From Flavimarina sp. Hel_I_48 (GTDB lineage Bacteria; Bacteroidota; Bacteroidia; Flavobacteriales; Flavobacteriaceae), in NCBI RefSeq assembly GCF_000733945.1, contig NZ_JPOL01000001.1:29917-93916 (forward strand): a stretch of DNA of 64,000 nucleotides. The letters are read 5' to 3'. Both the position numbers and the translations under genes were made by a program. This document shows positions 1 to 64,000 of the stretch, in pieces. Every line of letters begins with the position of its first letter. The stretch's first letter is position 1. The notes beneath the pieces are model-generated. The model was given only the letters and a program-made list of their open reading frames with translations, was not told the origin of the DNA and ran no database searches.

Positions 1-103
1 AATAACCTTTTAGCACTTTCCCCTTTCGGAAAACCACCACTTTATTCGTTATAAAATATCTTAAAGTTATTTTACAACAACCAACCTCCCTTAATTCTTT
101 TGC

Positions 104-3100
104 ATGTTCAAAAAAATCATCAAAAAACCAGTTTTAACACTTGTTATCACCATTATATTGGTGCTTGCAGGTGCAGTAAGCATCACTTCCCTGCCCATAG
201 AACGCTTTCCGGAAATTGCACCGCCCAGTGTAAGTGTGCAGGTGTATTATCCCGGTGGTAACGCGGAAACCGTTGCGAAATCTGTTTTGCTACCCATTGA
301 AGAGGCCATTAACGGTACCGAAAATATGACTTATGCCAACTCTACCGCAACCAACTCTGGTAGGGGCCGCGTAACGATCTATTTTAAGCCAGGCACAAAT
401 GCGGATATCGCTTCGGTAAATATTCAGAACAGAATTTCCAGTATATCAGAACAGATCCCCCCTGAGGTAAGCGAAGCAGGTATTTCTGTGACAAAAAGAA
501 TGAAGGGTAGTATCATGACTATTAATATATATAGTGAGGATCCTACTTATGACGAGACCTTCTTAAATGCTTTTACGCGGATAAATATACGTCGCGAACT
601 AAAACGTGTTGATGGCCTCGCCGAAGCTTCCATTTTGAGACAACGGGATTATGCTATGCGCATATGGCTCAATCCTCAAAAGCTCGCTTCTTATAGCCTC
701 ACGCCACGCGAGGTTTTTCAACAGATAGAAGATCAAAATTTTGAGGCCGCTCCTGGAAAGTTTGGGGAAAATTCTGACGAACTTTTTGAAATCGTCATGA
801 AGCATGATGGAAGGTTTAACCAACCGGAGGAATATGAAAACCTGGTCATCAAATCAGAAGATGCCGAAAAAACCCTGCATTTAAGGGATATCGCCCGGGT
901 AGAATTTGGAGCTTCAAACTATACCAGTGAGAACCGTTTAAATGGTAAACCTTCCGTTACTATAGATATTGTTCAAAAAAGTGGTGCAAATGCCAAAGTC
1001 ATTGATAAAAGAATTCGCGAGATCCTGGAAGAACAGTCCAATATTTTTCCCGAAGGTGTCAAATACGAGATTACTTATAGTGTAAGCGATCAGATTGATG
1101 AATCCATGAGCCAGGTGGTTCACACGCTCATAGAAGCTTTCATTCTGGTATTTATAGTGGTTTTCATCTTTCTTCAGGATTTTAGGGCGACCCTTATCAC
1201 GGCGATATCTATCCCGGCCTCCCTGCTGGGTACATTTTTCTTTTTGAAGATCATAGGTGCCTCCATGAACGTTTTGAGTATGTTTTCCCTGGTACTGGCC
1301 ATAGGTATTGTGGTGGATGACGCTATTGTCGTGATGGAAGCGATTCATGAAAAAATGACCCGTAGAAACCTGCCCGTTAAAAAAGCAGTTTCTGAGGCGA
1401 TGGATGAAATTACCGGCGCCATTATCTCTATTACAGTGGTAATTGCAGCGGTATTTTTACCTGTTGGTTTCTTGAGTGGTCCCGTTGGGATATTCTATAA
1501 AGAATTTGCGTACACAATTATATTTGCGGTATTGATCTCGGCCATTAACGCCTTGACACTGACCCCCGTACTGAGCAAGATATTTTTTGCGAAAAGAAAG
1601 AGGAAAATAGGGAAAAGAAGCTTTTTTCATGTCATTACCGGCAATCGCCAGTTTAGAAAAATAAAGGTTATCCGTAGAAAAGGACTCCGAAAATTTGATT
1701 CTTATTTTGACCGTTTTACGGAAAAATACCTTGGTATTGTACGATGGTTCTTAAACCATAAATGGATTGGTCTGGGTAGCCTTGTACTCATCATTGGGGC
1801 AACCGTGTTACTTTCCCGTTCTACACCGAGTGGATTTATACCTACGGAAGATGATAATTTTCTCATCTTTTCATTAAAAATGCCCGAAGGTTCTTCGCTG
1901 CACAGGACGAATATAGCACTGCGCCAGGCAGATTCCATCTTAAGACGTGATGAAGCGGTAAAAGGCGTCAACACCGTATCTGGATTTAATGTGGTGGACA
2001 ATGCCAATAGCCCTTCTTCTGGTCTGGGGTACGTTCAGTTGAAAAAAGCCGGAGAGCGCGGTGAAATATCCGAAATCAAGGAAGTTATTTCAAATCTTTT
2101 GGGAAAATTGGATAGCATTCCAGAAACAGATGTCAATATGTACCCCAGGCCCACCATACAGGGTTTTGGTAATTTTGATGGGGTTCAGTTTATGTTGCAG
2201 GATCGTTCTGATGGCGATCTGGGGGAATTTGGCCAGCTTGCCAATGAATTTATCATGGAGCTTAACAAGCAGGAAGAGGTAGAGAATGCGTTTACTTCCT
2301 TTAATCCTAATTTTCCGCAGTACAGGCTTGATATTGACTATGAAAAAGCCAAATATATGGGGGTGAGCGTCAAGGATATGATGTTCACCATCCAGTCCTT
2401 CTTTGGCCGTGTTCAACCAGGCGATTTTAACCGCTTTAGCCGTCAATATGGTGTGTACATGCAAGCGGATATTCAATATAGGGAAGCTCCGGAATCCTTC
2501 AATAATATTTTTGTGAAAAATGATGAGGGTGAAATGATACCCATCAATACAATTGTCAAACTTAAACAGGCTTACGGTCCCGAGGTGGTGAACCGTTATA
2601 ACCTGTACAATGCGGCCAAGATCAATGTTACACCCGCAAAAGGCTTCAGTACCGGTGACGTAATGGATAAAATAGAACTGCTTACCGAAGAAAAATTACC
2701 TGCCACGCTAAGCTATGAGTGGACGAGCATGAGCCTGGAAGAAAAAAACTCTGGCGGGGACACGATTTTTGTATTTGTGATTATTATCGTACTGGTTTAT
2801 TTTATTCTTGCTTCTCAATATGAAAGCTTCCTATTGCCACTAGCGGTAATGCTATCATTGCCCGTGGGTATTTTTGGGGTATTTCTTGCCATAAATGTGG
2901 CTGGTATAGACAATAATATCTATGTACAAATAGGGATTATTATGCTTATAGGCTTATTGGCAAAAAACTCGATTCTTATCGTGGAATTTGTCGCACAAAA
3001 AAGACGCGCTGGCCTCTCGGCCTATGATGCGGTACTAGAAGCGAGCGCCCTTAGGATACGTCCTATCATTATGACCTCCCTGGCGTTTACCGTTGGCCTC

Positions 3101-3271
3101 ATCCCCTTAATGTTTGCAGAAGGATCATCTGCCCAGGGAAATCACTCGGTTAGTATAGGTACCGCTGGTGGAATGCTCAGTGGGATCCTCCTGGGTATTT
3201 TTATCATTCCTGTGCTGTCTTATGTATTTCAACTGCTTCATGATAAATTCAACCTGGAGCGCTACGGTTAA
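104..3271 (+). CDS. RND-family multidrug/solute efflux transporter, inner-membrane pump (HAE1/AcrB type)
   Basis: A 1055-residue protein of the length usual for AcrB-like proton-driven exporters. It has an N-terminal membrane helix (about residues 10-30), a large periplasmic loop, a first membrane bundle (about 335-500), a second periplasmic loop and a C-terminal membrane bundle. The proton-relay acidic pair is present as D405/D406 in the fourth helix (GIVVDDAIVVME), and the matching lysine lies in the GLLAKNSI segment of the second bundle. ATG start at 104. The outer-membrane channel gene follows 86 nt after its stop. The periplasmic adaptor that normally completes the tripartite pump is not in the window and probably lies just upstream of base 1. 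The substrate cannot be read from the sequence. Confidence 0.95.
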   Translation: MFKKIIKKPVLTLVITIILVLAGAVSITSLPIERFPEIAPPSVSVQVYYPGGNAETVAKSVLLPIEEAINGTENMTYANSTATNSGRGRVTIYFKPGTNADIASVNIQNRISSISEQIPPEVSEAGISVTKRMKGSIMTINIYSEDPTYDETFLNAFTRINIRRELKRVDGLAEASILRQRDYAMRIWLNPQKLASYSLTPREVFQQIEDQNFEAAPGKFGENSDELFEIVMKHDGRFNQPEEYENLVIKSEDAEKTLHLRDIARVEFGASNYTSENRLNGKPSVTIDIVQKSGANAKVIDKRIREILEEQSNIFPEGVKYEITYSVSDQIDESMSQVVHTLIEAFILVFIVVFIFLQDFRATLITAISIPASLLGTFFFLKIIGASMNVLSMFSLVLAIGIVVDDAIVVMEAIHEKMTRRNLPVKKAVSEAMDEITGAIISITVVIAAVFLPVGFLSGPVGIFYKEFAYTIIFAVLISAINALTLTPVLSKIFFAKRKRKIGKRSFFHVITGNRQFRKIKVIRRKGLRKFDSYFDRFTEKYLGIVRWFLNHKWIGLGSLVLIIGATVLLSRSTPSGFIPTEDDNFLIFSLKMPEGSSLHRTNIALRQADSILRRDEAVKGVNTVSGFNVVDNANSPSSGLGYVQLKKAGERGEISEIKEVISNLLGKLDSIPETDVNMYPRPTIQGFGNFDGVQFMLQDRSDGDLGEFGQLANEFIMELNKQEEVENAFTSFNPNFPQYRLDIDYEKAKYMGVSVKDMMFTIQSFFGRVQPGDFNRFSRQYGVYMQADIQYREAPESFNNIFVKNDEGEMIPINTIVKLKQAYGPEVVNRYNLYNAAKINVTPAKGFSTGDVMDKIELLTEEKLPATLSYEWTSMSLEEKNSGGDTIFVFVIIIVLVYFILASQYESFLLPLAVMLSLPVGIFGVFLAINVAGIDNNIYVQIGIIMLIGLLAKNSILIVEFVAQKRRAGLSAYDAVLEASALRIRPIIMTSLAFTVGLIPLMFAEGSSAQGNHSVSIGTAGGMLSGILLGIFIIPVLSYVFQLLHDKFNLERYG

Positions 3272-3357
3272 AATTTACAGCCTGCTCCCCTTAAAAAATA
3301 AGTTTTAAACTTAAAAAAACAGCTGCTTTGATAGTGCATTTTAAAAGTAAAGAGAAC

Positions 3358-4875
3358 ATGAAAAACAACGTTGATAGCAATACATCAATAGCCCATAAGC
3401 TTGTCAAAACCTATTTTCCACTTAGAATAGTGATTTTGTCTGGCCTAATCTCCCTCGTGGTTTCCTGTAAAGTAGGCGAAGCTTATGAGCGACCAACATT
3501 TAAGGGCATTTCTTCGGAATACTTTGTCAACGATGATTTGATAACCGAACCAGAAGTTGCTGATAGCACTACGATGTCCAGTATTCCGTGGAAAAAGTAT
3601 ATCAAAGATACCTTGCTAACAAAACTTATTGATAGTGCGCTGGTCAACAATATTGCCCTTCAAAAAGCAAGGCAAAACACGAATATTGGCATGGAAGAAC
3701 TGCAGCAGTCAAAAGCCAATTTTTATCCTTCGCTCAATGCCACACCCGCAGGTTACAACCGGGAATACTATTCTGAAAACTATAATAATTATGGTTCTAA
3801 CCGCGCACGGAGAAACCATGGTGAAAATGTACCAACAAGCCTATACACAGAACGACTCGCGTATACTTCAGCCCTGCAATCCAATTGGGAAATTGATCTG
3901 TGGGGGAAATTGAGATGGAAAAAAGAGGCTGCCCGTGCCGAATTCATGAAAACCCAGGCTTTCAAAAATGCATTACAGACCGGCATCGTAGCTGAAGTCT
4001 CTTCCACGTATTTCAATTTACTGATGCTAAGATCACAAATTGAGGTCGCCGAGAAGAATTTTGCCTTAAACGATAGTACCCTTACCATTGTACGCTTGCA
4101 GTACGATGCCGGGGAAACAACTTCGCTCGCAGTCCAGCAGACAAATTCGCAACGTTTACGGGCAAAAAGTCTAATCCCGCAGCTGGAACGCGAATACACG
4201 ATCATGGAAAATAAGTTAAACACCTTACTGGGTCGTTCTCCGCGGCATTTGCAAATAGAAAGGACTTTAGAGGAAACCGAGTTTCAGCATCAGTACGCTA
4301 GCGGCGTACCGCTTGAATTGATAAAAAACAGGCCAGATGTCGCTTTGTCAGAACTTGACCTTATCGCTACAAATGCCCGCGTGGGCGTTGCCGAAGCTTT
4401 AAAATATCCTTCTTTAAGTATAGACGGTACGGCAGGTTTTGATTCGTTTATCTTAAAAAATGTTTTTGACCCCTTAACTTCCGGTTTTGCGCTTATCAAT
4501 GCTTCCCTTTTTCAACCTATTTTCAACAATCGTAAGATAAAAACGGAATATAGGGTCTCCCTTGCGCAGCGCGAAATTGCCCAACTCGATTTTAAAAAGA
4601 GCTTGATCGCCGCAATTGAGGATGTTTCCAACGCAATGGCAAGTATAGAAAAACTTAAAGAACAATTTGAGATTGCTCAGGAGCGTACCGCAGTAACGCG
4701 AAAAGGACTAAAAGATGCCGGCCAATTGTTTAGAGGAGGTTATGCCAACTATCTAGAGGTTATCACCGCACAAACTGACGCCCTGGAGAGCGAACTTGAT
4801 CTTATACGGGCAAAGAAACAAATACTGGTTGCTAAGATTGAACTTTACCGCAGTCTGGGTGGAGGCTGGAAATAA
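3358..4875 (+). CDS. TolC/NodT-family outer-membrane efflux lipoprotein
   Basis: Outer-membrane factor that would form the exit duct for the RND pump just upstream. Two outer-membrane-efflux domain repeats are visible, with long alpha-helical stretches and the conserved segment NRPDVALSELDL. I start it at ATG 3358, where a hydrophobic signal ends in a lipobox (LVVSC) with Cys37 as the acylated residue. An in-frame TTG at 3328 would only add ten residues before the signal. About 505 residues, normal for the family. It probably shares a transcript with the pump and is followed by a strong terminator hairpin. Confidence 0.92.
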   Translation: MKNNVDSNTSIAHKLVKTYFPLRIVILSGLISLVVSCKVGEAYERPTFKGISSEYFVNDDLITEPEVADSTTMSSIPWKKYIKDTLLTKLIDSALVNNIALQKARQNTNIGMEELQQSKANFYPSLNATPAGYNREYYSENYNNYGSNRARRNHGENVPTSLYTERLAYTSALQSNWEIDLWGKLRWKKEAARAEFMKTQAFKNALQTGIVAEVSSTYFNLLMLRSQIEVAEKNFALNDSTLTIVRLQYDAGETTSLAVQQTNSQRLRAKSLIPQLEREYTIMENKLNTLLGRSPRHLQIERTLEETEFQHQYASGVPLELIKNRPDVALSELDLIATNARVGVAEALKYPSLSIDGTAGFDSFILKNVFDPLTSGFALINASLFQPIFNNRKIKTEYRVSLAQREIAQLDFKKSLIAAIEDVSNAMASIEKLKEQFEIAQERTAVTRKGLKDAGQLFRGGYANYLEVITAQTDALESELDLIRAKKQILVAKIELYRSLGGGWK

Positions 4876-4893
4876 AATCAATCCAAAACAAAT

Positions 4894-4930
4894 AAAACCC
4901 CCATTTTCCGATGGAAAATAGGGGTTTTTT
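4894..4930. terminator. Bidirectional intrinsic terminator between the efflux operon and ettA
   Basis: Stem of CCCC.ATTTTCC against GGAAAAT.GGGG with a GAT loop and one mismatch. There is an A-run on the left and a T-run on the right, so it can terminate both converging transcripts. Confidence 0.8.
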
Positions 4931-4970
4931 AATCATTTTAATTCACTTCAAAACTTGAAGCTTTATACAC

Positions 4971-6662
4971 TTATCGAACTAATTTTTTATACTTGATTCG
5001 CTTCGGCATAATATCGCCGCCCAAGCGTTTCTTTTTGTTTTCCTCGTAATCCGAAAATCCGCCTTCAAAGAAATAAACCTGAGAATCTCCCTCAAAAGCA
5101 AGAATGTGTGTACAGATTCTATCTAAAAACCAGCGGTCGTGAGAAATGACCACGGCACATCCCGCAAAGTTTTCAAGTCCTTCTTCCAGCGCCCTTAGGG
5201 TATTTACGTCAAGGTCATTAGTCGGCTCATCCAGCAAAAGAACGTTGCCTTCTTCTTTTAAAGTCATAGCCAGGTGCAAGCGGTTGCGCTCGCCACCAGA
5301 AAGTTTATCTACCTTTTTATTTTGTTCGCTACCGCTAAAATTAAAACGGCTCAGGTACGCCCGGCTATTTACTTCACGGCCGCCCATAAGTACCAGGTCC
5401 TGCCCGCCACTAAAGTTTTCCCAGATACTTTTATCGGGATCGATGTTGCTGTGTGCCTGGTCCACATAAGAGATTTTTGCGGTCTCCCCTACTTTAAAAT
5501 TCCCGGCATCAGGTTCAACCTCGCCCATGATCATTTTAAAAATGGTTGTTTTACCCGCACCATTGGGACCTATAACACCCACAATTCCTGCCTGTGGTAA
5601 TTTAAAATCCAGATTTTCATAAAGCAGCTTATCGCCAAAGGCTTTGCTCACGCCGGTGGCATCAATCACATTGGTACCTAGACGCGGTCCATTTGGAATA
5701 TAGATTTCCAGCTTATCATCGGTTTGCTTCTGGTCCTGGCTCATCAACTTATCGTAGTTGTTAAGTCGGGCTTTTTGCTTCGCCTGCCTGCCTTTGGGTG
5801 CCATACGTACCCATTCCAGTTCGCGTTCCAGTGTTTTTTGACGTTTACTGGCTTGTTTCTGTTCCTGTGCAAGGCGTTTTGATTTCTGATCCAGCCAGGT
5901 AGAATAATTTCCTTTCCACGGGATTCCTTCCCCGCGGTCAAGTTCTAAGATCCAGCCCGCAACGTTATCAAGAAAATAACGGTCGTGGGTCACAGCGATA
6001 ACGGTACCTTTATATTGCGCCAGGTGATGCTCAAGCCAGTGCACACTCTCAGCATCCAGATGGTTAGTAGGCTCATCCAGCAATAGAACGTCCGGTTCTT
6101 GCAATAAGAGTCGGCAGAGTGCCACACGACGTCGTTCCCCACCGGAAAGTACGCCTATTTTTTTATCAGAAGGTGGTGTGCGCAGGGCATCCATGGCCAC
6201 TTCCAGTTTATTATCAAGCTCCCAGGCTCCACGGGCATCAATCTCATCCTGCAGCACCGCCTGGCGGTTCATGAGCTTTTCCATCTTGTCGGGATCAGAA
6301 TAGACTTCTTCAAGCCCAAACTGGTCGTTTATATTGTTATATTCCTCAAGAATGGCCACGGTTTCTGATGCGCCTTCCTTAACCACTTCAAGTACCGTTT
6401 TCTCTTCGTCCAGTTGTGGTTCCTGTTCCAGGTAACCTACCGAAAATTCTTTGTCTGAGGTCACATCGCCCTGATAGTTCTTTTCAACCCCCGCTATTAT
6501 TTTTAGCAAGGTAGATTTACCCGAACCGTTAAGTCCCAGAATACCTATTTTAGCTCCATAGAAGAAGCTCAGGTAAATATTTTTTAATACCGGAGTATTG
6601 GCGCCCGGGTAAGTTTTAGTCACCCCAGACATTGAAAAAATCACTTTATTATCGTCTGCCAT
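4971..6662 (-). CDS. ettA: Energy-dependent translational throttle protein EttA (ABC-F ATPase)
   Basis: Soluble ABC-F protein with two ATP-binding cassettes and no membrane domain, 563 residues (E. coli EttA is about 555). First cassette: Walker A GLNGSGKST at 43-51, signature LSGGERRR near 172, Walker B LLLDEPTNHLD near 193. The inter-domain P-site tRNA-interaction linker is a charged helical stretch of roughly 245-320. Second cassette: Walker A GPNGAGKTT, signature LSGGERNR and LLLDEPTNDLD. It ends with the family-typical basic tail MPKRIKYKKLV. EttA binds the ribosomal E site and gates the first elongation steps according to ATP level. This is the close EttA type rather than an antibiotic-resistance ABC-F. 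Confidence 0.95.
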   Translation of the reverse strand: MADDNKVIFSMSGVTKTYPGANTPVLKNIYLSFFYGAKIGILGLNGSGKSTLLKIIAGVEKNYQGDVTSDKEFSVGYLEQEPQLDEEKTVLEVVKEGASETVAILEEYNNINDQFGLEEVYSDPDKMEKLMNRQAVLQDEIDARGAWELDNKLEVAMDALRTPPSDKKIGVLSGGERRRVALCRLLLQEPDVLLLDEPTNHLDAESVHWLEHHLAQYKGTVIAVTHDRYFLDNVAGWILELDRGEGIPWKGNYSTWLDQKSKRLAQEQKQASKRQKTLERELEWVRMAPKGRQAKQKARLNNYDKLMSQDQKQTDDKLEIYIPNGPRLGTNVIDATGVSKAFGDKLLYENLDFKLPQAGIVGVIGPNGAGKTTIFKMIMGEVEPDAGNFKVGETAKISYVDQAHSNIDPDKSIWENFSGGQDLVLMGGREVNSRAYLSRFNFSGSEQNKKVDKLSGGERNRLHLAMTLKEEGNVLLLDEPTNDLDVNTLRALEEGLENFAGCAVVISHDRWFLDRICTHILAFEGDSQVYFFEGGFSDYEENKKKRLGGDIMPKRIKYKKLVR

Positions 6663-6751
6663 AAATTCTATTTTTTTATTTCCGTGAAGACGGATATCTA
6701 ACGTATTCTTTTATTATTATTCTTATTGCTATTACTATTTAACTACAAAAT

Positions 6752-7225
6752 CTACTTAACGCCCAGCAACCTGCATAAGATGAAAAGTTGTCCCGTATGG
6801 TAGGCATTATGCTCAATAATTAGCAAAATCTCCCGGAACAAGGTCTGATCTTCGCCATTTTTCACAACATCCATAAGTGCGCTGTCTTTATCTTCAATAA
6901 GCGTTGCAAGCGTATTCCTGTCTTCAAAAAAACGTGTTTTTAAAGTATTCCAGTCCTCCTCATTTTTAGGGTGCTGCTGCTCTGGCCAGTAATCATCTGG
7001 CCAGTTCCTGGTGGCATAGGACTGATCCCTGCAAAAGCTGATGATATCTTCCTGTGCGTATTGCATGTGGTAGAAAAGTTCATAAACCGAATAGGGCAGG
7101 TTTGCCGGCCGGTTGCCCAATTGATCGTAGGGCACATCATTGATAAAATGGCTTAAACTGGTAAAGGCCTCACCTCCCTGTAAATGTTTGACAAGGCGTT
7201 TTTTTAAGCGTTCTTCTTCATTCAT
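6752..7225 (-). CDS. DinB-like four-helix-bundle protein
   Basis: 157 residues with the DinB-superfamily pattern. A first metal-ligand-like histidine sits in YELFYHMQYAQEDI and a later one in the helix IIEHNAYHTGQL, which is the strongest family match. DinB-like proteins are putative metal-dependent enzymes, some of them thiol transferases, but no reaction can be assigned here. It lies 89 nt upstream of ettA on the same strand, so co-transcription is possible. Confidence 0.8.
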   Translation of the reverse strand: MNEEERLKKRLVKHLQGGEAFTSLSHFINDVPYDQLGNRPANLPYSVYELFYHMQYAQEDIISFCRDQSYATRNWPDDYWPEQQHPKNEEDWNTLKTRFFEDRNTLATLIEDKDSALMDVVKNGEDQTLFREILLIIEHNAYHTGQLFILCRLLGVK

Positions 7226-7243
7226 TGGTTATAAATTTTAAGG

Positions 7244-7272
7244 CAAAAAAGCCGAAAAAACGGCTGTTTTTA
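7244..7272. terminator. Intrinsic terminator hairpin (AGCCG/CGGCT)
   Basis: A five-base-pair AGCCG-CGGCT stem around an A6 loop, flanked by A-rich and T-rich runs. On the minus strand it would end the transcript of the small membrane-protein gene before the DinB-like gene. Confidence 0.6.
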
Positions 7273-7320
7273 CTCATATTTTGTCTAAAAATCAGTGCTT
7301 TCAGAATATAAATGAGGTTT

Positions 7321-7500
7321 TTACACCCTTCCCTTCAACGCGTTGAATACCCACGCGATGGCAAAAAAACCGACGCCCACGGCACCAAAACCATATCCCG
7401 CGACATCTTTGTAACGTACAGCGCCTAATGCAATAAGCGCCACTCCCACGACGATCATTATAAAGGTGGCCCAACCCAAAACCGTATTCTTGTTCATCAT
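7321..7500 (-). CDS. CAL67264-type small membrane protein (59 aa)
   Basis: A short gene found by translating the minus strand: it begins MMNKNTVLGWATF and ends NALKGRV, 59 residues. Two hydrophobic helices (about 8-27 and 36-53) are joined by a short polar loop RYKDVAGYG. From memory this matches the CAL67264 family of small membrane proteins conserved across Flavobacteriaceae, whose function is unknown. The second ATG (7497) gives the more usual MNKNTVLGW start. A terminator hairpin follows it, and it runs divergently from the carboxylase gene. Confidence 0.75.
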   Translation of the reverse strand: MMNKNTVLGWATFIMIVVGVALIALGAVRYKDVAGYGFGAVGVGFFAIAWVFNALKGRV

Positions 7501-7636
7501 TGTATCCTGAATTAAATTACCGCTTTGACGATATATTCCCTAAAAGGAATCGTTAGAAGTACAAATATCGCATATTTCAGAGAAATAGTACGGTTGGGAA
7601 CGCTATCGTTTTCGTATTTTCGTTCCTATTCAGAAC

Positions 7637-7713
7637 CTGCGTTAGGGATAGAAGCCGTTACCATGTAACGCTGATAGCCCGGTCCCGAAGCCCTAGGCGA
7701 AGGGGAAACGCCC
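7637..7713 (+). ncRNA. Structured intergenic element, candidate small RNA or 5' leader
   Basis: A 77-nt non-coding stretch with nested pairing. GCGTT (7639-7643) can pair with AACGC (7707-7711). Inside lie a perfect CGTTAC-CAT-GTAACG hairpin (7656-7670) and a GCC-CTA-GGC hairpin (7690-7698). The blocks GCGTTAGGGAT near the start and a GAAGGGGAAACGCCC-like end resemble a motif I recall recurring between genes in Flavobacteria. Whether it is Rfam Flavo-1 or another family I cannot confirm. It ends 11 nt before the carboxylase ATG, so it may be part of that mRNA leader. The strand is chosen from the gene downstream. Confidence 0.4.
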
Positions 7714-7724
7714 AAAAATTGACC

Positions 7725-9353
7725 ATGGATATCAAATTCAATAAAAACGAAGATCATAACAAGCTCGCGCTTTCAGACCTGCGCAGGCGTTTTGCAAAAG
7801 TCAAACTGGGCGGTGGCGAGAAACGTATCGCCAAACAACACGATAAGGGTAAACTTACCGCCCGCGAGCGCATCGATTTTTTGCTAGATGAGGCTGAAAA
7901 TGCAGTTGAAATAGGTGCTTTTACCGGTGATAAAATGTATGAAGAGCACGGCGGCTGCCCCTGTGGCGGCGTGGTGGTAAAAATAGGTAAAGTAGGCGGA
8001 AAACAGTGCATTGTGGTCGCCAATGATGCCACGGTAAAGGCCGGTGCGTGGTTTCCCATCACCGCAAAAAAGAACCTGCGCGCGCAGGAAATAAGTATTG
8101 AAAACCGCTTGCCCATCATCTATCTGGTAGATAGTGCTGGTGTATACCTCCCTTTGCAGGACGAGATTTTTCCAGATAAGGAACATTTTGGCCGTATTTT
8201 CAGAAATAACGCCATCATGAGCAGCATGGGCATCACCCAGATCAGCGCGGTGATGGGCAGCTGTGTTGCCGGTGGCGCATACCTTCCCATTATGAGCGAT
8301 GAAGCGATTATTGTTGATAAAACGGGAAGTATTTTTCTTGCCGGAAGTTATTTGGTAAAGGCGGCCATTGGCGAAAGCATAGATAATGAAACCCTGGGCG
8401 GAGCGACTACCCACAGCGAAATTAGCGGCGTGACCGATTATAAGGCCGGGGATGATCAGGATGCGCTCAACCGCATCAAAAACATCATGGAAAAAATAGG
8501 GGATTTTGATAACGCGGGATTTAATCGTAAAAAACCGGCAAAACCGACCGAAAAACAGGAAGATATCTACGGAATTTTACCGGCAAAACGCAGCGATCAA
8601 TATGATATGCTTGAAATCATCAAAAGACTGGTAGATAATTCTGAAATCGATGAGTACAAAGCGGGATATGGCAAAACCATTATCACCGGTTACGCGCGTA
8701 TAGACGGCTGGGCCGTAGGTATTGTTGCCAATCAGCGGAAGCTGGTAAAGACCAAAAAAGGCGAAATGCAGTTCGGCGGCGTGATCTACAGCGACAGCGC
8801 CGATAAAGCCACACGCTTTATAGCCAATTGTAACCAGAAAAAAATTCCACTGGTGTTCTTACAGGATGTGACTGGTTTTATGGTGGGAAGCAAAAGCGAG
8901 CATGGTGGGATCATTAAAGACGGTGCAAAAATGGTCAATGCGGTGAGCAATTCGGTTGTTCCCAAGTTTACCGTGGTCATTGGTAATTCCTATGGTGCGG
9001 GAAATTACGCTATGTGTGGAAAAGCCTATGATCCCCGACTTATTGTCGCCTGGCCTTCAGCGGAACTTGCGGTTATGAGCGGTAACAGCGCGGCAAAAGT
9101 TTTACTGCAAATAGAAACGGCTTCGCTGAAAAAACAGGGCAAGGAAATCACCGAAGAAGTGGAAAAAGAGCTTTATGAACGCATAAAATCCCGCTATGAT
9201 GAGCAGGTTTCCCCTTATTACGCTGCCGCACGCTTATGGACAGACGCGATTATCGATCCGCTGGATACCCGTAAATGGATCAGTACGGGAATAGAAGCGG
9301 CAAACCATGCGCCGATTGAGAAGAAATTTAACCTAGGGGTTATTCAAGTGTAA
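7725..9353 (+). CDS. Acyl-CoA carboxylase beta (carboxyltransferase) subunit, methylcrotonyl-CoA carboxylase-like
   Basis: Carboxyltransferase subunit that moves CO2 from biotin onto an acyl-CoA, about 542 residues. Both crotonase-like halves are present. The N-terminal half has VDSAGVYLPLQDEIFPD, then MGSCVAGGAYLP and FLAGSYLVKAAIGE, a pattern closest to methylcrotonyl- and geranyl-CoA carboxylases. The C-terminal half has VFLQDVTGFMVG, GNSYGAGNYAMCG and the AWPSAELAVMSG segment. The start is ATG 7725, and a TTG two codons earlier is in frame but less likely. The biotin carboxylase/BCCP subunit is not adjacent. The likely role is leucine or branched-chain acyl-CoA breakdown, but substrate specificity is inferred only. 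Confidence 0.92.
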   Translation: MDIKFNKNEDHNKLALSDLRRRFAKVKLGGGEKRIAKQHDKGKLTARERIDFLLDEAENAVEIGAFTGDKMYEEHGGCPCGGVVVKIGKVGGKQCIVVANDATVKAGAWFPITAKKNLRAQEISIENRLPIIYLVDSAGVYLPLQDEIFPDKEHFGRIFRNNAIMSSMGITQISAVMGSCVAGGAYLPIMSDEAIIVDKTGSIFLAGSYLVKAAIGESIDNETLGGATTHSEISGVTDYKAGDDQDALNRIKNIMEKIGDFDNAGFNRKKPAKPTEKQEDIYGILPAKRSDQYDMLEIIKRLVDNSEIDEYKAGYGKTIITGYARIDGWAVGIVANQRKLVKTKKGEMQFGGVIYSDSADKATRFIANCNQKKIPLVFLQDVTGFMVGSKSEHGGIIKDGAKMVNAVSNSVVPKFTVVIGNSYGAGNYAMCGKAYDPRLIVAWPSAELAVMSGNSAAKVLLQIETASLKKQGKEITEEVEKELYERIKSRYDEQVSPYYAAARLWTDAIIDPLDTRKWISTGIEAANHAPIEKKFNLGVIQV

Positions 9354-9364
9354 ATTTCCCCTGG

Positions 9365-9377
9365 CCCCCGAAGGGGG
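9365..9377. terminator. Short CCCCC-GAA-GGGGG hairpin after the carboxylase gene
   Basis: A perfect five-base-pair GC stem 12 nt after the stop codon. It lacks a good T-run, so it may be a weak terminator or an mRNA 3'-end stabiliser. Confidence 0.35.
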
Positions 9378-9502
9378 AACAGATTACAGGTTAAAATTAT
9401 GAATTGTATAACTGGTTGATTAAGTATTTACCATTTGTCACTATTCATTTTTCTTTACTCTTTGTTCCAACCCCTTTACTCTTTCATCTAATATCAAAAA
9501 AA

Positions 9503-10072
9503 ATGTACGAAGTTGAACTTACCGCCATTATCAAAAATAAGGCTGATGTTCTTCGGAAATTGGGCCAATTTGCAACAGCGCCGGCTCATGAAGTGTTTTA
9601 TGATGATCTTTATTTCGATAAAAAGAATGAACTAAAGGAGCGGGAAAGTGAATTGCGACTTCGGAAAAAAAGCTATCCGGAAAGCGGAAAAATCACCAAT
9701 TGGCTTACTTTAAAAGAGGCCCCTTTTGATCAAAAAACACGTTCTAAACCCGAATTTGAGACCAAAATCACCGATTTTGAGGCTGCAAAGGTCATTTTTG
9801 AGAAATTGGGTTATGAACTGGTTATACGGTACGCAAAACACTGCCGCTTTTATTATGCCAGGTTTAAAAATTTAAATTTGGAAATTAGCGTCGTGCAACT
9901 ACCCGAACTGTCTGACACGTTCATAGAAATTGAGGCACAGACCGAAAATTTTGAAAAAACGGATTCGATTTTCAAAATTCTATATACTTTTCTGGAAGAG
10001 ATCGGCATGAGCGAAAATGATCTTACAACGCTGCAATATCAAGAAATGGTGATGGAAAGTAGAACAAAGTAA
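9503..10072 (+). CDS. CYTH-domain protein (class IV adenylate cyclase / triphosphatase-like)
   Basis: 189 residues from ATG 9503. In-frame sequence further upstream begins only with TTG (9404) and encodes an unlikely hydrophobic stretch, so I reject it. The fold shows the CYTH pattern: an N-terminal MYEVELT strand, a charged SELRLRKK strand, LTLKEAP, KPEFET and a late acidic FIEIEAQ strand, all of which line a triphosphate-binding tunnel. The N-terminal ExExK signature reads EVELT, so its lysine is replaced by threonine. Members hydrolyse inorganic or nucleoside triphosphates, or make cAMP. Which reaction applies cannot be told. Confidence 0.8.
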   Translation: MYEVELTAIIKNKADVLRKLGQFATAPAHEVFYDDLYFDKKNELKERESELRLRKKSYPESGKITNWLTLKEAPFDQKTRSKPEFETKITDFEAAKVIFEKLGYELVIRYAKHCRFYYARFKNLNLEISVVQLPELSDTFIEIEAQTENFEKTDSIFKILYTFLEEIGMSENDLTTLQYQEMVMESRTK

Positions 10073-10252
10073 TATTTTTGAAAGCTCACAACACATAAAA
10101 TAATCCTCACCCTGAATCTATTTCGGGGTTGGATTAGAAGTCAAAGTTTTATTTGATAATAAAGATATGAGCGGCGAAAGCGATACTGAAACAAGTTCAG
10201 CATTACTGATACAATACATAGAATAATCCTGAAATAAGAATACTAATAAAGA

Positions 10253-11605
10253 ATGAAAATGAACAATATTTCAATAAGTTCAGTCAAACCCCGGCTAACT
10301 TTCTGGCAAATCTGGAACATGAGTTTTGGATTTTTAGGCATACAGTTTGGCTTTGCCCTTCAAAATGCCAATGTAAGCCGCATATTTGAAACGCTGGGCG
10401 CTTCGCAGGACGAACTCCCCATTTTATGGTTGGCAGCACCGGTTACCGGTCTGGCCATTCAGCCCATCATAGGTTATTATAGTGACCGTACCTGGTTGCC
10501 TAAATGGGGACGACGTCGTCCTTTTTTTGCCGTAGGTGCGATTCTCGCAACAATTGCCCTGTTTTTAATGCCCAATTCGTCTGCCTTATGGATGGCGGTG
10601 CTTATGCTGTGGATTCTTGATGCTTCCATAAACATCAGTATGGAACCCTTTCGCGCTTTTGTAGGCGATATGTTACCTAATGAGCAGCGAACGAGTGGAT
10701 TTGCGATGCAAAGTTTTTTTATAGGTCTGGGCGCGGTGATCGCCTCTGCCCTACCCTGGGTATTTACTAACTGGTTTGATGTGAGCAATATTGCCCCTGA
10801 TGGCGGGGTGCCAGATTCGGTTAAATGGTCTTTTTACATAGGTGGCCTGGCTTATTTTTCGGCAGTCATGTGGACGGTTTTTAACAGTCATGAATATCCG
10901 CCAGATGATCTTAAACAACTCAAAGAAGAAAATGCCGCACAGGGAATTTGGGACGGGATTGTGGAATCCTTTATGGGTATTTTTAACATGCCTAAAACGA
11001 TGGTACAGCTTTCCGCAGTACAGTTTTTTTCCTGGTTTGCACTTTTTGCACTGTGGATTTATAGTACGGCGGCTATAACTAGCCATGTATATGGAACAAA
11101 AGATACCACTTCAGTACTGTATAATGAAGGTGCGGACTGGGTAGGTATTTGTTTTGCCGTTTATAATGGGGTCGCCGCGGTTGTCGCTTTTATGCTCCCC
11201 ATGCTCGCAAAAATCACAAGTAGGCGCATAACACATCTCATCGCGCTATTTTGTGGTGCTGCCGGACTGATTTCCATCTATTTTATTGAAGATCCCCAGA
11301 TGCTGCTTATCTCTATGGTAGGCGTAGGTATTGCCTGGGCAAGTATCATTTCTTTGCCCTACGCCATGCTGTCCAGTATTTTGCCGGCCAATAAAATGGG
11401 TTATTATATGGGCGTTTTCAACTTTTTTATCGTGATCCCGCAGATTGTTGCAGGTAGCATCCTGGGCTTTATGCTCCGTGAGGTTTTTGATAATGTCGCT
11501 ATTTACGCCATGTTCATTGGTGGTGGTTCTTTTATCATATCGGGTTTGCTTTGTCTATTGGTAGATGATAATGATGTCGCCATAGAAACAGTACGGGAGA
11601 TATAG
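10253..11605 (+). CDS. MFS transporter of the SLC45 / sucrose-maltose type
   Basis: 450 residues with about 12 membrane helices. The first cytoplasmic loop has the SLC45/plant-sucrose-transporter signature: GLAIQPIIGYYSDRTW followed by GRRRPFF. Proteins of this group in Bacteroidota import disaccharides such as maltose by proton symport. It stands alone between the CYTH gene (180 nt away) and the GH9 cellulase gene (278 nt downstream, same strand). A joint role in glucan use is possible, but each could have its own promoter. Start at ATG 10253, with a second ATG two codons later. Confidence 0.88.
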   Translation: MKMNNISISSVKPRLTFWQIWNMSFGFLGIQFGFALQNANVSRIFETLGASQDELPILWLAAPVTGLAIQPIIGYYSDRTWLPKWGRRRPFFAVGAILATIALFLMPNSSALWMAVLMLWILDASINISMEPFRAFVGDMLPNEQRTSGFAMQSFFIGLGAVIASALPWVFTNWFDVSNIAPDGGVPDSVKWSFYIGGLAYFSAVMWTVFNSHEYPPDDLKQLKEENAAQGIWDGIVESFMGIFNMPKTMVQLSAVQFFSWFALFALWIYSTAAITSHVYGTKDTTSVLYNEGADWVGICFAVYNGVAAVVAFMLPMLAKITSRRITHLIALFCGAAGLISIYFIEDPQMLLISMVGVGIAWASIISLPYAMLSSILPANKMGYYMGVFNFFIVIPQIVAGSILGFMLREVFDNVAIYAMFIGGGSFIISGLLCLLVDDNDVAIETVREI

Positions 11606-11883
11606 TAAGATAAAAGCGTTAGTATTTATTTTGAGGATATCTTGAATAGATATTACAACCAGGTCGTTTTATTGTGTTCAACATATTTGAAAAATGCTAC
11701 TTTTTAAATATTTCTTTTATTGTTTCTCGCTCCAAAAAATTGGTGATTACTTCAACTTTAGATTTATGTAAAATATCTTGTTTTTTAGTAAAATAGATTC
11801 TAATTCCTGAAATTAAATAGCTGATTTTTAAGTATCTTTAAAGTCCAACATCTTTTTTTAGAAAATCCTTAAAAAACGGCTTC

Positions 11884-14364
11884 ATGATTTACAAAACTAC
11901 CTTGCTTGCGCTTTTACTGATCCCTTTTTTCAGTTTTGGTCAAAATGTGATTTACCAGGAGGAATTCAACGGTACAAATTCCCATACAAACGAACCTCCA
12001 CAGGGTTATTCCGTATCTTTACAGGAAGGTGCGCTCACTATGGTAGGAGATGGCTCTTCAGCCGCCTATACTTTTGTTGGGTATCGTTTTCAGGATGAAA
12101 CTGGTGATTCCCAAATAGATATTTCAGAGAACCCAAAGCTTTACATAAAAGCCAAAGGAACCAATTCGCCTGAACTGCGTATGGATTTGCAGGACAATGC
12201 GGGATATGTGACCAATCTAAATGCAGGTACCGTGGTTTTAAATGAGACCTATGCTATCTATGAAATCGATTACAGTACACGTTTACAGAACGGTGGTTAT
12301 GGCGGCGCCTGTACAGCAGGACCCTGTCCCGTAGATGCCACCGCAATAACCAATATCTTATTTGCTGCGAACGCAGCCTCTGGGAATTACAATGGTACCA
12401 TTTCCATTGACTGGGTTTCCATAGGCGCGCCACTGGAGGCACCTGAGCCTCCCACAGCGCAATTTTATATACGCTACAACCAGGTTTCTTATCTAAAAGG
12501 AAGAAAAAAAATAATCGATATCGTAGGGACTCAAGATTTTGATGCCGTTCCATATACGATCACTGATACTTCCGGAGAAGAAATTGTATCAGGAACAACG
12601 GGACAGGCCGAATACTGGATGCCTAGCAATGAATATGTGGCGGCTGTAGATATTACCGCTATTGATGAAGCAGGCATTTACACAATTACCGCAAAAGAAC
12701 TGGAAGTCCCATTTACCATTGCTGAAAAAGACTGGTCAGACCTGGGCAGGGCCACATTAAAATATTACTATTATAACAGAGCTTCCACAGAAATCACCGC
12801 TGCTTTGGGAGGTGATTATCAGCGTGCTTTTGGTCATCCTGACGATCAGGTGATGGTTCACGCTTCCGCGGCTTCTGCCACACGTCCTGAAGGAACGATT
12901 ATTGCAGCCCCAAAGGGTTGGTACGATGCGGGCGACTACAATAAATATATTGTCAATAGCGGAATTTCGACCTATACCCTACTTGCTGCCTATGAGCATT
13001 ATCCAGAATATTACAAAAATTTGACACTTGAATTGCCGGAAGCAGGAGGCTCCCTGCCCGATATTCTGGATGAAATACTCTGGAACCTGGACTGGATGCT
13101 CAATATGCAGGATCCAACGGATGGGGGCGTTTACCATAAATTAACGGGACTCAATTTTTCGGGGACCGTGATGCCAGCCGATTATGATCTGAAACGTTAT
13201 GTGGTAGCAAAATCAACTGCTGCCGCACTTGATTTTGCCGCGGTCATGGCCACAGCTTCCCGAATTTTTGCAGACTTTGAAACTGAGAAGCCAGGCTATA
13301 GTGCCATGCTATTGGAAGCTGCCCAAAAAGCCTACACCTGGTCAGAAAACAATCCAGCGCTTTATTTTACAAATCCCCCTGGTGTTGTGACCGGTGAATA
13401 TGGTGATGGTAATGTACAGGATGAATTTCAATGGGCGGCGGCAGAACTTTTTATCACGACCGGCGAAGATACCTACGGAAATCAGCTTGATCTCTCGGCT
13501 ATTGATCCTACTGTACCCTATTGGGGCAATGTGAATATGCTGGGTATTATCTCCCTTGACTTTCATAAAAATTTACTGGATGAGAATAGTAGGGAAGCCG
13601 TAACAACAAAACTTACGGAAATTGCCCAAAACCTAAGGCAAACGGTTCAAAATTCTCCCATGCAGGTCGCTATGGGATCGCCAGGCGATTTTAGCTGGGG
13701 CAGCAATGGTGGCGCGGGCAACCAACTGCTCTTACTTTTAAGGGCGTTTGAAAGTACGGGGGATGCCTCTTACCTGGACGCCGCGTATTTAGGAATGGAT
13801 TATCTTTTAGGTCGCAATGGTACCGGTTACAGCTATATTAGCGGTTATGGCACAAAATTCCCCATGCACCCCCATCACAGGATTTCGGAAGCGGATGCCG
13901 TTGACCTCCCCGTACCCGGTATGGTGGCCGGTGGCCCCAATCCTGGTCAGCAGGATGGTTGCTCCTATCCCAGTGACGCACCGGCTTCTTCTTTTTCAGA
14001 CAGTTATTGCTCGTACGCATCAAATGAAGTTACCATTAACTGGAATGCACCTGTTGCCTACGTGGTAAACGCGCTTAATTATTACCAGCAAAACGGGGTA
14101 AACCTTTCCGTTAAAGAAGTTGCACCGCAGGAGAAGAAAAAGTCGTTTAAAATCTATCCCAACCCTACACGGGACAATCTAAAAATCGTTCCGGAAGGCA
14201 GTTCGGAAAAGGATTATAAAATTCTGGATAGCTCCGGAAAAGTGATCAAAAAAGGTACTTTAAAACAGGATCATGTCATAGCCCTTGAATACCTTAACGC
14301 AGGGCTCTATTTTGTACAATTAGGTACTGAAAAGGCGAATGTTTTACGCTTTATAAAATATTAA
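11884..14364 (+). CDS. Secreted GH9 endoglucanase with T9SS sorting domain
   Basis: 826 residues. A signal peptide (1-19, ending FSFGQ) precedes a beta-sandwich, carbohydrate-binding-like N-domain (about 22-185). Then come a cellulase N-terminal Ig-like domain (about 193-280) and the GH9 alpha6/alpha6 barrel (about 285-735). GH9 landmarks are intact: the WYDAGDYNKY motif with D348/D351, HPHHR at 662-666, and the proton-donor E715 in SNEVTINWNAP. The C-terminus (about 752-826) is a type A T9SS domain, from KIYPNPTRDNL to LNAGLYFVQL. It should be secreted across the outer membrane and cut beta-1,4-glucans. No SusC/SusD pair is nearby, so it is an orphan cellulase rather than part of a visible utilisation locus. 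Confidence 0.95.
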   Translation: MIYKTTLLALLLIPFFSFGQNVIYQEEFNGTNSHTNEPPQGYSVSLQEGALTMVGDGSSAAYTFVGYRFQDETGDSQIDISENPKLYIKAKGTNSPELRMDLQDNAGYVTNLNAGTVVLNETYAIYEIDYSTRLQNGGYGGACTAGPCPVDATAITNILFAANAASGNYNGTISIDWVSIGAPLEAPEPPTAQFYIRYNQVSYLKGRKKIIDIVGTQDFDAVPYTITDTSGEEIVSGTTGQAEYWMPSNEYVAAVDITAIDEAGIYTITAKELEVPFTIAEKDWSDLGRATLKYYYYNRASTEITAALGGDYQRAFGHPDDQVMVHASAASATRPEGTIIAAPKGWYDAGDYNKYIVNSGISTYTLLAAYEHYPEYYKNLTLELPEAGGSLPDILDEILWNLDWMLNMQDPTDGGVYHKLTGLNFSGTVMPADYDLKRYVVAKSTAAALDFAAVMATASRIFADFETEKPGYSAMLLEAAQKAYTWSENNPALYFTNPPGVVTGEYGDGNVQDEFQWAAAELFITTGEDTYGNQLDLSAIDPTVPYWGNVNMLGIISLDFHKNLLDENSREAVTTKLTEIAQNLRQTVQNSPMQVAMGSPGDFSWGSNGGAGNQLLLLLRAFESTGDASYLDAAYLGMDYLLGRNGTGYSYISGYGTKFPMHPHHRISEADAVDLPVPGMVAGGPNPGQQDGCSYPSDAPASSFSDSYCSYASNEVTINWNAPVAYVVNALNYYQQNGVNLSVKEVAPQEKKKSFKIYPNPTRDNLKIVPEGSSEKDYKILDSSGKVIKKGTLKQDHVIALEYLNAGLYFVQLGTEKANVLRFIKY

Positions 14365-14383
14365 AGGCTCGTGCGCTTTACAC

Positions 14384-15757
14384 TTAGCGCGCAAGTTTTT
14401 CAACGAGTTCATCAAAACCTATTTCGTTCTGCTCACCACTCTTCATATGTTTTAACGTGTAGGCATTTTTGGCCATTTCCTGATCACCGGCAAGTATTAC
14501 ATATTCAATATCGCGGCGGTCAGCATGGCTCATTTGTTTTTTCATTTTTGCGCTATCGGGATAAAGTTCTGCCTTGATACCTTTTTCACGCAAATCGGCA
14601 ACAGCTTTTAAACAATAAAGCGCCTCTTTTTCTCCAAAATTAAGGAACAGTACCTGTGTACCGGTAAGTGCCTGCGCCGGGAAGAGGCCGAGTTCTTCAA
14701 GTACAAGATAAATACGGTCCACACCAAAGGAAATACCCACACCGCTCATATTCTTGAGGCCAAAAATACCGGTAAGGTCATCATATCTACCGCCACCACC
14801 TATACTTCCCATCTTCACGCCTTCTGGGGCCCCAACTTCAAAAATAGCACCTGTGTAGTAATTGAGTCCGCGGGCAAGGGTAATATTCAGCTCTAAATGA
14901 GCGGTTTTTAAGCCTAAATGGTCAATTTTATCAAATATATAGGCAATTTCTTCAATGCCCTGTAATCCTGTTTCTGAAGTTTTAAGCAGTTCGCGCAACA
15001 GGTCCAGACGTTCCATGTTGCTTCCACTAGCGCGGAAAATTGGTCGGATTTTTTCTATTGCTTTTTCGGTAATGCCTTTGCCCAGCATTTCTTTAACAAC
15101 GCCATCCTCCCCTATTTTATCAAGTTTATCAAGCGCTACGGTAAAATCAATCAGTTTATCTGAAGCGCCAATGACTTCGGCAATACCCGATAATATTTTA
15201 CGATTGTTCATTTTTATGGTAACACCTTCCAGCTTCAGCTCGCTAAAGACCGCATCATAAAGCTGCACAAAGGTTACTTCCTGTACTAAGGAATCTGATC
15301 CCACGGCATCTGCATCACATTGCAAAAACTCCCTAAAACGGCCTTTTTGTGGCCTGTCTGCACGCCATACCAGTTGCATCTGGTACCTTTTGAAAGGAAA
15401 TTCGAGTTCGTTCTGGTGCTGCACCACGTAGCGCGCAAAAGGTACGGTAAGATCATAGCGCAAGGCCTTTTCGGAAATTTCGCCAGCAAGTGTATTGCTA
15501 TCTTTTTCCGCGTAAGCGCTTTCAGTCGTTTTGTTAAGAAAATCGCCACTGTTCAATATTTTAAAGATCAATCTGTCCCCCTCTTCGCCATATTTCCCCA
15601 TGAGTGTATCGGTATTTTCAAAAGACGGCGTCTCTATGGGCTGAAATCCAAAAAGCTCAAAATTTTTGCGCAAAACGCTGATGATGTGATTACGTCGTGC
15701 TACTTCCTGTGGAGTAAAGTCGCGGGTACCTTTGGGAATACTGGGTTTCTGGGCCAT
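14384..15757 (-). CDS. hisS: Histidyl-tRNA synthetase
   Basis: Class II aminoacyl-tRNA synthetase charging tRNA-His, 457 residues from [14 protein letters not shown]. An in-frame extension of seven residues upstream starts without ATG and is rejected. Class II motif 2 is seen in [20 protein letters not shown], the histidine A motif as [10 protein letters not shown] near residue 315, and motif 3 as [12 protein letters not shown]. The C-terminal anticodon-binding domain covers roughly the last 100 residues. It converges on the GH9 gene with a 19-nt gap that holds only a weak GC hairpin. Confidence 0.97.
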
Positions 15758-15871
15758 AATAAAATTTTCTGGCTGCAAATATCCTAAAATTTGGCCGTTT
15801 GCCCTTCTTATTTCTCAAAAACAGTAACTTTATGCTGTTCTCGTAGACACATAGATGTAATTATATACTTT

Positions 15872-17113
15872 ATGCTTTCACTATTTAGGGAAAATATCCG
15901 TATTGCCTTTGATTCTATCAGGGGAAACCTGCTGCGCACCATACTTACCATCGTAATTATTGCCATAGGGATCACGGCGCTGGTCGCTATACTAAGTCTG
16001 GTAGGCGCGCTGGAAAACACGATAAGCAGCGATTTTTCTTCCATGGGATCCAATACGTTTAGCCTTGATCGCTATGAGCGCACCACACAGCGCCGCGGCA
16101 GTGGAGAAAGGGAAAAAACAAATCCGGTAATAGGATATCGCCAGGTCAGACAATTTGAAGAAAATTACGACTATCCCTTTACGCATGTCTCCACCTCCTT
16201 TACCGGTACCAGCACGGCCGAAGTACGCTACGATACCAAAAAAACAGACCCCGAGGTTACCGTACTGGGGGTAAACGAAAATTTTATTCAAAATGCCGGG
16301 CTCGCATTGCAGCTGGGAAGGGATTTTAACGTTTTTGATATTTCAAACAACAGCCATGTTTGCGTTCTGGGAAGTGATTTTGCAAAAGGGCTTTTTGAAA
16401 ATATTGATCCCATTGATAAAACCATAAGTGTAAGGGGCACCAAGTTTAAGATTTTGGGTGTTCTGGAAGAAAAAGGGAGCACCTTTGGAAATAATCAGGA
16501 TTTGCGCGTGCTTATTCCCATACAGACGGCGCGTTCTATGTTTACCCAGCCGAACATTAATTACGCGGTAAGCATCAAAGTTGATGACAAGGAAATGATG
16601 GAAGGCGCGCAGGACGACGCCATTCTTACCTTTAGAAATATCCGTGGGCTCTCACCTGTAGAAGAAAATAATTTTGGCATGCAGCGCAGCGACGATCTGC
16701 TCAATCAAATTTCCAGCATATCAGGATATCTTTCCATGGCGGCATGGATCATTAGCCTGATCACTGTACTGGGCTCTTCCATAGCGCTGATGAATATCAT
16801 GTTGGTTTCGGTCACCGAACGTACGCGGGAAATTGGCGTTCGAAAGGCACTTGGCGCAAAAAAATCTACCATTGCCGGTCAGTTTCTAATGGAAACTATT
16901 ATGGTGGGCCAGTTGGGCGGAATACTCGGTATTATACTGGGCATAGGCATAGGTATGGCGATCTCTGCAGTGGCCAATTTCAATTTTACCACACCCTGGG
17001 GCGCTATGATCGCGGCAACTGCGGTAACACTTTTTGTTGCTATAATTAGTGGTTCGTTCCCAGCCGTAAAAGCCGCACGCCTGGATCCTATTGAATCGTT
17101 ACGGTATGAGTAA
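15872..17113 (+). CDS. ABC transporter permease, MacB/FtsX type
   Basis: 413 residues from ATG 15872. An N-terminal membrane helix (about 22-50) is followed by a periplasmic core domain (about 50-285) and a C-terminal FtsX bundle of three helices with the signature TERTREIGVRKALGAKKSTI. Such permeases work as dimers with a MacB/LolD-like ATPase in macrolide export, lipoprotein release or mechanotransmission. No ATPase gene is adjacent, so its partner must be elsewhere. The palindromic repeat array begins four bases after its stop codon. Confidence 0.9.
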   Translation: MLSLFRENIRIAFDSIRGNLLRTILTIVIIAIGITALVAILSLVGALENTISSDFSSMGSNTFSLDRYERTTQRRGSGEREKTNPVIGYRQVRQFEENYDYPFTHVSTSFTGTSTAEVRYDTKKTDPEVTVLGVNENFIQNAGLALQLGRDFNVFDISNNSHVCVLGSDFAKGLFENIDPIDKTISVRGTKFKILGVLEEKGSTFGNNQDLRVLIPIQTARSMFTQPNINYAVSIKVDDKEMMEGAQDDAILTFRNIRGLSPVEENNFGMQRSDDLLNQISSISGYLSMAAWIISLITVLGSSIALMNIMLVSVTERTREIGVRKALGAKKSTIAGQFLMETIMVGQLGGILGIILGIGIGMAISAVANFNFTTPWGAMIAATAVTLFVAIISGSFPAVKAARLDPIESLRYE

Positions 17114-17117
17114 CACC

Positions 17118-17257
17118 GGCGGTTTCGGGACACTGTGCTTAGGGCGCAGCACTCAACCGACTATAGCTCTTACATTGAATGAAAATTTGAAGATGTTCTG
17201 CTGAAACAAAAAAGTAGGCGGCTGAGTGATCGGCAAAGCCGAGCGTACCGAAGCCCC
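17118..17257. repeat. Palindromic unit 1 (R1-linker-L1)
   Basis: R arm 17118-17161, linker, L arm 17217-17257. R1 is slightly diverged: GGGACACTGTGC in place of GGTACACTGCGC. The L arm carries an inner TCGGC-AAA-GCCGA hairpin. The GIY-YIG stop codon lies 19 nt beyond L1. Confidence 0.88.
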
Positions 17258-17276
17258 AGTTTATGTTCTATACATA

Positions 17277-17570
17277 TTATTCTTTCCTGAATATCTTTTT
17301 TGCAAGTTCTGGAAGGAGATCATAATCCCCATTTATAAGTGCTTCCTTCTTCTTCCTACTCCAACCTTGTATTTGCTTTTCCCTATAAAATGCGTGATCG
17401 ATACGGTCGTATTCTTCGTAATACAACAGTTGAACCGGCAGATGTTTTGCGGTGTGCCTAGCCCCCTCTCCATCTTGGTGTTGCTTGACCCTGAGGGATA
17501 AATATTTAGTACTACCTGTATAATAACTGCCGTCTGAGCACAATAGAATATAGGTGTAACCTTTTGCCAT
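17277..17570 (-). CDS. GIY-YIG nuclease domain protein (URI/UPF0213 type)
   Basis: 97-residue single-domain GIY-YIG protein. The two strand motifs read YTY (5-7) and YTG (17-19). The catalytic Arg27 is in LSLRVKQH with His31 following. The metal-binding Glu64 is in FYREKQIQGWSRKKKEALI, so the active site looks complete. The conserved GEGARHTAKHLP segment is typical of the small UPF0213 group, which is abundant in Bacteroidota. Their function is unproven: repair, DNA mobility and host defence have all been suggested for the superfamily. The gene is bounded by repeat arm L1 19 nt after its stop, and by a degenerate R arm (17596-17638) about 25 nt before its start. Confidence 0.92.
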   Translation of the reverse strand: MAKGYTYILLCSDGSYYTGSTKYLSLRVKQHQDGEGARHTAKHLPVQLLYYEEYDRIDHAFYREKQIQGWSRKKKEALINGDYDLLPELAKKIFRKE

Positions 17571-17595
17571 TTTAAAATTTTATGTTTTGGATTCA

Positions 17596-17638
17596 GGGCT
17601 TCGGTAAGCCACGCCTAAGACACGGCACTTAATTGCCT
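17596..17638. repeat. Degenerate R arm upstream of the GIY-YIG gene
   Basis: GGGCTTCGGTAAGCC...GGCACTTAATTGCCT aligns along its length with the intact R arms (GCGGTTTCGGTACAC...GCAGCACTCAACCGCC) but with many substitutions. With L1 it brackets the nuclease gene as an imperfect inverted pair. The 80 nt after it (17639-17718) are AT-rich and unlike the standard linker. Confidence 0.7.
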
Positions 17639-17718
17639 GATTTCATCACTTCAAAACAATACTCAAAATAGAAAGATATAAAATAAAAGTATTATTTGAT
17701 ATACCTAATCCAAAAGCA

Positions 17719-17775
17719 GGCGGCTGAGTGCTCGGCATGAAAAATTCGAAGATGTTCTTCTAAAAAACAAAAGTA
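17719..17775. repeat. Truncated L arm fused to a linker remnant
   Basis: Starts as a normal L arm (GGCGGCTGAGTGCTCGGC) but at 17737 jumps straight into the linker sequence (ATGAAAAATTCGAAGATG), losing the second half of L, the spacer and the whole R arm. It looks like a deletion between neighbouring units. Confidence 0.8.
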
Positions 17776-17816
17776 GGCGGCTGAGTGCTCGGCAGAGCCG
17801 AGCGTACCGAAGCCCC
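17776..17816. repeat. Intact L arm (L3) directly after the truncated copy
   Basis: Complete L arm with the inner CTCGGC-AGA-GCCGAG hairpin. It is joined to unit 2 by the 17-nt GGATTACAGACCACACC spacer. Confidence 0.85.
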
Positions 17817-17833
17817 GGATTACAGACCACACC

Positions 17834-17973
17834 GGCGGTTTCGGTACACTGCGCTTAGGGCGCAGCACTCAACCGCCTAGAGCTCTTACTTTAAATGAAA
17901 AATTGAAGATGTTCTGCTAAAACACAAAAGCAGGCGGCTGAGTGATCGGCAAGGCCGAGCGTACCGAAGCCCC
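17834..17973. repeat. Palindromic unit 2 (R3-linker-L4)
   Basis: R arm 17834-17877 with inner CTGCGC...GCGCAG hairpin, linker with GAAGATGTTCTGCT, L arm 17933-17973 with TCGGC-AAG-GCCGA hairpin. Confidence 0.88.
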
Positions 17974-17990
17974 GGATTACAGACCACACC

Positions 17991-18128
17991 GGCGGTTTCG
18001 GTACACTGCGCTAAAGCGCAGCACTCAACCACCTCAGCTCTTACTTCGAATGAAAATTTGAAGGTGTTCTGCTGAAACAAAAAAGCGGGCGGCTGAGTGA
18101 TCGGCAAGGCCGAGCGTACCGAAGCCCC
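17991..18128. repeat. Palindromic unit 3 (R4-linker-L5)
   Basis: R arm 17991-18033, with CTGCGCTAAAGCGCAG as its inner hairpin, and L arm 18088-18128. It is separated from unit 2 and unit 4 by the same 17-nt spacer. Confidence 0.88.
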
Positions 18129-18145
18129 GGATTACAGACCACACC

Positions 18146-18284
18146 GGCGGTTTCGGTACACCACGCTAAAGCGCAGCACTCAACCGCCTATAGCTCTTAC
18201 CTCAAATGAAAATTTGAGCATGCACTGCTGAAACACAAATGTAGGCGGCTGAGTGATCGGCAGAGCCGAGCGTACCGAAGCCCC
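18146..18284. repeat. Palindromic unit 4 (R5-linker-L6)
   Basis: R arm 18146-18188, whose inner hairpin is partly spoiled (CCACGC against GCGCAG). L arm 18244-18284. The spacer to the next unit differs: GGGTTTCCTGCGACGCC. Confidence 0.88.
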
Positions 18285-18301
18285 GGGTTTCCTGCGACGC
18301 C

Positions 18302-18439
18302 GGCGGTTTCGGTACACTGCGCTAAAGCACCGCACTCAACCGCCTCAGCTCTTACTTCGAATGAAAATTTGAAGGTGTTCTGCTGAAACAAAAAAGTAGG
18401 CGGCTGAGTGCTCGGCAGAGCCGAGCGTACCGAATCCCC
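18302..18439. repeat. Palindromic unit 5 (R6-linker-L7)
   Basis: R arm 18302-18344 and L arm 18399-18439. It ends 14 nt before the UDP-xylose synthase stop codon. L7 has GAATCCCC where other copies have GAAGCCCC. Confidence 0.88.
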
Positions 18440-18453
18440 GGCCTCTGCAACTC

Positions 18454-19389
18454 CTAAATCACTTCCTTAAAATAAGCTATGGTTTTTATCAGTCCGGCGT
18501 CTAACTGGGTATTGGGTTCCCAGCCGTTAAGTTTTTCTTTGGCAAGGCTAATATCCGGTTGACGTTGTTTAGGATCATCCTGTGGCAGGGGCATGTGCCT
18601 GATCTCTGATGATGAACCGGTCAATGCAATAATTTTAGATGCAAGTTCAAGCATTGTAAATTCATTGGGGTTACCCAGATTTACAGGGCCCAAAAAGCCA
18701 TCTTCACTGTTCATCATGCGTACCATTCCTTCTACCAGATCATCTACGTACTGAAAGGAACGCGTTTGATTACCATCGCCGTAAATAGTAATATCTTCCC
18801 CGCGAAGGGCCTGAACAATAAAATTGGAAACCACCCTCCCATCAGCGGGATTCATATTTGGCCCGTAGGTATTAAATATTCGTATGATCTTTATGGCGAC
18901 ATCGTTCTGGTTGTGGTAATCCATAAACAGTGTCTCCGCGCAGCGTTTTCCCTCATCGTAGCACGAACGCAAGCCTATAGGATTTACATGCCCCCAGTAG
19001 CTTTCTGGCTGCGGGTGCACCTGGGGATCACCGTAAACCTCACTGGTGCTTGCCTGCAAAATTTTGGCTTTTACCCTTTTTGCCAATCCAAGCATATTGA
19101 TCGCACCCATAACGGAGGTTTTGATCGTTTTAATCGCATTGTATTGGTAATGAATGGGACTTGCGGGACACGCCAGATTGTATATTTCATCTACCTCGGC
19201 ATAATAGGGATGGGTTACATCGTGACGCACCAATTCAAAATAAGGGTTGTCGAGCAAATGAACCACGTTCTGTTTTGCTCCTGTAAAATAATTATCAAGG
19301 CAGAGTATATGATTGCCTTCCTTTAATAATCGCTCGCTAAGATGCGAACCTATAAAACCGGCACCTCCGGTGATGAGAATTTTTTTCAT
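18454..19389 (-). CDS. uxs: UDP-glucuronate decarboxylase (UDP-xylose synthase)
   Basis: Extended short-chain dehydrogenase of 311 residues converting UDP-GlcA to UDP-xylose with internal NAD recycling. Seen: the NAD motif GGAGFIGSH at the N-terminus, the [10 protein letters not shown] strand, the catalytic tyrosine-lysine in [10 protein letters not shown], the [10 protein letters not shown] segment and NDGR-like [15 protein letters not shown]. The sequence follows the UXS pattern shared with animal and plant enzymes. Its substrate could come from ugd (45548-46945). It faces the legionaminate block divergently across a 477-nt gap. Confidence 0.92.
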
Positions 19390-19685
19390 TGTATAAAGAA
19401 TAGTATCCTACTTTGGGAATGCTAAAACTATCCAAAAAAGTTCAAAGTACATACTTGATGAATAGATTTATTGGGAAATCGAGACCATTAGACTTTTATT
19501 TAAGGTTACTACGAGATAGCCTATAATTTTACCAAAATATTAAATCTGACATTACTGGTAAATTGTAAAACTTCAAACCGTGTCTCCTATTCATAAAAGA
19601 TAAGCAAATCTTTTTGTGAAACTCAACACCAATTTTCGGTAAATGTTGGGCGAATCTTAAAGTATTTTTAAAAAAAATAATAGTA

Positions 19686-19769
19686 GAAAATAATAAATTC
19701 TTTAACAAGAATATGAAATAAAGTCGCTCTAATATCAGCAGAACTTATACTTTTACCACCTGTAAAACG
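19686..19769 (+). promoter_or_regulatory. 84-nt repeated leader element, copy 1 (upstream of legB)
   Basis: Non-coding sequence, collinear without gaps with 26829-26912 at 69 of 84 positions. Two blocks are perfectly kept: AATTCTTTAACAA and AGAACTTATACTTTTAC. It starts 181 nt before the legB start. An aligned reading frame in copy 2 is interrupted by a stop here and differences are not at third positions, so it is not a conserved gene. It may be a promoter or leader region, or a homologous junction left by cassette exchange. The rest of the 19390-19866 gap is AT-rich and I see no gene in it. Confidence 0.65.
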
Positions 19770-19866
19770 AAGGAGAACTCAACGTAAGTCAATCTCCCAA
19801 CTTTGATCATAAATAGCTCAAAGGTCACTAAGATAGTACATAATTAATTTTAGGAATAGTAACAGC

Positions 19867-21054
19867 ATGAATATACTTGAATTAATAGGACGTGATAAAA
19901 ATTTGTTTACTTCAGACCTGTTAGCCAATGAACAAGCGCTGTCAAAAGCAGTTAGGGCTTCTAGCTTTCTGGTCATTGGTGGGGCAGGATCAATAGGCCA
20001 GGCCGTCACCAAAGAAATTTTTAAGCGTAATCCGAAAAAGCTTCATGTTGTAGATCTTTCGGAAAACAATATGGTGGAACTGGTCAGGGATATCCGAAGT
20101 TCGTTGGGTTATATAGATGGTGATTTTCAAACCTTTGCCCTGGATATTGGATCGTTGGAATATGACGCCTTTATAAAAGCCGACGGTATTTATGACTATG
20201 TTCTCAATCTATCTGCACTCAAACATGTGCGAAGCGAAAAAGATCCTTTTACCTTAATGAGGATGATAGATGTCAATATCTTCAATACAGATAAAACCTT
20301 AAAGCAGGCCATTAAAAAAGGAACAAAGAAATACTTCTGTGTTTCTACAGATAAAGCGGCAAATCCTGTCAATATGATGGGTGCCTCTAAACGGATTATG
20401 GAAATGTTCTTGATGCGAAGAAGCGAAAGTATTTCTATATCCACGGCACGTTTTGCAAATGTGGCTTTTTCAGATGGCTCCCTTCTTCATGGTTTTAATC
20501 AGCGTATTCAAAAAAAACAACCTATAGTCGCCCCTTCAGACGTAAAGCGTTATTTTGTAACGCCTCAGGAGTCTGGCGAACTTTGTCTTATGTCCTGTAT
20601 ATTCGGTGAAAACCGGGATATATTTTTTCCAAAACTCAGTGAAGATTTACATTTGATTTCTTTTGCAGATATTGCCGTTAAATATCTGGCCCAGTTGGGT
20701 TATGAACCTTACGTGTGCAAAACCGAGGAAGAAGCCAGAAACCTGGTTGAAACTTTACCGAAAGACAAAAAATGGCCTTGTTTTTTTACTACAAGTGATA
20801 CTACCGGAGAAAAAGATTTTGAAGAATTCTTTACAGACGATGAAACATTGGATCTTGAACGTTTTGAAAGTTTGGGGGTAATCAAAAATGAAGTGAATGT
20901 TGAAACGAACAAATTAAAGTATTTCGAAACCCACATAAACGCTCTTCGAGCTTCGGGAACATGGTCAAAAACTGATGTCCTAAATATTTTCCATACTATG
21001 ATACCAGATTTCGGGCATAAGGAAACAGGGAAATACCTAGATTCTAAAATGTAA
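19867..21054 (+). CDS. legB: Nucleotide-sugar 4,6-dehydratase of the legionaminic acid pathway
   Basis: 395-residue SDR of the polysaccharide-biosynthesis (FlaA1/PglF-like) family, first step of legionaminic acid synthesis: NDP-GlcNAc to the 4-keto-6-deoxy sugar. NAD motif GGAGSIGQ near 40, the NLSALKHVRSEKDP segment, and the active site CVSTDKAANPVNMMGASK, in which methionine takes the usual tyrosine place as is normal for this group. ARFANVAFSDGSLLHGF is also typical. No membrane helices. It overlaps legC by one base (TAATG), opening a tightly packed seven-gene operon. Confidence 0.85.
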   Translation: MNILELIGRDKNLFTSDLLANEQALSKAVRASSFLVIGGAGSIGQAVTKEIFKRNPKKLHVVDLSENNMVELVRDIRSSLGYIDGDFQTFALDIGSLEYDAFIKADGIYDYVLNLSALKHVRSEKDPFTLMRMIDVNIFNTDKTLKQAIKKGTKKYFCVSTDKAANPVNMMGASKRIMEMFLMRRSESISISTARFANVAFSDGSLLHGFNQRIQKKQPIVAPSDVKRYFVTPQESGELCLMSCIFGENRDIFFPKLSEDLHLISFADIAVKYLAQLGYEPYVCKTEEEARNLVETLPKDKKWPCFFTTSDTTGEKDFEEFFTDDETLDLERFESLGVIKNEVNVETNKLKYFETHINALRASGTWSKTDVLNIFHTMIPDFGHKETGKYLDSKM

Positions 21055-22196
21055 TGACAACCAATCAAAAAACAATAGCATACATTCAGGACCTTTTTGA
21101 ATCTAAAAAATTCATACCACTACACGAACCTTGTTTTAGGGGTAATGAAAAAAAATACCTCAATGACACCATAGATTCCACATTTGTGTCCTCAATAGGC
21201 GCCTATGTAGACACCTTTGAGCTCATGATGCAAAACATTACCAACACGAAAAAAGCAGTGGCAGTAGTGAATGGAACCGCTGGCATACAAGTGGCCTTAC
21301 GCTTAGTGGGCGTAAAAACTGGAAATGAAGTGCTCACGCAGGCCCTTACCTTTATTGCCACGGCAAACGCCATTGCTTATAACAATGCCCATCCCGTTTT
21401 CTTGGATGTAGACAGGGACACCATGGGTTTGTCTACGGTCGCTGTACGCAATTTCCTTGAAGAGTATGGCGATTTGCGTCAAGATGGTTGCTATAATAAG
21501 AAAACAGGGAACAAAATTGCAGCATGTTTACCCATGCATACTTTTGGATTTCCGGTAAGGATTGATGAACTTGTAGAAATCTGCTCTGCCTGGAATATCC
21601 CGGTGGTTGAAGACGCGGCAGAGTCATTAGGGAGTGAATTGAAGGGAAAGCCCACGGGAAGTTTTGGTCAGCTTGGCGTATTTTCCTTTAACGGAAACAA
21701 GGTAGTCACCTGCGGTGGCGGTGGCGCTATAGTGAGCAATACTTTAGCACTGGGTGAAAAAGCCAAATACCTCACCACCACAGCAAAACAACCTCATCCC
21801 TATGAATATTATCATGATGAGATGGGTTATAATTTCAGGATGCCAAATCTTAATGCCGCGCTGGCCTGTGCGCAACTTGAAAATTTAGATTCCTTCCTTG
21901 AAAACAAAAGGATTCTTGCAAAAAGCTATCAAACGTTTTTTGACGGTGAAAATATAAAGTTCCGTACAGAGTTGCCTGAAACAAAGGCCAACTACTGGTT
22001 GATGTGCGTGGAAATGGAAAACAGGGAGCAACGTGATCTTTTTTTAAAAGAAACCAATGCTTCTGGGGTGATGACCAGACCTATATGGCAATTGATGTAT
22101 AAGTTACCTATGTATAAAGATTGCATTAGGGACGAACAATTAAATGCTGAATTTTTAGAAGATCGAATTGTAAACATTCCCAGCAGTGTTAGATAA
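21054..22196 (+). CDS. legC: PLP-dependent C4 aminotransferase (LegC type)
   Basis: 380-residue DegT/DnrJ/EryC1 aminotransferase. It transfers an amino group to the 4-keto product of LegB. The PLP lysine is K216 in FSFNGNKVVTCGGGG, with VVNGTAGIQVALRLVGV for phosphate binding and VVEDAAESLGSE for the cofactor aspartate. The N-terminal IPLHEPCFRGNE and C-terminal NIPSS are typical of the LegC branch. It overlaps LegB by one base and LegH by 11 nt. Confidence 0.9.
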   Translation: MTTNQKTIAYIQDLFESKKFIPLHEPCFRGNEKKYLNDTIDSTFVSSIGAYVDTFELMMQNITNTKKAVAVVNGTAGIQVALRLVGVKTGNEVLTQALTFIATANAIAYNNAHPVFLDVDRDTMGLSTVAVRNFLEEYGDLRQDGCYNKKTGNKIAACLPMHTFGFPVRIDELVEICSAWNIPVVEDAAESLGSELKGKPTGSFGQLGVFSFNGNKVVTCGGGGAIVSNTLALGEKAKYLTTTAKQPHPYEYYHDEMGYNFRMPNLNAALACAQLENLDSFLENKRILAKSYQTFFDGENIKFRTELPETKANYWLMCVEMENREQRDLFLKETNASGVMTRPIWQLMYKLPMYKDCIRDEQLNAEFLEDRIVNIPSSVR

Positions 22197-22809
22197 AGAA
22201 GTCATATTGATTGGATACTCTGGGCATGGCTTTGTAGTGGCCGAGACAGCCCTTTTGTGCGGACTAAAATTAAATGGCTATACGGAAATTCATGAAATTG
22301 CACTAAATCCTTTCAAACTTGAGTATTTGGGTTTTGAGTCAGATGCCAATTTTGAGGAATGGAAAACAGATAAAAACTATATTTTAGGTATCGGTGATAA
22401 TAAAATTCGGGTGAAAGTCGCGAATTTGATACGCTCCAGGAAAAAGAAAATAGTAAACGTAATGCATCCACAAAGCAGCGTTTCAAAAACATGCCAAATG
22501 GGCGAAGGGAACTTTGTATCTAAAAACGTATCCATCAACGCTTTGGCGCGCATTGGGGATTATTGTATCCTAAATACCGCTTCCATCATTGAACATGAAT
22601 GCACTATAGGAAATGGTGTTCATATCGCGCCGGGTGCGGTTTTGGCCGGTAATGTGACTGTAGGTGATTTAAGTTTTATAGGCGCTAACGCGGTAGTAAA
22701 ACAAGGTGTTCGCATAGGTAAAAATGTAACTATAGGAGCAGGTACGGTAGTATTAAACGATATTGCAGATAATCAGAAAATCGTGGGAAATCCGGGTAGG
22801 TCATTATGA
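22186..22809 (+). CDS. legH: NeuD/PglD-like N-acetyltransferase
   Basis: 207 residues, GTG start at 22186 inside the end of legC. There is an N-terminal Rossmann-like sugar-binding part (VILIGYSGHGFVVAE) and a C-terminal left-handed beta-helix of hexapeptide repeats (IGNGVHIAPGAVLAGNVTVG). The general-base histidine is in SIIEHECTIG. By family and context it acetylates the C4 amino group made by LegC using acetyl-CoA. It shares a four-base ATGA overlap with legI. Confidence 0.85.
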   Translation: MLDKEVILIGYSGHGFVVAETALLCGLKLNGYTEIHEIALNPFKLEYLGFESDANFEEWKTDKNYILGIGDNKIRVKVANLIRSRKKKIVNVMHPQSSVSKTCQMGEGNFVSKNVSINALARIGDYCILNTASIIEHECTIGNGVHIAPGAVLAGNVTVGDLSFIGANAVVKQGVRIGKNVTIGAGTVVLNDIADNQKIVGNPGRSL

Positions 22810-23819
22810 AAAAGAGCGTACTTATAATAGCAGAAGCAGGTGTTAACCACAACGGTGACATGGATCAGGCAAAAAAATTGATCGATGCCGCCGCTGCGGC
22901 CGGGGTAGATTATGTAAAGTTTCAAACGTTCAAAGCTTCAAAATTAGTAACAAAATCCGCACTGCGCGCTGCTTATCAAGATACGAATACAAAAGATTCA
23001 GACTCACAATATGAGATGCTCAAAAAATTGGAACTATCTGAAGCGTCACACCGCATTTTGATAGCGTATTGTGACTCAAAAAATATCAAATTCCTTTCCA
23101 CGGGATTTGATTTGGAAAGCCTTGAATTTTTGAATACCGTTGGAATTGATCTCTTTAAAATCCCTTCCGGTGAAATTACCAACCTCCCCTACCTTCGCAA
23201 GATTGCAAGCTTTAAAAAACCTGTGGTCATGTCAACGGGAATGGCTTCCATGCCAGAAGTCAGGGAAGCTTTCAACATACTTATAAAAGAGGGTATAAAC
23301 AGGGAAGACATTCATATCGTGCATTGCAATACCGAGTATCCCACCCCCATGGAAGATGTCAACCTCAAGGCCATGAACACCATTGGCCAAGAACTCGATG
23401 TTAAGATAGGATATTCAGACCATACCCTGGGAATAGAGGTTCCTGTAGCAGCCGTTGCGCTGGGAGCCACGGTCATAGAAAAGCATTTTACATTAGATAG
23501 GAATTTACCGGGGCCTGATCACCGTGCATCGCTGGAGCCAGAGGAACTTAAGGCCATGGTAAGCGCCATTCGTAATATCGAAAAAGCAATCTCCGGATCT
23601 GGAAAGAAAGAACCTTCTCCATCAGAAATAAAGAATAAAACGGTAGCCCGTAAAAGCATTATTGCCTCAAAAAATATTACTAAAGGGGAGAAATTCACGG
23701 TTATAAACCTTACGATAAAACGACCGGGAACTGGTTTGAGCCCTATGCGGTGGGACGAAGTTCTGGGAAAAACCGCAATACGCGATTTTAAGCAGGAAGA
23801 ATCAATAGAACTGGAATAA
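22806..23819 (+). CDS. legI: N,N'-diacetyllegionaminate synthase (NeuB family)
   Basis: 337 residues. The NeuB TIM barrel (about 5-270) joins PEP to the 6-deoxy-mannose derivative, and a C-terminal SAF/antifreeze-like domain follows (about 278-337, ASKNITKGEKFT). Signature segments: AEAGVNHNG, YVKFQTFKA, HCNTEYPTP, GYSDHTLG and EKHFTLDRNLPGPDH. Specificity for legionaminic rather than sialic acid is inferred from legB and legC in the same operon. Confidence 0.92.
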   Translation: MKKSVLIIAEAGVNHNGDMDQAKKLIDAAAAAGVDYVKFQTFKASKLVTKSALRAAYQDTNTKDSDSQYEMLKKLELSEASHRILIAYCDSKNIKFLSTGFDLESLEFLNTVGIDLFKIPSGEITNLPYLRKIASFKKPVVMSTGMASMPEVREAFNILIKEGINREDIHIVHCNTEYPTPMEDVNLKAMNTIGQELDVKIGYSDHTLGIEVPVAAVALGATVIEKHFTLDRNLPGPDHRASLEPEELKAMVSAIRNIEKAISGSGKKEPSPSEIKNKTVARKSIIASKNITKGEKFTVINLTIKRPGTGLSPMRWDEVLGKTAIRDFKQEESIELE

Positions 23820-23820
23820 G

Positions 23821-24978
23821 TTGAAGAATATAGCAGTTATAACGGGAACACGGGCAGAATTCGGTTTATTGAGACCCCTGATAGATCAGCTTAAAAAAAG
23901 TGATGCTTTTAAGCTCCAGCTTATCGTAAGTGCCATGCACCTATCCCCAGAATTTGGCAATACCGTACAGGAAATTGAGGATGGGGGTTACACGATAGCC
24001 AAAAAAGTAGAATGCCTTCTCTCTTCAGATACGGCCACGGGAATCACAAAATCCATTGGGCTCGCCATGATAGGTTTTGCTGATGCTATGGAAGAGCTAC
24101 GACCCGATATTGTGGTTATCCTGGGCGACCGGTCTGAAATGCTTGCCGCAGCCACAGCGGCAATGATCGCAAATATTCCCATAGCGCACATTCATGGTGG
24201 CGAAACCACCGAGGGCGCTTACGATGAAGGCATTCGGCATGCTATTACAAAAATGAGTTATTGGCATTTCGCCTCCACCACGATATACAGAAACCGCATC
24301 ACACAACTAGGTGAAGATCCAGACCGTGTATTTGATGTGGGGGCTATAGGTCTGGATTCCATAAAAAACCTAAACCTTTTAAACCGGGAAGACTTTGAGA
24401 AATCCATCGATTTTGAATTGGGCAAGAAGAATATACTGATCACGTTTCATCCCGTGACCTTAGAAAACGATCTGGCGGAGAAGCAGTTCGCGGAGATTTT
24501 AAACGCATTGCGCTCTTTAAAAGAAACCCATTTGATCTTTACCCATGCAAATGCGGATAAGAATGGCCGCATCATCAATAAAATGATCACAGAGTTTGTT
24601 TCTGAAAACAAAGAAAATGCGATAGCGTTCAAATCGCTTGGACAGTTGCGTTATCTATCCAGCCTTCAATATATGGATGTTGTACTGGGAAATTCATCAA
24701 GCGGTATCCTTGAAGTCCCCAGTTTCAATATTCCCACGATCAATATTGGCGATAGGCAAAAAGGACGGGTTATGGCAGAAAGTATCATCAATATCAGCCC
24801 TGAAAAAGAACAAATCAAAGAAGCCCTAACCATGGCTTTTAGTAGTTCTTTTGCCCACAAAATAGAAAACCAGAAACAAATATATGGTAATGGAACGGCC
24901 GCGCTAAAAATTATAGAGGTTCTATCAGGCCCTTATCCTAAAGATCTAAAAAAAGTATTTTACGATTTTAAATTTTAA
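23821..24978 (+). CDS. legG: Hydrolysing NDP-diacetylbacillosamine 2-epimerase (NeuC family)
   Basis: 385 residues with a TTG start one base after the legI stop. No ATG is available near the N-terminus, and MKNIAVITGTRAEFG is a complete family start. Releases NDP and inverts C2 to give 2,4-diacetamido-2,4,6-trideoxymannose. Landmarks: GTRAEFGLLRPLI, GDRSEMLAAA, HIHGGETTEGAYDEGIRHAI and GNSSSGILEVPSF. It is unlike the non-hydrolysing WecB-type enzyme at 35333, which keeps GTRPE/HSGQN motifs. Confidence 0.9.
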   Translation: MKNIAVITGTRAEFGLLRPLIDQLKKSDAFKLQLIVSAMHLSPEFGNTVQEIEDGGYTIAKKVECLLSSDTATGITKSIGLAMIGFADAMEELRPDIVVILGDRSEMLAAATAAMIANIPIAHIHGGETTEGAYDEGIRHAITKMSYWHFASTTIYRNRITQLGEDPDRVFDVGAIGLDSIKNLNLLNREDFEKSIDFELGKKNILITFHPVTLENDLAEKQFAEILNALRSLKETHLIFTHANADKNGRIINKMITEFVSENKENAIAFKSLGQLRYLSSLQYMDVVLGNSSSGILEVPSFNIPTINIGDRQKGRVMAESIINISPEKEQIKEALTMAFSSSFAHKIENQKQIYGNGTAALKIIEVLSGPYPKDLKKVFYDFKF

Positions 24979-24980
24979 CG

Positions 24981-26033
24981 ATGCAACTGGACAGTATACG
25001 TATTCACAAGGACAAAACAATTCTTGAAGCCCTTCAAAAGTTAAACGATATCCTCTATGCTGGCCATATCAGCAGGCTTATTCTGTTTGTCGTGGATGAT
25101 GAGCATTCCGTAGTGGGATCTGTTACTGATGGGGACATTCGCAGGTCGTTGTTGAATCATGCAGATCTGGGATTGAAAACAGGTGAGATCTGTAACAGGA
25201 ATTTTGTTTATGAAATTGACAAAAAAGGGTTTTTAGACCTCAAAATATATCGAGATAGGGATATAAAGATACTTCCCATTCTTGATCATGACAAGAAGCT
25301 TCTGCGCATCATTGATCTGGAAAAATCACAGGCGCAGCTTCCGTTAGAATGTATGATCATGGCCGGTGGAAGGGGAAAACGACTTAGTCCCCTTACTGAT
25401 ACTGTACCTAAACCTATGTTACCACTGGGTGATCGCCCTATTATCGCCCATAATATTGACCGGTTGATCTCTTTTGGTATAGAAAAGATTTACATCTCTG
25501 TTAAATATCTGGGAGAACAGATCAAAGATTATTTTGGTGATGGTAGCGACAGGGGCATTTCCATAGAATATATATGGGAAAACGAGCCGCTAGGTACTGC
25601 AGGTGCCCTCTCCCTGGTAGATAATTTCAATAGTCCCTACATCCTGTTGATGAATAGTGATTTGTTCAGTGATGTGGATTTTGAAGACCTTTACCTTGAT
25701 ATTATTGAGCAAAATGCAGATATGTGTGTCGCCTCCACTGAATATAAAGTAGATGTTCCCTACGCTGTCTTTGAGACACATGAGCGTACCGTTTTGGATT
25801 TTAAGGAAAAACCCTCTTATGTGTACCACTCCAATGCCGGGATCTATATTTTCAAAAAAGAACTAGTAAACAGAATCCCAAAAAACAAATTTTTTGACAT
25901 CACGGAGTTGATGGAGGATCTGGTAAAAGATGGTGGTAAATTGATCCATAATCCCATTCACGGCTTTTGGATTGACATCGGTAGCCCGGTAGATTATAAA
26001 AAGGCTCAGGAATTTGTAAAACACATGCACTAA
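24981..26033 (+). CDS. ptmE: CBS-domain nucleotidyltransferase (PtmE-like, glucosamine-1-phosphate guanylyltransferase)
   Basis: 350 residues. A CBS pair (about 1-115) precedes a sugar-1-phosphate nucleotidyltransferase domain with GGRGKRLSPLTD near 129 and KPMLPLGDRPII. This architecture and its place among leg genes match PtmE of Campylobacter jejuni, which makes GDP-glucosamine so that legionaminic acid is built on GDP- rather than UDP-sugars. GDP use here is inference. It overlaps legF by one base. Confidence 0.82.
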   Translation: MQLDSIRIHKDKTILEALQKLNDILYAGHISRLILFVVDDEHSVVGSVTDGDIRRSLLNHADLGLKTGEICNRNFVYEIDKKGFLDLKIYRDRDIKILPILDHDKKLLRIIDLEKSQAQLPLECMIMAGGRGKRLSPLTDTVPKPMLPLGDRPIIAHNIDRLISFGIEKIYISVKYLGEQIKDYFGDGSDRGISIEYIWENEPLGTAGALSLVDNFNSPYILLMNSDLFSDVDFEDLYLDIIEQNADMCVASTEYKVDVPYAVFETHERTVLDFKEKPSYVYHSNAGIYIFKKELVNRIPKNKFFDITELMEDLVKDGGKLIHNPIHGFWIDIGSPVDYKKAQEFVKHMH

Positions 26034-26707
26034 TGCTAGTCGTTATACCCGCACGCGGTGGCTCTAAAGGGGTCCCCGGTAAAAACATCAAACTACTGGG
26101 TGGCAAACCGCTCATACAACACACCATTGAAGCTGCTAGGCAGCTTTTTACAGATGATGAGATCATCGTATCTACAGATAGTGAAGAAATCAGGCAAACA
26201 GTTATTGACCATGGCCTTCAGGTACCTTTTTTAAGACCTCAGAATTTAGCCACAGATCAGGCGGGTACCTATGAAGTACTTCTGCATGCGGTAGCTTTTA
26301 TGGAAAAAAAAGGCGTAAAAAATGATATTCTTATTTTACTACAGCCCACTTCCCCATTTAGAAACGCCAGCCAGATCAAAGAAGCCCTCGCCTTATATAC
26401 TCCTGAGTTGGATATGATAGTTTCTGTAAAAGAAGCCCGTGCTAATCCTTATTATGTGCTTAAAGAAGAAAACGGGGAAGGTTTTCTAAAACCATCCAAA
26501 GAAGGAAATTTTAAGACCAGGCAAGAAGCCCCTAAAGTTTGGGAACTTAATGGCGCTATATATATCATAAATATCAATTCCTTAAAAGCGAAACCCCTTA
26601 ACGAATTTAAAAAAGTAAAAAAATTCGTAATGGATGAGATTTCTTCTCATGATATAGACATCCCGTTTGACTGGAAAATGGCGGAACTCCTAATTCGCGA
26701 AAGATAA
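26033..26707 (+). CDS. legF: CMP-N,N'-diacetyllegionaminate synthetase (NeuA family)
   Basis: 224 residues, cytidylyltransferase that activates the finished nonulosonate with CTP. The signature VIPARGGSKGVPGKNIKLLGG is at the extreme N-terminus. LQPTSPFRNASQIKEAL and the C-terminal HDIDIPFDWKMAE segment are typical. Last gene of the operon. The 497-nt gap after it holds copy 2 of the repeated leader element. Confidence 0.92.
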   Translation: MLVVIPARGGSKGVPGKNIKLLGGKPLIQHTIEAARQLFTDDEIIVSTDSEEIRQTVIDHGLQVPFLRPQNLATDQAGTYEVLLHAVAFMEKKGVKNDILILLQPTSPFRNASQIKEALALYTPELDMIVSVKEARANPYYVLKEENGEGFLKPSKEGNFKTRQEAPKVWELNGAIYIININSLKAKPLNEFKKVKKFVMDEISSHDIDIPFDWKMAELLIRER

Positions 26708-26828
26708 CAGCTTTTTTTTATTCCTGGTTTATTAAAGTTGGGGATGCTTTTTCTATGATATAAGTCAAAAAAGATTTTTGATAAAATGTTCTGTATGCCT
26801 GGAACTATTTGCTGCGGAAAACCAACAG

Positions 26829-26912
26829 GAAAATATTAAATTCTTTAACAATATTTTGGAAGAATGCCGTGCTAATATCGGGAGAACTTATACTTTTACG
26901 GCCTGTAAAATG
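26829..26912 (+). promoter_or_regulatory. 84-nt repeated leader element, copy 2 (upstream of the rmlA-rmlC block)
   Basis: Matches 19686-19769 at 69 of 84 positions without gaps. Followed at once by a small AAAAGC-TTCGC-GCTTTT hairpin (about 26917-26933) that copy 1 lacks. It begins 376 nt before rmlA. The rest of 26708-27204 is AT-rich. A TTTAAATTTTG stretch near 27109-27120 is a possible -7 box for rmlA, but weak. Confidence 0.65.
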
Positions 26913-27204
26913 CAAGAAAAGCTTCGCGCTTTTAAGCAATGTATAAAAATCTATATGGCAGATTGAATTTACAAAGAACTAGATAGAAAATTGAATTAAC
27001 ACATAAACGGTTTAAAAGAAATAATAGTATAATTCAATGATAGATCAAGCGATGTTTAGAGATATGTAATAAACGCGGAAAACCCATAAAAAACTTTATA
27101 CAAACATTCTTTAAATTTTGAGAGGGTCATTTCTGCAAGACCATAGATGATTCAAATATTTAGTCCTAGTGAGTTAGGAGAATTACTATAAAAAAAATGA
27201 ACTT

Positions 27205-28083
27205 ATGAAAGGAATTATATTAGCAGGAGGTTCAGGAACAAGACTTTACCCTATAACCAAGGGTGTGTCTAAACAACTTTTAAATATATATGATAAACCT
27301 CTAATATATTATCCCCTATCGGTTTTAATGCTATCTGGCATTAGAGAAGTTTTAATAATATCAACACCTGAAGACTTACCTAATTTTCAAAAACTCTTGG
27401 GTGATGGTTCTGAAATAGGAATGAGATTCGAATATAAAATTCAGCCAAGTCCAGATGGATTGGCTCAGGCATTCATTTTAGGCAAAGAATTCATAGGTGA
27501 TGATAGTGTGTGTTTGGTATTAGGTGATAATATTTTTTATGGTCACGGTTTTACAAAATTATTAGAACAGTCTATTAAAAATGTAGAAAAGGAAAAGAAA
27601 GCTACGGTTTTTGGCTATTATGTAAATGATCCATCTCGTTATGGTGTGGCAGAATTTGATGATAGTGGAAATGTTATAAGTCTTGAAGAAAAACCAGCCA
27701 AACCAAAAAGTAATTATGCGGTAATAGGTTTATATTTTTATCCCAATTCTGTGATTGAAGTTGCTGAAAATGTCGAACCCAGTCACCGTGGCGAACTAGA
27801 AATAACTTCGATAAATGAATTTTATCTTAAAGAAGATAAACTTAAAGTTGAGCTTATGGGGAGAGGTTATGCATGGTTAGATACCGGCACTCATGAATCT
27901 ATGCTCGAAGCTTCTAATTACATACATACTATTGAAAAGAGACAAGGGTTGAAAGTTGCTTGTCTTGAGGAAATAGCATATGAGAATGGCTACATTTCTA
28001 AGGAGCAATTATTAAAACTTGCCGAACCTCTAAAAAAGACCGGTTACGGACAGTATTTACTTAAAAGAGCTAATAAAAAATAG
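27205..28083 (+). CDS. rmlA: Glucose-1-phosphate thymidylyltransferase (first copy)
   Basis: 292 residues making dTDP-glucose from dTTP and glucose-1-phosphate. Contains [19 protein letters not shown], the [15 protein letters not shown] segment, [11 protein letters not shown] and the C-terminal [16 protein letters not shown]. The DNA is far more AT-rich than the second copy at 48558-49415. This copy stands with rmlC only: rmlB and rmlD are absent from the left block. Confidence 0.95.
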
Positions 28084-28084
28084 A

Positions 28085-28657
28085 ATGAATTTTGTCAGAA
28101 CAGAAATACCTGATATAGTTATTTGTGAACCAAAAATTTTTGGAGATAGTAGAGGATATTTTTCTGAAACATTTCGTAAAGATAAGTTGGAAGAATTCCT
28201 CGGGTATACGGTCAACTTTTGTCAGGATAATGAATCCAAATCTAGCTTTGGTGTATTAAGGGGATTACATTATCAGTTGCCTCCATTTACCCAATCAAAA
28301 TTGGTTAGGGTAATAGAAGGAACCGTTTTAGATGTAGCTGTAGATATTAGAAAAGGATCGCCCTATTTTGGTAAAAATGTTACTGTAGAGCTAAATGCAG
28401 AAGAAAGAAAGCAATTATTTGTGCCTAGAGGGTTTGCACATGGTTTTATAGTATTATCCGAAACTGCAAAATTTGCTTATAAATGTGATAATTATTATGC
28501 TCCTTCACACGATAGGGGCATTGTATATAATGATCAAACTGTGGGTATAGAATGGCAAATACCGGCAACTAAATTAAAATTATCAGATAAGGATATTACA
28601 CAACCCACTTTAATTGATGCAGAACTTTTTGATTATAATATAAATCTATATGATTAA
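28085..28657 (+). CDS. rmlC: dTDP-4-dehydrorhamnose 3,5-epimerase (first copy)
   Basis: 190-residue cupin epimerase. The catalytic histidine is in RGLHYQLPP, with KLVRVIEGTVLDVAVDIRKGSP and FVPRGFAHGF typical. It starts one base after rmlA. Second copy at 48004-48561. Either it adds to the rhamnose pathway of the right block or it serves another dTDP-sugar. The sequence does not decide. Confidence 0.93.
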   Translation: MNFVRTEIPDIVICEPKIFGDSRGYFSETFRKDKLEEFLGYTVNFCQDNESKSSFGVLRGLHYQLPPFTQSKLVRVIEGTVLDVAVDIRKGSPYFGKNVTVELNAEERKQLFVPRGFAHGFIVLSETAKFAYKCDNYYAPSHDRGIVYNDQTVGIEWQIPATKLKLSDKDITQPTLIDAELFDYNINLYD

Positions 28658-28750
28658 ATTATAATTCTTTTTAATACTAAAAATTCAATAGTAGAATTTT
28701 TACCATATCAATTCTATCTTGTTTTAATAAAATATACAAAAAAAATAATC

Positions 28751-29677
28751 GTGAAAGTTAAAAATCACAATAGTGATTACAAAGAAAAGGTCATAGTTAT
28801 ATATGATTCAATACCTTTCTTTGTTCCTTTTTTCTGGTCTAAAGGTTTTCCTACATTCCCAACTTTAAAAAAAATATCTAATATTCAAAAAGCATTTCGA
28901 AAAGTTTGCTTTCATCTAAATATTTTTGAATTTCTTTGGTATGGTGATTGGAAAAAAAAATTGAATGAAATTGATACAATTATAATTTTTGCATCTACAG
29001 AACCATTACCAATAAAATTTATTCAAGAAAAATATCCGCAGATAAGAATAATATTTTGGTATTGGAATCCTGTTTTTAAATTAATTAATCCAAATGATAT
29101 TTCAAATTATTCATTTGAAAAGTGGTCTTTTGATCCGATAGACTGCAAAGAATATTCTCTAAAGTTTAATACTACATTTTATTTCAACACTATTAAGCTT
29201 CCAAAAGCAGAAATTAAATATGACTTGACTTTTGTAGGCGTAGATAAAGGGAGAAAAAAAGCTTTAATAGAAATTGAAAAAGAGATGCTCAAACAGGACT
29301 TGAAGCCAAATTTTTATATTGTCGATGATAAATACAAGAATTTGAAAAGTACCAACAAGTCAATTGCCTACTTAGATTATCTGAAACTCATATCACAAAG
29401 TAAGGCTATTCTTGATTTTGTTCAGAAAGGACAAAATGGACTTACTTTAAGACCTATGGAATCTATATTTTTTAAAAAAAAATTAGTTACTAATGATCCT
29501 ACGATAAAGCATCAAGATTTCTACGATTCGGACAATATATTTATTTTAGGAATTGATGATTCCAAATCTTTGAAATCCTTTTTAAATTCTCCTTACAAGA
29601 AAATATCAGATAGTATTATTGAAAAATATGATTGTCAGAAATGGATGAAACGCTTTCTACTAACTAAAAATGAATAA
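28751..29677 (+). CDS. Putative glycosyltransferase, lipopolysaccharide-core/capsule type (GT-B-like)
   Basis: 308 residues, GTG start at 28751, since no early ATG exists. I do not recognise a named enzyme. The C-terminal half has the pattern DLTFVGVDKGRKKALI, then KAILDFVQKGQNGLTLRPME and FFKKKLVTN, which recurs in putative polysaccharide glycosyltransferases of Bacteroidota and Firmicutes. It lies in the AT-rich segment between rmlC and the flippase. The donor sugar is unknown. Confidence 0.6.
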   Translation: MKVKNHNSDYKEKVIVIYDSIPFFVPFFWSKGFPTFPTLKKISNIQKAFRKVCFHLNIFEFLWYGDWKKKLNEIDTIIIFASTEPLPIKFIQEKYPQIRIIFWYWNPVFKLINPNDISNYSFEKWSFDPIDCKEYSLKFNTTFYFNTIKLPKAEIKYDLTFVGVDKGRKKALIEIEKEMLKQDLKPNFYIVDDKYKNLKSTNKSIAYLDYLKLISQSKAILDFVQKGQNGLTLRPMESIFFKKKLVTNDPTIKHQDFYDSDNIFILGIDDSKSLKSFLNSPYKKISDSIIEKYDCQKWMKRFLLTKNE

Positions 29678-29691
29678 GAACCACTAAGTTT

Positions 29692-31104
29692 ATGAAGGAG
29701 TTCATAAAAAGCTTTTTTTCTTTCGGTTTGGCCACTTCTATACAGAAAGTAATGGGTTTTCTTTTATTACCCATTTATACACGATTTTTCTCCAAAGTAG
29801 AATTTGGAGCAATTGATTTAATACAGGTAATTCTTGGTATAGCTTCTATTTTTGCAGTTCTTCAACTTGAGACATCCTTACAGCGATATTACTATGATTT
29901 AGAAGGAAAAATTAAGAAAACTTTTGTCTCCACAATCTTCATTTTAATTATAGGTTTTTCGTTTATTATAACCTTAATCTTATTTGCTTTATCAACTCAA
30001 ATTTCAAATCTCATATTTGAATCAGGAAATTATTCAGGACTGATTGAACTTGCGTCGCTGCAATTACCGTTTACTAATTTCACAATGCTAGCATTCATAA
30101 TTTTAAGATATGAGAAAAGAAATAAGGCGTTTGTATGGTTAATGCTAGCTAAAGTATTGTCAATGATAGCCATAGTTACTCTTCTTATAGTATGGCTTAG
30201 AATGGGAATTATTGCAGTTTTTTATGCACAATTGATTAGCCTTATCTTATCCTCGGTATTTATATTTTTTGCGGTGAGAGAATTTTTATTATTCAAAATT
30301 TCAATTCCACTATTTAAAAAAGCTTTTAAGTACGCCATGCCACAAATACCTGCTCGTATAGGAAGTGTTTCATTGTCCTATGCCAATCGTTTCTTTATGG
30401 TAGGATATTTAACAGTTGCATCGATTGGTATTTACTCCTTATCCTTAAAGTTGGCCTCTGCTATACAATTAATTTATTCTGCGTTTATTATGGCTTGGGC
30501 TCCCTTTATGTTTGAGCAGTTAAAAAAACCAGATCACAAAACTATTTTTGCTCATACCTTAATACTTACTTCTGGCCCGCTTTTTCTAATTGTATCTTTA
30601 ATAGCTCTGTTTTCAAAAGAACTAATAATATTAGTTGCGTCAGAGGAGTTCTATGAATCTTACCATTTTGTAGGAGCCCTATCACTTTATTTTTCCCTAT
30701 TTATAATAAAAGAGATTGTAGATATAGGGCCTAAAGCCTTAGAAAAAACTAAATTCTTATCATACACATTTTTTGCCTCTGTCATCATAAATATATCTAC
30801 GCTATATTTTCTGATTCAGTCTTATGGACTATATGGAGTAGTTTATTCACTATTGATAACAAATACTTTTTTAGTGGCATTAAGTTGGTTTATATCTAAT
30901 AAATTATATTATATACCATTTAACATTATGAAATTCTCAGTTTTAGCAGTGCCAGCATTTTCATTAGCAATATATTCTATGTATAGTTTACCAGTATTAT
31001 GGATTAGAATCATTACCGGTTTTATCGCTATCATTTATTATGGCCTATTATTCAAGAGAGATTACAGTATTTTCCAAGTGAAATTGCTGGTAACTAAAAA
31101 TTAG
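29692..31104 (+). CDS. Polysaccharide repeat-unit flippase (Wzx type), left block
   Basis: 470 residues, about 12-14 hydrophobic helices, MOP/PST-family polysaccharide transporter pattern at the N-terminus (KSFFSFGLATSIQKVMGFLL, LPIYTRFFSKVEFGAIDL). It would flip lipid-linked oligosaccharide across the inner membrane. A second flippase of the same general type lies in the right block (41104-42519). The two look distinct in sequence, which fits two different glycans. Confidence 0.88.
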   Translation: MKEFIKSFFSFGLATSIQKVMGFLLLPIYTRFFSKVEFGAIDLIQVILGIASIFAVLQLETSLQRYYYDLEGKIKKTFVSTIFILIIGFSFIITLILFALSTQISNLIFESGNYSGLIELASLQLPFTNFTMLAFIILRYEKRNKAFVWLMLAKVLSMIAIVTLLIVWLRMGIIAVFYAQLISLILSSVFIFFAVREFLLFKISIPLFKKAFKYAMPQIPARIGSVSLSYANRFFMVGYLTVASIGIYSLSLKLASAIQLIYSAFIMAWAPFMFEQLKKPDHKTIFAHTLILTSGPLFLIVSLIALFSKELIILVASEEFYESYHFVGALSLYFSLFIIKEIVDIGPKALEKTKFLSYTFFASVIINISTLYFLIQSYGLYGVVYSLLITNTFLVALSWFISNKLYYIPFNIMKFSVLAVPAFSLAIYSMYSLPVLWIRIITGFIAIIYYGLLFKRDYSIFQVKLLVTKN

Positions 31105-31127
31105 ACTTCAAAGACAATTGCGTTTAA

Positions 31128-32294
31128 ATGTTATATACAGCAATATTTATATTATTAATCATTTGTACTCTAAGGTTTGATTTTTCACAGCAGCCTAAAA
31201 AGGCATTGAAAGTCTATAATTTTGTTATGGTTATATTAATAGCTGTTGCTGGATTAAGATATAAAGTAGGTGGTGATACTCTTTCCTATTATGAAGATTT
31301 TCAAGAATTGCCTTTTTTAAATGAAATAACTTTTCAGAATTTATTTAACTTTAAATACAGTCCCTTTTGGATACTTCTTTCTTCATTAAGTAAAACTCTA
31401 ATAAACAATTTTGTATTCTTTCAGATAATACACGCCAGCTTTATAAATATTGTATTATTTAGATTTATAAAACGCTATACCCCATTTAAATTTACAGCAG
31501 TCCTTATCTACTATATTTTTGCATATTTATACTTTAATATGGAAGTGATGCGAGAATCACTAGCTATTGCTATGCTTTTGATCGCATACCCATATTTTAT
31601 GAAAAAAAATTGGCAAGCATATTATCTATTTATAGCTGTAGCTATTCTCTTTCATAATTCTGCTCTTTTACTTCTAATTTTACCATTATTTCGAAACTCA
31701 AAATTGAGCTTAAGTAATGTCATTATCTTAGGAATAGTAGTTATCTCAATATCTGTAGCATTTACCTTTATACCCAGTCTTATTGAGATTATTTTATTTT
31801 CCCAAGATGTAACCTCTAAATTTTTATATTATTCTGACTTTCAAGCGAATCTCAATGGAATGATTGGTAATTTCGTTCTTTATGGACTTTTACCTTATTT
31901 GAGTATTAGAATTTTCAAAAGGTTCGAAGTTCAGAATTCAAAATTCGAAGAACTATATTTATTTTACTTTACAATAGTGATGTTATATGTCGCTGTGACA
32001 GGATTTGGTCGATTTCTTAATTATCTTACTCCGTTTATGTTCGTTTTCTTTGCGGAATTTCTTAATAGATTGTATTACCACAAGAGATTTAGTAGATTAA
32101 AAAGAGGTTTAGTATTTGTAATTTTTATTTTTGCAGCACTACCCAAATTTATATACTATACTAGGGATACTTCAATGTTAGTTGCTGATACCCATAGATA
32201 TAATACATGGTATCCATACTCATCCATATTTGAAAAAAAAGAGTATTATTTTAGGGAAATTATGCATCAAGAAGGACTAAAAAGCCAAGATTAA
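31128..32294 (+). CDS. EpsG/Wzy-like polysaccharide polymerase
   Basis: 388 residues with about 10-11 membrane helices. The LRYKVGGDTLSYYEDF and MEVMRESLAIAMLLIAYPYF segments are typical of the EpsG family, which includes Wzy-type polymerases. It is the only polymerase candidate in the window and follows the flippase by 23 nt. Polymerases are poorly conserved, so the assignment rests on topology, those segments and context. Confidence 0.8.
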   Translation: MLYTAIFILLIICTLRFDFSQQPKKALKVYNFVMVILIAVAGLRYKVGGDTLSYYEDFQELPFLNEITFQNLFNFKYSPFWILLSSLSKTLINNFVFFQIIHASFINIVLFRFIKRYTPFKFTAVLIYYIFAYLYFNMEVMRESLAIAMLLIAYPYFMKKNWQAYYLFIAVAILFHNSALLLLILPLFRNSKLSLSNVIILGIVVISISVAFTFIPSLIEIILFSQDVTSKFLYYSDFQANLNGMIGNFVLYGLLPYLSIRIFKRFEVQNSKFEELYLFYFTIVMLYVAVTGFGRFLNYLTPFMFVFFAEFLNRLYYHKRFSRLKRGLVFVIFIFAALPKFIYYTRDTSMLVADTHRYNTWYPYSSIFEKKEYYFREIMHQEGLKSQD

Positions 32295-32319
32295 AATTCT
32301 TAATATCAGCATTGTTATC

Positions 32320-33435
32320 ATGAAAAGAAAAAGAGAATTGAAAATTTTGGTTATAAATAGCGATGCAATTTATTGTAAAGAAAACCATCATTTTATTCAC
32401 AAGAGTACAGGGACTTTTATCAAGAAACTAAAAGATTTGAATTATGAACCTACAATTTTTCATTTTCTTATACCATTAGAAAACTCTTCTATCACGTCTT
32501 TTGATTTAGATGACAATAATATTTCGTTTGTAGGCTTAAATAGAACATCAAATAAAATTACTTCGTATTTCAAGGCAAGCTTAAAATTATATACACTTTT
32601 CAAAAAAGCAGATTTTATCTATTGTTTTTACCCTAATGCTTTCGCTTATAATCTATTGTTATGCAAATTATGCAATATACCATACGGGCTATATTTAAGG
32701 GGAGAGAATAATATAAATTCTAAGTTATCACGGTATCTTATTAAGCATTCTAAATTTATTGCAACTGTTTCCCCACAGTTTACGAAAAGCGTGAAAAAAT
32801 ATAATACTTCTGCATTTACAATCGCTCCAATGATTGATTATAATTTAAAAGACATCCCGTTAAATAATATTAAAGACACAAATGAAAACCAAATACAATC
32901 CATTCTTTTTATAGGTAGAGTAGAAAGAGATAAAGGCATATTTGAATTAATAGAAGCCGTATCATTACTTAAAAAAAAGGGTTACGAGAATTTTATTTTA
33001 AATATCATAGGTCAAGGTCAACATTTTGATCATATACATGAGCAGATAATAAAATTTGAAATGCAAAACATTGTAAACTTAGTAGGTGTCGTATCCGATA
33101 AAAATGAATTAAAAAAATATTATCAAAATGCTGATTTATTTATTTTACCAACGTATCATGAAGGATTCCCAAGGGTACTTTATGAAGCAATGATTTTTAA
33201 AGTACCAATATTAACTACCTTCGTCGGTACTATCTCGAACCTCATGCAGGACGGATACAATTGTTATGAAATCAAAGCTAAAGATGTTAATAGCATTGTT
33301 CTCAAATTAGAAAATATTCTGAATGATTATAAAATTACTTATACGATAACTGAAAATGCTACAAAAACGATCAAAAAATATTTAAAAGAAAACAGTCGTA
33401 GTCACGAAGAGATAATTTCTGATAACATCAATTAA
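32320..33435 (+). CDS. Glycosyltransferase family 4 protein
   Basis: 371 residues, GT-B fold. The donor-binding C-terminal domain has ILFIGRVERDKGIFELIEAV and LPTYHEGFPRVLYEAM, with the EGFPxxxxE retaining-GT4 signature. The N-terminal half binds acceptor and is variable. Ends directly at the start of the next GT gene (TAA then ATG). The linkage and sugar are unknown. Confidence 0.88.
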   Translation: MKRKRELKILVINSDAIYCKENHHFIHKSTGTFIKKLKDLNYEPTIFHFLIPLENSSITSFDLDDNNISFVGLNRTSNKITSYFKASLKLYTLFKKADFIYCFYPNAFAYNLLLCKLCNIPYGLYLRGENNINSKLSRYLIKHSKFIATVSPQFTKSVKKYNTSAFTIAPMIDYNLKDIPLNNIKDTNENQIQSILFIGRVERDKGIFELIEAVSLLKKKGYENFILNIIGQGQHFDHIHEQIIKFEMQNIVNLVGVVSDKNELKKYYQNADLFILPTYHEGFPRVLYEAMIFKVPILTTFVGTISNLMQDGYNCYEIKAKDVNSIVLKLENILNDYKITYTITENATKTIKKYLKENSRSHEEIISDNIN

Positions 33436-34320
33436 ATGGAAGTTTTAATAAGCGTGATAATACCTTTCTATTCTAATATTAAATGGCTAAAAGAAGCAGT
33501 TGATAGTGTTCTTAATCAAACTTATCAGAACTTTGAGATTATTGTTATTAATGATGGTTCAAAAGAAAATGATGAGGACTTTATAAAAAAATACTCTGAT
33601 TTTATAAAATATCATAAAACGGAGAATGCGGGTCCTGCAGCTGCAAGAAATAAAGGTATAAAATTAGCCAACGGAGAGTATATCGCATTTTTGGATTCAG
33701 ATGATATTTGGAAAACCAACAAGTTGAAGATTCAATTGGACTATATGCTTCTCGAATCCCTTATCTGGTCACATACTGCGTATGAATTATTTACAGATCA
33801 TGATAATAAAACTTATAAAACTATAGATGTCAATCATTTTAAAGGTGATGTATTCATCCCCTGTTTAATTTCATCTCCTATTGCAACACCATGCGTTATG
33901 GTAAAAACAGAGTTTTTAAGAGAAAATCCAACTATACAGTTTGCTGAAAATATGAGGTATGGTCAGGATGGTTTTATGTGGCTCAATATAGCCCGCCACA
34001 AAAAACTCGGGGTTATCAATGAATCCCTGACCAAAGTGCGAATGAGGGGCGGAAATGCCGCATTGCGAGCCAGGGTCTATTTACAGGTTAAGGCTCAAAT
34101 GTGGAGTTATATAAAATCAAAAAAAGAACACGACAAAAGATTACAAAACTTACCTCTTTTTATAAAATCAGCGTATAAACTATCTTATTTTAATAATAGA
34201 ATACTATTATTTCTTGAAAATAAAAATTGTTTAAACGCGGGTGTAGGAGAATTCATCTCAAAAATTCTATATACCCCTACTTTTATTTTGCTTAAACTTA
34301 AATCTCAAAACACATACTAA
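33436..34320 (+). CDS. Glycosyltransferase family 2 protein
   Basis: 294 residues, GT-A fold: VIIPFYSNIKWLKEAVDSVLNQ, VINDGSKEND, then GPAAARNKGIKLANGEYIAFLDSDD with the metal-binding DSDD. Shares one base with the next start (TAATG). Its DNA is mixed: mostly AT-rich, with a GC-richer patch around 33990-34110 that stands out from both flanks. Confidence 0.88.
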   Translation: MEVLISVIIPFYSNIKWLKEAVDSVLNQTYQNFEIIVINDGSKENDEDFIKKYSDFIKYHKTENAGPAAARNKGIKLANGEYIAFLDSDDIWKTNKLKIQLDYMLLESLIWSHTAYELFTDHDNKTYKTIDVNHFKGDVFIPCLISSPIATPCVMVKTEFLRENPTIQFAENMRYGQDGFMWLNIARHKKLGVINESLTKVRMRGGNAALRARVYLQVKAQMWSYIKSKKEHDKRLQNLPLFIKSAYKLSYFNNRILLFLENKNCLNAGVGEFISKILYTPTFILLKLKSQNTY

Positions 34321-35336
34321 TGTTTAGAAACAAAACTCTGTTAATCACCGGTGGTACAGGATCTTTCGGTAATGCAGTTCTAGATCGCTTTCTGGATTCA
34401 GAAATCAATGAAATACGTATATTTTCCCGAGATGAAAAAAAACAGGACGATATGCGCAATCTATATAAAAATGATAAAATCAAGTTTTATATAGGAGATG
34501 TACGTAATTATAACAGCGTTGAAAATGCCATGAGAGGTGTTGACTACGTTTTTCATGCGGCTGCATTAAAGCAAGTGCCATCCTGTGAATTTTTTCCATT
34601 AGAAGCCACGAAGACCAATGTTATGGGCTCTGAGAATGTGGTGCAGGCCGCCATAGCGCATAAAGTAAAGAAGGTTATCTGCCTGAGTACAGATAAGGCG
34701 GCATACCCCATTAATGCCATGGGCATGACCAAAGCCTTAATGGAAAAAGTTATAGTTGCTGCTTCTAGAAACGTAAACCCAGATGATACTACCATCTGCC
34801 TTACGAGATATGGAAATGTAATGGCCTCAAGAGGTTCTGTGATTCCACTGTTTGCAAAACAGATTAAAGAAGGAAAGGATCTTACGGTAACAGATCCCAA
34901 TATGACCAGATTTCTAATGTCTCTTGAAGAGGCGGTAGAATTGGTGATTTTCGCTTTTAAAAATGGTCAACAAGGCGATCTTTTTGTACACAAAGCGCCA
35001 GCAAGTACTATTGAAGATCTTGCAAAGGCAGTATGCAATGTGTTCCATGCAAAGAATGAAGTCAGGATCATAGGCACGCGACATGGTGAAAAACTCTTTG
35101 AAACCTTATGTACAAGGGAAGAAATGTTAAAGGCTGAAGATTTAGGGGGTTATTTCCGCATTCCTGCTGACAATCGTGACCTCAATTATGAAAAATTCTT
35201 TGATGAAGGAGAAAAGGGTATTTCACAATTTGAAGATTACAATTCGCACAATACAACCAGATTGAGCGTTGCCGATGTTGAAAAGGCATTACTTGAATTG
35301 GGATATATTCAAAATGAATTAAAAAATAAAGTATGA
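34320..35336 (+). CDS. capE: UDP-GlcNAc 4,6-dehydratase/5-epimerase (CapE/WbjB/WbvB type)
   Basis: 338-residue SDR that opens the UDP-L-FucNAc or UDP-L-QuiNAc route: dehydration and C5 inversion of UDP-GlcNAc. NAD motif GGTGSFGN; FHAAALKQVPSCEFFPLEA; active site STDKAAYPINAMGMTKALMEK with methionine in the tyrosine position as usual in this family; GNVMASRGSVIPLF. It overlaps the following 2-epimerase gene by four bases (ATGA). Composition returns to the genome-like level from here. Confidence 0.9.
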   Translation: MFRNKTLLITGGTGSFGNAVLDRFLDSEINEIRIFSRDEKKQDDMRNLYKNDKIKFYIGDVRNYNSVENAMRGVDYVFHAAALKQVPSCEFFPLEATKTNVMGSENVVQAAIAHKVKKVICLSTDKAAYPINAMGMTKALMEKVIVAASRNVNPDDTTICLTRYGNVMASRGSVIPLFAKQIKEGKDLTVTDPNMTRFLMSLEEAVELVIFAFKNGQQGDLFVHKAPASTIEDLAKAVCNVFHAKNEVRIIGTRHGEKLFETLCTREEMLKAEDLGGYFRIPADNRDLNYEKFFDEGEKGISQFEDYNSHNTTRLSVADVEKALLELGYIQNELKNKV

Positions 35337-36457
35337 TCAAGGTTATGACGATCGTAGGCACCAGGCCTGAAATCATTAAACTAAGTGAGGTAATTAAAGA
35401 ACTTGATAAATATACAAATCATATTCTTGTACATTCAGGGCAGAATTATGATTATGAGCTCAATGAAGTTTTCTTTAAGGATCTGGGATTGAGAAAACCT
35501 GATTTTTTTCTGGAAGCTGCCGGTACTAATGCCGCTGAGACCATAGGTAATGTAATTACTAAATCTGATGCTTTATTAGAACAGGAAAAACCAGATGCCT
35601 TACTGCTTTATGGCGATACCAATAGTTGCCTGTCAGTCATTGCGGCTAAGAGGAAAAAAATTCCAATTTTTCATATGGAAGCTGGTAACAGGTGTTTTGA
35701 TCAGCGCGTACCGGAAGAAATCAACCGTAAAATCGTAGACCATCTCAGCGATATCAATATGCCACTTTCAGAACATGCACGACAATATTTGTTAAATGAA
35801 GGCCTGCGACCGGAAACAGTTATAAAAACAGGCTCACCTATGCTTGAAGTGCTTACCAGGCAAATGGAAGCTATAGATGCTTCTTCTGTATTACAACGGG
35901 AGGGTCTAAAAGCAAGAGATTATTTTATTGTAAGCATACACAGGGAAGAAAATGTAGATTCTGAGGAAAATTTTAATGATCTTATGGAATCCCTAAATGC
36001 GATCAGCCATCACTTTGATAAAAAGGTCATCATTTCTACACACCCCAGGACCAGAAAAAAATTAGAAGAAATCAACTTTGTTTCTGAGAACGATAAACTC
36101 GTTTTTTCAAAACCATTTGGCTTCCACGATTATATTCATTTACAGAAAAATGCTTTCTGCGTCATTTCTGACAGTGGGACGATTACTGAAGAAGCGTCTA
36201 TCCTAAACCTCCCTGCGATAACTATTAGACAGGCCCATGAACGGCCCGAAGGTATGGATGAAGCCACGCTTATAATGACAGGGCTCAAAAAAGACTTGAT
36301 CATGAACAGTATTGAAGTTATTACATCGCAATTTGCAGAAAAGGAATATCCTGTTCATAAAGTTAGAGATTACGATGTTGATAACGTTTCAACTAAGGTA
36401 TTGCGGATAATCTTATCCTATACTGATTATATTAACCGAACCGTCTGGAAAAAATAA
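35333..36457 (+). CDS. Non-hydrolysing UDP-sugar 2-epimerase (WbjD/CapG/WbvD type)
   Basis: 374 residues of the WecB family: GTRPEIIKLSEVI, HSGQNYDYELNEVFF, MEAGNRCFDQRVPEE and SDSGTITEEASIL. In the CapE/F/G and WbvB/R/D pathways this enzyme performs the last step, inverting C2 to give UDP-L-FucNAc or UDP-L-QuiNAc. Its neighbours support that role over ManNAc formation. Confidence 0.88.
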   Translation: MIKVMTIVGTRPEIIKLSEVIKELDKYTNHILVHSGQNYDYELNEVFFKDLGLRKPDFFLEAAGTNAAETIGNVITKSDALLEQEKPDALLLYGDTNSCLSVIAAKRKKIPIFHMEAGNRCFDQRVPEEINRKIVDHLSDINMPLSEHARQYLLNEGLRPETVIKTGSPMLEVLTRQMEAIDASSVLQREGLKARDYFIVSIHREENVDSEENFNDLMESLNAISHHFDKKVIISTHPRTRKKLEEINFVSENDKLVFSKPFGFHDYIHLQKNAFCVISDSGTITEEASILNLPAITIRQAHERPEGMDEATLIMTGLKKDLIMNSIEVITSQFAEKEYPVHKVRDYDVDNVSTKVLRIILSYTDYINRTVWKK

Positions 36458-36460
36458 ATT

Positions 36461-37330
36461 ATGAAAAAGAAGATAATGATTCTCGGCTCTACGGGAATGC
36501 TAGGTCACCAAGTGTACTACCATTTTAAAGAAAACGGAAACTACGATATTACTGATGTTTCCTTTAGAAATAAATTGACTTCAGATAGTATAATTTTAGA
36601 CCTTCACCAAAAGGAAGAGCTTGCAAATCTCATAAAAAAAGTCAAACCCGATTATGTAATTAATTGTGTGGGAATTCTTATTAAAGGTGCAAATGACAAT
36701 CCCGCAAATGCAATTTACTTAAACTCTTATCTTCCCCATCTACTTGCACAGCTTTGTGATGATATACATGCGAAGCTCATACATGTATCAACCGATTGTG
36801 TATTTTCTGGTGATAAAGGCGGTTATACAGAACTTGATGTAAAAGATGGCAAGGATATCTATGCGAAAACCAAAGCGCTGGGTGAAGTTGAAAAAACACA
36901 TCATTTAACGCTTCGCACCTCTATTATTGGACCAGAATTAAAGAAAAATGGCGAAGGACTCTTTGACTGGTTTATGAAACAGGAAGGAGAAACAAACGGT
37001 TTTACTAAAGCTATATGGTCAGGTGTTACGACGACTCAGCTTGCTAAAGTTATCGTTTCTGCAATAGATCAAGATCTAGAAGGTCTTTACCACGTTACCA
37101 ATGGTGCATCTATTAATAAATTTGATTTATTGCAAATATTTAAAAGCATTACCGGTAAGGATATTAAAATCAATGCCGTTGAAGGAAAGCAGGTTGACAA
37201 ATCAATAGTGGATACCAGATCAGAATTGAAAATGGAAATACCCACCTATTCCGTTATGATTGATGAAATGTATTCTTTTATGAAATCTCATCATTCCCTC
37301 TATGAGAATTACAGTTTAAGCGGAAAATGA
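36461..37330 (+). CDS. RmlD-like nucleotide-sugar reductase (WbvR type)
   Basis: 289-residue SDR of the RmlD superfamily. NAD(P) motif GSTGMLGHQ, HVSTDCVFSGDKGGY and active site YAKTKALGE. It reduces the C4 keto group made by the CapE-like enzyme. CapF/WbjC, which leads to L-FucNAc, has an additional C-terminal cupin epimerase domain (about 369 residues). That domain is missing here, so the L-QuiNAc route (WbvR) fits better. It overlaps the next gene by four bases. Confidence 0.85.
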   Translation: MKKKIMILGSTGMLGHQVYYHFKENGNYDITDVSFRNKLTSDSIILDLHQKEELANLIKKVKPDYVINCVGILIKGANDNPANAIYLNSYLPHLLAQLCDDIHAKLIHVSTDCVFSGDKGGYTELDVKDGKDIYAKTKALGEVEKTHHLTLRTSIIGPELKKNGEGLFDWFMKQEGETNGFTKAIWSGVTTTQLAKVIVSAIDQDLEGLYHVTNGASINKFDLLQIFKSITGKDIKINAVEGKQVDKSIVDTRSELKMEIPTYSVMIDEMYSFMKSHHSLYENYSLSGK

Positions 37331-38511
37331 AAATATTATTATTAGTAGATGATTACCTGCCGCAGAGTACTAAAATTGGCGCAAAAATGATGCATGAACT
37401 TGGAGTAGCCCTTATACATTCTGGTCACAGTGTAAGTGTTGTTACCCCAGATCATCGTATCGATAAAAATTACGTACACGAAGTTTTGGATGGAGTAAAT
37501 GTATATCGTTTTAAATCTGGCGATGTCAAGGCAGAATCTAAAATCAAAAGAGCGATTAATGAAACGCTCTTGTCGTATAATGCTTGGAGGCATCTGAAAG
37601 ATATTTTCATTAAGAATCCTTGTGAATTGATTGTTTATTATTCTCCCTCAATTTTCTTTGGAAGTTTAGTTAATAAGCTAAAACAAAAATGGTCAGCCAG
37701 AAGCTATCTCATTCTAAGGGATATCTTTCCCCAATGGGTTATAGATCATGGAATGATAAAGGAAAAATCTATTATAGCTACTTATTTTAGGGCCTTTGAG
37801 AGGAAAAATTATAAGGCAGCTGATAGCATTGGGCTTCAATCTCCTAAAAATCTAGAATGGTTTCAAAATAAATTTGGTCTCAAAAATAAGACAGAAGTTC
37901 TCTACAATTGGAGCAGTGAGAAACCTGTAATAAATTCCAATAACTCATTTAGGATTAAATACCATCTTACTGATAAAATTGTATTATTCTACGGTGGTAA
38001 TATGGGAGAAGCGCAAGATATGATGAATCTGGTAAGACTTGCTCAAAAATTATCAAATTATAAGAATGCACATTTTGTTTTTGCGGGATCAGGCAATGAA
38101 TTTGATTTAGTAAAAGAATCTATTGAAAAATTTAGCTTAACAAACATTCTGCTCTTGGAGCCGGTAAATCAAAAAACTTACAGAATGATGCTCAGTGAGT
38201 TTGACATTGGTCTTTTTACTTTACATAAAGAACATTCAACCTATAATTTTCCTGGAAAATTACTAGGATATATGTCGCAAGGCTTACCAATTTTGGGTAG
38301 TGTAAATAATGGTAATGACGTTGTTGAGACTATCGAAAACGCTGGAGCAGGTTTTGTTACTTATAATGGTAATGACAATAAATTTTTAGAAAATACTAGA
38401 TATTTATTGGATAATGATCAAAAAAGGATTGAGATGGGCAACAATTCTTTAGACCTTCTTAAAACCAAATTTTCAGTTGAAGCAGCTGTTGATAAAGTAA
38501 CTCAGATTTAA
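37327..38511 (+). CDS. WbuB-like glycosyltransferase (GT4), probable L-FucNAc/L-QuiNAc transferase
   Basis: 394 residues, GT-B. The N-terminal MKILLLVDDYLPQSTKIGAK and the LILRDIFPQWVIDHGMIKE segment match the WbuB family, which transfers N-acetyl-L-fucosamine or its C4 epimer. It is translationally coupled (ATGA) to the sugar-nucleotide pathway just upstream, which supports that donor. Last gene of the left block. Confidence 0.85.
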   Translation: MKILLLVDDYLPQSTKIGAKMMHELGVALIHSGHSVSVVTPDHRIDKNYVHEVLDGVNVYRFKSGDVKAESKIKRAINETLLSYNAWRHLKDIFIKNPCELIVYYSPSIFFGSLVNKLKQKWSARSYLILRDIFPQWVIDHGMIKEKSIIATYFRAFERKNYKAADSIGLQSPKNLEWFQNKFGLKNKTEVLYNWSSEKPVINSNNSFRIKYHLTDKIVLFYGGNMGEAQDMMNLVRLAQKLSNYKNAHFVFAGSGNEFDLVKESIEKFSLTNILLLEPVNQKTYRMMLSEFDIGLFTLHKEHSTYNFPGKLLGYMSQGLPILGSVNNGNDVVETIENAGAGFVTYNGNDNKFLENTRYLLDNDQKRIEMGNNSLDLLKTKFSVEAAVDKVTQI

Positions 38512-38585
38512 TACCTCAGTGGTAAATATGAAGTTTTTAGTTCAGATATCTTTATGTAGTGAAATACAATAAAACCGCATTTTCT

Positions 38586-38624
38586 ATGCCCAAAATCGCC
38601 ATTATTGCCACTACCCCGTCCTAA
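38586..38624 (+). pseudogene. Possible remnant of a glycosyltransferase N-terminus
   Basis: Inside the 149-nt gap where the two blocks converge, an ATG opens MPKIAIIATTPS and then meets TAA and TAG. The twelve residues look like the first beta-strand of a Rossmann-type glycosyltransferase, and local GC is higher than in both flanks. The match is very short, so chance is possible. Confidence 0.3.
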
Positions 38625-38660
38625 TTTTAGGATGGCTATACAATTCTTAAAACAAAAATT

Positions 38661-39509
38661 TTATTTGACATGCTTTCTTATACGTTGGGTATAAAATTTA
38701 TGTAAGCGATTTCCCATAAGATTATTAAGGTTTACAATCGTAAAATTCTTAACCGCTGTAAAAAACCCTTTATGCCTTGAGGTATATCTAAATTCTGCTA
38801 CAGGATCTACCCCAAGCGGGGAATACAAAAACCTAAACCTATTCGCTAAGGTCGTATCAGGTTTTCTGCCACGTAGGACCAAAAGCTCGTTTCGCTCGCA
38901 ACTGCCCAGATATTCTGGTGTGGTATAAACGTGGATGTTGTTTTTTTGTGCCCGAAGACCGTAGTCATAGTCCCCCAGATGATGCCGGAAGGAAGCATCA
39001 AGAATACCTATTGTATCAACAACAGACTGCGGTACAAATACAACATTACCGTTCATAAAATGGATTTGCTGTAAGTTGCCGTTAGGTTCTATGGGATTTG
39101 TATATAAATCTTTGCCACCATATGTAAATGTTCCTGTTTCCGGATCATTGATTGCGGCGCATATGATGTGTTGATTTCCCTGTGTTTCGCTGTAAGCGAT
39201 AAGGCACGCTAGTGCCTTTTCATAGAGCAGGGTGTCATCATTCAGCCAGATATAAGCATTATAATCTGATTCGGCTTTGATAGCGGTCTGCCAGGCCAGC
39301 CTCATGCCACCGTTCCAGAAGAGATCACCGCTACCCTCGATCACATGCACTTGTGGAAATTCTTGTCTCACTGCCTGCCCTGTACCATCTGTACTCCCGT
39401 CGTCAACGAGATAGATATCAAAATCCCCCTGCTGGTCCAGCAGTCGGCGTAAGCAGCTTAAGGTAATCTGCTTGCGGTTGAAACAAGTCATCAGGACAGC
39501 CGTTTTCAT
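38661..39509 (-). CDS. Glycosyltransferase family 2 protein (rhamnosyltransferase-like)
   Basis: 282 residues: MTCFNRKQITLSCLRRLL, LVDDGSTDGTGQAV, GSGDLFWNGGMRLAW and WLNDDTLL with the DD metal site, then HLGDYDYGLRAQK. The GDLFWNGGMR segment is typical of the GT2 branch that includes rhamnosyltransferases. It is last in the right block, one base after the sialyltransferase-like gene. The rml genes in the same block would supply dTDP-rhamnose. Confidence 0.85.
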   Translation of the reverse strand: MKTAVLMTCFNRKQITLSCLRRLLDQQGDFDIYLVDDGSTDGTGQAVRQEFPQVHVIEGSGDLFWNGGMRLAWQTAIKAESDYNAYIWLNDDTLLYEKALACLIAYSETQGNQHIICAAINDPETGTFTYGGKDLYTNPIEPNGNLQQIHFMNGNVVFVPQSVVDTIGILDASFRHHLGDYDYGLRAQKNNIHVYTTPEYLGSCERNELLVLRGRKPDTTLANRFRFLYSPLGVDPVAEFRYTSRHKGFFTAVKNFTIVNLNNLMGNRLHKFYTQRIRKHVK

Positions 39510-39510
39510 G

Positions 39511-40512
39511 CTATTGATTTTGTGGGATTTTGTTATTGACTATATCGTTTAGTTCCTCCAGATTTTTTGGGAAATAAACTTTTCCGGAATTTAAGTTGCT
39601 TATCAGGTAGTTTTTATAAGTACGCTGCCGTTCTTCACTTACCGGCTCTAAATAATCCACCAGGGATATCCCTATGCGGTTGCTTTGTGCTGCTTCTGTC
39701 ACGGCACTGGTTGTATATCCTATAAAAACATCAAACCTGGAAAGCAGAACATTGGCCGGTATAAAAGAAGGCACCTCATCAAGTTCTTTTTCCCTGGAAA
39801 ATTTATTGGGATATCTTGGATGGGCTTTGACAATTATATTATCGTTCCCAAAGTATTCAATTAACGCATCCATTTTTGTGGTGTATTCCTCTTCTTCAAC
39901 ATGATTGAGTTCCACAATAGTGCCCGTAAGAAGTAGGATTTTCGCGTGGTTGGACATAGGGAAAATCTGCCCTATTAGCCCATTGATATGGGTATGGTCA
40001 ATTTCAACTTTTATTGTTTTTGCTTTTGTTTTTGCAAAAAAGCTGTCTTTTATCTTATAAATATAAACCTGCCCATTATACAAAGGGCTAAGCGCCGTGT
40101 TATAGATAAACCGGGAATAGGCAACCTCAATAATGGATTGTAGGGACCAGTGTTCCCTAAACTTCAAATCATTGAAAATAGGGACAAAAAAAAGTTGGGA
40201 TTCCGAAGAAAGCTTTGTTATAAGCCAGTTTTCAAAACCGCCAAATGAACTATGAAAAAAATAAATACTTTTAAAGTCGTAGGCTCGCATTTCCTTTAAA
40301 ATCAAAGGGCGCTGCTTAGTATAAAAATAAGGTCGTCTCGTATTTAATCTGCCCCTGAAGTAAATCTCAACATGGGGTAATGCCAGCTTTTCAAAGAATT
40401 CCCTAATTCCTGCTTCGTAAGTATAAACGACAACCTGCTCCCCTTTGCGCTCATTGATAATGGTGAGCACCGTAGGAATAAAAAGATTGGAAAGACAGAA
40501 TAGTAATACCAT
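39511..40512 (-). CDS. Sialyltransferase-like / polysialyltransferase-like glycosyltransferase (GT52-type)
   Basis: 333 residues. The C-terminal half carries features shared by bacterial GT52, GT38 and polysialyltransferase-like enzymes: an HP motif at 231-232 (IIVKAHPRYPNKF) and a downstream Ser/Thr motif GYTTSAVTEAA near 265-275, where the CMP phosphate is held. The N-terminal EAGIREFFEKL region would bind acceptor. I do not see a signal peptide. Family assignment rests on these motifs alone. With CMP-legionaminate genes in the window it is the best candidate transferase for that sugar. Confidence 0.55.
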   Translation of the reverse strand: MVLLFCLSNLFIPTVLTIINERKGEQVVVYTYEAGIREFFEKLALPHVEIYFRGRLNTRRPYFYTKQRPLILKEMRAYDFKSIYFFHSSFGGFENWLITKLSSESQLFFVPIFNDLKFREHWSLQSIIEVAYSRFIYNTALSPLYNGQVYIYKIKDSFFAKTKAKTIKVEIDHTHINGLIGQIFPMSNHAKILLLTGTIVELNHVEEEEYTTKMDALIEYFGNDNIIVKAHPRYPNKFSREKELDEVPSFIPANVLLSRFDVFIGYTTSAVTEAAQSNRIGISLVDYLEPVSEERQRTYKNYLISNLNSGKVYFPKNLEELNDIVNNKIPQNQ

Positions 40513-40515
40513 GTT

Positions 40516-41070
40516 TTAAAAAAATTTGCCCTGATTTTTAAGAGTTTCAAACTGCTCTATATTTCTATATTTAAGTATTTTAATAGGATTTCCACCCACA
40601 ATGGCGTATTTAGGAACATCTTTAGATAATACAGCGCCGCCAGCAATAACAGCCCCCTCCCCTATATGTACCCCGGGCATAATGGTCACATTTGCACCGC
40701 ACCATACAAAATCCTCTATAACAATTTTTCCCGGAATGCTTATTTCATCATAAGGGATTTTAGATTCACTGGTGTAGTTATGGTTTGTCGAGAACATAGT
40801 AAGTCCCCTTCCAGTATGAAAGTAACGACCTATCGTAACCCCGCCATCACATTGAATAAAGGTATTTGATTTTAAATGGCTTGTTTTATCGATTTTAAAT
40901 TTAGAAAGATCCCCGGAAATGGTTAGTCCTCCCCTGCCCTGACGAACGTATTTCACACGAACTCCATTTTTTTGCATGCGCGCTAGATTGCATTGCTCTA
41001 TAAGCTCACCAACCCAGTTTATAAAAAGATCAATTTTAAAAAATAAGAAAAATCTAACCAATATTCGCAT
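40516..41070 (-). CDS. Hexapeptide-repeat acetyltransferase (O-acetyltransferase, WcaF/maltose-acetyltransferase-like)
   Basis: 184 residues. A left-handed beta-helix begins near 70, with repeats such as [20 protein letters not shown] and the catalytic-type segment [10 protein letters not shown]. The closing turn [24 protein letters not shown] is followed by [11 protein letters not shown], the usual family end. It probably acetylates a sugar of the repeat unit. Three bases separate its stop from the sialyltransferase-like gene. Confidence 0.85.
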
Positions 41071-41103
41071 AGCTATAGTACTTGCTGTTGCATTGAATTC
41101 ACT

Positions 41104-42519
41104 TTATATTGTTTTCAAAAGTAAAATACTTTTCCATTTATATAAAATAATCAAGAATCCCACTATTAATATAAAACCGACCTTAAGAAGGAGGAAAGTA
41201 AGCCCGGCGGGGAGATAAAAAGTATTTATAATAACGAAAAGTGCAAAAAGTATGAATAAAGGAACAATTTCTTTCCATTTATATGGAATAAAATAATACC
41301 GTTTTGCAATCTTATAAACCAGGAGGAAAAATAGGACCTGTGTAATGAGTGTGGCCCATGCAGCCCCTAGATAACCATAATTTTTTATAAGCAAAAAATT
41401 AAGTGCTATATTAACTCCTGCGGCGACGAGGTTAATATTCATAATTACCAGCGTCTTTTTCTCCTGATGGAAGGAAAGGTTCTGCAACGATATCATTTGA
41501 ATAAAAAAAGTACCAAAAGCTATAAGCGGAATTACCGTATATGTTACCTGATATTCCTTATCGAAAAAGAGATAAATAATATCTTTAGATAAAAAGGCCA
41601 CCACAAAAGTGACGAGCAACATAAAGACCACTAAAATATTATTGACCTGAAAAAGTTTACTCTTTGAACGTATTTTATCTTCACTATTTGCCAACTTATA
41701 GAATAATGGATTATATGCCATGAGCACTGCAACCGCTGCAAATTGTACGAGTTGGCCTATTTTATATCCCAGGGAATATATGCCCACACTATAGGTACCA
41801 AAATAGCGCTCAATAAATATACGGTCAGACATATTCACTATCCATGCGGAGAGTACTAAGGGTACGAGAGGTAAACAATAACGTAAGGTCTTTTTTAATA
41901 GTGCCATTTTAAAAGTAAAATGGGTAACACCCACCGTTGCTGGTAATAGAAAGATCAAACTCAGCCCACCCCCTACAGCAGCACCTTTAAGCATTCCTAA
42001 AGCTCCTTCTTCTTTAAAAATGACAAACCATATAACCGGTAAAACCTTTACGGTAAGAAGTAAGAGCGAAAACAGCAAATATTTACCTGCCTGTTGTTTT
42101 ACCTGGAATGATATAAGGGGAACCAGTTCAAAGGTAGCGAAGAAGGCAGTTATGATCGCATAAACGTAAAAAGGCGCAAAAGGTATGGATTTATAAATTT
42201 CACCAACGGGGCGATTGAGCAAAAACAGCAATAGACAAATACTAATGGAAAGTACAAGAATGGAAAGGGACACCGTTCCCAAAAAATCTTTTTTCTCACT
42301 TTCCGTTTTGTAATCAAAGAATAGGCGATATATAGATCGCTCTAATCCCAGAGTAAAGAAAATAAGAATAATCCCTGAGAATACCTGCATTGAATTGACT
42401 ATACCATAATCATCTGGAGTAAGATATTTAAGATATAAGGGTAATAAAAGAAAACTTAAAGCTTTAGTGATAAAGTTACCTATGCTATAGTATACCGTAT
42501 TCTTAAGGAGTTTTGCCAT
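41104..42519 (-). CDS. Polysaccharide repeat-unit flippase (Wzx type), right block
   Basis: 471 residues, about 12-14 membrane helices, MOP superfamily. The N-terminal KNTVYYSIGNFITKALSFLL and LPLYLKYLTPDDYGIVN are the conserved polysaccharide-transporter opening. It differs clearly from the left-block flippase. No polymerase gene accompanies it in the right block. Confidence 0.88.
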   Translation of the reverse strand: MAKLLKNTVYYSIGNFITKALSFLLLPLYLKYLTPDDYGIVNSMQVFSGIILIFFTLGLERSIYRLFFDYKTESEKKDFLGTVSLSILVLSISICLLLFLLNRPVGEIYKSIPFAPFYVYAIITAFFATFELVPLISFQVKQQAGKYLLFSLLLLTVKVLPVIWFVIFKEEGALGMLKGAAVGGGLSLIFLLPATVGVTHFTFKMALLKKTLRYCLPLVPLVLSAWIVNMSDRIFIERYFGTYSVGIYSLGYKIGQLVQFAAVAVLMAYNPLFYKLANSEDKIRSKSKLFQVNNILVVFMLLVTFVVAFLSKDIIYLFFDKEYQVTYTVIPLIAFGTFFIQMISLQNLSFHQEKKTLVIMNINLVAAGVNIALNFLLIKNYGYLGAAWATLITQVLFFLLVYKIAKRYYFIPYKWKEIVPLFILFALFVIINTFYLPAGLTFLLLKVGFILIVGFLIILYKWKSILLLKTI

Positions 42520-43087
42520 AAATGAATGCCGAATGCAAATTTTCTGGGCGCCTTCAAATAATACAAACTTTTATTATCATTTTGAAAAGACTTTATAAGC
42601 GCATTTCCTGCAAAAATATAACTTTTATAATAGTTGTTGCGGCAAATAAGTCATTAACATTGTAAGAGCTGTAGCGCTGTATAGCCTTTGATTTCATTTG
42701 TACTTAAGCAGTATTCATGATGAAGCCTCCCATGAAAAATATTATATAAGAGATGCGTAAGCGCGCTTCTATTTGCGCTATTTGAAGATCTTATTATAAA
42801 GTTTATAAATTACTCAACTTTAAGAGCGCATATTTGTTTTTGCCTATAAGCAGTATAAGTATTATCTGAAATTTCCTTTACGGAAATAGAACGATAAGAC
42901 GATATTTTATTAAAGCTATGAGAATGGTCTGATAGCGAATTTTTTTAAACATTATAATACTGTGTGTGGTGCATTACTAAATATAGTAAAAATTCAGCGC
43001 CATGATTAGCATGCCATTGACAGTTAGAATCCAATATAAATAGGGTATAGAATTTAAAATGCTGTACAAAAAGATGCCAACAGAAAT
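42520..43087. other. 568-nt gap upstream of the right-block flippase
   Basis: AT-rich, with stops in all frames, and I see no gene. A CAAAAATA at 42611-42618 reads on the minus strand as TATTTTTG, fitting the Bacteroidota -7 box TAnnTTTG, with CAAA (a -33 TTTG on the minus strand) at 42643-42646. The spacing is a little long. It may be the flippase promoter, separating this part of the block from fcl. Confidence 0.35.
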
Positions 43088-44212
43088 TTATAATCCCTGA
43101 TTTTTTGTTGCATACCACTCATAAACCCTTTGTAATCCTTCCTCTAACTGCACACTATGCTCCCAACCCAGATCGTGTAATTTGGTCACATCCGTTAATT
43201 TTCGCATGGTACCATCCGGTTTTTGATCATTAAAGTCGAAATCACCATCAAAACCTATGGTCTTCTTAATTAATTCCGCTAATGCCTTTATAGAAATATC
43301 TCTACCAGAACCTATATTGATATGGGTGTTTCTAATTTCTTTTCCCTTAGTATTTCCTGATTGTACTACATCAGTAAAATTGCGGTTCTCCATAAGGAAC
43401 ACACAGGCATCGGCCATGTCCTCACTCCATAAAAACTCGCGCATGGGCTTACCACTGCCCCATATCTCTACATGCACCTTATTATTTCCACCTGAACTGT
43501 TCTTATCAACAGAAATCCCATATTTCTTTAACATAGCAAGGATTTCGCTCTTGTCTGCTTTACCATTTAACCCTTCTATAGGGCGCCTATTTAGATCTTC
43601 CTCTACAACTTTCCAGTTATTTTCCCCTAAAGCCTTACCTAAATGAATCTTTCGTATTAAAGCTGGCAGCACGTGGGATTTTTCAAGGTCAAAATTATCA
43701 TTGGGACCATACAGATTTGTGGGCATCACCGATATAAAATTGGTGTCATACTGCAGGTTGTAACTTTCGCACATTTTTATACCCGCTATCTTGGCTATTG
43801 CATAAGGCTCATTAGTATATTCTAAAACATCTGTCAGCAAATATTCCTCTTTCATAGGCTGAGGGCAACTTTTGGGATAAATACAGGTACTGCCCAAAAA
43901 CATTAATTTTTTTACCCCATGTACATAACTTTGATGAATCACATTATTCTGAATCATCATATTAACGTAGATAAAATCAGCTCTATACGTATTATTTGCA
44001 ACGATACCGCCCACCTTTGCAGCGGCTAGAAAAACATAATCCGGCTTTTCTTTTAAAAAAAATTGAGCTACTGCAACGCTATCGGTTAAGTCAAGTTCCT
44101 TATGCGTTCGCGTGACTACATTAGCATACCCTTTTCGTCCTAAATTTTGCAATAATGCACTACCCACGAGTCCGCGATGCCCTGCTACATATATTTTTGA
44201 ATCTTTATTCAT
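43088..44212 (-). CDS. fcl: GDP-L-fucose synthase
   Basis: 374 residues, dual 3,5-epimerase/4-reductase converting GDP-4-keto-6-deoxymannose to GDP-L-fucose. NADP motif GHRGLVGSALLQ, FLGSTCIYPKSCPQP, active site EPYAIAKIAG and TNLYGPNDNFD. It is about 50 residues longer than the E. coli enzyme because of an insertion near 198-248 (from VVEEDLNRRPIEG to SSGGNNKV) before IWGSGKPMREFL. Longer variants are known in Bacteroidota. It pairs with gmd 151 nt upstream. Confidence 0.95.
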   Translation of the reverse strand: MNKDSKIYVAGHRGLVGSALLQNLGRKGYANVVTRTHKELDLTDSVAVAQFFLKEKPDYVFLAAAKVGGIVANNTYRADFIYVNMMIQNNVIHQSYVHGVKKLMFLGSTCIYPKSCPQPMKEEYLLTDVLEYTNEPYAIAKIAGIKMCESYNLQYDTNFISVMPTNLYGPNDNFDLEKSHVLPALIRKIHLGKALGENNWKVVEEDLNRRPIEGLNGKADKSEILAMLKKYGISVDKNSSGGNNKVHVEIWGSGKPMREFLWSEDMADACVFLMENRNFTDVVQSGNTKGKEIRNTHINIGSGRDISIKALAELIKKTIGFDGDFDFNDQKPDGTMRKLTDVTKLHDLGWEHSVQLEEGLQRVYEWYATKNQGL

Positions 44213-44363
44213 TCCTATTTTATATATACATTTAAAGTAGGCTCAAACCGTAAATCTGAACGGCAAAAAAGTTCTGAAACCAGAATTTATACAATGTTTT
44301 AGAATCAAACTTTTATAACGCTGTTGGAACTTTGCATTGACTAAATTAGTTCAGTAGATTTTA

Positions 44364-45476
44364 TTATTCAAAATAGTTAAAAGTTTGATAGCCGCCATCC
44401 CTAAGATATTGATCTTTCCGCATTAGTTTGACATCACTTTTCATCATATCTTTTACTAAATCCTTCAATTCATATTCTGGTGTCCAGCCCAACTTATTAT
44501 TTGCCTTAGATGCATCCCCTATAAGCAATTCTACCTCAGTGGGTCTAAAATATTTAGGGTCTACAGCAAGTACCTCACTTCCTACTTCTAATTGGTATTC
44601 AGGGTTGGCACATGATTTTATATAAGCTTTTTCATCCACTCCTTTTCCTTTGAATTCAAGTGTAATACCCACCTCCTGAAAGGCCATACGTACAAAATCA
44701 CGTACAGAGGTTGTCTTTCCTGTGGCAATTACCCAATCTTCTGCTTCATCAGCCTGAAGGATCATCCACATCATACGCACATAATCCTTGGCATGACCCC
44801 AGTCCCGCTGAGCATCTAGATTTCCTAAAAAAACTTTATCCTGAAGGCCGAGGGCGATACGTGCTGTGGCACGTGTAATTTTTCGGGTTACAAAAGTTTC
44901 TCCGCGTATGGGAGACTCATGGTTGAATAAAATACCATTACAGGCAAACATATCATAAGCTTCTCTATAATTTACGGTGATCCAGTATGCATATATCTTT
45001 GCTACGGCATAAGGGCTTCGTGGATAAAATGGAGTGGTTTCAGTCTGAGGGACTTCCTGCACTTTACCGTACAATTCTGATGTGGAAGCCTGATAAATTC
45101 TTGTTTTTTTCTCTAGCCCCAAAAGGCGTACCGCGTCCAGGATACGCAAAGTACCAAGACCATCTGCGTTGCCCGTATATTCAGGTGTTTCAAAAGACAC
45201 CTGTACATGACTCATCGCAGCCAGGTTATATATCTCGTCTGGTTGAATTTCCTGTATAAGCCGTATCAGGTTCGTACTGTCAGTCATATCACCATAATGC
45301 AGAATAAAATTCCGGTTTTCTACATGTGGATCTTGATAAAGGTGGTCTACACGGTCAGTATTAAAGAGTGACGCCCTGCGCTTCAAACCGTGTACGATAT
45401 ATCCTTTTTTTAGTAGAAACTCACTTAGATAAGCACCATCCTGACCGGTGACACCTGTAATAAATGCAATTTTCAT
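44364..45476 (-). CDS. gmd: GDP-mannose 4,6-dehydratase
   Basis: 370 residues, first step from GDP-mannose to GDP-L-fucose. NADP motif [15 protein letters not shown], the [14 protein letters not shown] stretch, [15 protein letters not shown], active site [10 protein letters not shown], and [16 protein letters not shown]. Full length for the family. GDP-mannose itself must come from manB/manC genes elsewhere. Confidence 0.97.
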
Positions 45477-45547
45477 GGTATGATTGTTTTAAGGTATTCG
45501 TATTTAGCTGGTTCAAGAATAAAAGTAAGTAATCTTATTTTGAACTT

Positions 45548-46945
45548 TTACTCCCCCTTGCCAATAGTATAGGTCTTAAAACCAACCTCTTCCAACTTTT
45601 CTGTATCCAGAATTGCCCTACCATCAAAAAGGAAAGCAGGTTTGAGCATATTTTTGAATACACGTTCCCACTCATAGGTTTTGAATTCGTCCCACTCTGT
45701 TAAAATAGCCACCGCATGTGCATCTTCACAGGCTTCATAAGGATCGTTTACTACATTGACCAGCGCCCTGTTTTCTTCTTCACTCCTGGTGTTCAAATAA
45801 TCCAAATCTGCCAGGATTTTTTCCTTTTTGACTTTGGGGTCATAAATTGTGACTTCTGCCAGTTCGCTCAATAAATAATCTGTCACATATATCGCGGCAG
45901 ATTCGCGTGTATCATTGGTGTCCTTTTTAAAAGCCCAACCCATGATAGCAATCTTTTTACCTGAAACTGTATTAAAAAGGGTGCGTACGATACGCTGTGC
46001 AAAACGTTTTTTCTGGTGATCGTTCATAATGATCACCTGTTCCCAATAATCAGCTACCGCGTTGAGGCCGTAGGATTTTGCGATATATACAAGATTGAGA
46101 ATATCTTTTTGAAAACAGGAACCTCCAAAACCTACTGAAGCCTTTAAAAACTTAGATCCAATACGGGAATCAGATCCTATGGCACGGGCTACTTCTGTTA
46201 CATCTGCACCAGTAACTTCACAAAGTTCTGAAAGGGCATTGATAGAAGATACCCGCTGTGCTAAATAAGCATTTGCAGTTAATTTGGACAGCTCTGAAGA
46301 CCATACGTTAGTCGTTAATATTCTATCTTTTGGAAGCCAGTTAGCATAAATATTGACCAACGCCTGCTTTGCGCGTTTGCCCCTGGGTGTATCATCACCT
46401 CCTATAAGCACCCGATCTGCATTGAACAAATCTTCTATCGCAGTACCTTCGGCAAGAAACTCCGGGTTTGAAAGTATATCGTATTCAACCCCATTTCCTG
46501 TATTATCAAGAATACTACGCAGCGCTTCAGCGGTACGCACAGGTAGGGTTGACTTTTCTACTATAATTTTATTGGTCCTGGCAACGGTGGCGATCTGCCT
46601 CGCACAAAGTTCAATGTGCTTAAGGTCTGCCGCCATACCTTTTCCTATTCCATAAGTTTTGGTAGGCGTATTTACAGAAATGAAGATCATTTCCGCTTCA
46701 TCAATTGCCTTATCCACTTCCGTAGAAAAAAATAGATTACGACCACGTGCTTCTTTCACAACATCAGCAAGTCCTGGCTCATAAACGGGTAAATTATCAA
46801 GGTTCTCATCATTCCAGGCAGCAATACGCCTGGCATTTATATCAACAACAGTTACTTTAATATGCGGACATTTCTGCGCTATAACTGACATCGTAGGCCC
46901 TCCTACATATCCTGCGCCAATACAGCAAATAGTGCGTACTTCCAT
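45548..46945 (-). CDS. ugd: UDP-glucose 6-dehydrogenase, eukaryotic-type
   Basis: 465 residues, oxidises UDP-glucose to UDP-glucuronate with two NAD+. NAD motif [42 protein letters not shown] and the catalytic cysteine in [14 protein letters not shown], with [17 protein letters not shown] at the C-terminal domain. The sequence follows the animal UGDH pattern nearly throughout and is longer than the common bacterial Ugd (about 390-440). Product feeds the glycan directly or UDP-xylose through uxs. Confidence 0.96.
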
Positions 46946-46968
46946 TTTTTGTTTTTAAATTATATCGA

Positions 46969-46976
46969 CAAATATA
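46969..46976 (-). promoter_or_regulatory. Putative -7 box for ugd (TATATTTG on minus strand)
   Basis: Exact match to the Bacteroidota consensus TAnnTTTG, 23 nt upstream of the ugd start. I see no convincing -33 TTG, so confidence is limited. Confidence 0.4.
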
Positions 46977-47135
46977 ATATCCTTAAACATTAAATTCTAA
47001 CACATGGGGTATAAATACAGGTATGTGCTCCAATAGTCACTTATTCTATTGAAGTTCTTTAATTTACCCTTAAAAAATAGGGTCTTTTATATTTAGTAAT
47101 TACCTATGTGAAACCTTAAGAGAATCACTTGTCTC

Positions 47136-48011
47136 CTACAGATTGACCAGGCTTTTTTCCCAGTCAGGAATTTGAAAATCAAAGGCATTCTTGAACTTGT
47201 TATTATCCAGCATACTAAAAGCTGGTCTTTTTGCTCGTGTAGGGTACGCTTCTGACGATACGGGACTAAGCTCTACATCTATGTTTTTAACATTGAAAAT
47301 AGCCCTGGCAAAGCCATACCATGAAGTACTTCCACCATTGGCAAAATTGTAAATTCCATAAAGTGTATTGCCTGTATCAAGCCTGGTTTCATCAGCAATT
47401 ATTTTTAAGATACCCCGGGCAAGATCATTTGCATTTGTGGGACAGCCCTGTTGATCATTTACAACCGCCAGCTTATCGCGCGTAGCAGCAAGCCGCTGCA
47501 TGGTTTTATAAAAGTTCTGCCCAAATTCGCTGTAGAGCCATGAAGTGCGTAAGATATAAAATGCTTTGAGTTCACTGTCGAGGATTTCATTTTCTCCAGC
47601 CAGTTTAGACTTTCCATAAACAGTCTGTGGGTTTGGTTGATCCTCCTCAACATACGGGGTATTTGAATTTCCATCAAAAACATAGTCTGTTGAAATATGA
47701 ACAAGCGTAGCCTTGTATTTTTTGCAGGCTTGCGCGAGGTTTTTTGCTCCTTCGGAATTTATAGCGAAGGCTAGTTCATGTTCGTCCTCTGCCCTATCCA
47801 CCTGAGTGTAAGCAGCGGTATTTATAACAAAATCTGGTTTGAAAGTTACAAATAGTTGATCTATAGCATGAGCATCTGTAATATCCAGATCCTTTTTCTG
47901 TACAAACAGGAATTTATAATGAGTCACTGCAGACGCCTGCTTCGCTATACATTGCGCCAACTGACCACCACCACCGGTGACTATTATTTTCTTCTCCTGA
48001 TCTTTAAGCAT
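47136..48011 (-). CDS. rmlD: dTDP-4-dehydrorhamnose reductase
   Basis: 291 residues from the ATG at 48011. An in-frame TTG at 48023 would add four residues. Either start lies inside the end of rmlC. Last step to dTDP-L-rhamnose. NAD(P) motif GGGGQLAQ, NTAAYTQVDRAEDE, HISTDYVFDGN, active site YGKSKLAGE, ILRTSWLYSEFG. Terminal gene of the rmlB-rmlA-rmlC-rmlD operon. Confidence 0.95.
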   Translation of the reverse strand: MLKDQEKKIIVTGGGGQLAQCIAKQASAVTHYKFLFVQKKDLDITDAHAIDQLFVTFKPDFVINTAAYTQVDRAEDEHELAFAINSEGAKNLAQACKKYKATLVHISTDYVFDGNSNTPYVEEDQPNPQTVYGKSKLAGENEILDSELKAFYILRTSWLYSEFGQNFYKTMQRLAATRDKLAVVNDQQGCPTNANDLARGILKIIADETRLDTGNTLYGIYNFANGGSTSWYGFARAIFNVKNIDVELSPVSSEAYPTRAKRPAFSMLDNNKFKNAFDFQIPDWEKSLVNL

Positions 48012-48561
48012 ACATTCGTTCAATTACTGCATTAAATTCAAGTCCCAACGTGTCTTTTTCTGAAAGGATATGGTCGCCCTCTATTTCTGGCCATTCAATT
48101 TTTGCAACCGGGTCTTTGTAGTTTAGCGTTATATCTGCCGATTTATTATAGTAATTATCGCAACTGTACACAAAAACGGTCTCAGGTTTAAGTACGAGAA
48201 AGCCGTGGGCAAAATAACGAGGTACAAAAAGCTGTGTTCTATTTTCTGCCGTTAGCAAAACCGTATAGGACTTACCAAAAGTAGGAGAATCCCTTCTCAT
48301 ATCTACCACAGCATCGAGGACTTCCCCCTGTATGACACGTATAAGTTTTGCCTGACTGCTCTCACCCATTTGCAAATGCATGCCGCGTAGTGTTCCATAC
48401 GCCGATTTGGACTGATTCTGCTGAACAAAATCCACATCCAATCCAGTATTTTTATGAAAGTCTGCCCTATTGAAAGCTTCATAGAAATGGCCGCGGCCAT
48501 CTTCAAAAACGTCAGGCTGGCAAATCCACAAATCTTTTATTTCTGTAGAAAAATATCTCAT
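48004..48561 (-). CDS. rmlC: dTDP-4-dehydrorhamnose 3,5-epimerase (second copy)
   Basis: 185-residue cupin. The catalytic histidine is in LRGMHLQMGESSQAKLIRVIQG, with FVPRYFAHGFLVL and VYSCDNYYNKSAD. It differs noticeably from the left-block copy (RGLHYQLPP). Four-base overlap with rmlA. Confidence 0.95.
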   Translation of the reverse strand: MRYFSTEIKDLWICQPDVFEDGRGHFYEAFNRADFHKNTGLDVDFVQQNQSKSAYGTLRGMHLQMGESSQAKLIRVIQGEVLDAVVDMRRDSPTFGKSYTVLLTAENRTQLFVPRYFAHGFLVLKPETVFVYSCDNYYNKSADITLNYKDPVAKIEWPEIEGDHILSEKDTLGLEFNAVIERMYA

Positions 48562-49415
48562 TGTAACTTATTTAAATAAGCTCCATAAGCTGATTTTCCG
48601 CATCTTTTTGCCACTTTCTTCAATTGGGCGCGATCTATATAATTCATTAAATAGGCGACCTCTTCAATACTCCCTATCATAAACTGATTACGGTGCTGTA
48701 TGGCCCGTACAAAACCCGTTGCCTCGTCCAGTGAATCTATGGTACCCGTATCAAACCAGGTCATTCCCCTGCTCATTACGGAAACCTGTAATTCACCGAG
48801 TTCAAGGTATCTATTATGCAAACTTGTTATTTCCAGTTCACCCCTTTCTGAAGGCTGAACTTCCTTTGCAAACTGAACCACCCGGTTATCAAAGAAATAG
48901 AGTCCAGGTATCGCATAATTTGATTTGGGATGCTTTGGCTTCTCTTCAATGGAAACGGCCTTATTATCTTTATCAAATTCTACCACGCCATAACGGTTGG
49001 GATCCTTAACGGGATAAGCGAAAATGCTTCCTCCTTTCACATCATAAAGACCTTTCAATAAGTGACTGAAACCGTTTCCGTAGAAAATATTATCCCCAAG
49101 GATAAGGGTTACCGAATCCTTTCCTATAAAATCCTCTCCTATTATAAAAGCTTCCGCAAGACCATTGGGCTTGTCCTGAATCGCGTATTCAAATTTGCAA
49201 CCCAGCGAAGAACCGTCACCCAGTAACGTTTTAAAACCCTCCATATCGTGCGGTGTCGTAATGATAAGAATCTCCCGTATACCCGCCAGCATAAGCACAG
49301 AAAGAGGATAGTAAATCATGGGCTTATCATATACTGGAAGCAATTGCTTGCTTACCGCAATCGTAAGTGGATACAGACGTGTTCCTGAACCACCGGCCAA
49401 AATTATTCCTTTCAT
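48558..49415 (-). CDS. rmlA: Glucose-1-phosphate thymidylyltransferase (second copy)
   Basis: 285 residues. [50 protein letters not shown] and WFDTGTIDSLDEATGF. Composition is ordinary for the window, unlike the AT-rich first copy. Four-base overlaps link it to rmlB and rmlC. Confidence 0.96.
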   Translation of the reverse strand: MKGIILAGGSGTRLYPLTIAVSKQLLPVYDKPMIYYPLSVLMLAGIREILIITTPHDMEGFKTLLGDGSSLGCKFEYAIQDKPNGLAEAFIIGEDFIGKDSVTLILGDNIFYGNGFSHLLKGLYDVKGGSIFAYPVKDPNRYGVVEFDKDNKAVSIEEKPKHPKSNYAIPGLYFFDNRVVQFAKEVQPSERGELEITSLHNRYLELGELQVSVMSRGMTWFDTGTIDSLDEATGFVRAIQHRNQFMIGSIEEVAYLMNYIDRAQLKKVAKRCGKSAYGAYLNKLQ

Positions 49416-50455
49416 AGGTATTGTTTTTTGTAATATTCTTTATAATTCCCACTGGTAACCCCCTGTAACCACTCAGAGTTGTTCAAGTACCACGATATTG
49501 TTTTTGCAAGGCCTTCCTCAAAAGTTACGCTGGGTTCCCAGTGAAGTTCATTTTTAATTTTTGTAGCGTCAATGGCATACCGCCTATCATGACCGGGACG
49601 ATCTTTTACATAGGTAATTAATTTTTTGCTACTACCCGGCGCGCGTCCCAGTTCTTTATCTATAAGTTCGCAGAGCATATGAATTAAATCAATATTCGTC
49701 CACTCGTTAAAACCACCTATATTGTAGGTCTCACCTTGTATTCCATTTTTGTAAATCACCTCAATCGCACGGGCGTGGTCTATAACGTATAACCAATCCC
49801 TGGTATATTGCCCATCCCCATAAACAGGCAAGGGTTTCTCATTGATACAATTATTAATGAACAGGGGGATCAATTTCTCGGGAAACTGATTGGGACCATA
49901 GTTATTGCTACAGTTGGAGATTATATAGGGCAAACCATACGTTTCCCCATAAGCCCTCACAAAATGATCTGAACCTGCTTTAGATGCCGAATATGGCGAG
50001 TTGGGATCATAAGCCGTTTCTTCGGTAAATAAACCTTCACTGCCCAGGCTTCCGTAAACCTCATCTGTACTGATATGATAGAACAATTTACCTGAAAAGT
50101 CTTTTTTCCAAATAGCCAGGGCAGCGTTCAATAAGTTTAAGGTTCCTATAATATTCGTTTTTACAAATTGCAAAGGATCCTCGATAGACCGGTCAACATG
50201 CGATTCTGCCGCAAGATGAATGACTTTATCAAAGTCATGTTCCTCAAAAAGGGCCATCATTTCTTCGGCATCTGTGATATCTGCCTTTAAAAAGGTATAA
50301 TTGGGAGCATCTTCAATGTCTTTTAGATTCTCCAGATTACCTGCATATGTCAACGCATCAAGATTATAGATTTTATCCTTGGGATAAGACTTAAGAAATA
50401 GGCGAACCACGTGAGATCCTATAAAACCTGCACCACCTGTAATTAAAATATTCAT
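49412..50455 (-). CDS. rmlB: dTDP-glucose 4,6-dehydratase
   Basis: 347 residues, first gene of the right block. NAD motif [36 protein letters not shown], active site YSASKAGSDHFVRAY, SNNYGPNQFPEKLIPL. The only rmlB in the window, so both rmlA copies would depend on it. The 383-nt divergent gap beyond it (50456-50838) separates it from dps. Confidence 0.97.
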   Translation of the reverse strand: MNILITGGAGFIGSHVVRLFLKSYPKDKIYNLDALTYAGNLENLKDIEDAPNYTFLKADITDAEEMMALFEEHDFDKVIHLAAESHVDRSIEDPLQFVKTNIIGTLNLLNAALAIWKKDFSGKLFYHISTDEVYGSLGSEGLFTEETAYDPNSPYSASKAGSDHFVRAYGETYGLPYIISNCSNNYGPNQFPEKLIPLFINNCINEKPLPVYGDGQYTRDWLYVIDHARAIEVIYKNGIQGETYNIGGFNEWTNIDLIHMLCELIDKELGRAPGSSKKLITYVKDRPGHDRRYAIDATKIKNELHWEPSVTFEEGLAKTISWYLNNSEWLQGVTSGNYKEYYKKQYL

Positions 50456-50810
50456 ATTTTAAATTTAATGCCCTAGCAAAGAGCGTTGTTTACAATTACG
50501 TATCTTAACTACGCTATAGGCATACAGTATGTTGCGAATATAGGCCACATAGCACTAGCGGAAAAAAAGATATACGTTTATACTTTATTAAATTAAATGC
50601 AATAAAATCAATTTTATCGTTTAAAAATGCGTTTTAACGGTGATTTTTTAATAGGTTTTACTGAATTATTAAACTTGAACAAATGACACGCATGTTGCTC
50701 AAAAAAACTAGGAAAAATTATAAAATCTCTTATAGAATATTTTTGAGTGAAACTGGCGTTAAACTTATACTAAACAATTACCGCGAATAGGTAAGTGTTA
50801 AAAGCAATCT

Positions 50811-50818
50811 TAAATTTG
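50811..50818 (+). promoter_or_regulatory. Putative -7 box for dps (TAAATTTG)
   Basis: Exact TAnnTTTG match 20 nt before the dps start codon. A clear -33 box is not seen. The remainder of 50456-50810 is AT-rich with no gene that I can support. Confidence 0.45.
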
Positions 50819-50838
50819 AAAAAATAAAAAATTAGTAT

Positions 50839-51330
50839 ATGAATTATTTAAACTTAGATTCGAAAAAAACAAAAGAAACTGTTGATGAGCTTAACATCCT
50901 GCTTTCTGATTATCATTTATATTATCAAAAACTCCGTAATTTTCACTGGAACATTGTAGGCCATAACTTTTTTGATCTTCATGAACAGTTTGAGATGATG
51001 TATGACGATGCAAAACTCAAAGTGGACGAAATTGCTGAACGTATCCTAACCCTACGCTATCAGCCCACAAGTAACTATTCTGATTATTTGGAAATTTCCA
51101 ATTTGAAGGAATCTTCCAGTGATACTAAGGATATTAAAATGGTAGATATCTTACTTGATGATCATGGCGCTATACTTAAGCAAATGCGTAAAGTTGTGGA
51201 AACAGCAGATGCTGGTAATGATGAAGGTACTATTGATTTAATAGGTGCATACATTCGCGAACTGGAAAAAACAAGCTGGATGTTAGATGCCTGGAGAATG
51301 AACAAAACAGATTCTCATAAAAAATTGTAA
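50839..51330 (+). CDS. dps: Dps-family ferritin-like DNA/iron protection protein
   Basis: 163 residues, ferritin-like four-helix bundle that assembles into dodecamers, oxidises Fe(II) with peroxide and shields DNA. The inter-subunit ferroxidase ligands are present with the usual spacing: H36 (NFHWNIVG), H48 (DLHEQF), D63 and E67 (KVDEIAERIL). It is followed ten bases later by the MscS gene and may be co-transcribed with it. Confidence 0.94.
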   Translation: MNYLNLDSKKTKETVDELNILLSDYHLYYQKLRNFHWNIVGHNFFDLHEQFEMMYDDAKLKVDEIAERILTLRYQPTSNYSDYLEISNLKESSSDTKDIKMVDILLDDHGAILKQMRKVVETADAGNDEGTIDLIGAYIRELEKTSWMLDAWRMNKTDSHKKL

Positions 51331-51339
51331 ATTGCCTTT

Positions 51340-52302
51340 ATGATTCAAGATACTTCTGAAAGTTCAGCTGGCACCGTATGGGGATTCGATCTCGATAAGC
51401 TGATAAATAAATTACAGGGATGGGGTGAAGCAATAATCTTAAAACTGCCAAATTTCATATTGGCAGTTTTAGTCTTTATACTCTTTTATATACTGGCAAA
51501 ATATGTATCAAAATTTGTAAGACAGATTTTGATGCGCCACGTTGGCCAGCAAAGTGTAAAAGTTATGGCTGGCAAAACATCCTTTGCCGTTACTGCCCTT
51601 GTTGGCTTTTTTATAGCACTAGGTATTATGGACCTTGATAAGGTTCTTACCTCTGTTCTTGCAGGTGCGGGAGTTGTAGGACTTGCCATTGGTCTGGCGC
51701 TGCAAGGTACACTAAGCAACACTTTTTCTGGTGTTCTGCTTTCCTTTTTACCGCAACTACAACTGGGCGACTGGATCGAAAGTAATGGTTATGCTGGTTC
51801 TGTTGAGGATATTAATTTACGTAGTGTGATCCTTAAGGAATCTGACAATAATTATGTTGTGATTCCCAATTCAAAAATCGTGGACTCTCCTTTTAAAAAC
51901 TATACCCGTACAAAACGATCAAGGGTTTTTATAAATTGTGGTGTAGGTTATGAATGTGATCTGGAAGAAGTACGGGAGCTGACATTGAAAACGCTAAACA
52001 ATCTTTTTAAGCAGGAAAACGGTGAAGAGGTTGAATTCTTTTATCAGGAATTTGGTGATAGTTCTATAAATTTTGTTACTCGCTTTTGGGTAAATGTTGC
52101 TAAAAAACGTGATGTTTTAACAGCCCAAAATATGGCTATTATTGCCATTAAAAAGGAATTTGACGCGCACGATATCAATATACCCTTTCCAATACGTACG
52201 CTTGATTTTGGCAAAAATAAATTCAGGTCTGAAACGCTTACCATTGCTAATGATCAGGGAAATACTAGTAGCAGCAATGCTGGCGAAAGCAATCCAGAAT
52301 AA
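51340..52302 (+). CDS. MscS-family small-conductance mechanosensitive channel
   Basis: 320 residues. Three helices: TM1 near 35-58, TM2 near 80-105 and the pore-lining TM3 with AGAGVVGLAIGLALQGTLSN. The beta domain follows (LGDWIESNGYAGSVEDINLRSVIL, VVIPNSKIVDSPFKNYT) and then the C-terminal alpha/beta cage. Gates solute release on hypo-osmotic shock. Confidence 0.93.
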   Translation: MIQDTSESSAGTVWGFDLDKLINKLQGWGEAIILKLPNFILAVLVFILFYILAKYVSKFVRQILMRHVGQQSVKVMAGKTSFAVTALVGFFIALGIMDLDKVLTSVLAGAGVVGLAIGLALQGTLSNTFSGVLLSFLPQLQLGDWIESNGYAGSVEDINLRSVILKESDNNYVVIPNSKIVDSPFKNYTRTKRSRVFINCGVGYECDLEEVRELTLKTLNNLFKQENGEEVEFFYQEFGDSSINFVTRFWVNVAKKRDVLTAQNMAIIAIKKEFDAHDINIPFPIRTLDFGKNKFRSETLTIANDQGNTSSSNAGESNPE

Positions 52303-52305
52303 ATC

Positions 52306-53172
52306 ATGAACTTAAAACCTATCATAATCACAGCATTTTTAGCGTGTGCAGGATGTCAGGATTATGAAAATATAACGAAGAAAGCATCATTATCCCGGGA
52401 TCTCACAGAGATTTCGGGAATTGCTTTTTATAAGGGCAACCCTACCCTATACGCCATTGCAGATCATTCAAACCCCAATATTGTTTACGGCCTAAATTCC
52501 GAAGGTAGCATTACACAGCAAATCCACATTGCAAATGCCAGGAATGAAGATTGGGAAGATCTTACAACAGACGGCAACGACCGACTATTTATTGGGGATT
52601 TTGGTAATAATGACAACATACGTAAGGATCAAACTATTTACACAGTAGAAAATATTTCCTCTTTCTCAAAAAAAGTCGATACGGCATACGCTACAAAAAC
52701 TACCTTTACGCTCGCAGATCAACAAAATTTCCCTGCAAAACTGGACAATAGAAACTTTGATATCGAGGCCTTCATTTATAAAGATGACTTTTTCTATTTT
52801 TTTACGCACAATAGGGAACGTAAAGATTTTGATGGAATTACAAAAGTCTATAAAGTCCCTGCACAAGAAGGAAATTTTAATATCAAGCCTATTAGTAGCT
52901 ATCAATTGTGCGATGACAGCATTAACTGTGCGGTAACCAGTGCGGTCTTATCCCAGGATGGCGGTACTTTATTACTGCTGACTTACAATGCTATTTATAA
53001 GGTAACTGATTTTAAAGGAGACGATTTCTTTAATGGAACTATTATAAAACTTCCATTAAACTTTGACTCAAAGAAAGAAGCTATTACATTCAAAGATTCT
53101 GTTACTGTTTTTATTGCTGACGAAAGACGGGCGCAATCTGGCGGAAATTTATACGAGTTCCCGTTGAATTAA
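52306..53172 (+). CDS. Putative lipoprotein, beta-propeller-like
   Basis: 288 residues. A short hydrophobic leader contains two cysteines (FLACAGCQD). Either could be the lipid attachment site, but the lipobox is not canonical. The body repeats patterns such as DLTEISGIAFYKGNPTLYAIADHSN, EDWEDLTTDGNDRLFIGDFGNND and KKEAITFKDSVTVFIADE, as in SdiA-regulated or phytase-like propellers. Function unknown. It starts three bases after the MscS stop, so it is probably in the same transcript. Confidence 0.65.
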   Translation: MNLKPIIITAFLACAGCQDYENITKKASLSRDLTEISGIAFYKGNPTLYAIADHSNPNIVYGLNSEGSITQQIHIANARNEDWEDLTTDGNDRLFIGDFGNNDNIRKDQTIYTVENISSFSKKVDTAYATKTTFTLADQQNFPAKLDNRNFDIEAFIYKDDFFYFFTHNRERKDFDGITKVYKVPAQEGNFNIKPISSYQLCDDSINCAVTSAVLSQDGGTLLLLTYNAIYKVTDFKGDDFFNGTIIKLPLNFDSKKEAITFKDSVTVFIADERRAQSGGNLYEFPLN

Positions 53173-53232
53173 TATTTGAAGGATTACTTTACAGGTCTTC
53201 TAAACAATCAAAATGATGGCCAAAAACTGCCC

Positions 53233-53267
53233 TTTTTAGCCTAAAAACCTCGATTTTGAGCTAAAAA
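53233..53267. terminator. Possible weak terminator between converging genes
   Basis: TTTTTAGC (53233-53240) pairs with GCTAAAAA (53260-53267) around a long loop. It lies between the lipoprotein (+) and transporter (-) genes. The stem is AT-rich, so support is weak. Confidence 0.3.
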
Positions 53268-53297
53268 TCAGGTGATTTACTCCTAAATCTTCCGTCG

Positions 53298-54194
53298 TTA
53301 TTCTGTTTTTATACTTTTCAGATTAATCAATACTACAGAAAATAATATGATCGTAATTCCCAGCCATTGCAGGGCGCTTATATTTTCACCAAGAATTAAA
53401 TAAGCACTGAAAACAGAGACAGGAATTTCAAGCGATGCGATTATACTCCCCAGTCCCGTTCCCATTTCAGGGAAACCTTTATTGAATAAAATAGGCGGTA
53501 AAATGGTTCCGAAAATCCCTAAAAAACTTCCCCATTTCAGGAAAATCATCCAACTCATACTTTCTAAAATCTGAAAATTCCAGAACAATACTATTACCAG
53601 GAGTCCGCCGATGACGAGGTATTTGCTACGTGTAATTATGGGCAATTGAAGCGCCACCCGGTTAGAAGCATACATGGTTGCCGTATAACTCATGGCGGCA
53701 AGCAGTCCAAAACCAATTCCCTTTAAGTCAATGGAAATAGAACTTTCAAATACTTTTGCTGCAAACAATGTACCTATAATGGCAATTAAAGCACCAATGA
53801 CCTTGGTTGTATTGAGCATATGGCGAGCGATAAAAAATTCAAGAATCACGCCCATCCAGATGGTTTGCATCAATAAAATAATACCTACCGAAACGGGCAC
53901 GTATTGAATGGAGAGATAATAAAAACTACTGGTGAATCCCAGTGAAGTACCAAATAGCAATAGCTTGAGCTTTGGGTTTTTAGTCTGTACCTGTTCCCTA
54001 TTGACTTCCTTGGATTTTTTTGATATAAAAAAGCTGATAACACTAAGTACCAGTGCACCAAAAAGATATTGGGAAAATACGAGTCCGCCAGTCCCGAAGC
54101 CGTTGTTATTGGCATATTTTACGAAGGTGGCCAACATACCGTAACTGGCTGCCCCAATGGCTATATATAGAAAGCCTTTGATATTTGCACTCAT
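53298..54194 (-). CDS. EamA/DMT-superfamily transporter
   Basis: 298 residues from MSANIKGFLYIAIGA (ATG at 54194). An upstream in-frame extension of 13 residues is polar and rejected. About ten membrane helices in two EamA repeats (roughly 5-150 and 165-295), the second beginning DLKGIGFGLLAAMSYTATMY. Substrate unknown. Confidence 0.88.
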   Translation of the reverse strand: MSANIKGFLYIAIGAASYGMLATFVKYANNNGFGTGGLVFSQYLFGALVLSVISFFISKKSKEVNREQVQTKNPKLKLLLFGTSLGFTSSFYYLSIQYVPVSVGIILLMQTIWMGVILEFFIARHMLNTTKVIGALIAIIGTLFAAKVFESSISIDLKGIGFGLLAAMSYTATMYASNRVALQLPIITRSKYLVIGGLLVIVLFWNFQILESMSWMIFLKWGSFLGIFGTILPPILFNKGFPEMGTGLGSIIASLEIPVSVFSAYLILGENISALQWLGITIILFSVVLINLKSIKTE

Positions 54195-54335
54195 GATAAA
54201 AATTTGATTGCAAAATTGAGTATATCTGCCCAATAAATGGCTTTAATACTATTAAATTCAACATAATTTCATATTCCATTTATGCCAATCTATTTATGAA
54301 TAGATCAATAGTTCAAAATATATTAAGTCAAACAT

Positions 54336-54388
54336 AAAAAAAACCCTCTAAAATGACCAATTATTGGCCGTTTTAGAGGGTTTTTTAA
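54336..54388. terminator. Strong bidirectional-looking terminator downstream of the MoxR gene
   Basis: AAAACCCTCTAAAA pairs with TTTTAGAGGGTTTT around a partly paired centre (54340-54386), with an A-run on the left and a T-run on the right. On the minus strand it ends the AAA-ATPase transcript. Confidence 0.85.
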
Positions 54389-54432
54389 ATCGTTTTATTA
54401 TGTTCCGCGCCGTAGGAACGCTTTACGTGATA

Positions 54433-55896
54433 CTATAATCCATTGATATAACTTCCGTAAAGGTCTTTAAAGCGCATGCCCTGTGACATCCTGTATTTAC
54501 TTAATTTTTTGAACTCAACAAGTCCCCAAAGCACGAGTTCTTTTAGAAAATAACGATCTTCTTTTGGAAAATCGGGTTGATATTCATCAAGCAAATCCTG
54601 TAAAGGTTCTATCGAATCCAATAAATCTTTATACTGCTGTTCTGAAAGATCATCGAGCAACTGAAATTCGCTCTGGTCAAAAAACCAACTTACAATCTCG
54701 TCATAAGGACCTTTCTTGTCTTTTTGTTCCAGTTTTTTGATTTCCGGAAAGTACTGCACAAACTGTGTTTTAACCGCATCACCTATTAAATTTTGGGCAA
54801 CGCTTGCGGCTCCTTCCTGTTCGCCTTCATAAACCAGCTCTACCTTACCGGTAATGGAAGGGATCATCCCTATAAAATCGCCTAAACGCACTGAAGTTTT
54901 ATCCTCATTTGCCAGCATGGCGCGACGTTCTGCCGTACTTAAAAGATTTTCGTAAGCAGTAATGCTCATACGGGCGCTTATACCACTTTTTGCATCCACA
55001 TATTCGCTATGTCTCGCTTCAAAGCTTATTTGCTCCAATAAATCTTTAGCCAATTCTGGAACATATAATGTCTCTTTTTGACGTTCGTCCCTTTTTGCCT
55101 CCTGCTGGGTGATCGTACGTGCGATTTCTATTGTTTCAGGATAATGCGTCAAAATCTGTGAGCCTATACGGTCTTTTAACGGAGTAACTATACTTCCACG
55201 GTTTGTATAATCTTCGGGATTTGCGGTAAACACAAACTGCATATCCAGCGGCAACCGAAGTTTAAAACCTCGTATCTGGATATCGCCTTCCTGCAAAATA
55301 TTAAAAAGTGCCACCTGAATGCGCGCCTGTAAATCTGGTAATTCGTTGATCACAAAGATAGAGCGGTTTGCACGTGGGATCATACCATAATGTATAACAC
55401 GATCATCTGCATAACTCAATTTTAAGTTGGCCGCTTTTATGGGATCTACATCCCCTATCAAGTCGGCAACGGTCACATCTGGAGTGGCTAGTTTTTCATA
55501 AAAACGTTCATCTCTATGCACCCATGCAACAGGCGTGTTCTCCCCTTCTTTTTCGATCAATTCCCGTGCATGACGGGAAATGGGGCGCAAAGGATCATCA
55601 TTTATTTCCGAACCTTCCACTACGGGCATCCATTCATCAAGGAGACCGGTCATAAGACGCGCCAAGCGTGTTTTTGCCTGTCCGCGCAGACCTAAAAGAT
55701 TAATGTTGTGCTTTGATAAAATCGCACGCTCCAACTCTGGCACTACGCTGTGTTCATAACCGTGAATTCCTTCAAAGGAATTTTTACCGGCTTTTATATT
55801 ATTGATCAGGTTACTACGTAACTCTTCTTTTATACTTCTCGATTCATAACCGGAATTTTTAAGTGCTCCCAGTGTATTCATTTGTGGTTTGCTCAT
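54433..55896 (-). CDS. MoxR/magnesium-chelatase-type AAA+ ATPase
   Basis: 487 residues. Walker A GLRGQAKT (69-76), Walker B-like FVINELPDL with the preceding NRSI segment, sensor region VFTANPEDYTNRGSIVTPLKDRIGS, and a C-terminal helical part. Such ATPases remodel or activate proteins together with a VWA partner, here the gene 65 nt upstream on the same strand. The long helical tail (about 350-487) is typical of the subgroup annotated as magnesium chelatase-like, although no chlorophyll pathway is present. The client protein is unknown. Confidence 0.88.
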   Translation of the reverse strand: MSKPQMNTLGALKNSGYESRSIKEELRSNLINNIKAGKNSFEGIHGYEHSVVPELERAILSKHNINLLGLRGQAKTRLARLMTGLLDEWMPVVEGSEINDDPLRPISRHARELIEKEGENTPVAWVHRDERFYEKLATPDVTVADLIGDVDPIKAANLKLSYADDRVIHYGMIPRANRSIFVINELPDLQARIQVALFNILQEGDIQIRGFKLRLPLDMQFVFTANPEDYTNRGSIVTPLKDRIGSQILTHYPETIEIARTITQQEAKRDERQKETLYVPELAKDLLEQISFEARHSEYVDAKSGISARMSITAYENLLSTAERRAMLANEDKTSVRLGDFIGMIPSITGKVELVYEGEQEGAASVAQNLIGDAVKTQFVQYFPEIKKLEQKDKKGPYDEIVSWFFDQSEFQLLDDLSEQQYKDLLDSIEPLQDLLDEYQPDFPKEDRYFLKELVLWGLVEFKKLSKYRMSQGMRFKDLYGSYINGL

Positions 55897-55961
55897 ATAC
55901 TTCTTTCTTTTCTTAAGGCTCTTTATCTTAAATTTTTAATCACTAGTTATACGCTGCCTTA

Positions 55962-57083
55962 TTATCGAATTCTCTTTTTTCTATTGGTTTCGTAATCTTC
56001 AAAAATCATTTCCCCTAGCCCCTGCAGACCGGTATAGAACGCTTTACCCTGATTTGCCTGGGTAAACTGCCTTACAAACTTCATAAGGTAGGGGTCTTCT
56101 GCGATCATAAACGTGGTAATGGGAATTTTTAATTTACGGGCTTGTCGTGCCTGATCATAACATTTGTTTACAATGTAATCATCAAGGCCCACACTGTTTT
56201 TATAATAATAACCGTCTGCTTCCCGAACGCAACTGGGCTTACCATCTGTGATCATAAAGATCTGCTTGTTCGTATTACGCTTGCGGCGCAACATATCCAT
56301 GCCCAATTGCAATCCTGCAACGGTATTGGTATGGTAAGGCCCAACTTGTAAATAAGGAAGATCCTTGATTTTTATGGGCCAGGCGTCATTTCCAAAAACG
56401 AGGATATCCAGGGTATCTTTGGGATATCGTGTGGTTATGAGTTCGGCGAGGGCCATGGCCACCTTTTTTGCGGGGGTTATACGATCTTCACCATAAAGGA
56501 TCATACTGTGACTGATGTCAATCATCAGTACCGTGCTCATCTGTGATTTGTGCTGGGTCTGTTCTACCACAAGATCGTCATGCGTGAGGTTCAGGTCATT
56601 CATACCGTGATTGATCTGGGCGTTTTTGAGGCTTTCGGTCATCGAAACCCTTTCCAACGGATCACCAAAACGAAATTCCCGAAATTCACCGGTATGTTCA
56701 TCTCCGTTTCCTATCTGACTGGTACGGTGATTACCACTGCCGCTTTTCCTTAATTTGCCGAAAATCTGATCCAGGGCACGTTTTCTGATTTCACGTTCGG
56801 TCTTTGCCGTAATCGCCATACCTCCCTCACCGTCAGGTTTTATTTCATCCCGAATATAACCTTTGGCTTTAAGCTCTTCAACAAAATCGTCTAATGTATA
56901 TTCTGGAGTGGTGAGTTTGTATTCTTTATCAAGTTCCTTTAACCAATCCATCGCTTCGTCAAAATCTCCGGAAGTATGGGTGATTAATTCTTTAAAAATT
57001 TCCAATAAATTTTCAAATGGGGTCTGTTGAGGGGCCTCGTAGTTTTTAAAGACAAAGCCTTTCCTGTGGATATCATTTTGCAT
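55962..57083 (-). CDS. VWA-domain protein, partner of the AAA+ ATPase
   Basis: 373 residues, no signal peptide or membrane helix. A polar helical N-terminal half is followed by a von Willebrand A domain beginning STVLMIDISHSM, with the MIDAS metal motif D189-x-S191-x-S193 and the later MITDGKPSC. It resembles the cytoplasmic CoxE/YehP-like partners of MoxR ATPases. First gene of a two-gene operon. Confidence 0.87.
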   Translation of the reverse strand: MQNDIHRKGFVFKNYEAPQQTPFENLLEIFKELITHTSGDFDEAMDWLKELDKEYKLTTPEYTLDDFVEELKAKGYIRDEIKPDGEGGMAITAKTEREIRKRALDQIFGKLRKSGSGNHRTSQIGNGDEHTGEFREFRFGDPLERVSMTESLKNAQINHGMNDLNLTHDDLVVEQTQHKSQMSTVLMIDISHSMILYGEDRITPAKKVAMALAELITTRYPKDTLDILVFGNDAWPIKIKDLPYLQVGPYHTNTVAGLQLGMDMLRRKRNTNKQIFMITDGKPSCVREADGYYYKNSVGLDDYIVNKCYDQARQARKLKIPITTFMIAEDPYLMKFVRQFTQANQGKAFYTGLQGLGEMIFEDYETNRKKRIR

Positions 57084-57286
57084 AGCATCTACTTCTTTTA
57101 AACTGAAAACCTAAAGGTCATTTTGAACCATTACAAAATCGCAATAAAGTCCTACTAACGAACTTTCAACAGCTTTATATCTTCAGTCGTTTCATTTAAA
57201 AATATTACATATCACTTGAAATTTCTTATCACAAGGTATAAGATTTAGTTAATTCAAAATATCCACCCAGTAATAGGAAACAACAA

Positions 57287-57312
57287 AAATCCCCCGAAAA
57301 CGGAGGATTTCA
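57287..57312 (-). terminator. Intrinsic terminator after the fasciclin gene
   Basis: AAATCC.CCG-AAAA-CGG.GGATTT hairpin. On the minus strand it is followed by a T-rich run, 22 nt beyond the stop. Confidence 0.65.
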
Positions 57313-57333
57313 AACATTAAAATGTCTTCTAGC

Positions 57334-57924
57334 CTAGTTTTTAGGCATTAATACGGTATTTATACCGTGAATAACACCATTACTGCCTTTTATATCCGCT
57401 TGTTCTACAGTTGCCTGACCATCATTCGCATCAGTAACGATCACTTTGTCTCCATCTAAAGAAGCAATAAGTTTACCACCTTCTAATGTTGTGATCTCAA
57501 ATTCGCCATCATTTTCCTTAATGGCTTTTGTAATATCTGCTGCACCGTATTCACCAGCAACGACGTGGTAGGTCAAAATACCTGTCAATTTTTCTTTATT
57601 CTCTGGTTTCAGTAAAGTTTCCAAGGTACCCTCTGGAAGTTTAGAAAATGCCTGATTTGTAGGGGCAAAGATAGTAAAGGGACCGTCACTTTGAAGGGTT
57701 TCACCTAAACCAGCAGCCTGTACGCCTTGAACCAGGGTTGAAAATTGGTCGTTTGACATTGCAATGTCAGCAACGGTCTCACCATCTTCCATAGTCTCCG
57801 TATCTGTGGTCATGGTTTGCTCTTCTGTAGTTGAATCCATTTGATCGTCAGTCGTTTTCTTATTTTCCTTACATGCAGAGAAAAGTAAAGCTACAGCGGC
57901 TAAACCAGTTATTAATTTTTTCAT
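57334..57924 (-). CDS. Fasciclin-domain lipoprotein
   Basis: 196 residues. Lipoprotein signal ending in LLFSAC with C18. An acidic, threonine-rich linker (about 22-50) precedes one FAS1 domain (about 55-194). FAS1 H1/H2-like segments are FTIFAPTNQAFSKLP and the closing GSNGVIHGINTVLMP. Probably a surface adhesion protein, but the exact role is unknown. Confidence 0.92.
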   Translation of the reverse strand: MKKLITGLAAVALLFSACKENKKTTDDQMDSTTEEQTMTTDTETMEDGETVADIAMSNDQFSTLVQGVQAAGLGETLQSDGPFTIFAPTNQAFSKLPEGTLETLLKPENKEKLTGILTYHVVAGEYGAADITKAIKENDGEFEITTLEGGKLIASLDGDKVIVTDANDGQATVEQADIKGSNGVIHGINTVLMPKN

Positions 57925-57949
57925 AGTTCTCTAATTAATTAATTTTTGT

Positions 57950-57957
57950 CAAAGATA
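57950..57957 (-). promoter_or_regulatory. Putative -7 box for the fasciclin gene (TATCTTTG on minus strand)
   Basis: Exact TAnnTTTG match 25 nt before the start codon. An imperfect TGTTTAA about 20 nt further upstream may serve as -33. Confidence 0.45.
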
Positions 57958-58031
57958 ACTGAGAAATCGTTAAACATACGCTAAGCACTACCTAAGCTTA
58001 CGTTAATTCTCTGGTAGAAATGTAACGCCAT

Positions 58032-58056
58032 TGCTATCCGTTTTTTTGCTAATTTG
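58032..58056 (+). promoter_or_regulatory. Putative promoter of the VPS10-like gene
   Basis: TTG near 58031 and TAATTTG at 58050-58056, one base short of the TAnnTTTG consensus, 33 nt before the ATG. Confidence 0.3.
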
Positions 58057-58088
58057 TGATCTTAACGAGATCAAACCAACCAACTATT

Positions 58089-61000
58089 ATGCGAAAAATT
58101 TTACATCTTTTACTATTGCTTTCATTTTCAGTCTGTTTTAGCCAGAAAATGGATATGAATCTGCTAAAAACCATGCAACCCCGTAACATCGGTCCGGCGG
58201 GAATGAGCGGCAGGATTACCGCTATAGACGTTGTGACCGCGAATCCAGATATTATTTATGCTGGTTCTGCCTCTGGCGGACTATGGAAATCTACTTCGGC
58301 GGGAGTAAACTGGAAGCCTATTTTTACAGATCAGCCCACGGCTTCCATCGGCGCGGTGGCCATTCAACAATCAAACCCGGCCGTAATATGGGTGGGAACG
58401 GGGGAAGGAAACCCCAGAAATAGCGTGAATGGTGGTTATGGTATCTACAAATCATTAGACGGTGGAAAAACATGGAAGTCCATGGGGCTTGAGAAAACGC
58501 GCCACATCTACAGGGTAATCATTGATCCCACAAATGCTGATATCGTCTACGCGGCTGCCATTGGCTCGCCGTGGGGCGCGCACCCAGAGCGTGGCGTTTT
58601 TAAAACAACAGATGGAGGTAAAACCTGGAACAAAATCCTTTTTACCAATGAAAAAAGCGGTGCGGCAGAACTTGTAATGGACCCCACAAATCCTTACAAG
58701 CTTATCGCGGCTATGTGGGAACACCAGCGCGAACCCTGGTTTTTCAAATCTGGCGGGACGGGATCTGGTCTTTATATTACTTACGACGGCGGTGAAAACT
58801 GGACTAAAAAAGAAGCAAAAGATGGGCTGCCGGAAGGCAATCTGGGCAGAATAGGAATTGCCATTGCGCCCAGCGAACCCAATACGGTCTATGCCCTGGT
58901 GGAAGCCAAGAAAAACGGACTTTACAAATCTGAAGATGGAGGGGATTCCTGGAAGGTGGTCAACGAAAAATTGAACGAAATTGGGAACCGCCCTTTTTAT
59001 TATGGCGAAATACACGCGTCCCCAAAAAATAAGAATTTGCTCTATTCGGTGTTTACCTATATTAATGTTTCAGAAGATGGCGGGCGCACTTTTGAAGAAC
59101 TGATGCCCGCCTATGGGGTAGACAATGGCGTGCACCCAGATCACCACGCGTGGTACATTCATCCCACCAATCCTGATTTTATGATAGACGGTAATGACGG
59201 CGGTCTCAATATTACCCGGGACGGCGGAAAAACCTGGCGCTTTGCGGAAAATATTCCGGTAGGTCAATTTTATCATGTTGCGGTAGATAACGAGTATCCT
59301 TATAATGTTTATGGCGGGATGCAGGACAACGGGAGTTGGCGCGGCCCCGCTTATGTCTGGAAGGCTCAGGGGATACGTAATGCGTACTGGCAGGAAATTT
59401 CCTTTGGCGATGGTTTTGACGTAGTTCCAGATCCAGATGATAGTCAATATGGCTGGTCTATGAGTCAGGAAGGTTATGTGAGCCGCTTCGACTGGAAAAC
59501 CGGAAACAACTATCTCGTGCGACCCACACACCCAGATCCTGAAGTGAAATTGCGTTTCAACTGGAATGCAGCCATTAATATTGATCCTTTTGATAACAGC
59601 ACACTCTATTTTGGGAGTCAGTTTGTGCACAAATCGACTGATAAAGGGCTGACCTGGGAAATTATTTCACCAGATTTGACCACAAACAATCCAGAAAAGC
59701 AGAAACAAAGCGAAAGCGGCGGCCTGACCATGGATGCTACCGGTGCAGAAAATCATACCACGATTCTTGTTATTGAGCCTTCTCCAGTTGAAAAGGGAAT
59801 GTTATGGACAGGGTCTGACGATGGCAAGGTTTTCTATACTCAGGACAATGGTGATAACTGGAACGATGTTTCCAATAACTTAAAAGACCTTCCGGAAGGT
59901 AGCTGGATTGCGCAGATCAAAGCTTCAAAAAAGAACAAGGGCGAAGCCTTGCTTGTAGCAAACAATTATAGGAGATTTGATTACAAACCCTACGTTTACC
60001 GCACGACCAATTATGGTAAAAGTTGGGATAAGATTGTAGATGATGAAGATGTGCAGAGTTACAGCCTTTCTATTATTGAGGATGAAAAGGAACCCAATTT
60101 AATGTTTTTAGGGACAGACGACGGACTCTATATTTCCATTGATGCCGGTGAAAATTGGTCTAAATGGAACAAGGATTTTCCTACCGTTCCCGTTAAGGAT
60201 ATGGTGATTCATCCTCGGGAAGATGACCTGGTCCTGGGGACTTTTGGCAGATCGCTTTGGGTTATTGATGATATCAAACCCCTGCGCGCGCTGGCTAAAG
60301 ACAAAACTATCCTCAACCAGATCGAAGCCGATAAATCTACCGGACTACACGTATTCCCTATGCCGGTTGCCTACAAACCAGCTTTTCAGCAGCCTAACGG
60401 AAGCCGTTTTGGCGCAGATGCCATTTTTAATGGAAAAAATCGGGATTTTGGTGCAAAAATCACTTATTTCCTGAATCCGAAAGAAAAAGAAAAAACCATT
60501 GAAAAGCCTGAAGAATCAGCTGAAAATGAACAGATTTCAGAAGAAAATACGGTAAAATGGGATTCTCTCTATGTCAACATCTATAATGATGAAAAGCTCA
60601 TTCGCACCCTGAAAGAAAAAGCACCAGATTCTACCGGCATTTTCACCACGAGTTGGGCGATGGATGAAAAAGGAAGTGAACGCCCTTCACGTACCCTGAG
60701 CAAGCAGGATGAGGAACCGGGCGGGGTTTCGGTTAAACCGGGAACCTATAAAATCGTCCTTCAATACGGCGACCTGAGCAGTGAGGAAAATATCATCGTG
60801 GAGAGCGATCCTCGTTTACAAGTCAACAACGTTGCAATTGAAGAACAATATACTGCCGCAAAAAAACTGGAAGAATATACGCAGGCCAGTGCAGACGCGG
60901 TAAAACAACTCGTAATGAGTAAAAATACGGCGGAAGATTACAAAAAACGCCTCAAGGATAGAAATGAGAAAAAATATAGTGACGCGATCAAGAATTCAGA

Positions 61001-61313
61001 TAGCATCGTTAAAAAGATTGAATCTGAAATCGCCTTGTTTCTTGGGGAAATAGATGAGCGCCAGGGTATAACTTTAGATCCCACCGTGCGTGTGATGGAA
61101 CGTATAGGGACCGCGCAAAATTATGTTGAAAGTCGGCAAGACGGACTAACTACTACGGAAAATCAATTGGTAGCCCAGGCAAAATCAGCGCTGGAAGATG
61201 CTTTGAACAGTGTCAATACTTTCTACAAAACGGAATGGCAAACATACCAAATGGAAATGAAAAACCTTGATTTCTCACCATTTGAGGAAATCAAAACCTT
61301 TCAGCTCAAATAA
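58089..61313 (+). CDS. Exported VPS10/sortilin-like BNR-repeat protein (putative glycosidase-like propeller)
   Basis: 1074 residues from ATG 58089. The upstream in-frame region lacks signal character. Signal peptide (about 1-19) ending VCFSQ. Two large beta-propellers carry about eleven Asp-box motifs such as GLWKSTSAGVNW, GIYKSLDGGKTW, GVFKTTDGGKTW, GLYKSEDGGDSW and GLYISIDAGENW. The last 300 residues are a beta domain and a coiled-coil-like helical tail. No T9SS sorting domain is seen, so it is probably periplasmic or lipid-independent outer-membrane-associated. Activity is unknown. Annotation as glycosyl hydrolase rests only on the repeats. Confidence 0.87.
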   Translation: MRKILHLLLLLSFSVCFSQKMDMNLLKTMQPRNIGPAGMSGRITAIDVVTANPDIIYAGSASGGLWKSTSAGVNWKPIFTDQPTASIGAVAIQQSNPAVIWVGTGEGNPRNSVNGGYGIYKSLDGGKTWKSMGLEKTRHIYRVIIDPTNADIVYAAAIGSPWGAHPERGVFKTTDGGKTWNKILFTNEKSGAAELVMDPTNPYKLIAAMWEHQREPWFFKSGGTGSGLYITYDGGENWTKKEAKDGLPEGNLGRIGIAIAPSEPNTVYALVEAKKNGLYKSEDGGDSWKVVNEKLNEIGNRPFYYGEIHASPKNKNLLYSVFTYINVSEDGGRTFEELMPAYGVDNGVHPDHHAWYIHPTNPDFMIDGNDGGLNITRDGGKTWRFAENIPVGQFYHVAVDNEYPYNVYGGMQDNGSWRGPAYVWKAQGIRNAYWQEISFGDGFDVVPDPDDSQYGWSMSQEGYVSRFDWKTGNNYLVRPTHPDPEVKLRFNWNAAINIDPFDNSTLYFGSQFVHKSTDKGLTWEIISPDLTTNNPEKQKQSESGGLTMDATGAENHTTILVIEPSPVEKGMLWTGSDDGKVFYTQDNGDNWNDVSNNLKDLPEGSWIAQIKASKKNKGEALLVANNYRRFDYKPYVYRTTNYGKSWDKIVDDEDVQSYSLSIIEDEKEPNLMFLGTDDGLYISIDAGENWSKWNKDFPTVPVKDMVIHPREDDLVLGTFGRSLWVIDDIKPLRALAKDKTILNQIEADKSTGLHVFPMPVAYKPAFQQPNGSRFGADAIFNGKNRDFGAKITYFLNPKEKEKTIEKPEESAENEQISEENTVKWDSLYVNIYNDEKLIRTLKEKAPDSTGIFTTSWAMDEKGSERPSRTLSKQDEEPGGVSVKPGTYKIVLQYGDLSSEENIIVESDPRLQVNNVAIEEQYTAAKKLEEYTQASADAVKQLVMSKNTAEDYKKRLKDRNEKKYSDAIKNSDSIVKKIESEIALFLGEIDERQGITLDPTVRVMERIGTAQNYVESRQDGLTTTENQLVAQAKSALEDALNSVNTFYKTEWQTYQMEMKNLDFSPFEEIKTFQLK

Positions 61314-61355
61314 GCCAAAAAAGGACCATTTAAAGCACTTTTTGAACCATTTTTT

Positions 61356-61397
61356 AAAGGTTTTCAGACATTTAATATATGTTTGAAAACCTTTTTT
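61356..61397. terminator. Strong bidirectional terminator
   Basis: AAAGGTTTTCA.ACA pairs with TGTTTGAAAACCTTT around TTTAATATA, ending in a T-run. It serves the converging VPS10-like (+) and App1-like (-) genes. Confidence 0.85.
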
Positions 61398-61404
61398 GTT
61401 GCGG

Positions 61405-62391
61405 TTATTTCAAAGTAGATTCCGCGTCTATAAGACCAATTTCCCGGGAATGTGCAATCGCAGTTTCGCTATGTTTGAAGTAACAAACGGAAACATCCAT
61501 TTCATTCATTGTAAGCAGCGCCTGCCCCACCGCATCACGCTCCGCCTTACCCGTTTGCCTGATATATACAGCGCGTATGTTCATGGGGAATAATTTGCAG
61601 ATGCGCTCGTAGATAAAGGGGTCCTGTTGACTATCATCCCCCAGCAATACATATTCAATATTTGGGTAATAATTGATAATATCCTTAATCTTCACAAATT
61701 TATGATCGTGATCGCCACGGCCGCTTTTAAAAAAGTCAAGCAGGCGCGTTTTTATTTTTTTAAGCTTGATGACCGCCTTGGGCAGTTCGTGGAGCTGGGC
61801 AAATTCCTCAATAAAGGCATACAGGTTCCACTCGCTGCTGCTCACATAGAAAAAGGAATTGAAGCCCGGGCTGCCACTCCTTCCAGCAAGGCTTAAAAAT
61901 TTATAGTGCTGAACGACATTTTGAAACGGTTTGCGTTTATTGATATTTTTTGAAAGCATCACATACAACTTTTTAAAAAAGGAATTGCTGTGGGAAACCA
62001 GAAAAGTGTCGTCTATATCTGAGATAATGCCAAGCTTTCCGGGAAAAGGCTTGAGAAGTTCCTGTGTATCGGTTATTCCGAAGCCACCTTCATTGTAAAT
62101 AACCTGATAGGTATGCCAGCCACTATTCAAGGTTTCCGTAAAGGGAACCGAAAACCTGAAATAACCATCGTCCATTGTCCTGGTGGTAATGGCAATATCT
62201 TTAAAAAGCAGTTGCACCTCTTTATTGACCAGAGGTTCTATACGGAACATATGAAATATTGAAAACGCATGACGAATGCCCCTACGGTCCAGTTTATACT
62301 TATCTGGGGCCCAGGACTGGAACAAATGTCCAAAAACCGTCAACTGCTCATCGTTTACGTAACCGCGATATAATTTTAAATCTAATTTCAC
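61405..62391 (-). CDS. App1-like phosphatase-domain protein (DUF2183)
   Basis: 328 residues. HAD-like catalytic motif D125-I-D127-D-T in LGIISDIDDTFLV, followed by FFYVSSSEWNLY and LLGDDSQQDPFIYERI, which are motifs of the yeast App1 phosphatidate-phosphatase family. The N-terminal 110 residues form a beta-rich domain. In bacteria the substrate is unproven, and a lipid phosphate is plausible because a diacylglycerol-kinase-like gene lies divergently 143 nt away. Confidence 0.88.
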   Translation of the reverse strand: MKLDLKLYRGYVNDEQLTVFGHLFQSWAPDKYKLDRRGIRHAFSIFHMFRIEPLVNKEVQLLFKDIAITTRTMDDGYFRFSVPFTETLNSGWHTYQVIYNEGGFGITDTQELLKPFPGKLGIISDIDDTFLVSHSNSFFKKLYVMLSKNINKRKPFQNVVQHYKFLSLAGRSGSPGFNSFFYVSSSEWNLYAFIEEFAQLHELPKAVIKLKKIKTRLLDFFKSGRGDHDHKFVKIKDIINYYPNIEYVLLGDDSQQDPFIYERICKLFPMNIRAVYIRQTGKAERDAVGQALLTMNEMDVSVCYFKHSETAIAHSREIGLIDAESTLK

Positions 62392-62534
62392 ACTATACTA
62401 TACATTTAAGAGTACTTTTAAAATTGACTGCAACGGTAAAATCAGAGGATTTAGACTTGTTGTAGTTCTGGAATACCCAACATTATTCTGGAGATTTCTC
62501 CATCAAAACAACCAAATATACTAAAGTATCTGCA

Positions 62535-63416
62535 ATGGCAACAACTAACAAAATACTTCTTATCGTAAATCCCATTTCAGGAGATCGCGATAAGGACAAA
62601 ATGATTGAAGAAATACGCGAGCACGTTCAACAGCGCGATATGCAACTCGTCGTTCACAAAACCGATGGCAACAACGATGCTGAAAAAATAACCCAAAGTA
62701 TCAAGGAAACAAATCCCGCTCGGCTGCTTGTGGCCGGTGGCGACGGGACGGTGAAAATGGTGGCAGAACTGCTGGAAGACCAGCAATTGCCCCTGGGTAT
62801 AATCCCGGCAGGATCAGCAAACGGCCTTGCCACAAACCTGGGTATTCAGGGCGATATGGAAAAACTGGTGGAGATTGCATTAGATGACCATTTTATCATC
62901 ATGGATATTTTGTTGCTCAACGATACGGTGAGCCTTCACATTGCAGATCTTGGCCTTAACGCGGCATTGATAAAAAACTATGAGGATTCCCGCATACGCG
63001 GAAAATTGGGCTATATGCTCAGCGCCATCCCTACCCTTTCAAAAACCGAATATCCTTTTACGTTCGAAATCGAGGCCAATGGTCAAAAAACGACCGAAGA
63101 AGGCATATTATTGGCCATTGCGAATGCAAATTCCTTCGGAACGGGTGCAAATATCAACCCAACCGGAAAGGTGAATGATGGACAATTTGAAGTTTTGGTT
63201 TTTAAAAAGCTTGACTTTATCGAGATCGCAAAAACGCTTTATGGCGAAGTGGAAATGGATCCAGAATTTGTGAGCATGGTGCGAACCAAAGAAGCCACGA
63301 TTACCAGTGCGAAGGAAATTGCATTTCAGATAGATGGCGAATATATGGGGGAAAGCAACCATGTCAAGGTTAAACTGAGCGATAAAAAACTCAAGGTTGC
63401 CGTACCACGGTCTTAA
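62535..63416 (+). CDS. Diacylglycerol/lipid kinase (YegS/BmrU-like)
   Basis: 293 residues, DAGK catalytic domain: IVNPISGDRDKD at the N-terminus, the nucleotide-binding GGDGTVKMVAELL (68-80) and IIPAGSANGLATNL. The C-terminal beta-sandwich ends with QIDGEYMGE. It phosphorylates a lipid such as diacylglycerol. Soluble type, unlike membrane DgkA. Confidence 0.92.
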   Translation: MATTNKILLIVNPISGDRDKDKMIEEIREHVQQRDMQLVVHKTDGNNDAEKITQSIKETNPARLLVAGGDGTVKMVAELLEDQQLPLGIIPAGSANGLATNLGIQGDMEKLVEIALDDHFIIMDILLLNDTVSLHIADLGLNAALIKNYEDSRIRGKLGYMLSAIPTLSKTEYPFTFEIEANGQKTTEEGILLAIANANSFGTGANINPTGKVNDGQFEVLVFKKLDFIEIAKTLYGEVEMDPEFVSMVRTKEATITSAKEIAFQIDGEYMGESNHVKVKLSDKKLKVAVPRS

Positions 63417-63531
63417 TAACTGCATACTTTTTTCCAAACATAAAGAAACCGCTGCATAGTTATTTCTGCTAAATTAGGTTGGCATACATTGTTAATTACT
63501 TCATCTTTGCAGCTCTCAAATCACGATAGCC

Positions 63532-64000
63532 ATGAGCAAGTCTTTAAGCATAATAATACCCATGTACAACGCCGAAAATTACATCGAGCGGTGTATAGAA
63601 AGTATCCTCAATCAGGGTTTAAACCCTGCTGATTTTGAGGTTTTGATTATGAACGATGGCTCTACGGACAGTAGTCCAGAACGTGTACAGAATTTTACGG
63701 ATTCCGGCGCACCGGTATTTCTACATTCGCACAGCAACGTAGGTCCTGATGCTTCGCGCAACAGAGGTTTTACACTTGCAACCGGTAAATACATTTACCT
63801 CATGGATGCAGATGATTACCTGGCTTATAACTGCCTGAATACGATTTTAGGAAGGGCGCTTGAGGATGATTTACAAATAGTGGCATTTCAGGCGGTTTTT
63901 ACAGATAAGGATGCCTGGTTTGAAGCAGAAAAGAACCCTGCTGATATTGCAAAACCTGCATTTATAACCGGAAAAGAATATATAAAACACAACCGCAATA
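63532..64000 (+). CDS. Glycosyltransferase family 2 protein, cut by the window edge
   Basis: Starts MSKSLSIIIPMYNAENYIERC with IMNDGSTDSSPE, GPDASRNRGFTLATGKYIYLMDADD, a complete GT-A donor site. 156 codons are visible and the frame runs off the window, so this is a 5' fragment of a normal gene. It may open another polysaccharide cluster. Confidence 0.88.
   Translation, partial: MSKSLSIIIPMYNAENYIERCIESILNQGLNPADFEVLIMNDGSTDSSPERVQNFTDSGAPVFLHSHSNVGPDASRNRGFTLATGKYIYLMDADDYLAYNCLNTILGRALEDDLQIVAFQAVFTDKDAWFEAEKNPADIAKPAFITGKEYIKHNRN

Follow-up and report, generated by a model that had tools for sequence, protein, structure and literature searches.

Hairpin arms around a small GIY-YIG nuclease gene in Flavimarina: a probable cognate pair of enzyme and repeat

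Palindromic repeats and the enzymes ascribed to them

The Ssn proteins are single-domain GIY-YIG enzymes encoded near their repeat, which is present in many genomic copies, and they cleave single-stranded DNA site-specifically. Ssn of Neisseria meningitidis reportedly cuts a palindromic repeat, NTS, and its homologues are said to have cognate sequences of their own, both attributed to Chenal et al. (Nat Commun 2025). An initial annotation of the locus described here stated that no GIY-YIG counterpart of an enzyme gene set between hairpin arms was known. That statement was incomplete, for the Ssn family appears to be one. Among the literature matches listed, no paper linked GIY-YIG nucleases to REP-like repeats, subscription papers and preprints lying outside the scope of the search.

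The CGTC-tagged REPs were defined by Di Nocera et al. in 2013 as tagged palindromes, mainly in inverted dimers; they occur in five phyla, Bacteroidetes being among the hosts and G. forsetii named, and are apparently without a dedicated transposase (PMC3733652). The same paper gives the Neisseria CGTC-1 elements as the dRS3 repeats (PMC3733652), so the Ssn and CGTC-REP lines probably meet in Neisseria. It is likely that the CGTC-tagged REPs are the repeat class of the Ssn family.

The nuclease gene and its array of arms

The window, the whole stretch of 64,000 nucleotides from Flavimarina sp. Hel_I_48 that was analysed, contains a 1.3-kb gap between a permease gene (stop at 17113), which we take from its sequence to be MacB-like, and a convergent epimerase-like gene on the minus strand (18454-19389), the right border. 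A UPF0213-like GIY-YIG nuclease gene (17277..17570, minus strand), read directly from the sequence as 97 aa plus stop, shares this gap with an array of arms having a period of about 155 nt. The 97-residue protein matched PF01541 (E 3.2e-16, 59.8 bits against a cut-off of 22.6) and belongs by sequence to the same small single-domain family as the solved structures 1zg2 and 1ywl (E 5e-12 and 6e-10). Arg27 and Glu64, noted earlier as intact, were both found on direct reading of the translation and are presumably the catalytic positions. Searches with PADLOC and NCBIfam gave no match to the nuclease protein, and an Rfam search of the whole window gave none.

The gap holds six full L arms (plus strand), four full R arms (minus strand), an arm R0, a truncated L and a decayed R1. 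R0 (17117..17164, minus), slightly degenerate, lies directly 3' of the permease stop codon. L1 (17217..17258, plus) keeps the intact scaffold GGCGGCT-GAGTG-hairpin-GTACCGA-AGCC (DNA fold z -1.7), and R1 (about 17594..17638, minus) lies next to the nuclease start. The truncated L copy (about 17716..17737, plus) was recognised by repeat-family comparison (family D4). L2 (17776..17817, plus; DNA fold z -1.9) is followed after 16 nt by R2 (17834..17877, minus), which has an outer stem and an inner hairpin (DNA fold z -4.1); folded jointly, L2 and R2 form one branched structure (z -8.3). The remaining arms are L3 (17933..17974), R3 (17991..18033), L4 (18088..18129), R4 (18146..18188), L5 (18244..18285), R5 (18302..18344) and L6 (18399..18440), with L arms on the plus and R arms on the minus strand, L6 being the final arm ahead of the epimerase-like gene. 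Inverted head-to-head dimers predominate, and the short L-to-R spacer reported for the units other than that of the nuclease was recovered as 16 nt in all four full pairs.

R1 is strongly decayed and without the scaffold fold (z -1.1), and from its sequence alone its identity as an R arm is a weak claim. The stretch 17594-17638 is read as an R arm because an intact R arm occupies the same place at the orthologous locus of G309, a sister species of the same genus, in which the permease is 90% and the nuclease 80% identical and the array is present. In G309 an intact L arm and an intact R arm flank the nuclease. This bears out two claims of the initial annotation, namely that the window nuclease lies between inverted arms (L1 intact, R1 decayed) and that arm, nuclease and arm make up a real unit. 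The spacer-only L-R pairs may, as also proposed there, be internally deleted derivatives, or the change may have run the other way. GGTGG is the usual form in the G309 arms at the place of the GGCGG found in most window arms (R3 is an exception); the arms of a locus therefore appear to undergo concerted evolution. Synonymous sites are saturated between the two nucleases. In the 11 other congeners with the permease the downstream sequence differs. The 655-1500 nt read there contain no long-form arm, GIY-YIG matches were absent up to 1.5 kb from the permease, and none of these genomes offers a cleanly empty counterpart of the window array site. A small GIY-YIG gene was seen about 14-17 kb from the permease in G301:C3, G144:C8 and G308:C1.

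L and the reverse complement of R follow one scaffold, consisting of an outer stem, GAGTG, a variable inner hairpin, GTAYCGA (GTACCGA in the window arms) and the outer stem again. Long-form units were collected from 39 family locus records, giving 143 distinct ones (identical units being counted once). In these, the four outer pairs adjoining the loop are formed in 90, 94, 94 and 90%, against 49, 63, 36 and 42% with shuffled partners, and each outer-stem position uses more than one pair type. The inner insert measures 12 to 39 nt, with a mean stem of 7.4 against 4.0 when shuffled. Tag and closing pair are linked in 180 units: GTCA occurs with C-G in 84 and T-A without GTCA in 58, while C-G without GTCA is found in 20, GTCA with T-A in 2, and the remainder are other. 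The window arms use the T-A dialect, and TAGGC, CAGGC and similar letters stand in them in place of a CGTC, TGTC or CCTC tag. The strict long-form pattern finds the scaffold in 5 of 30 loci; it captures a dialect, not the class, because among 20 loci read by eye many others carry other palindromes.

A search of the whole genome found the window's arm family at one locus only. Recent spread within this genome is therefore not in evidence, which counts against the reading of nuclease and arms as a cognate pair. Shorter shared arm pieces occur at two other loci, each with its own array. Arrays of the GGCT-GAGT...GTACCGA-AGCC type were seen at C2:688 kb (L283) and C2:2360 kb (L016) of the window's genome (G000), with no GIY-YIG match nearby; it is possible that these are orphan followers of the window nuclease. 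Two more small GIY-YIG copies are present in the genome, an intact one at C2:425 kb and a broken one at C2:725 kb. Both lie inside arrays of related arms with a different sequence, typically TGTCA-(outer stem)-GAGTG-hairpin-GTATCGA, and TGTCA is found in many units of the sister arrays at C2:425 kb. The broken copy (L003 1380-1640) lies between C-G dialect arms as a decayed unit. The strict scaffold pattern has 57 matches in the genome, against 4 for a reversed control. Its 300-nt neighbourhoods form 20 clusters covering 0.42% of the genome. They contain every one of the three small GIY-YIG copies found, the two intact ones and the broken one alike, with a probability of about 8e-8 under random placement.

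Repeats and small GIY-YIG genes across genomes

A close relative of the window nuclease was found in 28 of the 299 genomes searched, the window's own included. Inspection of orthologue flanks, proposed in the initial annotation, was carried out at 27 of 29 loci, L270 and L279 being left out as cut by contig ends; the set contains the same-genome neighbours L254/L281 and L255/L282, whose flanks overlap or are non-independent. Scaffold arms lie within 350 nt at 18 of the 27 loci, on both sides at 16, with 62 sites in 18.9 kb near the gene against 1 in 24.3 kb far from it (2 and 1 for the reversed pattern). The other nine are without the scaffold by the pattern used, and several of them show a compact form by eye (e.g. 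L256, L266, L267). Tandem or near-tandem nuclease genes with arms were seen at L088, at L255 and L282, and at L330 and L341; the spacings are 1036 nt between identical proteins (G013), 512 nt (G108) and about 1.9 kb (two copies, G304), which suggests amplification of the whole unit.

Seven window-like nucleases (L260, L268, L269, L271, L275, L276, L278) lie inside long open frames of 417-904 aa, which may be fusions or read-in. By eye, the L256 nuclease sits between two genes resembling hsdM and hsdS; the nuclease may often lie in or beside restriction-modification genes.

For a wider comparison, 85 small GIY-YIG loci among the matches listed were fetched from 60 family genomes, with tandem copies merged. 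The set includes L049 of the window's genome and excludes the window's own locus, two loci close to the end of a contig (G012:C10, G018:C4:171) and rows interrupted by internal stops; 35 uvrC loci of UvrC length, part of those listed, served as control. The 16 tRNA-adjacent loci were set apart before the main counts. Of the 69 non-tRNA loci among the matches listed, 48 have a repeat within 300 nt, compared with 3 of the 35 uvrC loci, and 38 have repeats on both sides, compared with none of the 35 (Fisher about 1e-9 for each); 21 of the 69 are without a 15-mer repeat within 300 nt. Within the same listed matches, 15-mer repeats make up 27% of the nearest 50 nt at the 69 nuclease loci and 1.3% at 3-5 kb, and 0.4% of the nearest 50 nt at uvrC.

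Among the matches listed, TGTC (13) and CGTC (8) lead the 4-mers directly 5' of perfect-stem hairpins near GIY-YIG genes, the next reaching 5; the count was made without a preset tag, though GTCA had already been noticed by eye. Perfect-stem hairpins alone, a weaker test, occur at these listed loci in 45 of 137 near flanks, the uvrC figure being 7 of 70. YGTC hairpins with imperfect stems number 22 in 53.6 kb near the listed genes, 3 in 101.8 kb and 5 in 149 kb far from them, and 0 in 28 kb beside the listed uvrC loci. In the imperfect-hairpin test AAAA (22), CACT (14) and TTTT (14) were at least as common near the gene as TGTC (13).

The tRNA-adjacent loci, 16 of the 85 among the matches listed, form an observation apart. 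In nine of them (L048, L068, L087, L098, L099, L117, L126, L129, L130) part of the tRNA gene is repeated around the nuclease genes, either beyond or between nuclease copies, and L129 contains three 304-nt units, each made of the 5' part of a tRNA-Pro gene and a nuclease gene. These loci look like elements of about 300 nt that insert into tRNA genes.

Tagged hairpins were also found in other phyla. With the L060 protein as query, the best 80 of 236 loci were kept, named loci from many phyla; a CGTC- or TGTC-tagged hairpin lies within about 300 nt at 56 of these best 80 of 236, on both sides at 36, and 24 of the named loci have none. In these best 80 of 236, tagged hairpins have a density of 3.32 per kb near the gene against 0.35 far from it, some of the 163 sites being nested; with five permuted tags the density near the same genes is between 0.14 and 0.45 per kb. 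Bradyrhizobium units have an outer stem and an exchangeable inner hairpin, like the window arms.

Arms and nuclease were found to co-vary. Between different genomes, word sharing in 350-nt flanks rises from 0.010 for nucleases below 35% identity to 0.043 for those above 65%, compared with 0.011 to 0.014 for flanks at 2 kb. The correlation of flank with nuclease similarity is 0.348 near and 0.055 far, the near value being reached in 0 of 2000 permutations, with 38 syntenic pairs excluded from the test. The closing pair, T-A versus C-G, tends to go with the nuclease clade: 13 to 2 for window-like nucleases and 3 to 12 for L049-like ones (Fisher 7e-4, uncorrected for phylogeny), with 7 C-G and 2 T-A among other nucleases that have a dialect. 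By the pattern used, neither dialect was assigned to 113 of 152 distinct nucleases (13 of 28 window-like, 1 of 16 L049-like, 99 of 108 others).

Presence and absence of the two together was observed at one site. Of 13 genomes in the genus, 11 carry a neighbour gene, which was not found in G000 and G309; arms and nuclease both follow it in G300, G304 and G307, and neither is found there in the other 8. Taken with the co-variation and the arms at most orthologous loci, this speaks for the association that the initial annotation would have called accidental had arms and nuclease varied independently. The neighbour protein is 95% identical between G300 and G301/G144. The extra DNA of G300 begins with TGTCACTTCGA, two bases past the stop codon, and has TTCAAGTGACA at its end. 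After TTCAAGTGACA, 9 letters match the empty relatives just past the stop codon, followed by a mismatch and a resumed match; it is on these 9 nt that the right border depends, and TGTCA tags appear to bound the block. The G307 block starts with TGTCACTTCGA and ends with TCGAAGTGACA, and the right end of the G304 block is worn. The three sequences at the block borders thus put its ends at outward-facing tags or close to them. Beyond the neighbour gene, opposite the block site, a small GIY-YIG gene was seen in G302 and G303 (about 2.3 kb away), as was the second G304 copy. Gain of the block in G300 is the simpler reading. The pattern can also be explained by repeated loss in several lineages, because dS between G304 and G307 is similar for nuclease and neighbour gene (0.79 vs 0.66), though it is lower for the nuclease between G300 and G304 (0.55 vs 0.96).

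Mechanism, rival readings and comparison with known systems

We consider it probable that nuclease and hairpin arms form a cognate pair working like RAYT and REP, in which recognition, cleavage and mobility are inferred, while the association, the covarying structure, the cognate co-variation and the joint presence or absence at one site are observed. In the proposed mechanism the arms would act as REP-like single-strand hairpins, with a short outer stem, an internal loop of GAGTG and GTAYCGA and a variable inner hairpin, often in inverted pairs. The small GIY-YIG enzyme would recognise the folded single-stranded arm and, judging from its family and from the reported action of Ssn, cut it at the conserved loop or the outer tag, or close by. 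Such cuts may seed copying or moving of arm pairs by host repair and replication, and occasionally the whole arm-nuclease-arm unit might be copied or moved. Solo arm pairs would then be non-autonomous followers and L-nuclease-R the enzyme-bearing form. The comparison with other bacteria suggests that the GIY-YIG enzyme and its repeats form one minimal selfish element.

The rival that survives best holds that the enzyme is no mover and that arm cutting, as in Ssn-like control of incoming or exposed single-stranded DNA, shapes recombination during natural transformation or repair, the arms being kept or spread for that reason. We consider this less likely, although some points agree with it: Neisseria Ssn and its NTS repeat are reportedly of this kind, the related nucleases of G300, G304 and G307 are under strong purifying selection (dN/dS 0.04-0.06), and the window arms have not spread over the genome. 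By itself it leaves unexplained the joint block of nuclease and arms at one site, as well as the largely private repeat set of each nuclease, for different nucleases in one genome share flank words at a mean of 0.012 (77 pairs), about the cross-genome background.

It is improbable that a free-standing homing-type nuclease landed in pre-existing neutral arrays, the repeats being terminators or old REPs unrelated to the enzyme. REPs are known as landing sites of insertion sequences (PMC1525189), and the window array does lie between convergent genes. Against such a safe harbour, nuclease and flanking repeats co-vary between non-syntenic loci, and tagged hairpins are enriched at the GIY-YIG gene, not at uvrC. 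The G300 site is without nuclease and long-form arms alike in 8 of 11 congeners, and there is therefore no sign of repeats standing first.

Very improbable is the proposal that the arms are ordinary REPs moved by a RAYT transposase (HUH, Y1 family), with the nuclease as passenger. Bacteroidetes RAYTs of subclass 2.6 are flanked by atypical structures (PMC6006769), which would suit it. Yet the genome has no Y1_Tnp match over the Pfam cut-off, the one match of 60 residues (21.4 bits) lying away from the scaffold clusters listed, and a RAYT was rejected as the mover. The GTAG tag is likewise inconsistent, preceding the stem in four of six L arms (L1, L2, L5, L6) and absent from L3, L4 and the four full R arms. 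A shared tendency of small non-essential genes and palindromes to gather in long intergenic gaps, where both are indeed found, is hardly credible in view of the fall of repeat cover from 27% to 1.3% and the lead of TGTC and CGTC before perfect-stem hairpins (both for loci among the matches listed), the 0.14-0.45 per kb of permuted tags against 3.32 near the gene (best 80 of 236 loci), and the nuclease/flank co-variation.

The cognate-pair reading can be widened, tentatively and as a real though minority possibility, to the proposal that units of hairpin arms and a GIY-YIG gene are phylum-spanning autonomous mobile elements that cut folded single-stranded arms and use no transposase or recombinase of a known class. 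They would then supply the enzyme described as missing from CGTC-type REPs, with the tRNA-inserting GIY-YIG mini-elements as a sister branch. The lead of CGTC and TGTC near GIY-YIG genes of one family, together with the tagged hairpins at 56 of the best 80 of 236 relatives, gives a concrete, testable enzyme. Such an enzyme is now proposed for a common class of bacterial repeats that was said in 2013 apparently to lack a dedicated transposase (PMC3733652). The flavobacterial arms, moreover, resemble a readable code, with a conserved loop, an exchangeable stem and hairpin and two dialects tending to follow the nuclease clade; such a code could yield the rules by which single-strand-cutting enzymes recognise their targets. 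What seem to be new are the arm-bounded block, the scaffold with an exchangeable hairpin in two dialects, and the link, spanning phyla, between enzyme and CGTC class. Part of the link, the scaffold or the block may already be contained in what Chenal et al. are said to have reported in 2025.

Compared with the RAYT/REP system (REPtron) and REPINs (PMC3116915, PMC2817692, PMC3733652), the locus is alike in its hairpin-flanked enzyme gene, its inverted pairs, its solo pairs elsewhere and the co-variation of enzyme and repeat. It differs in having a GIY-YIG enzyme in place of an HUH/Y1 transposase and no consistent GTAG tag. The window L-R pairs resemble REPINs as two inverted hairpins with a short spacer, of which L2 and R2 fold together. 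CGTC-tagged REPs are approached in the lead of the CGTC/TGTC tag beside GIY-YIG genes and in the predominance of inverted dimers among the window arms, whereas window-type arms have AGGC/AGGT-like letters at the tag place and mostly a T-A closing pair. The UPF0213 structures 1zg2 and 1ywl, of the same small single-domain family as the window nuclease, are listed as hypothetical proteins. Like Ssn, the window enzyme is a single-domain GIY-YIG protein of about 100 aa near a palindromic repeat. Unlike the Ssn repeat, the window arms are without a CGTC tag, have an inserted variable inner hairpin and a conserved internal loop, and form a local array beside the gene. As to copy number, the window arm sequence is found at one locus and the wider scaffold at 57 strict matches. 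In conclusion, the window element of nuclease and repeats is probably related to the recently described single-strand-cutting Ssn family.
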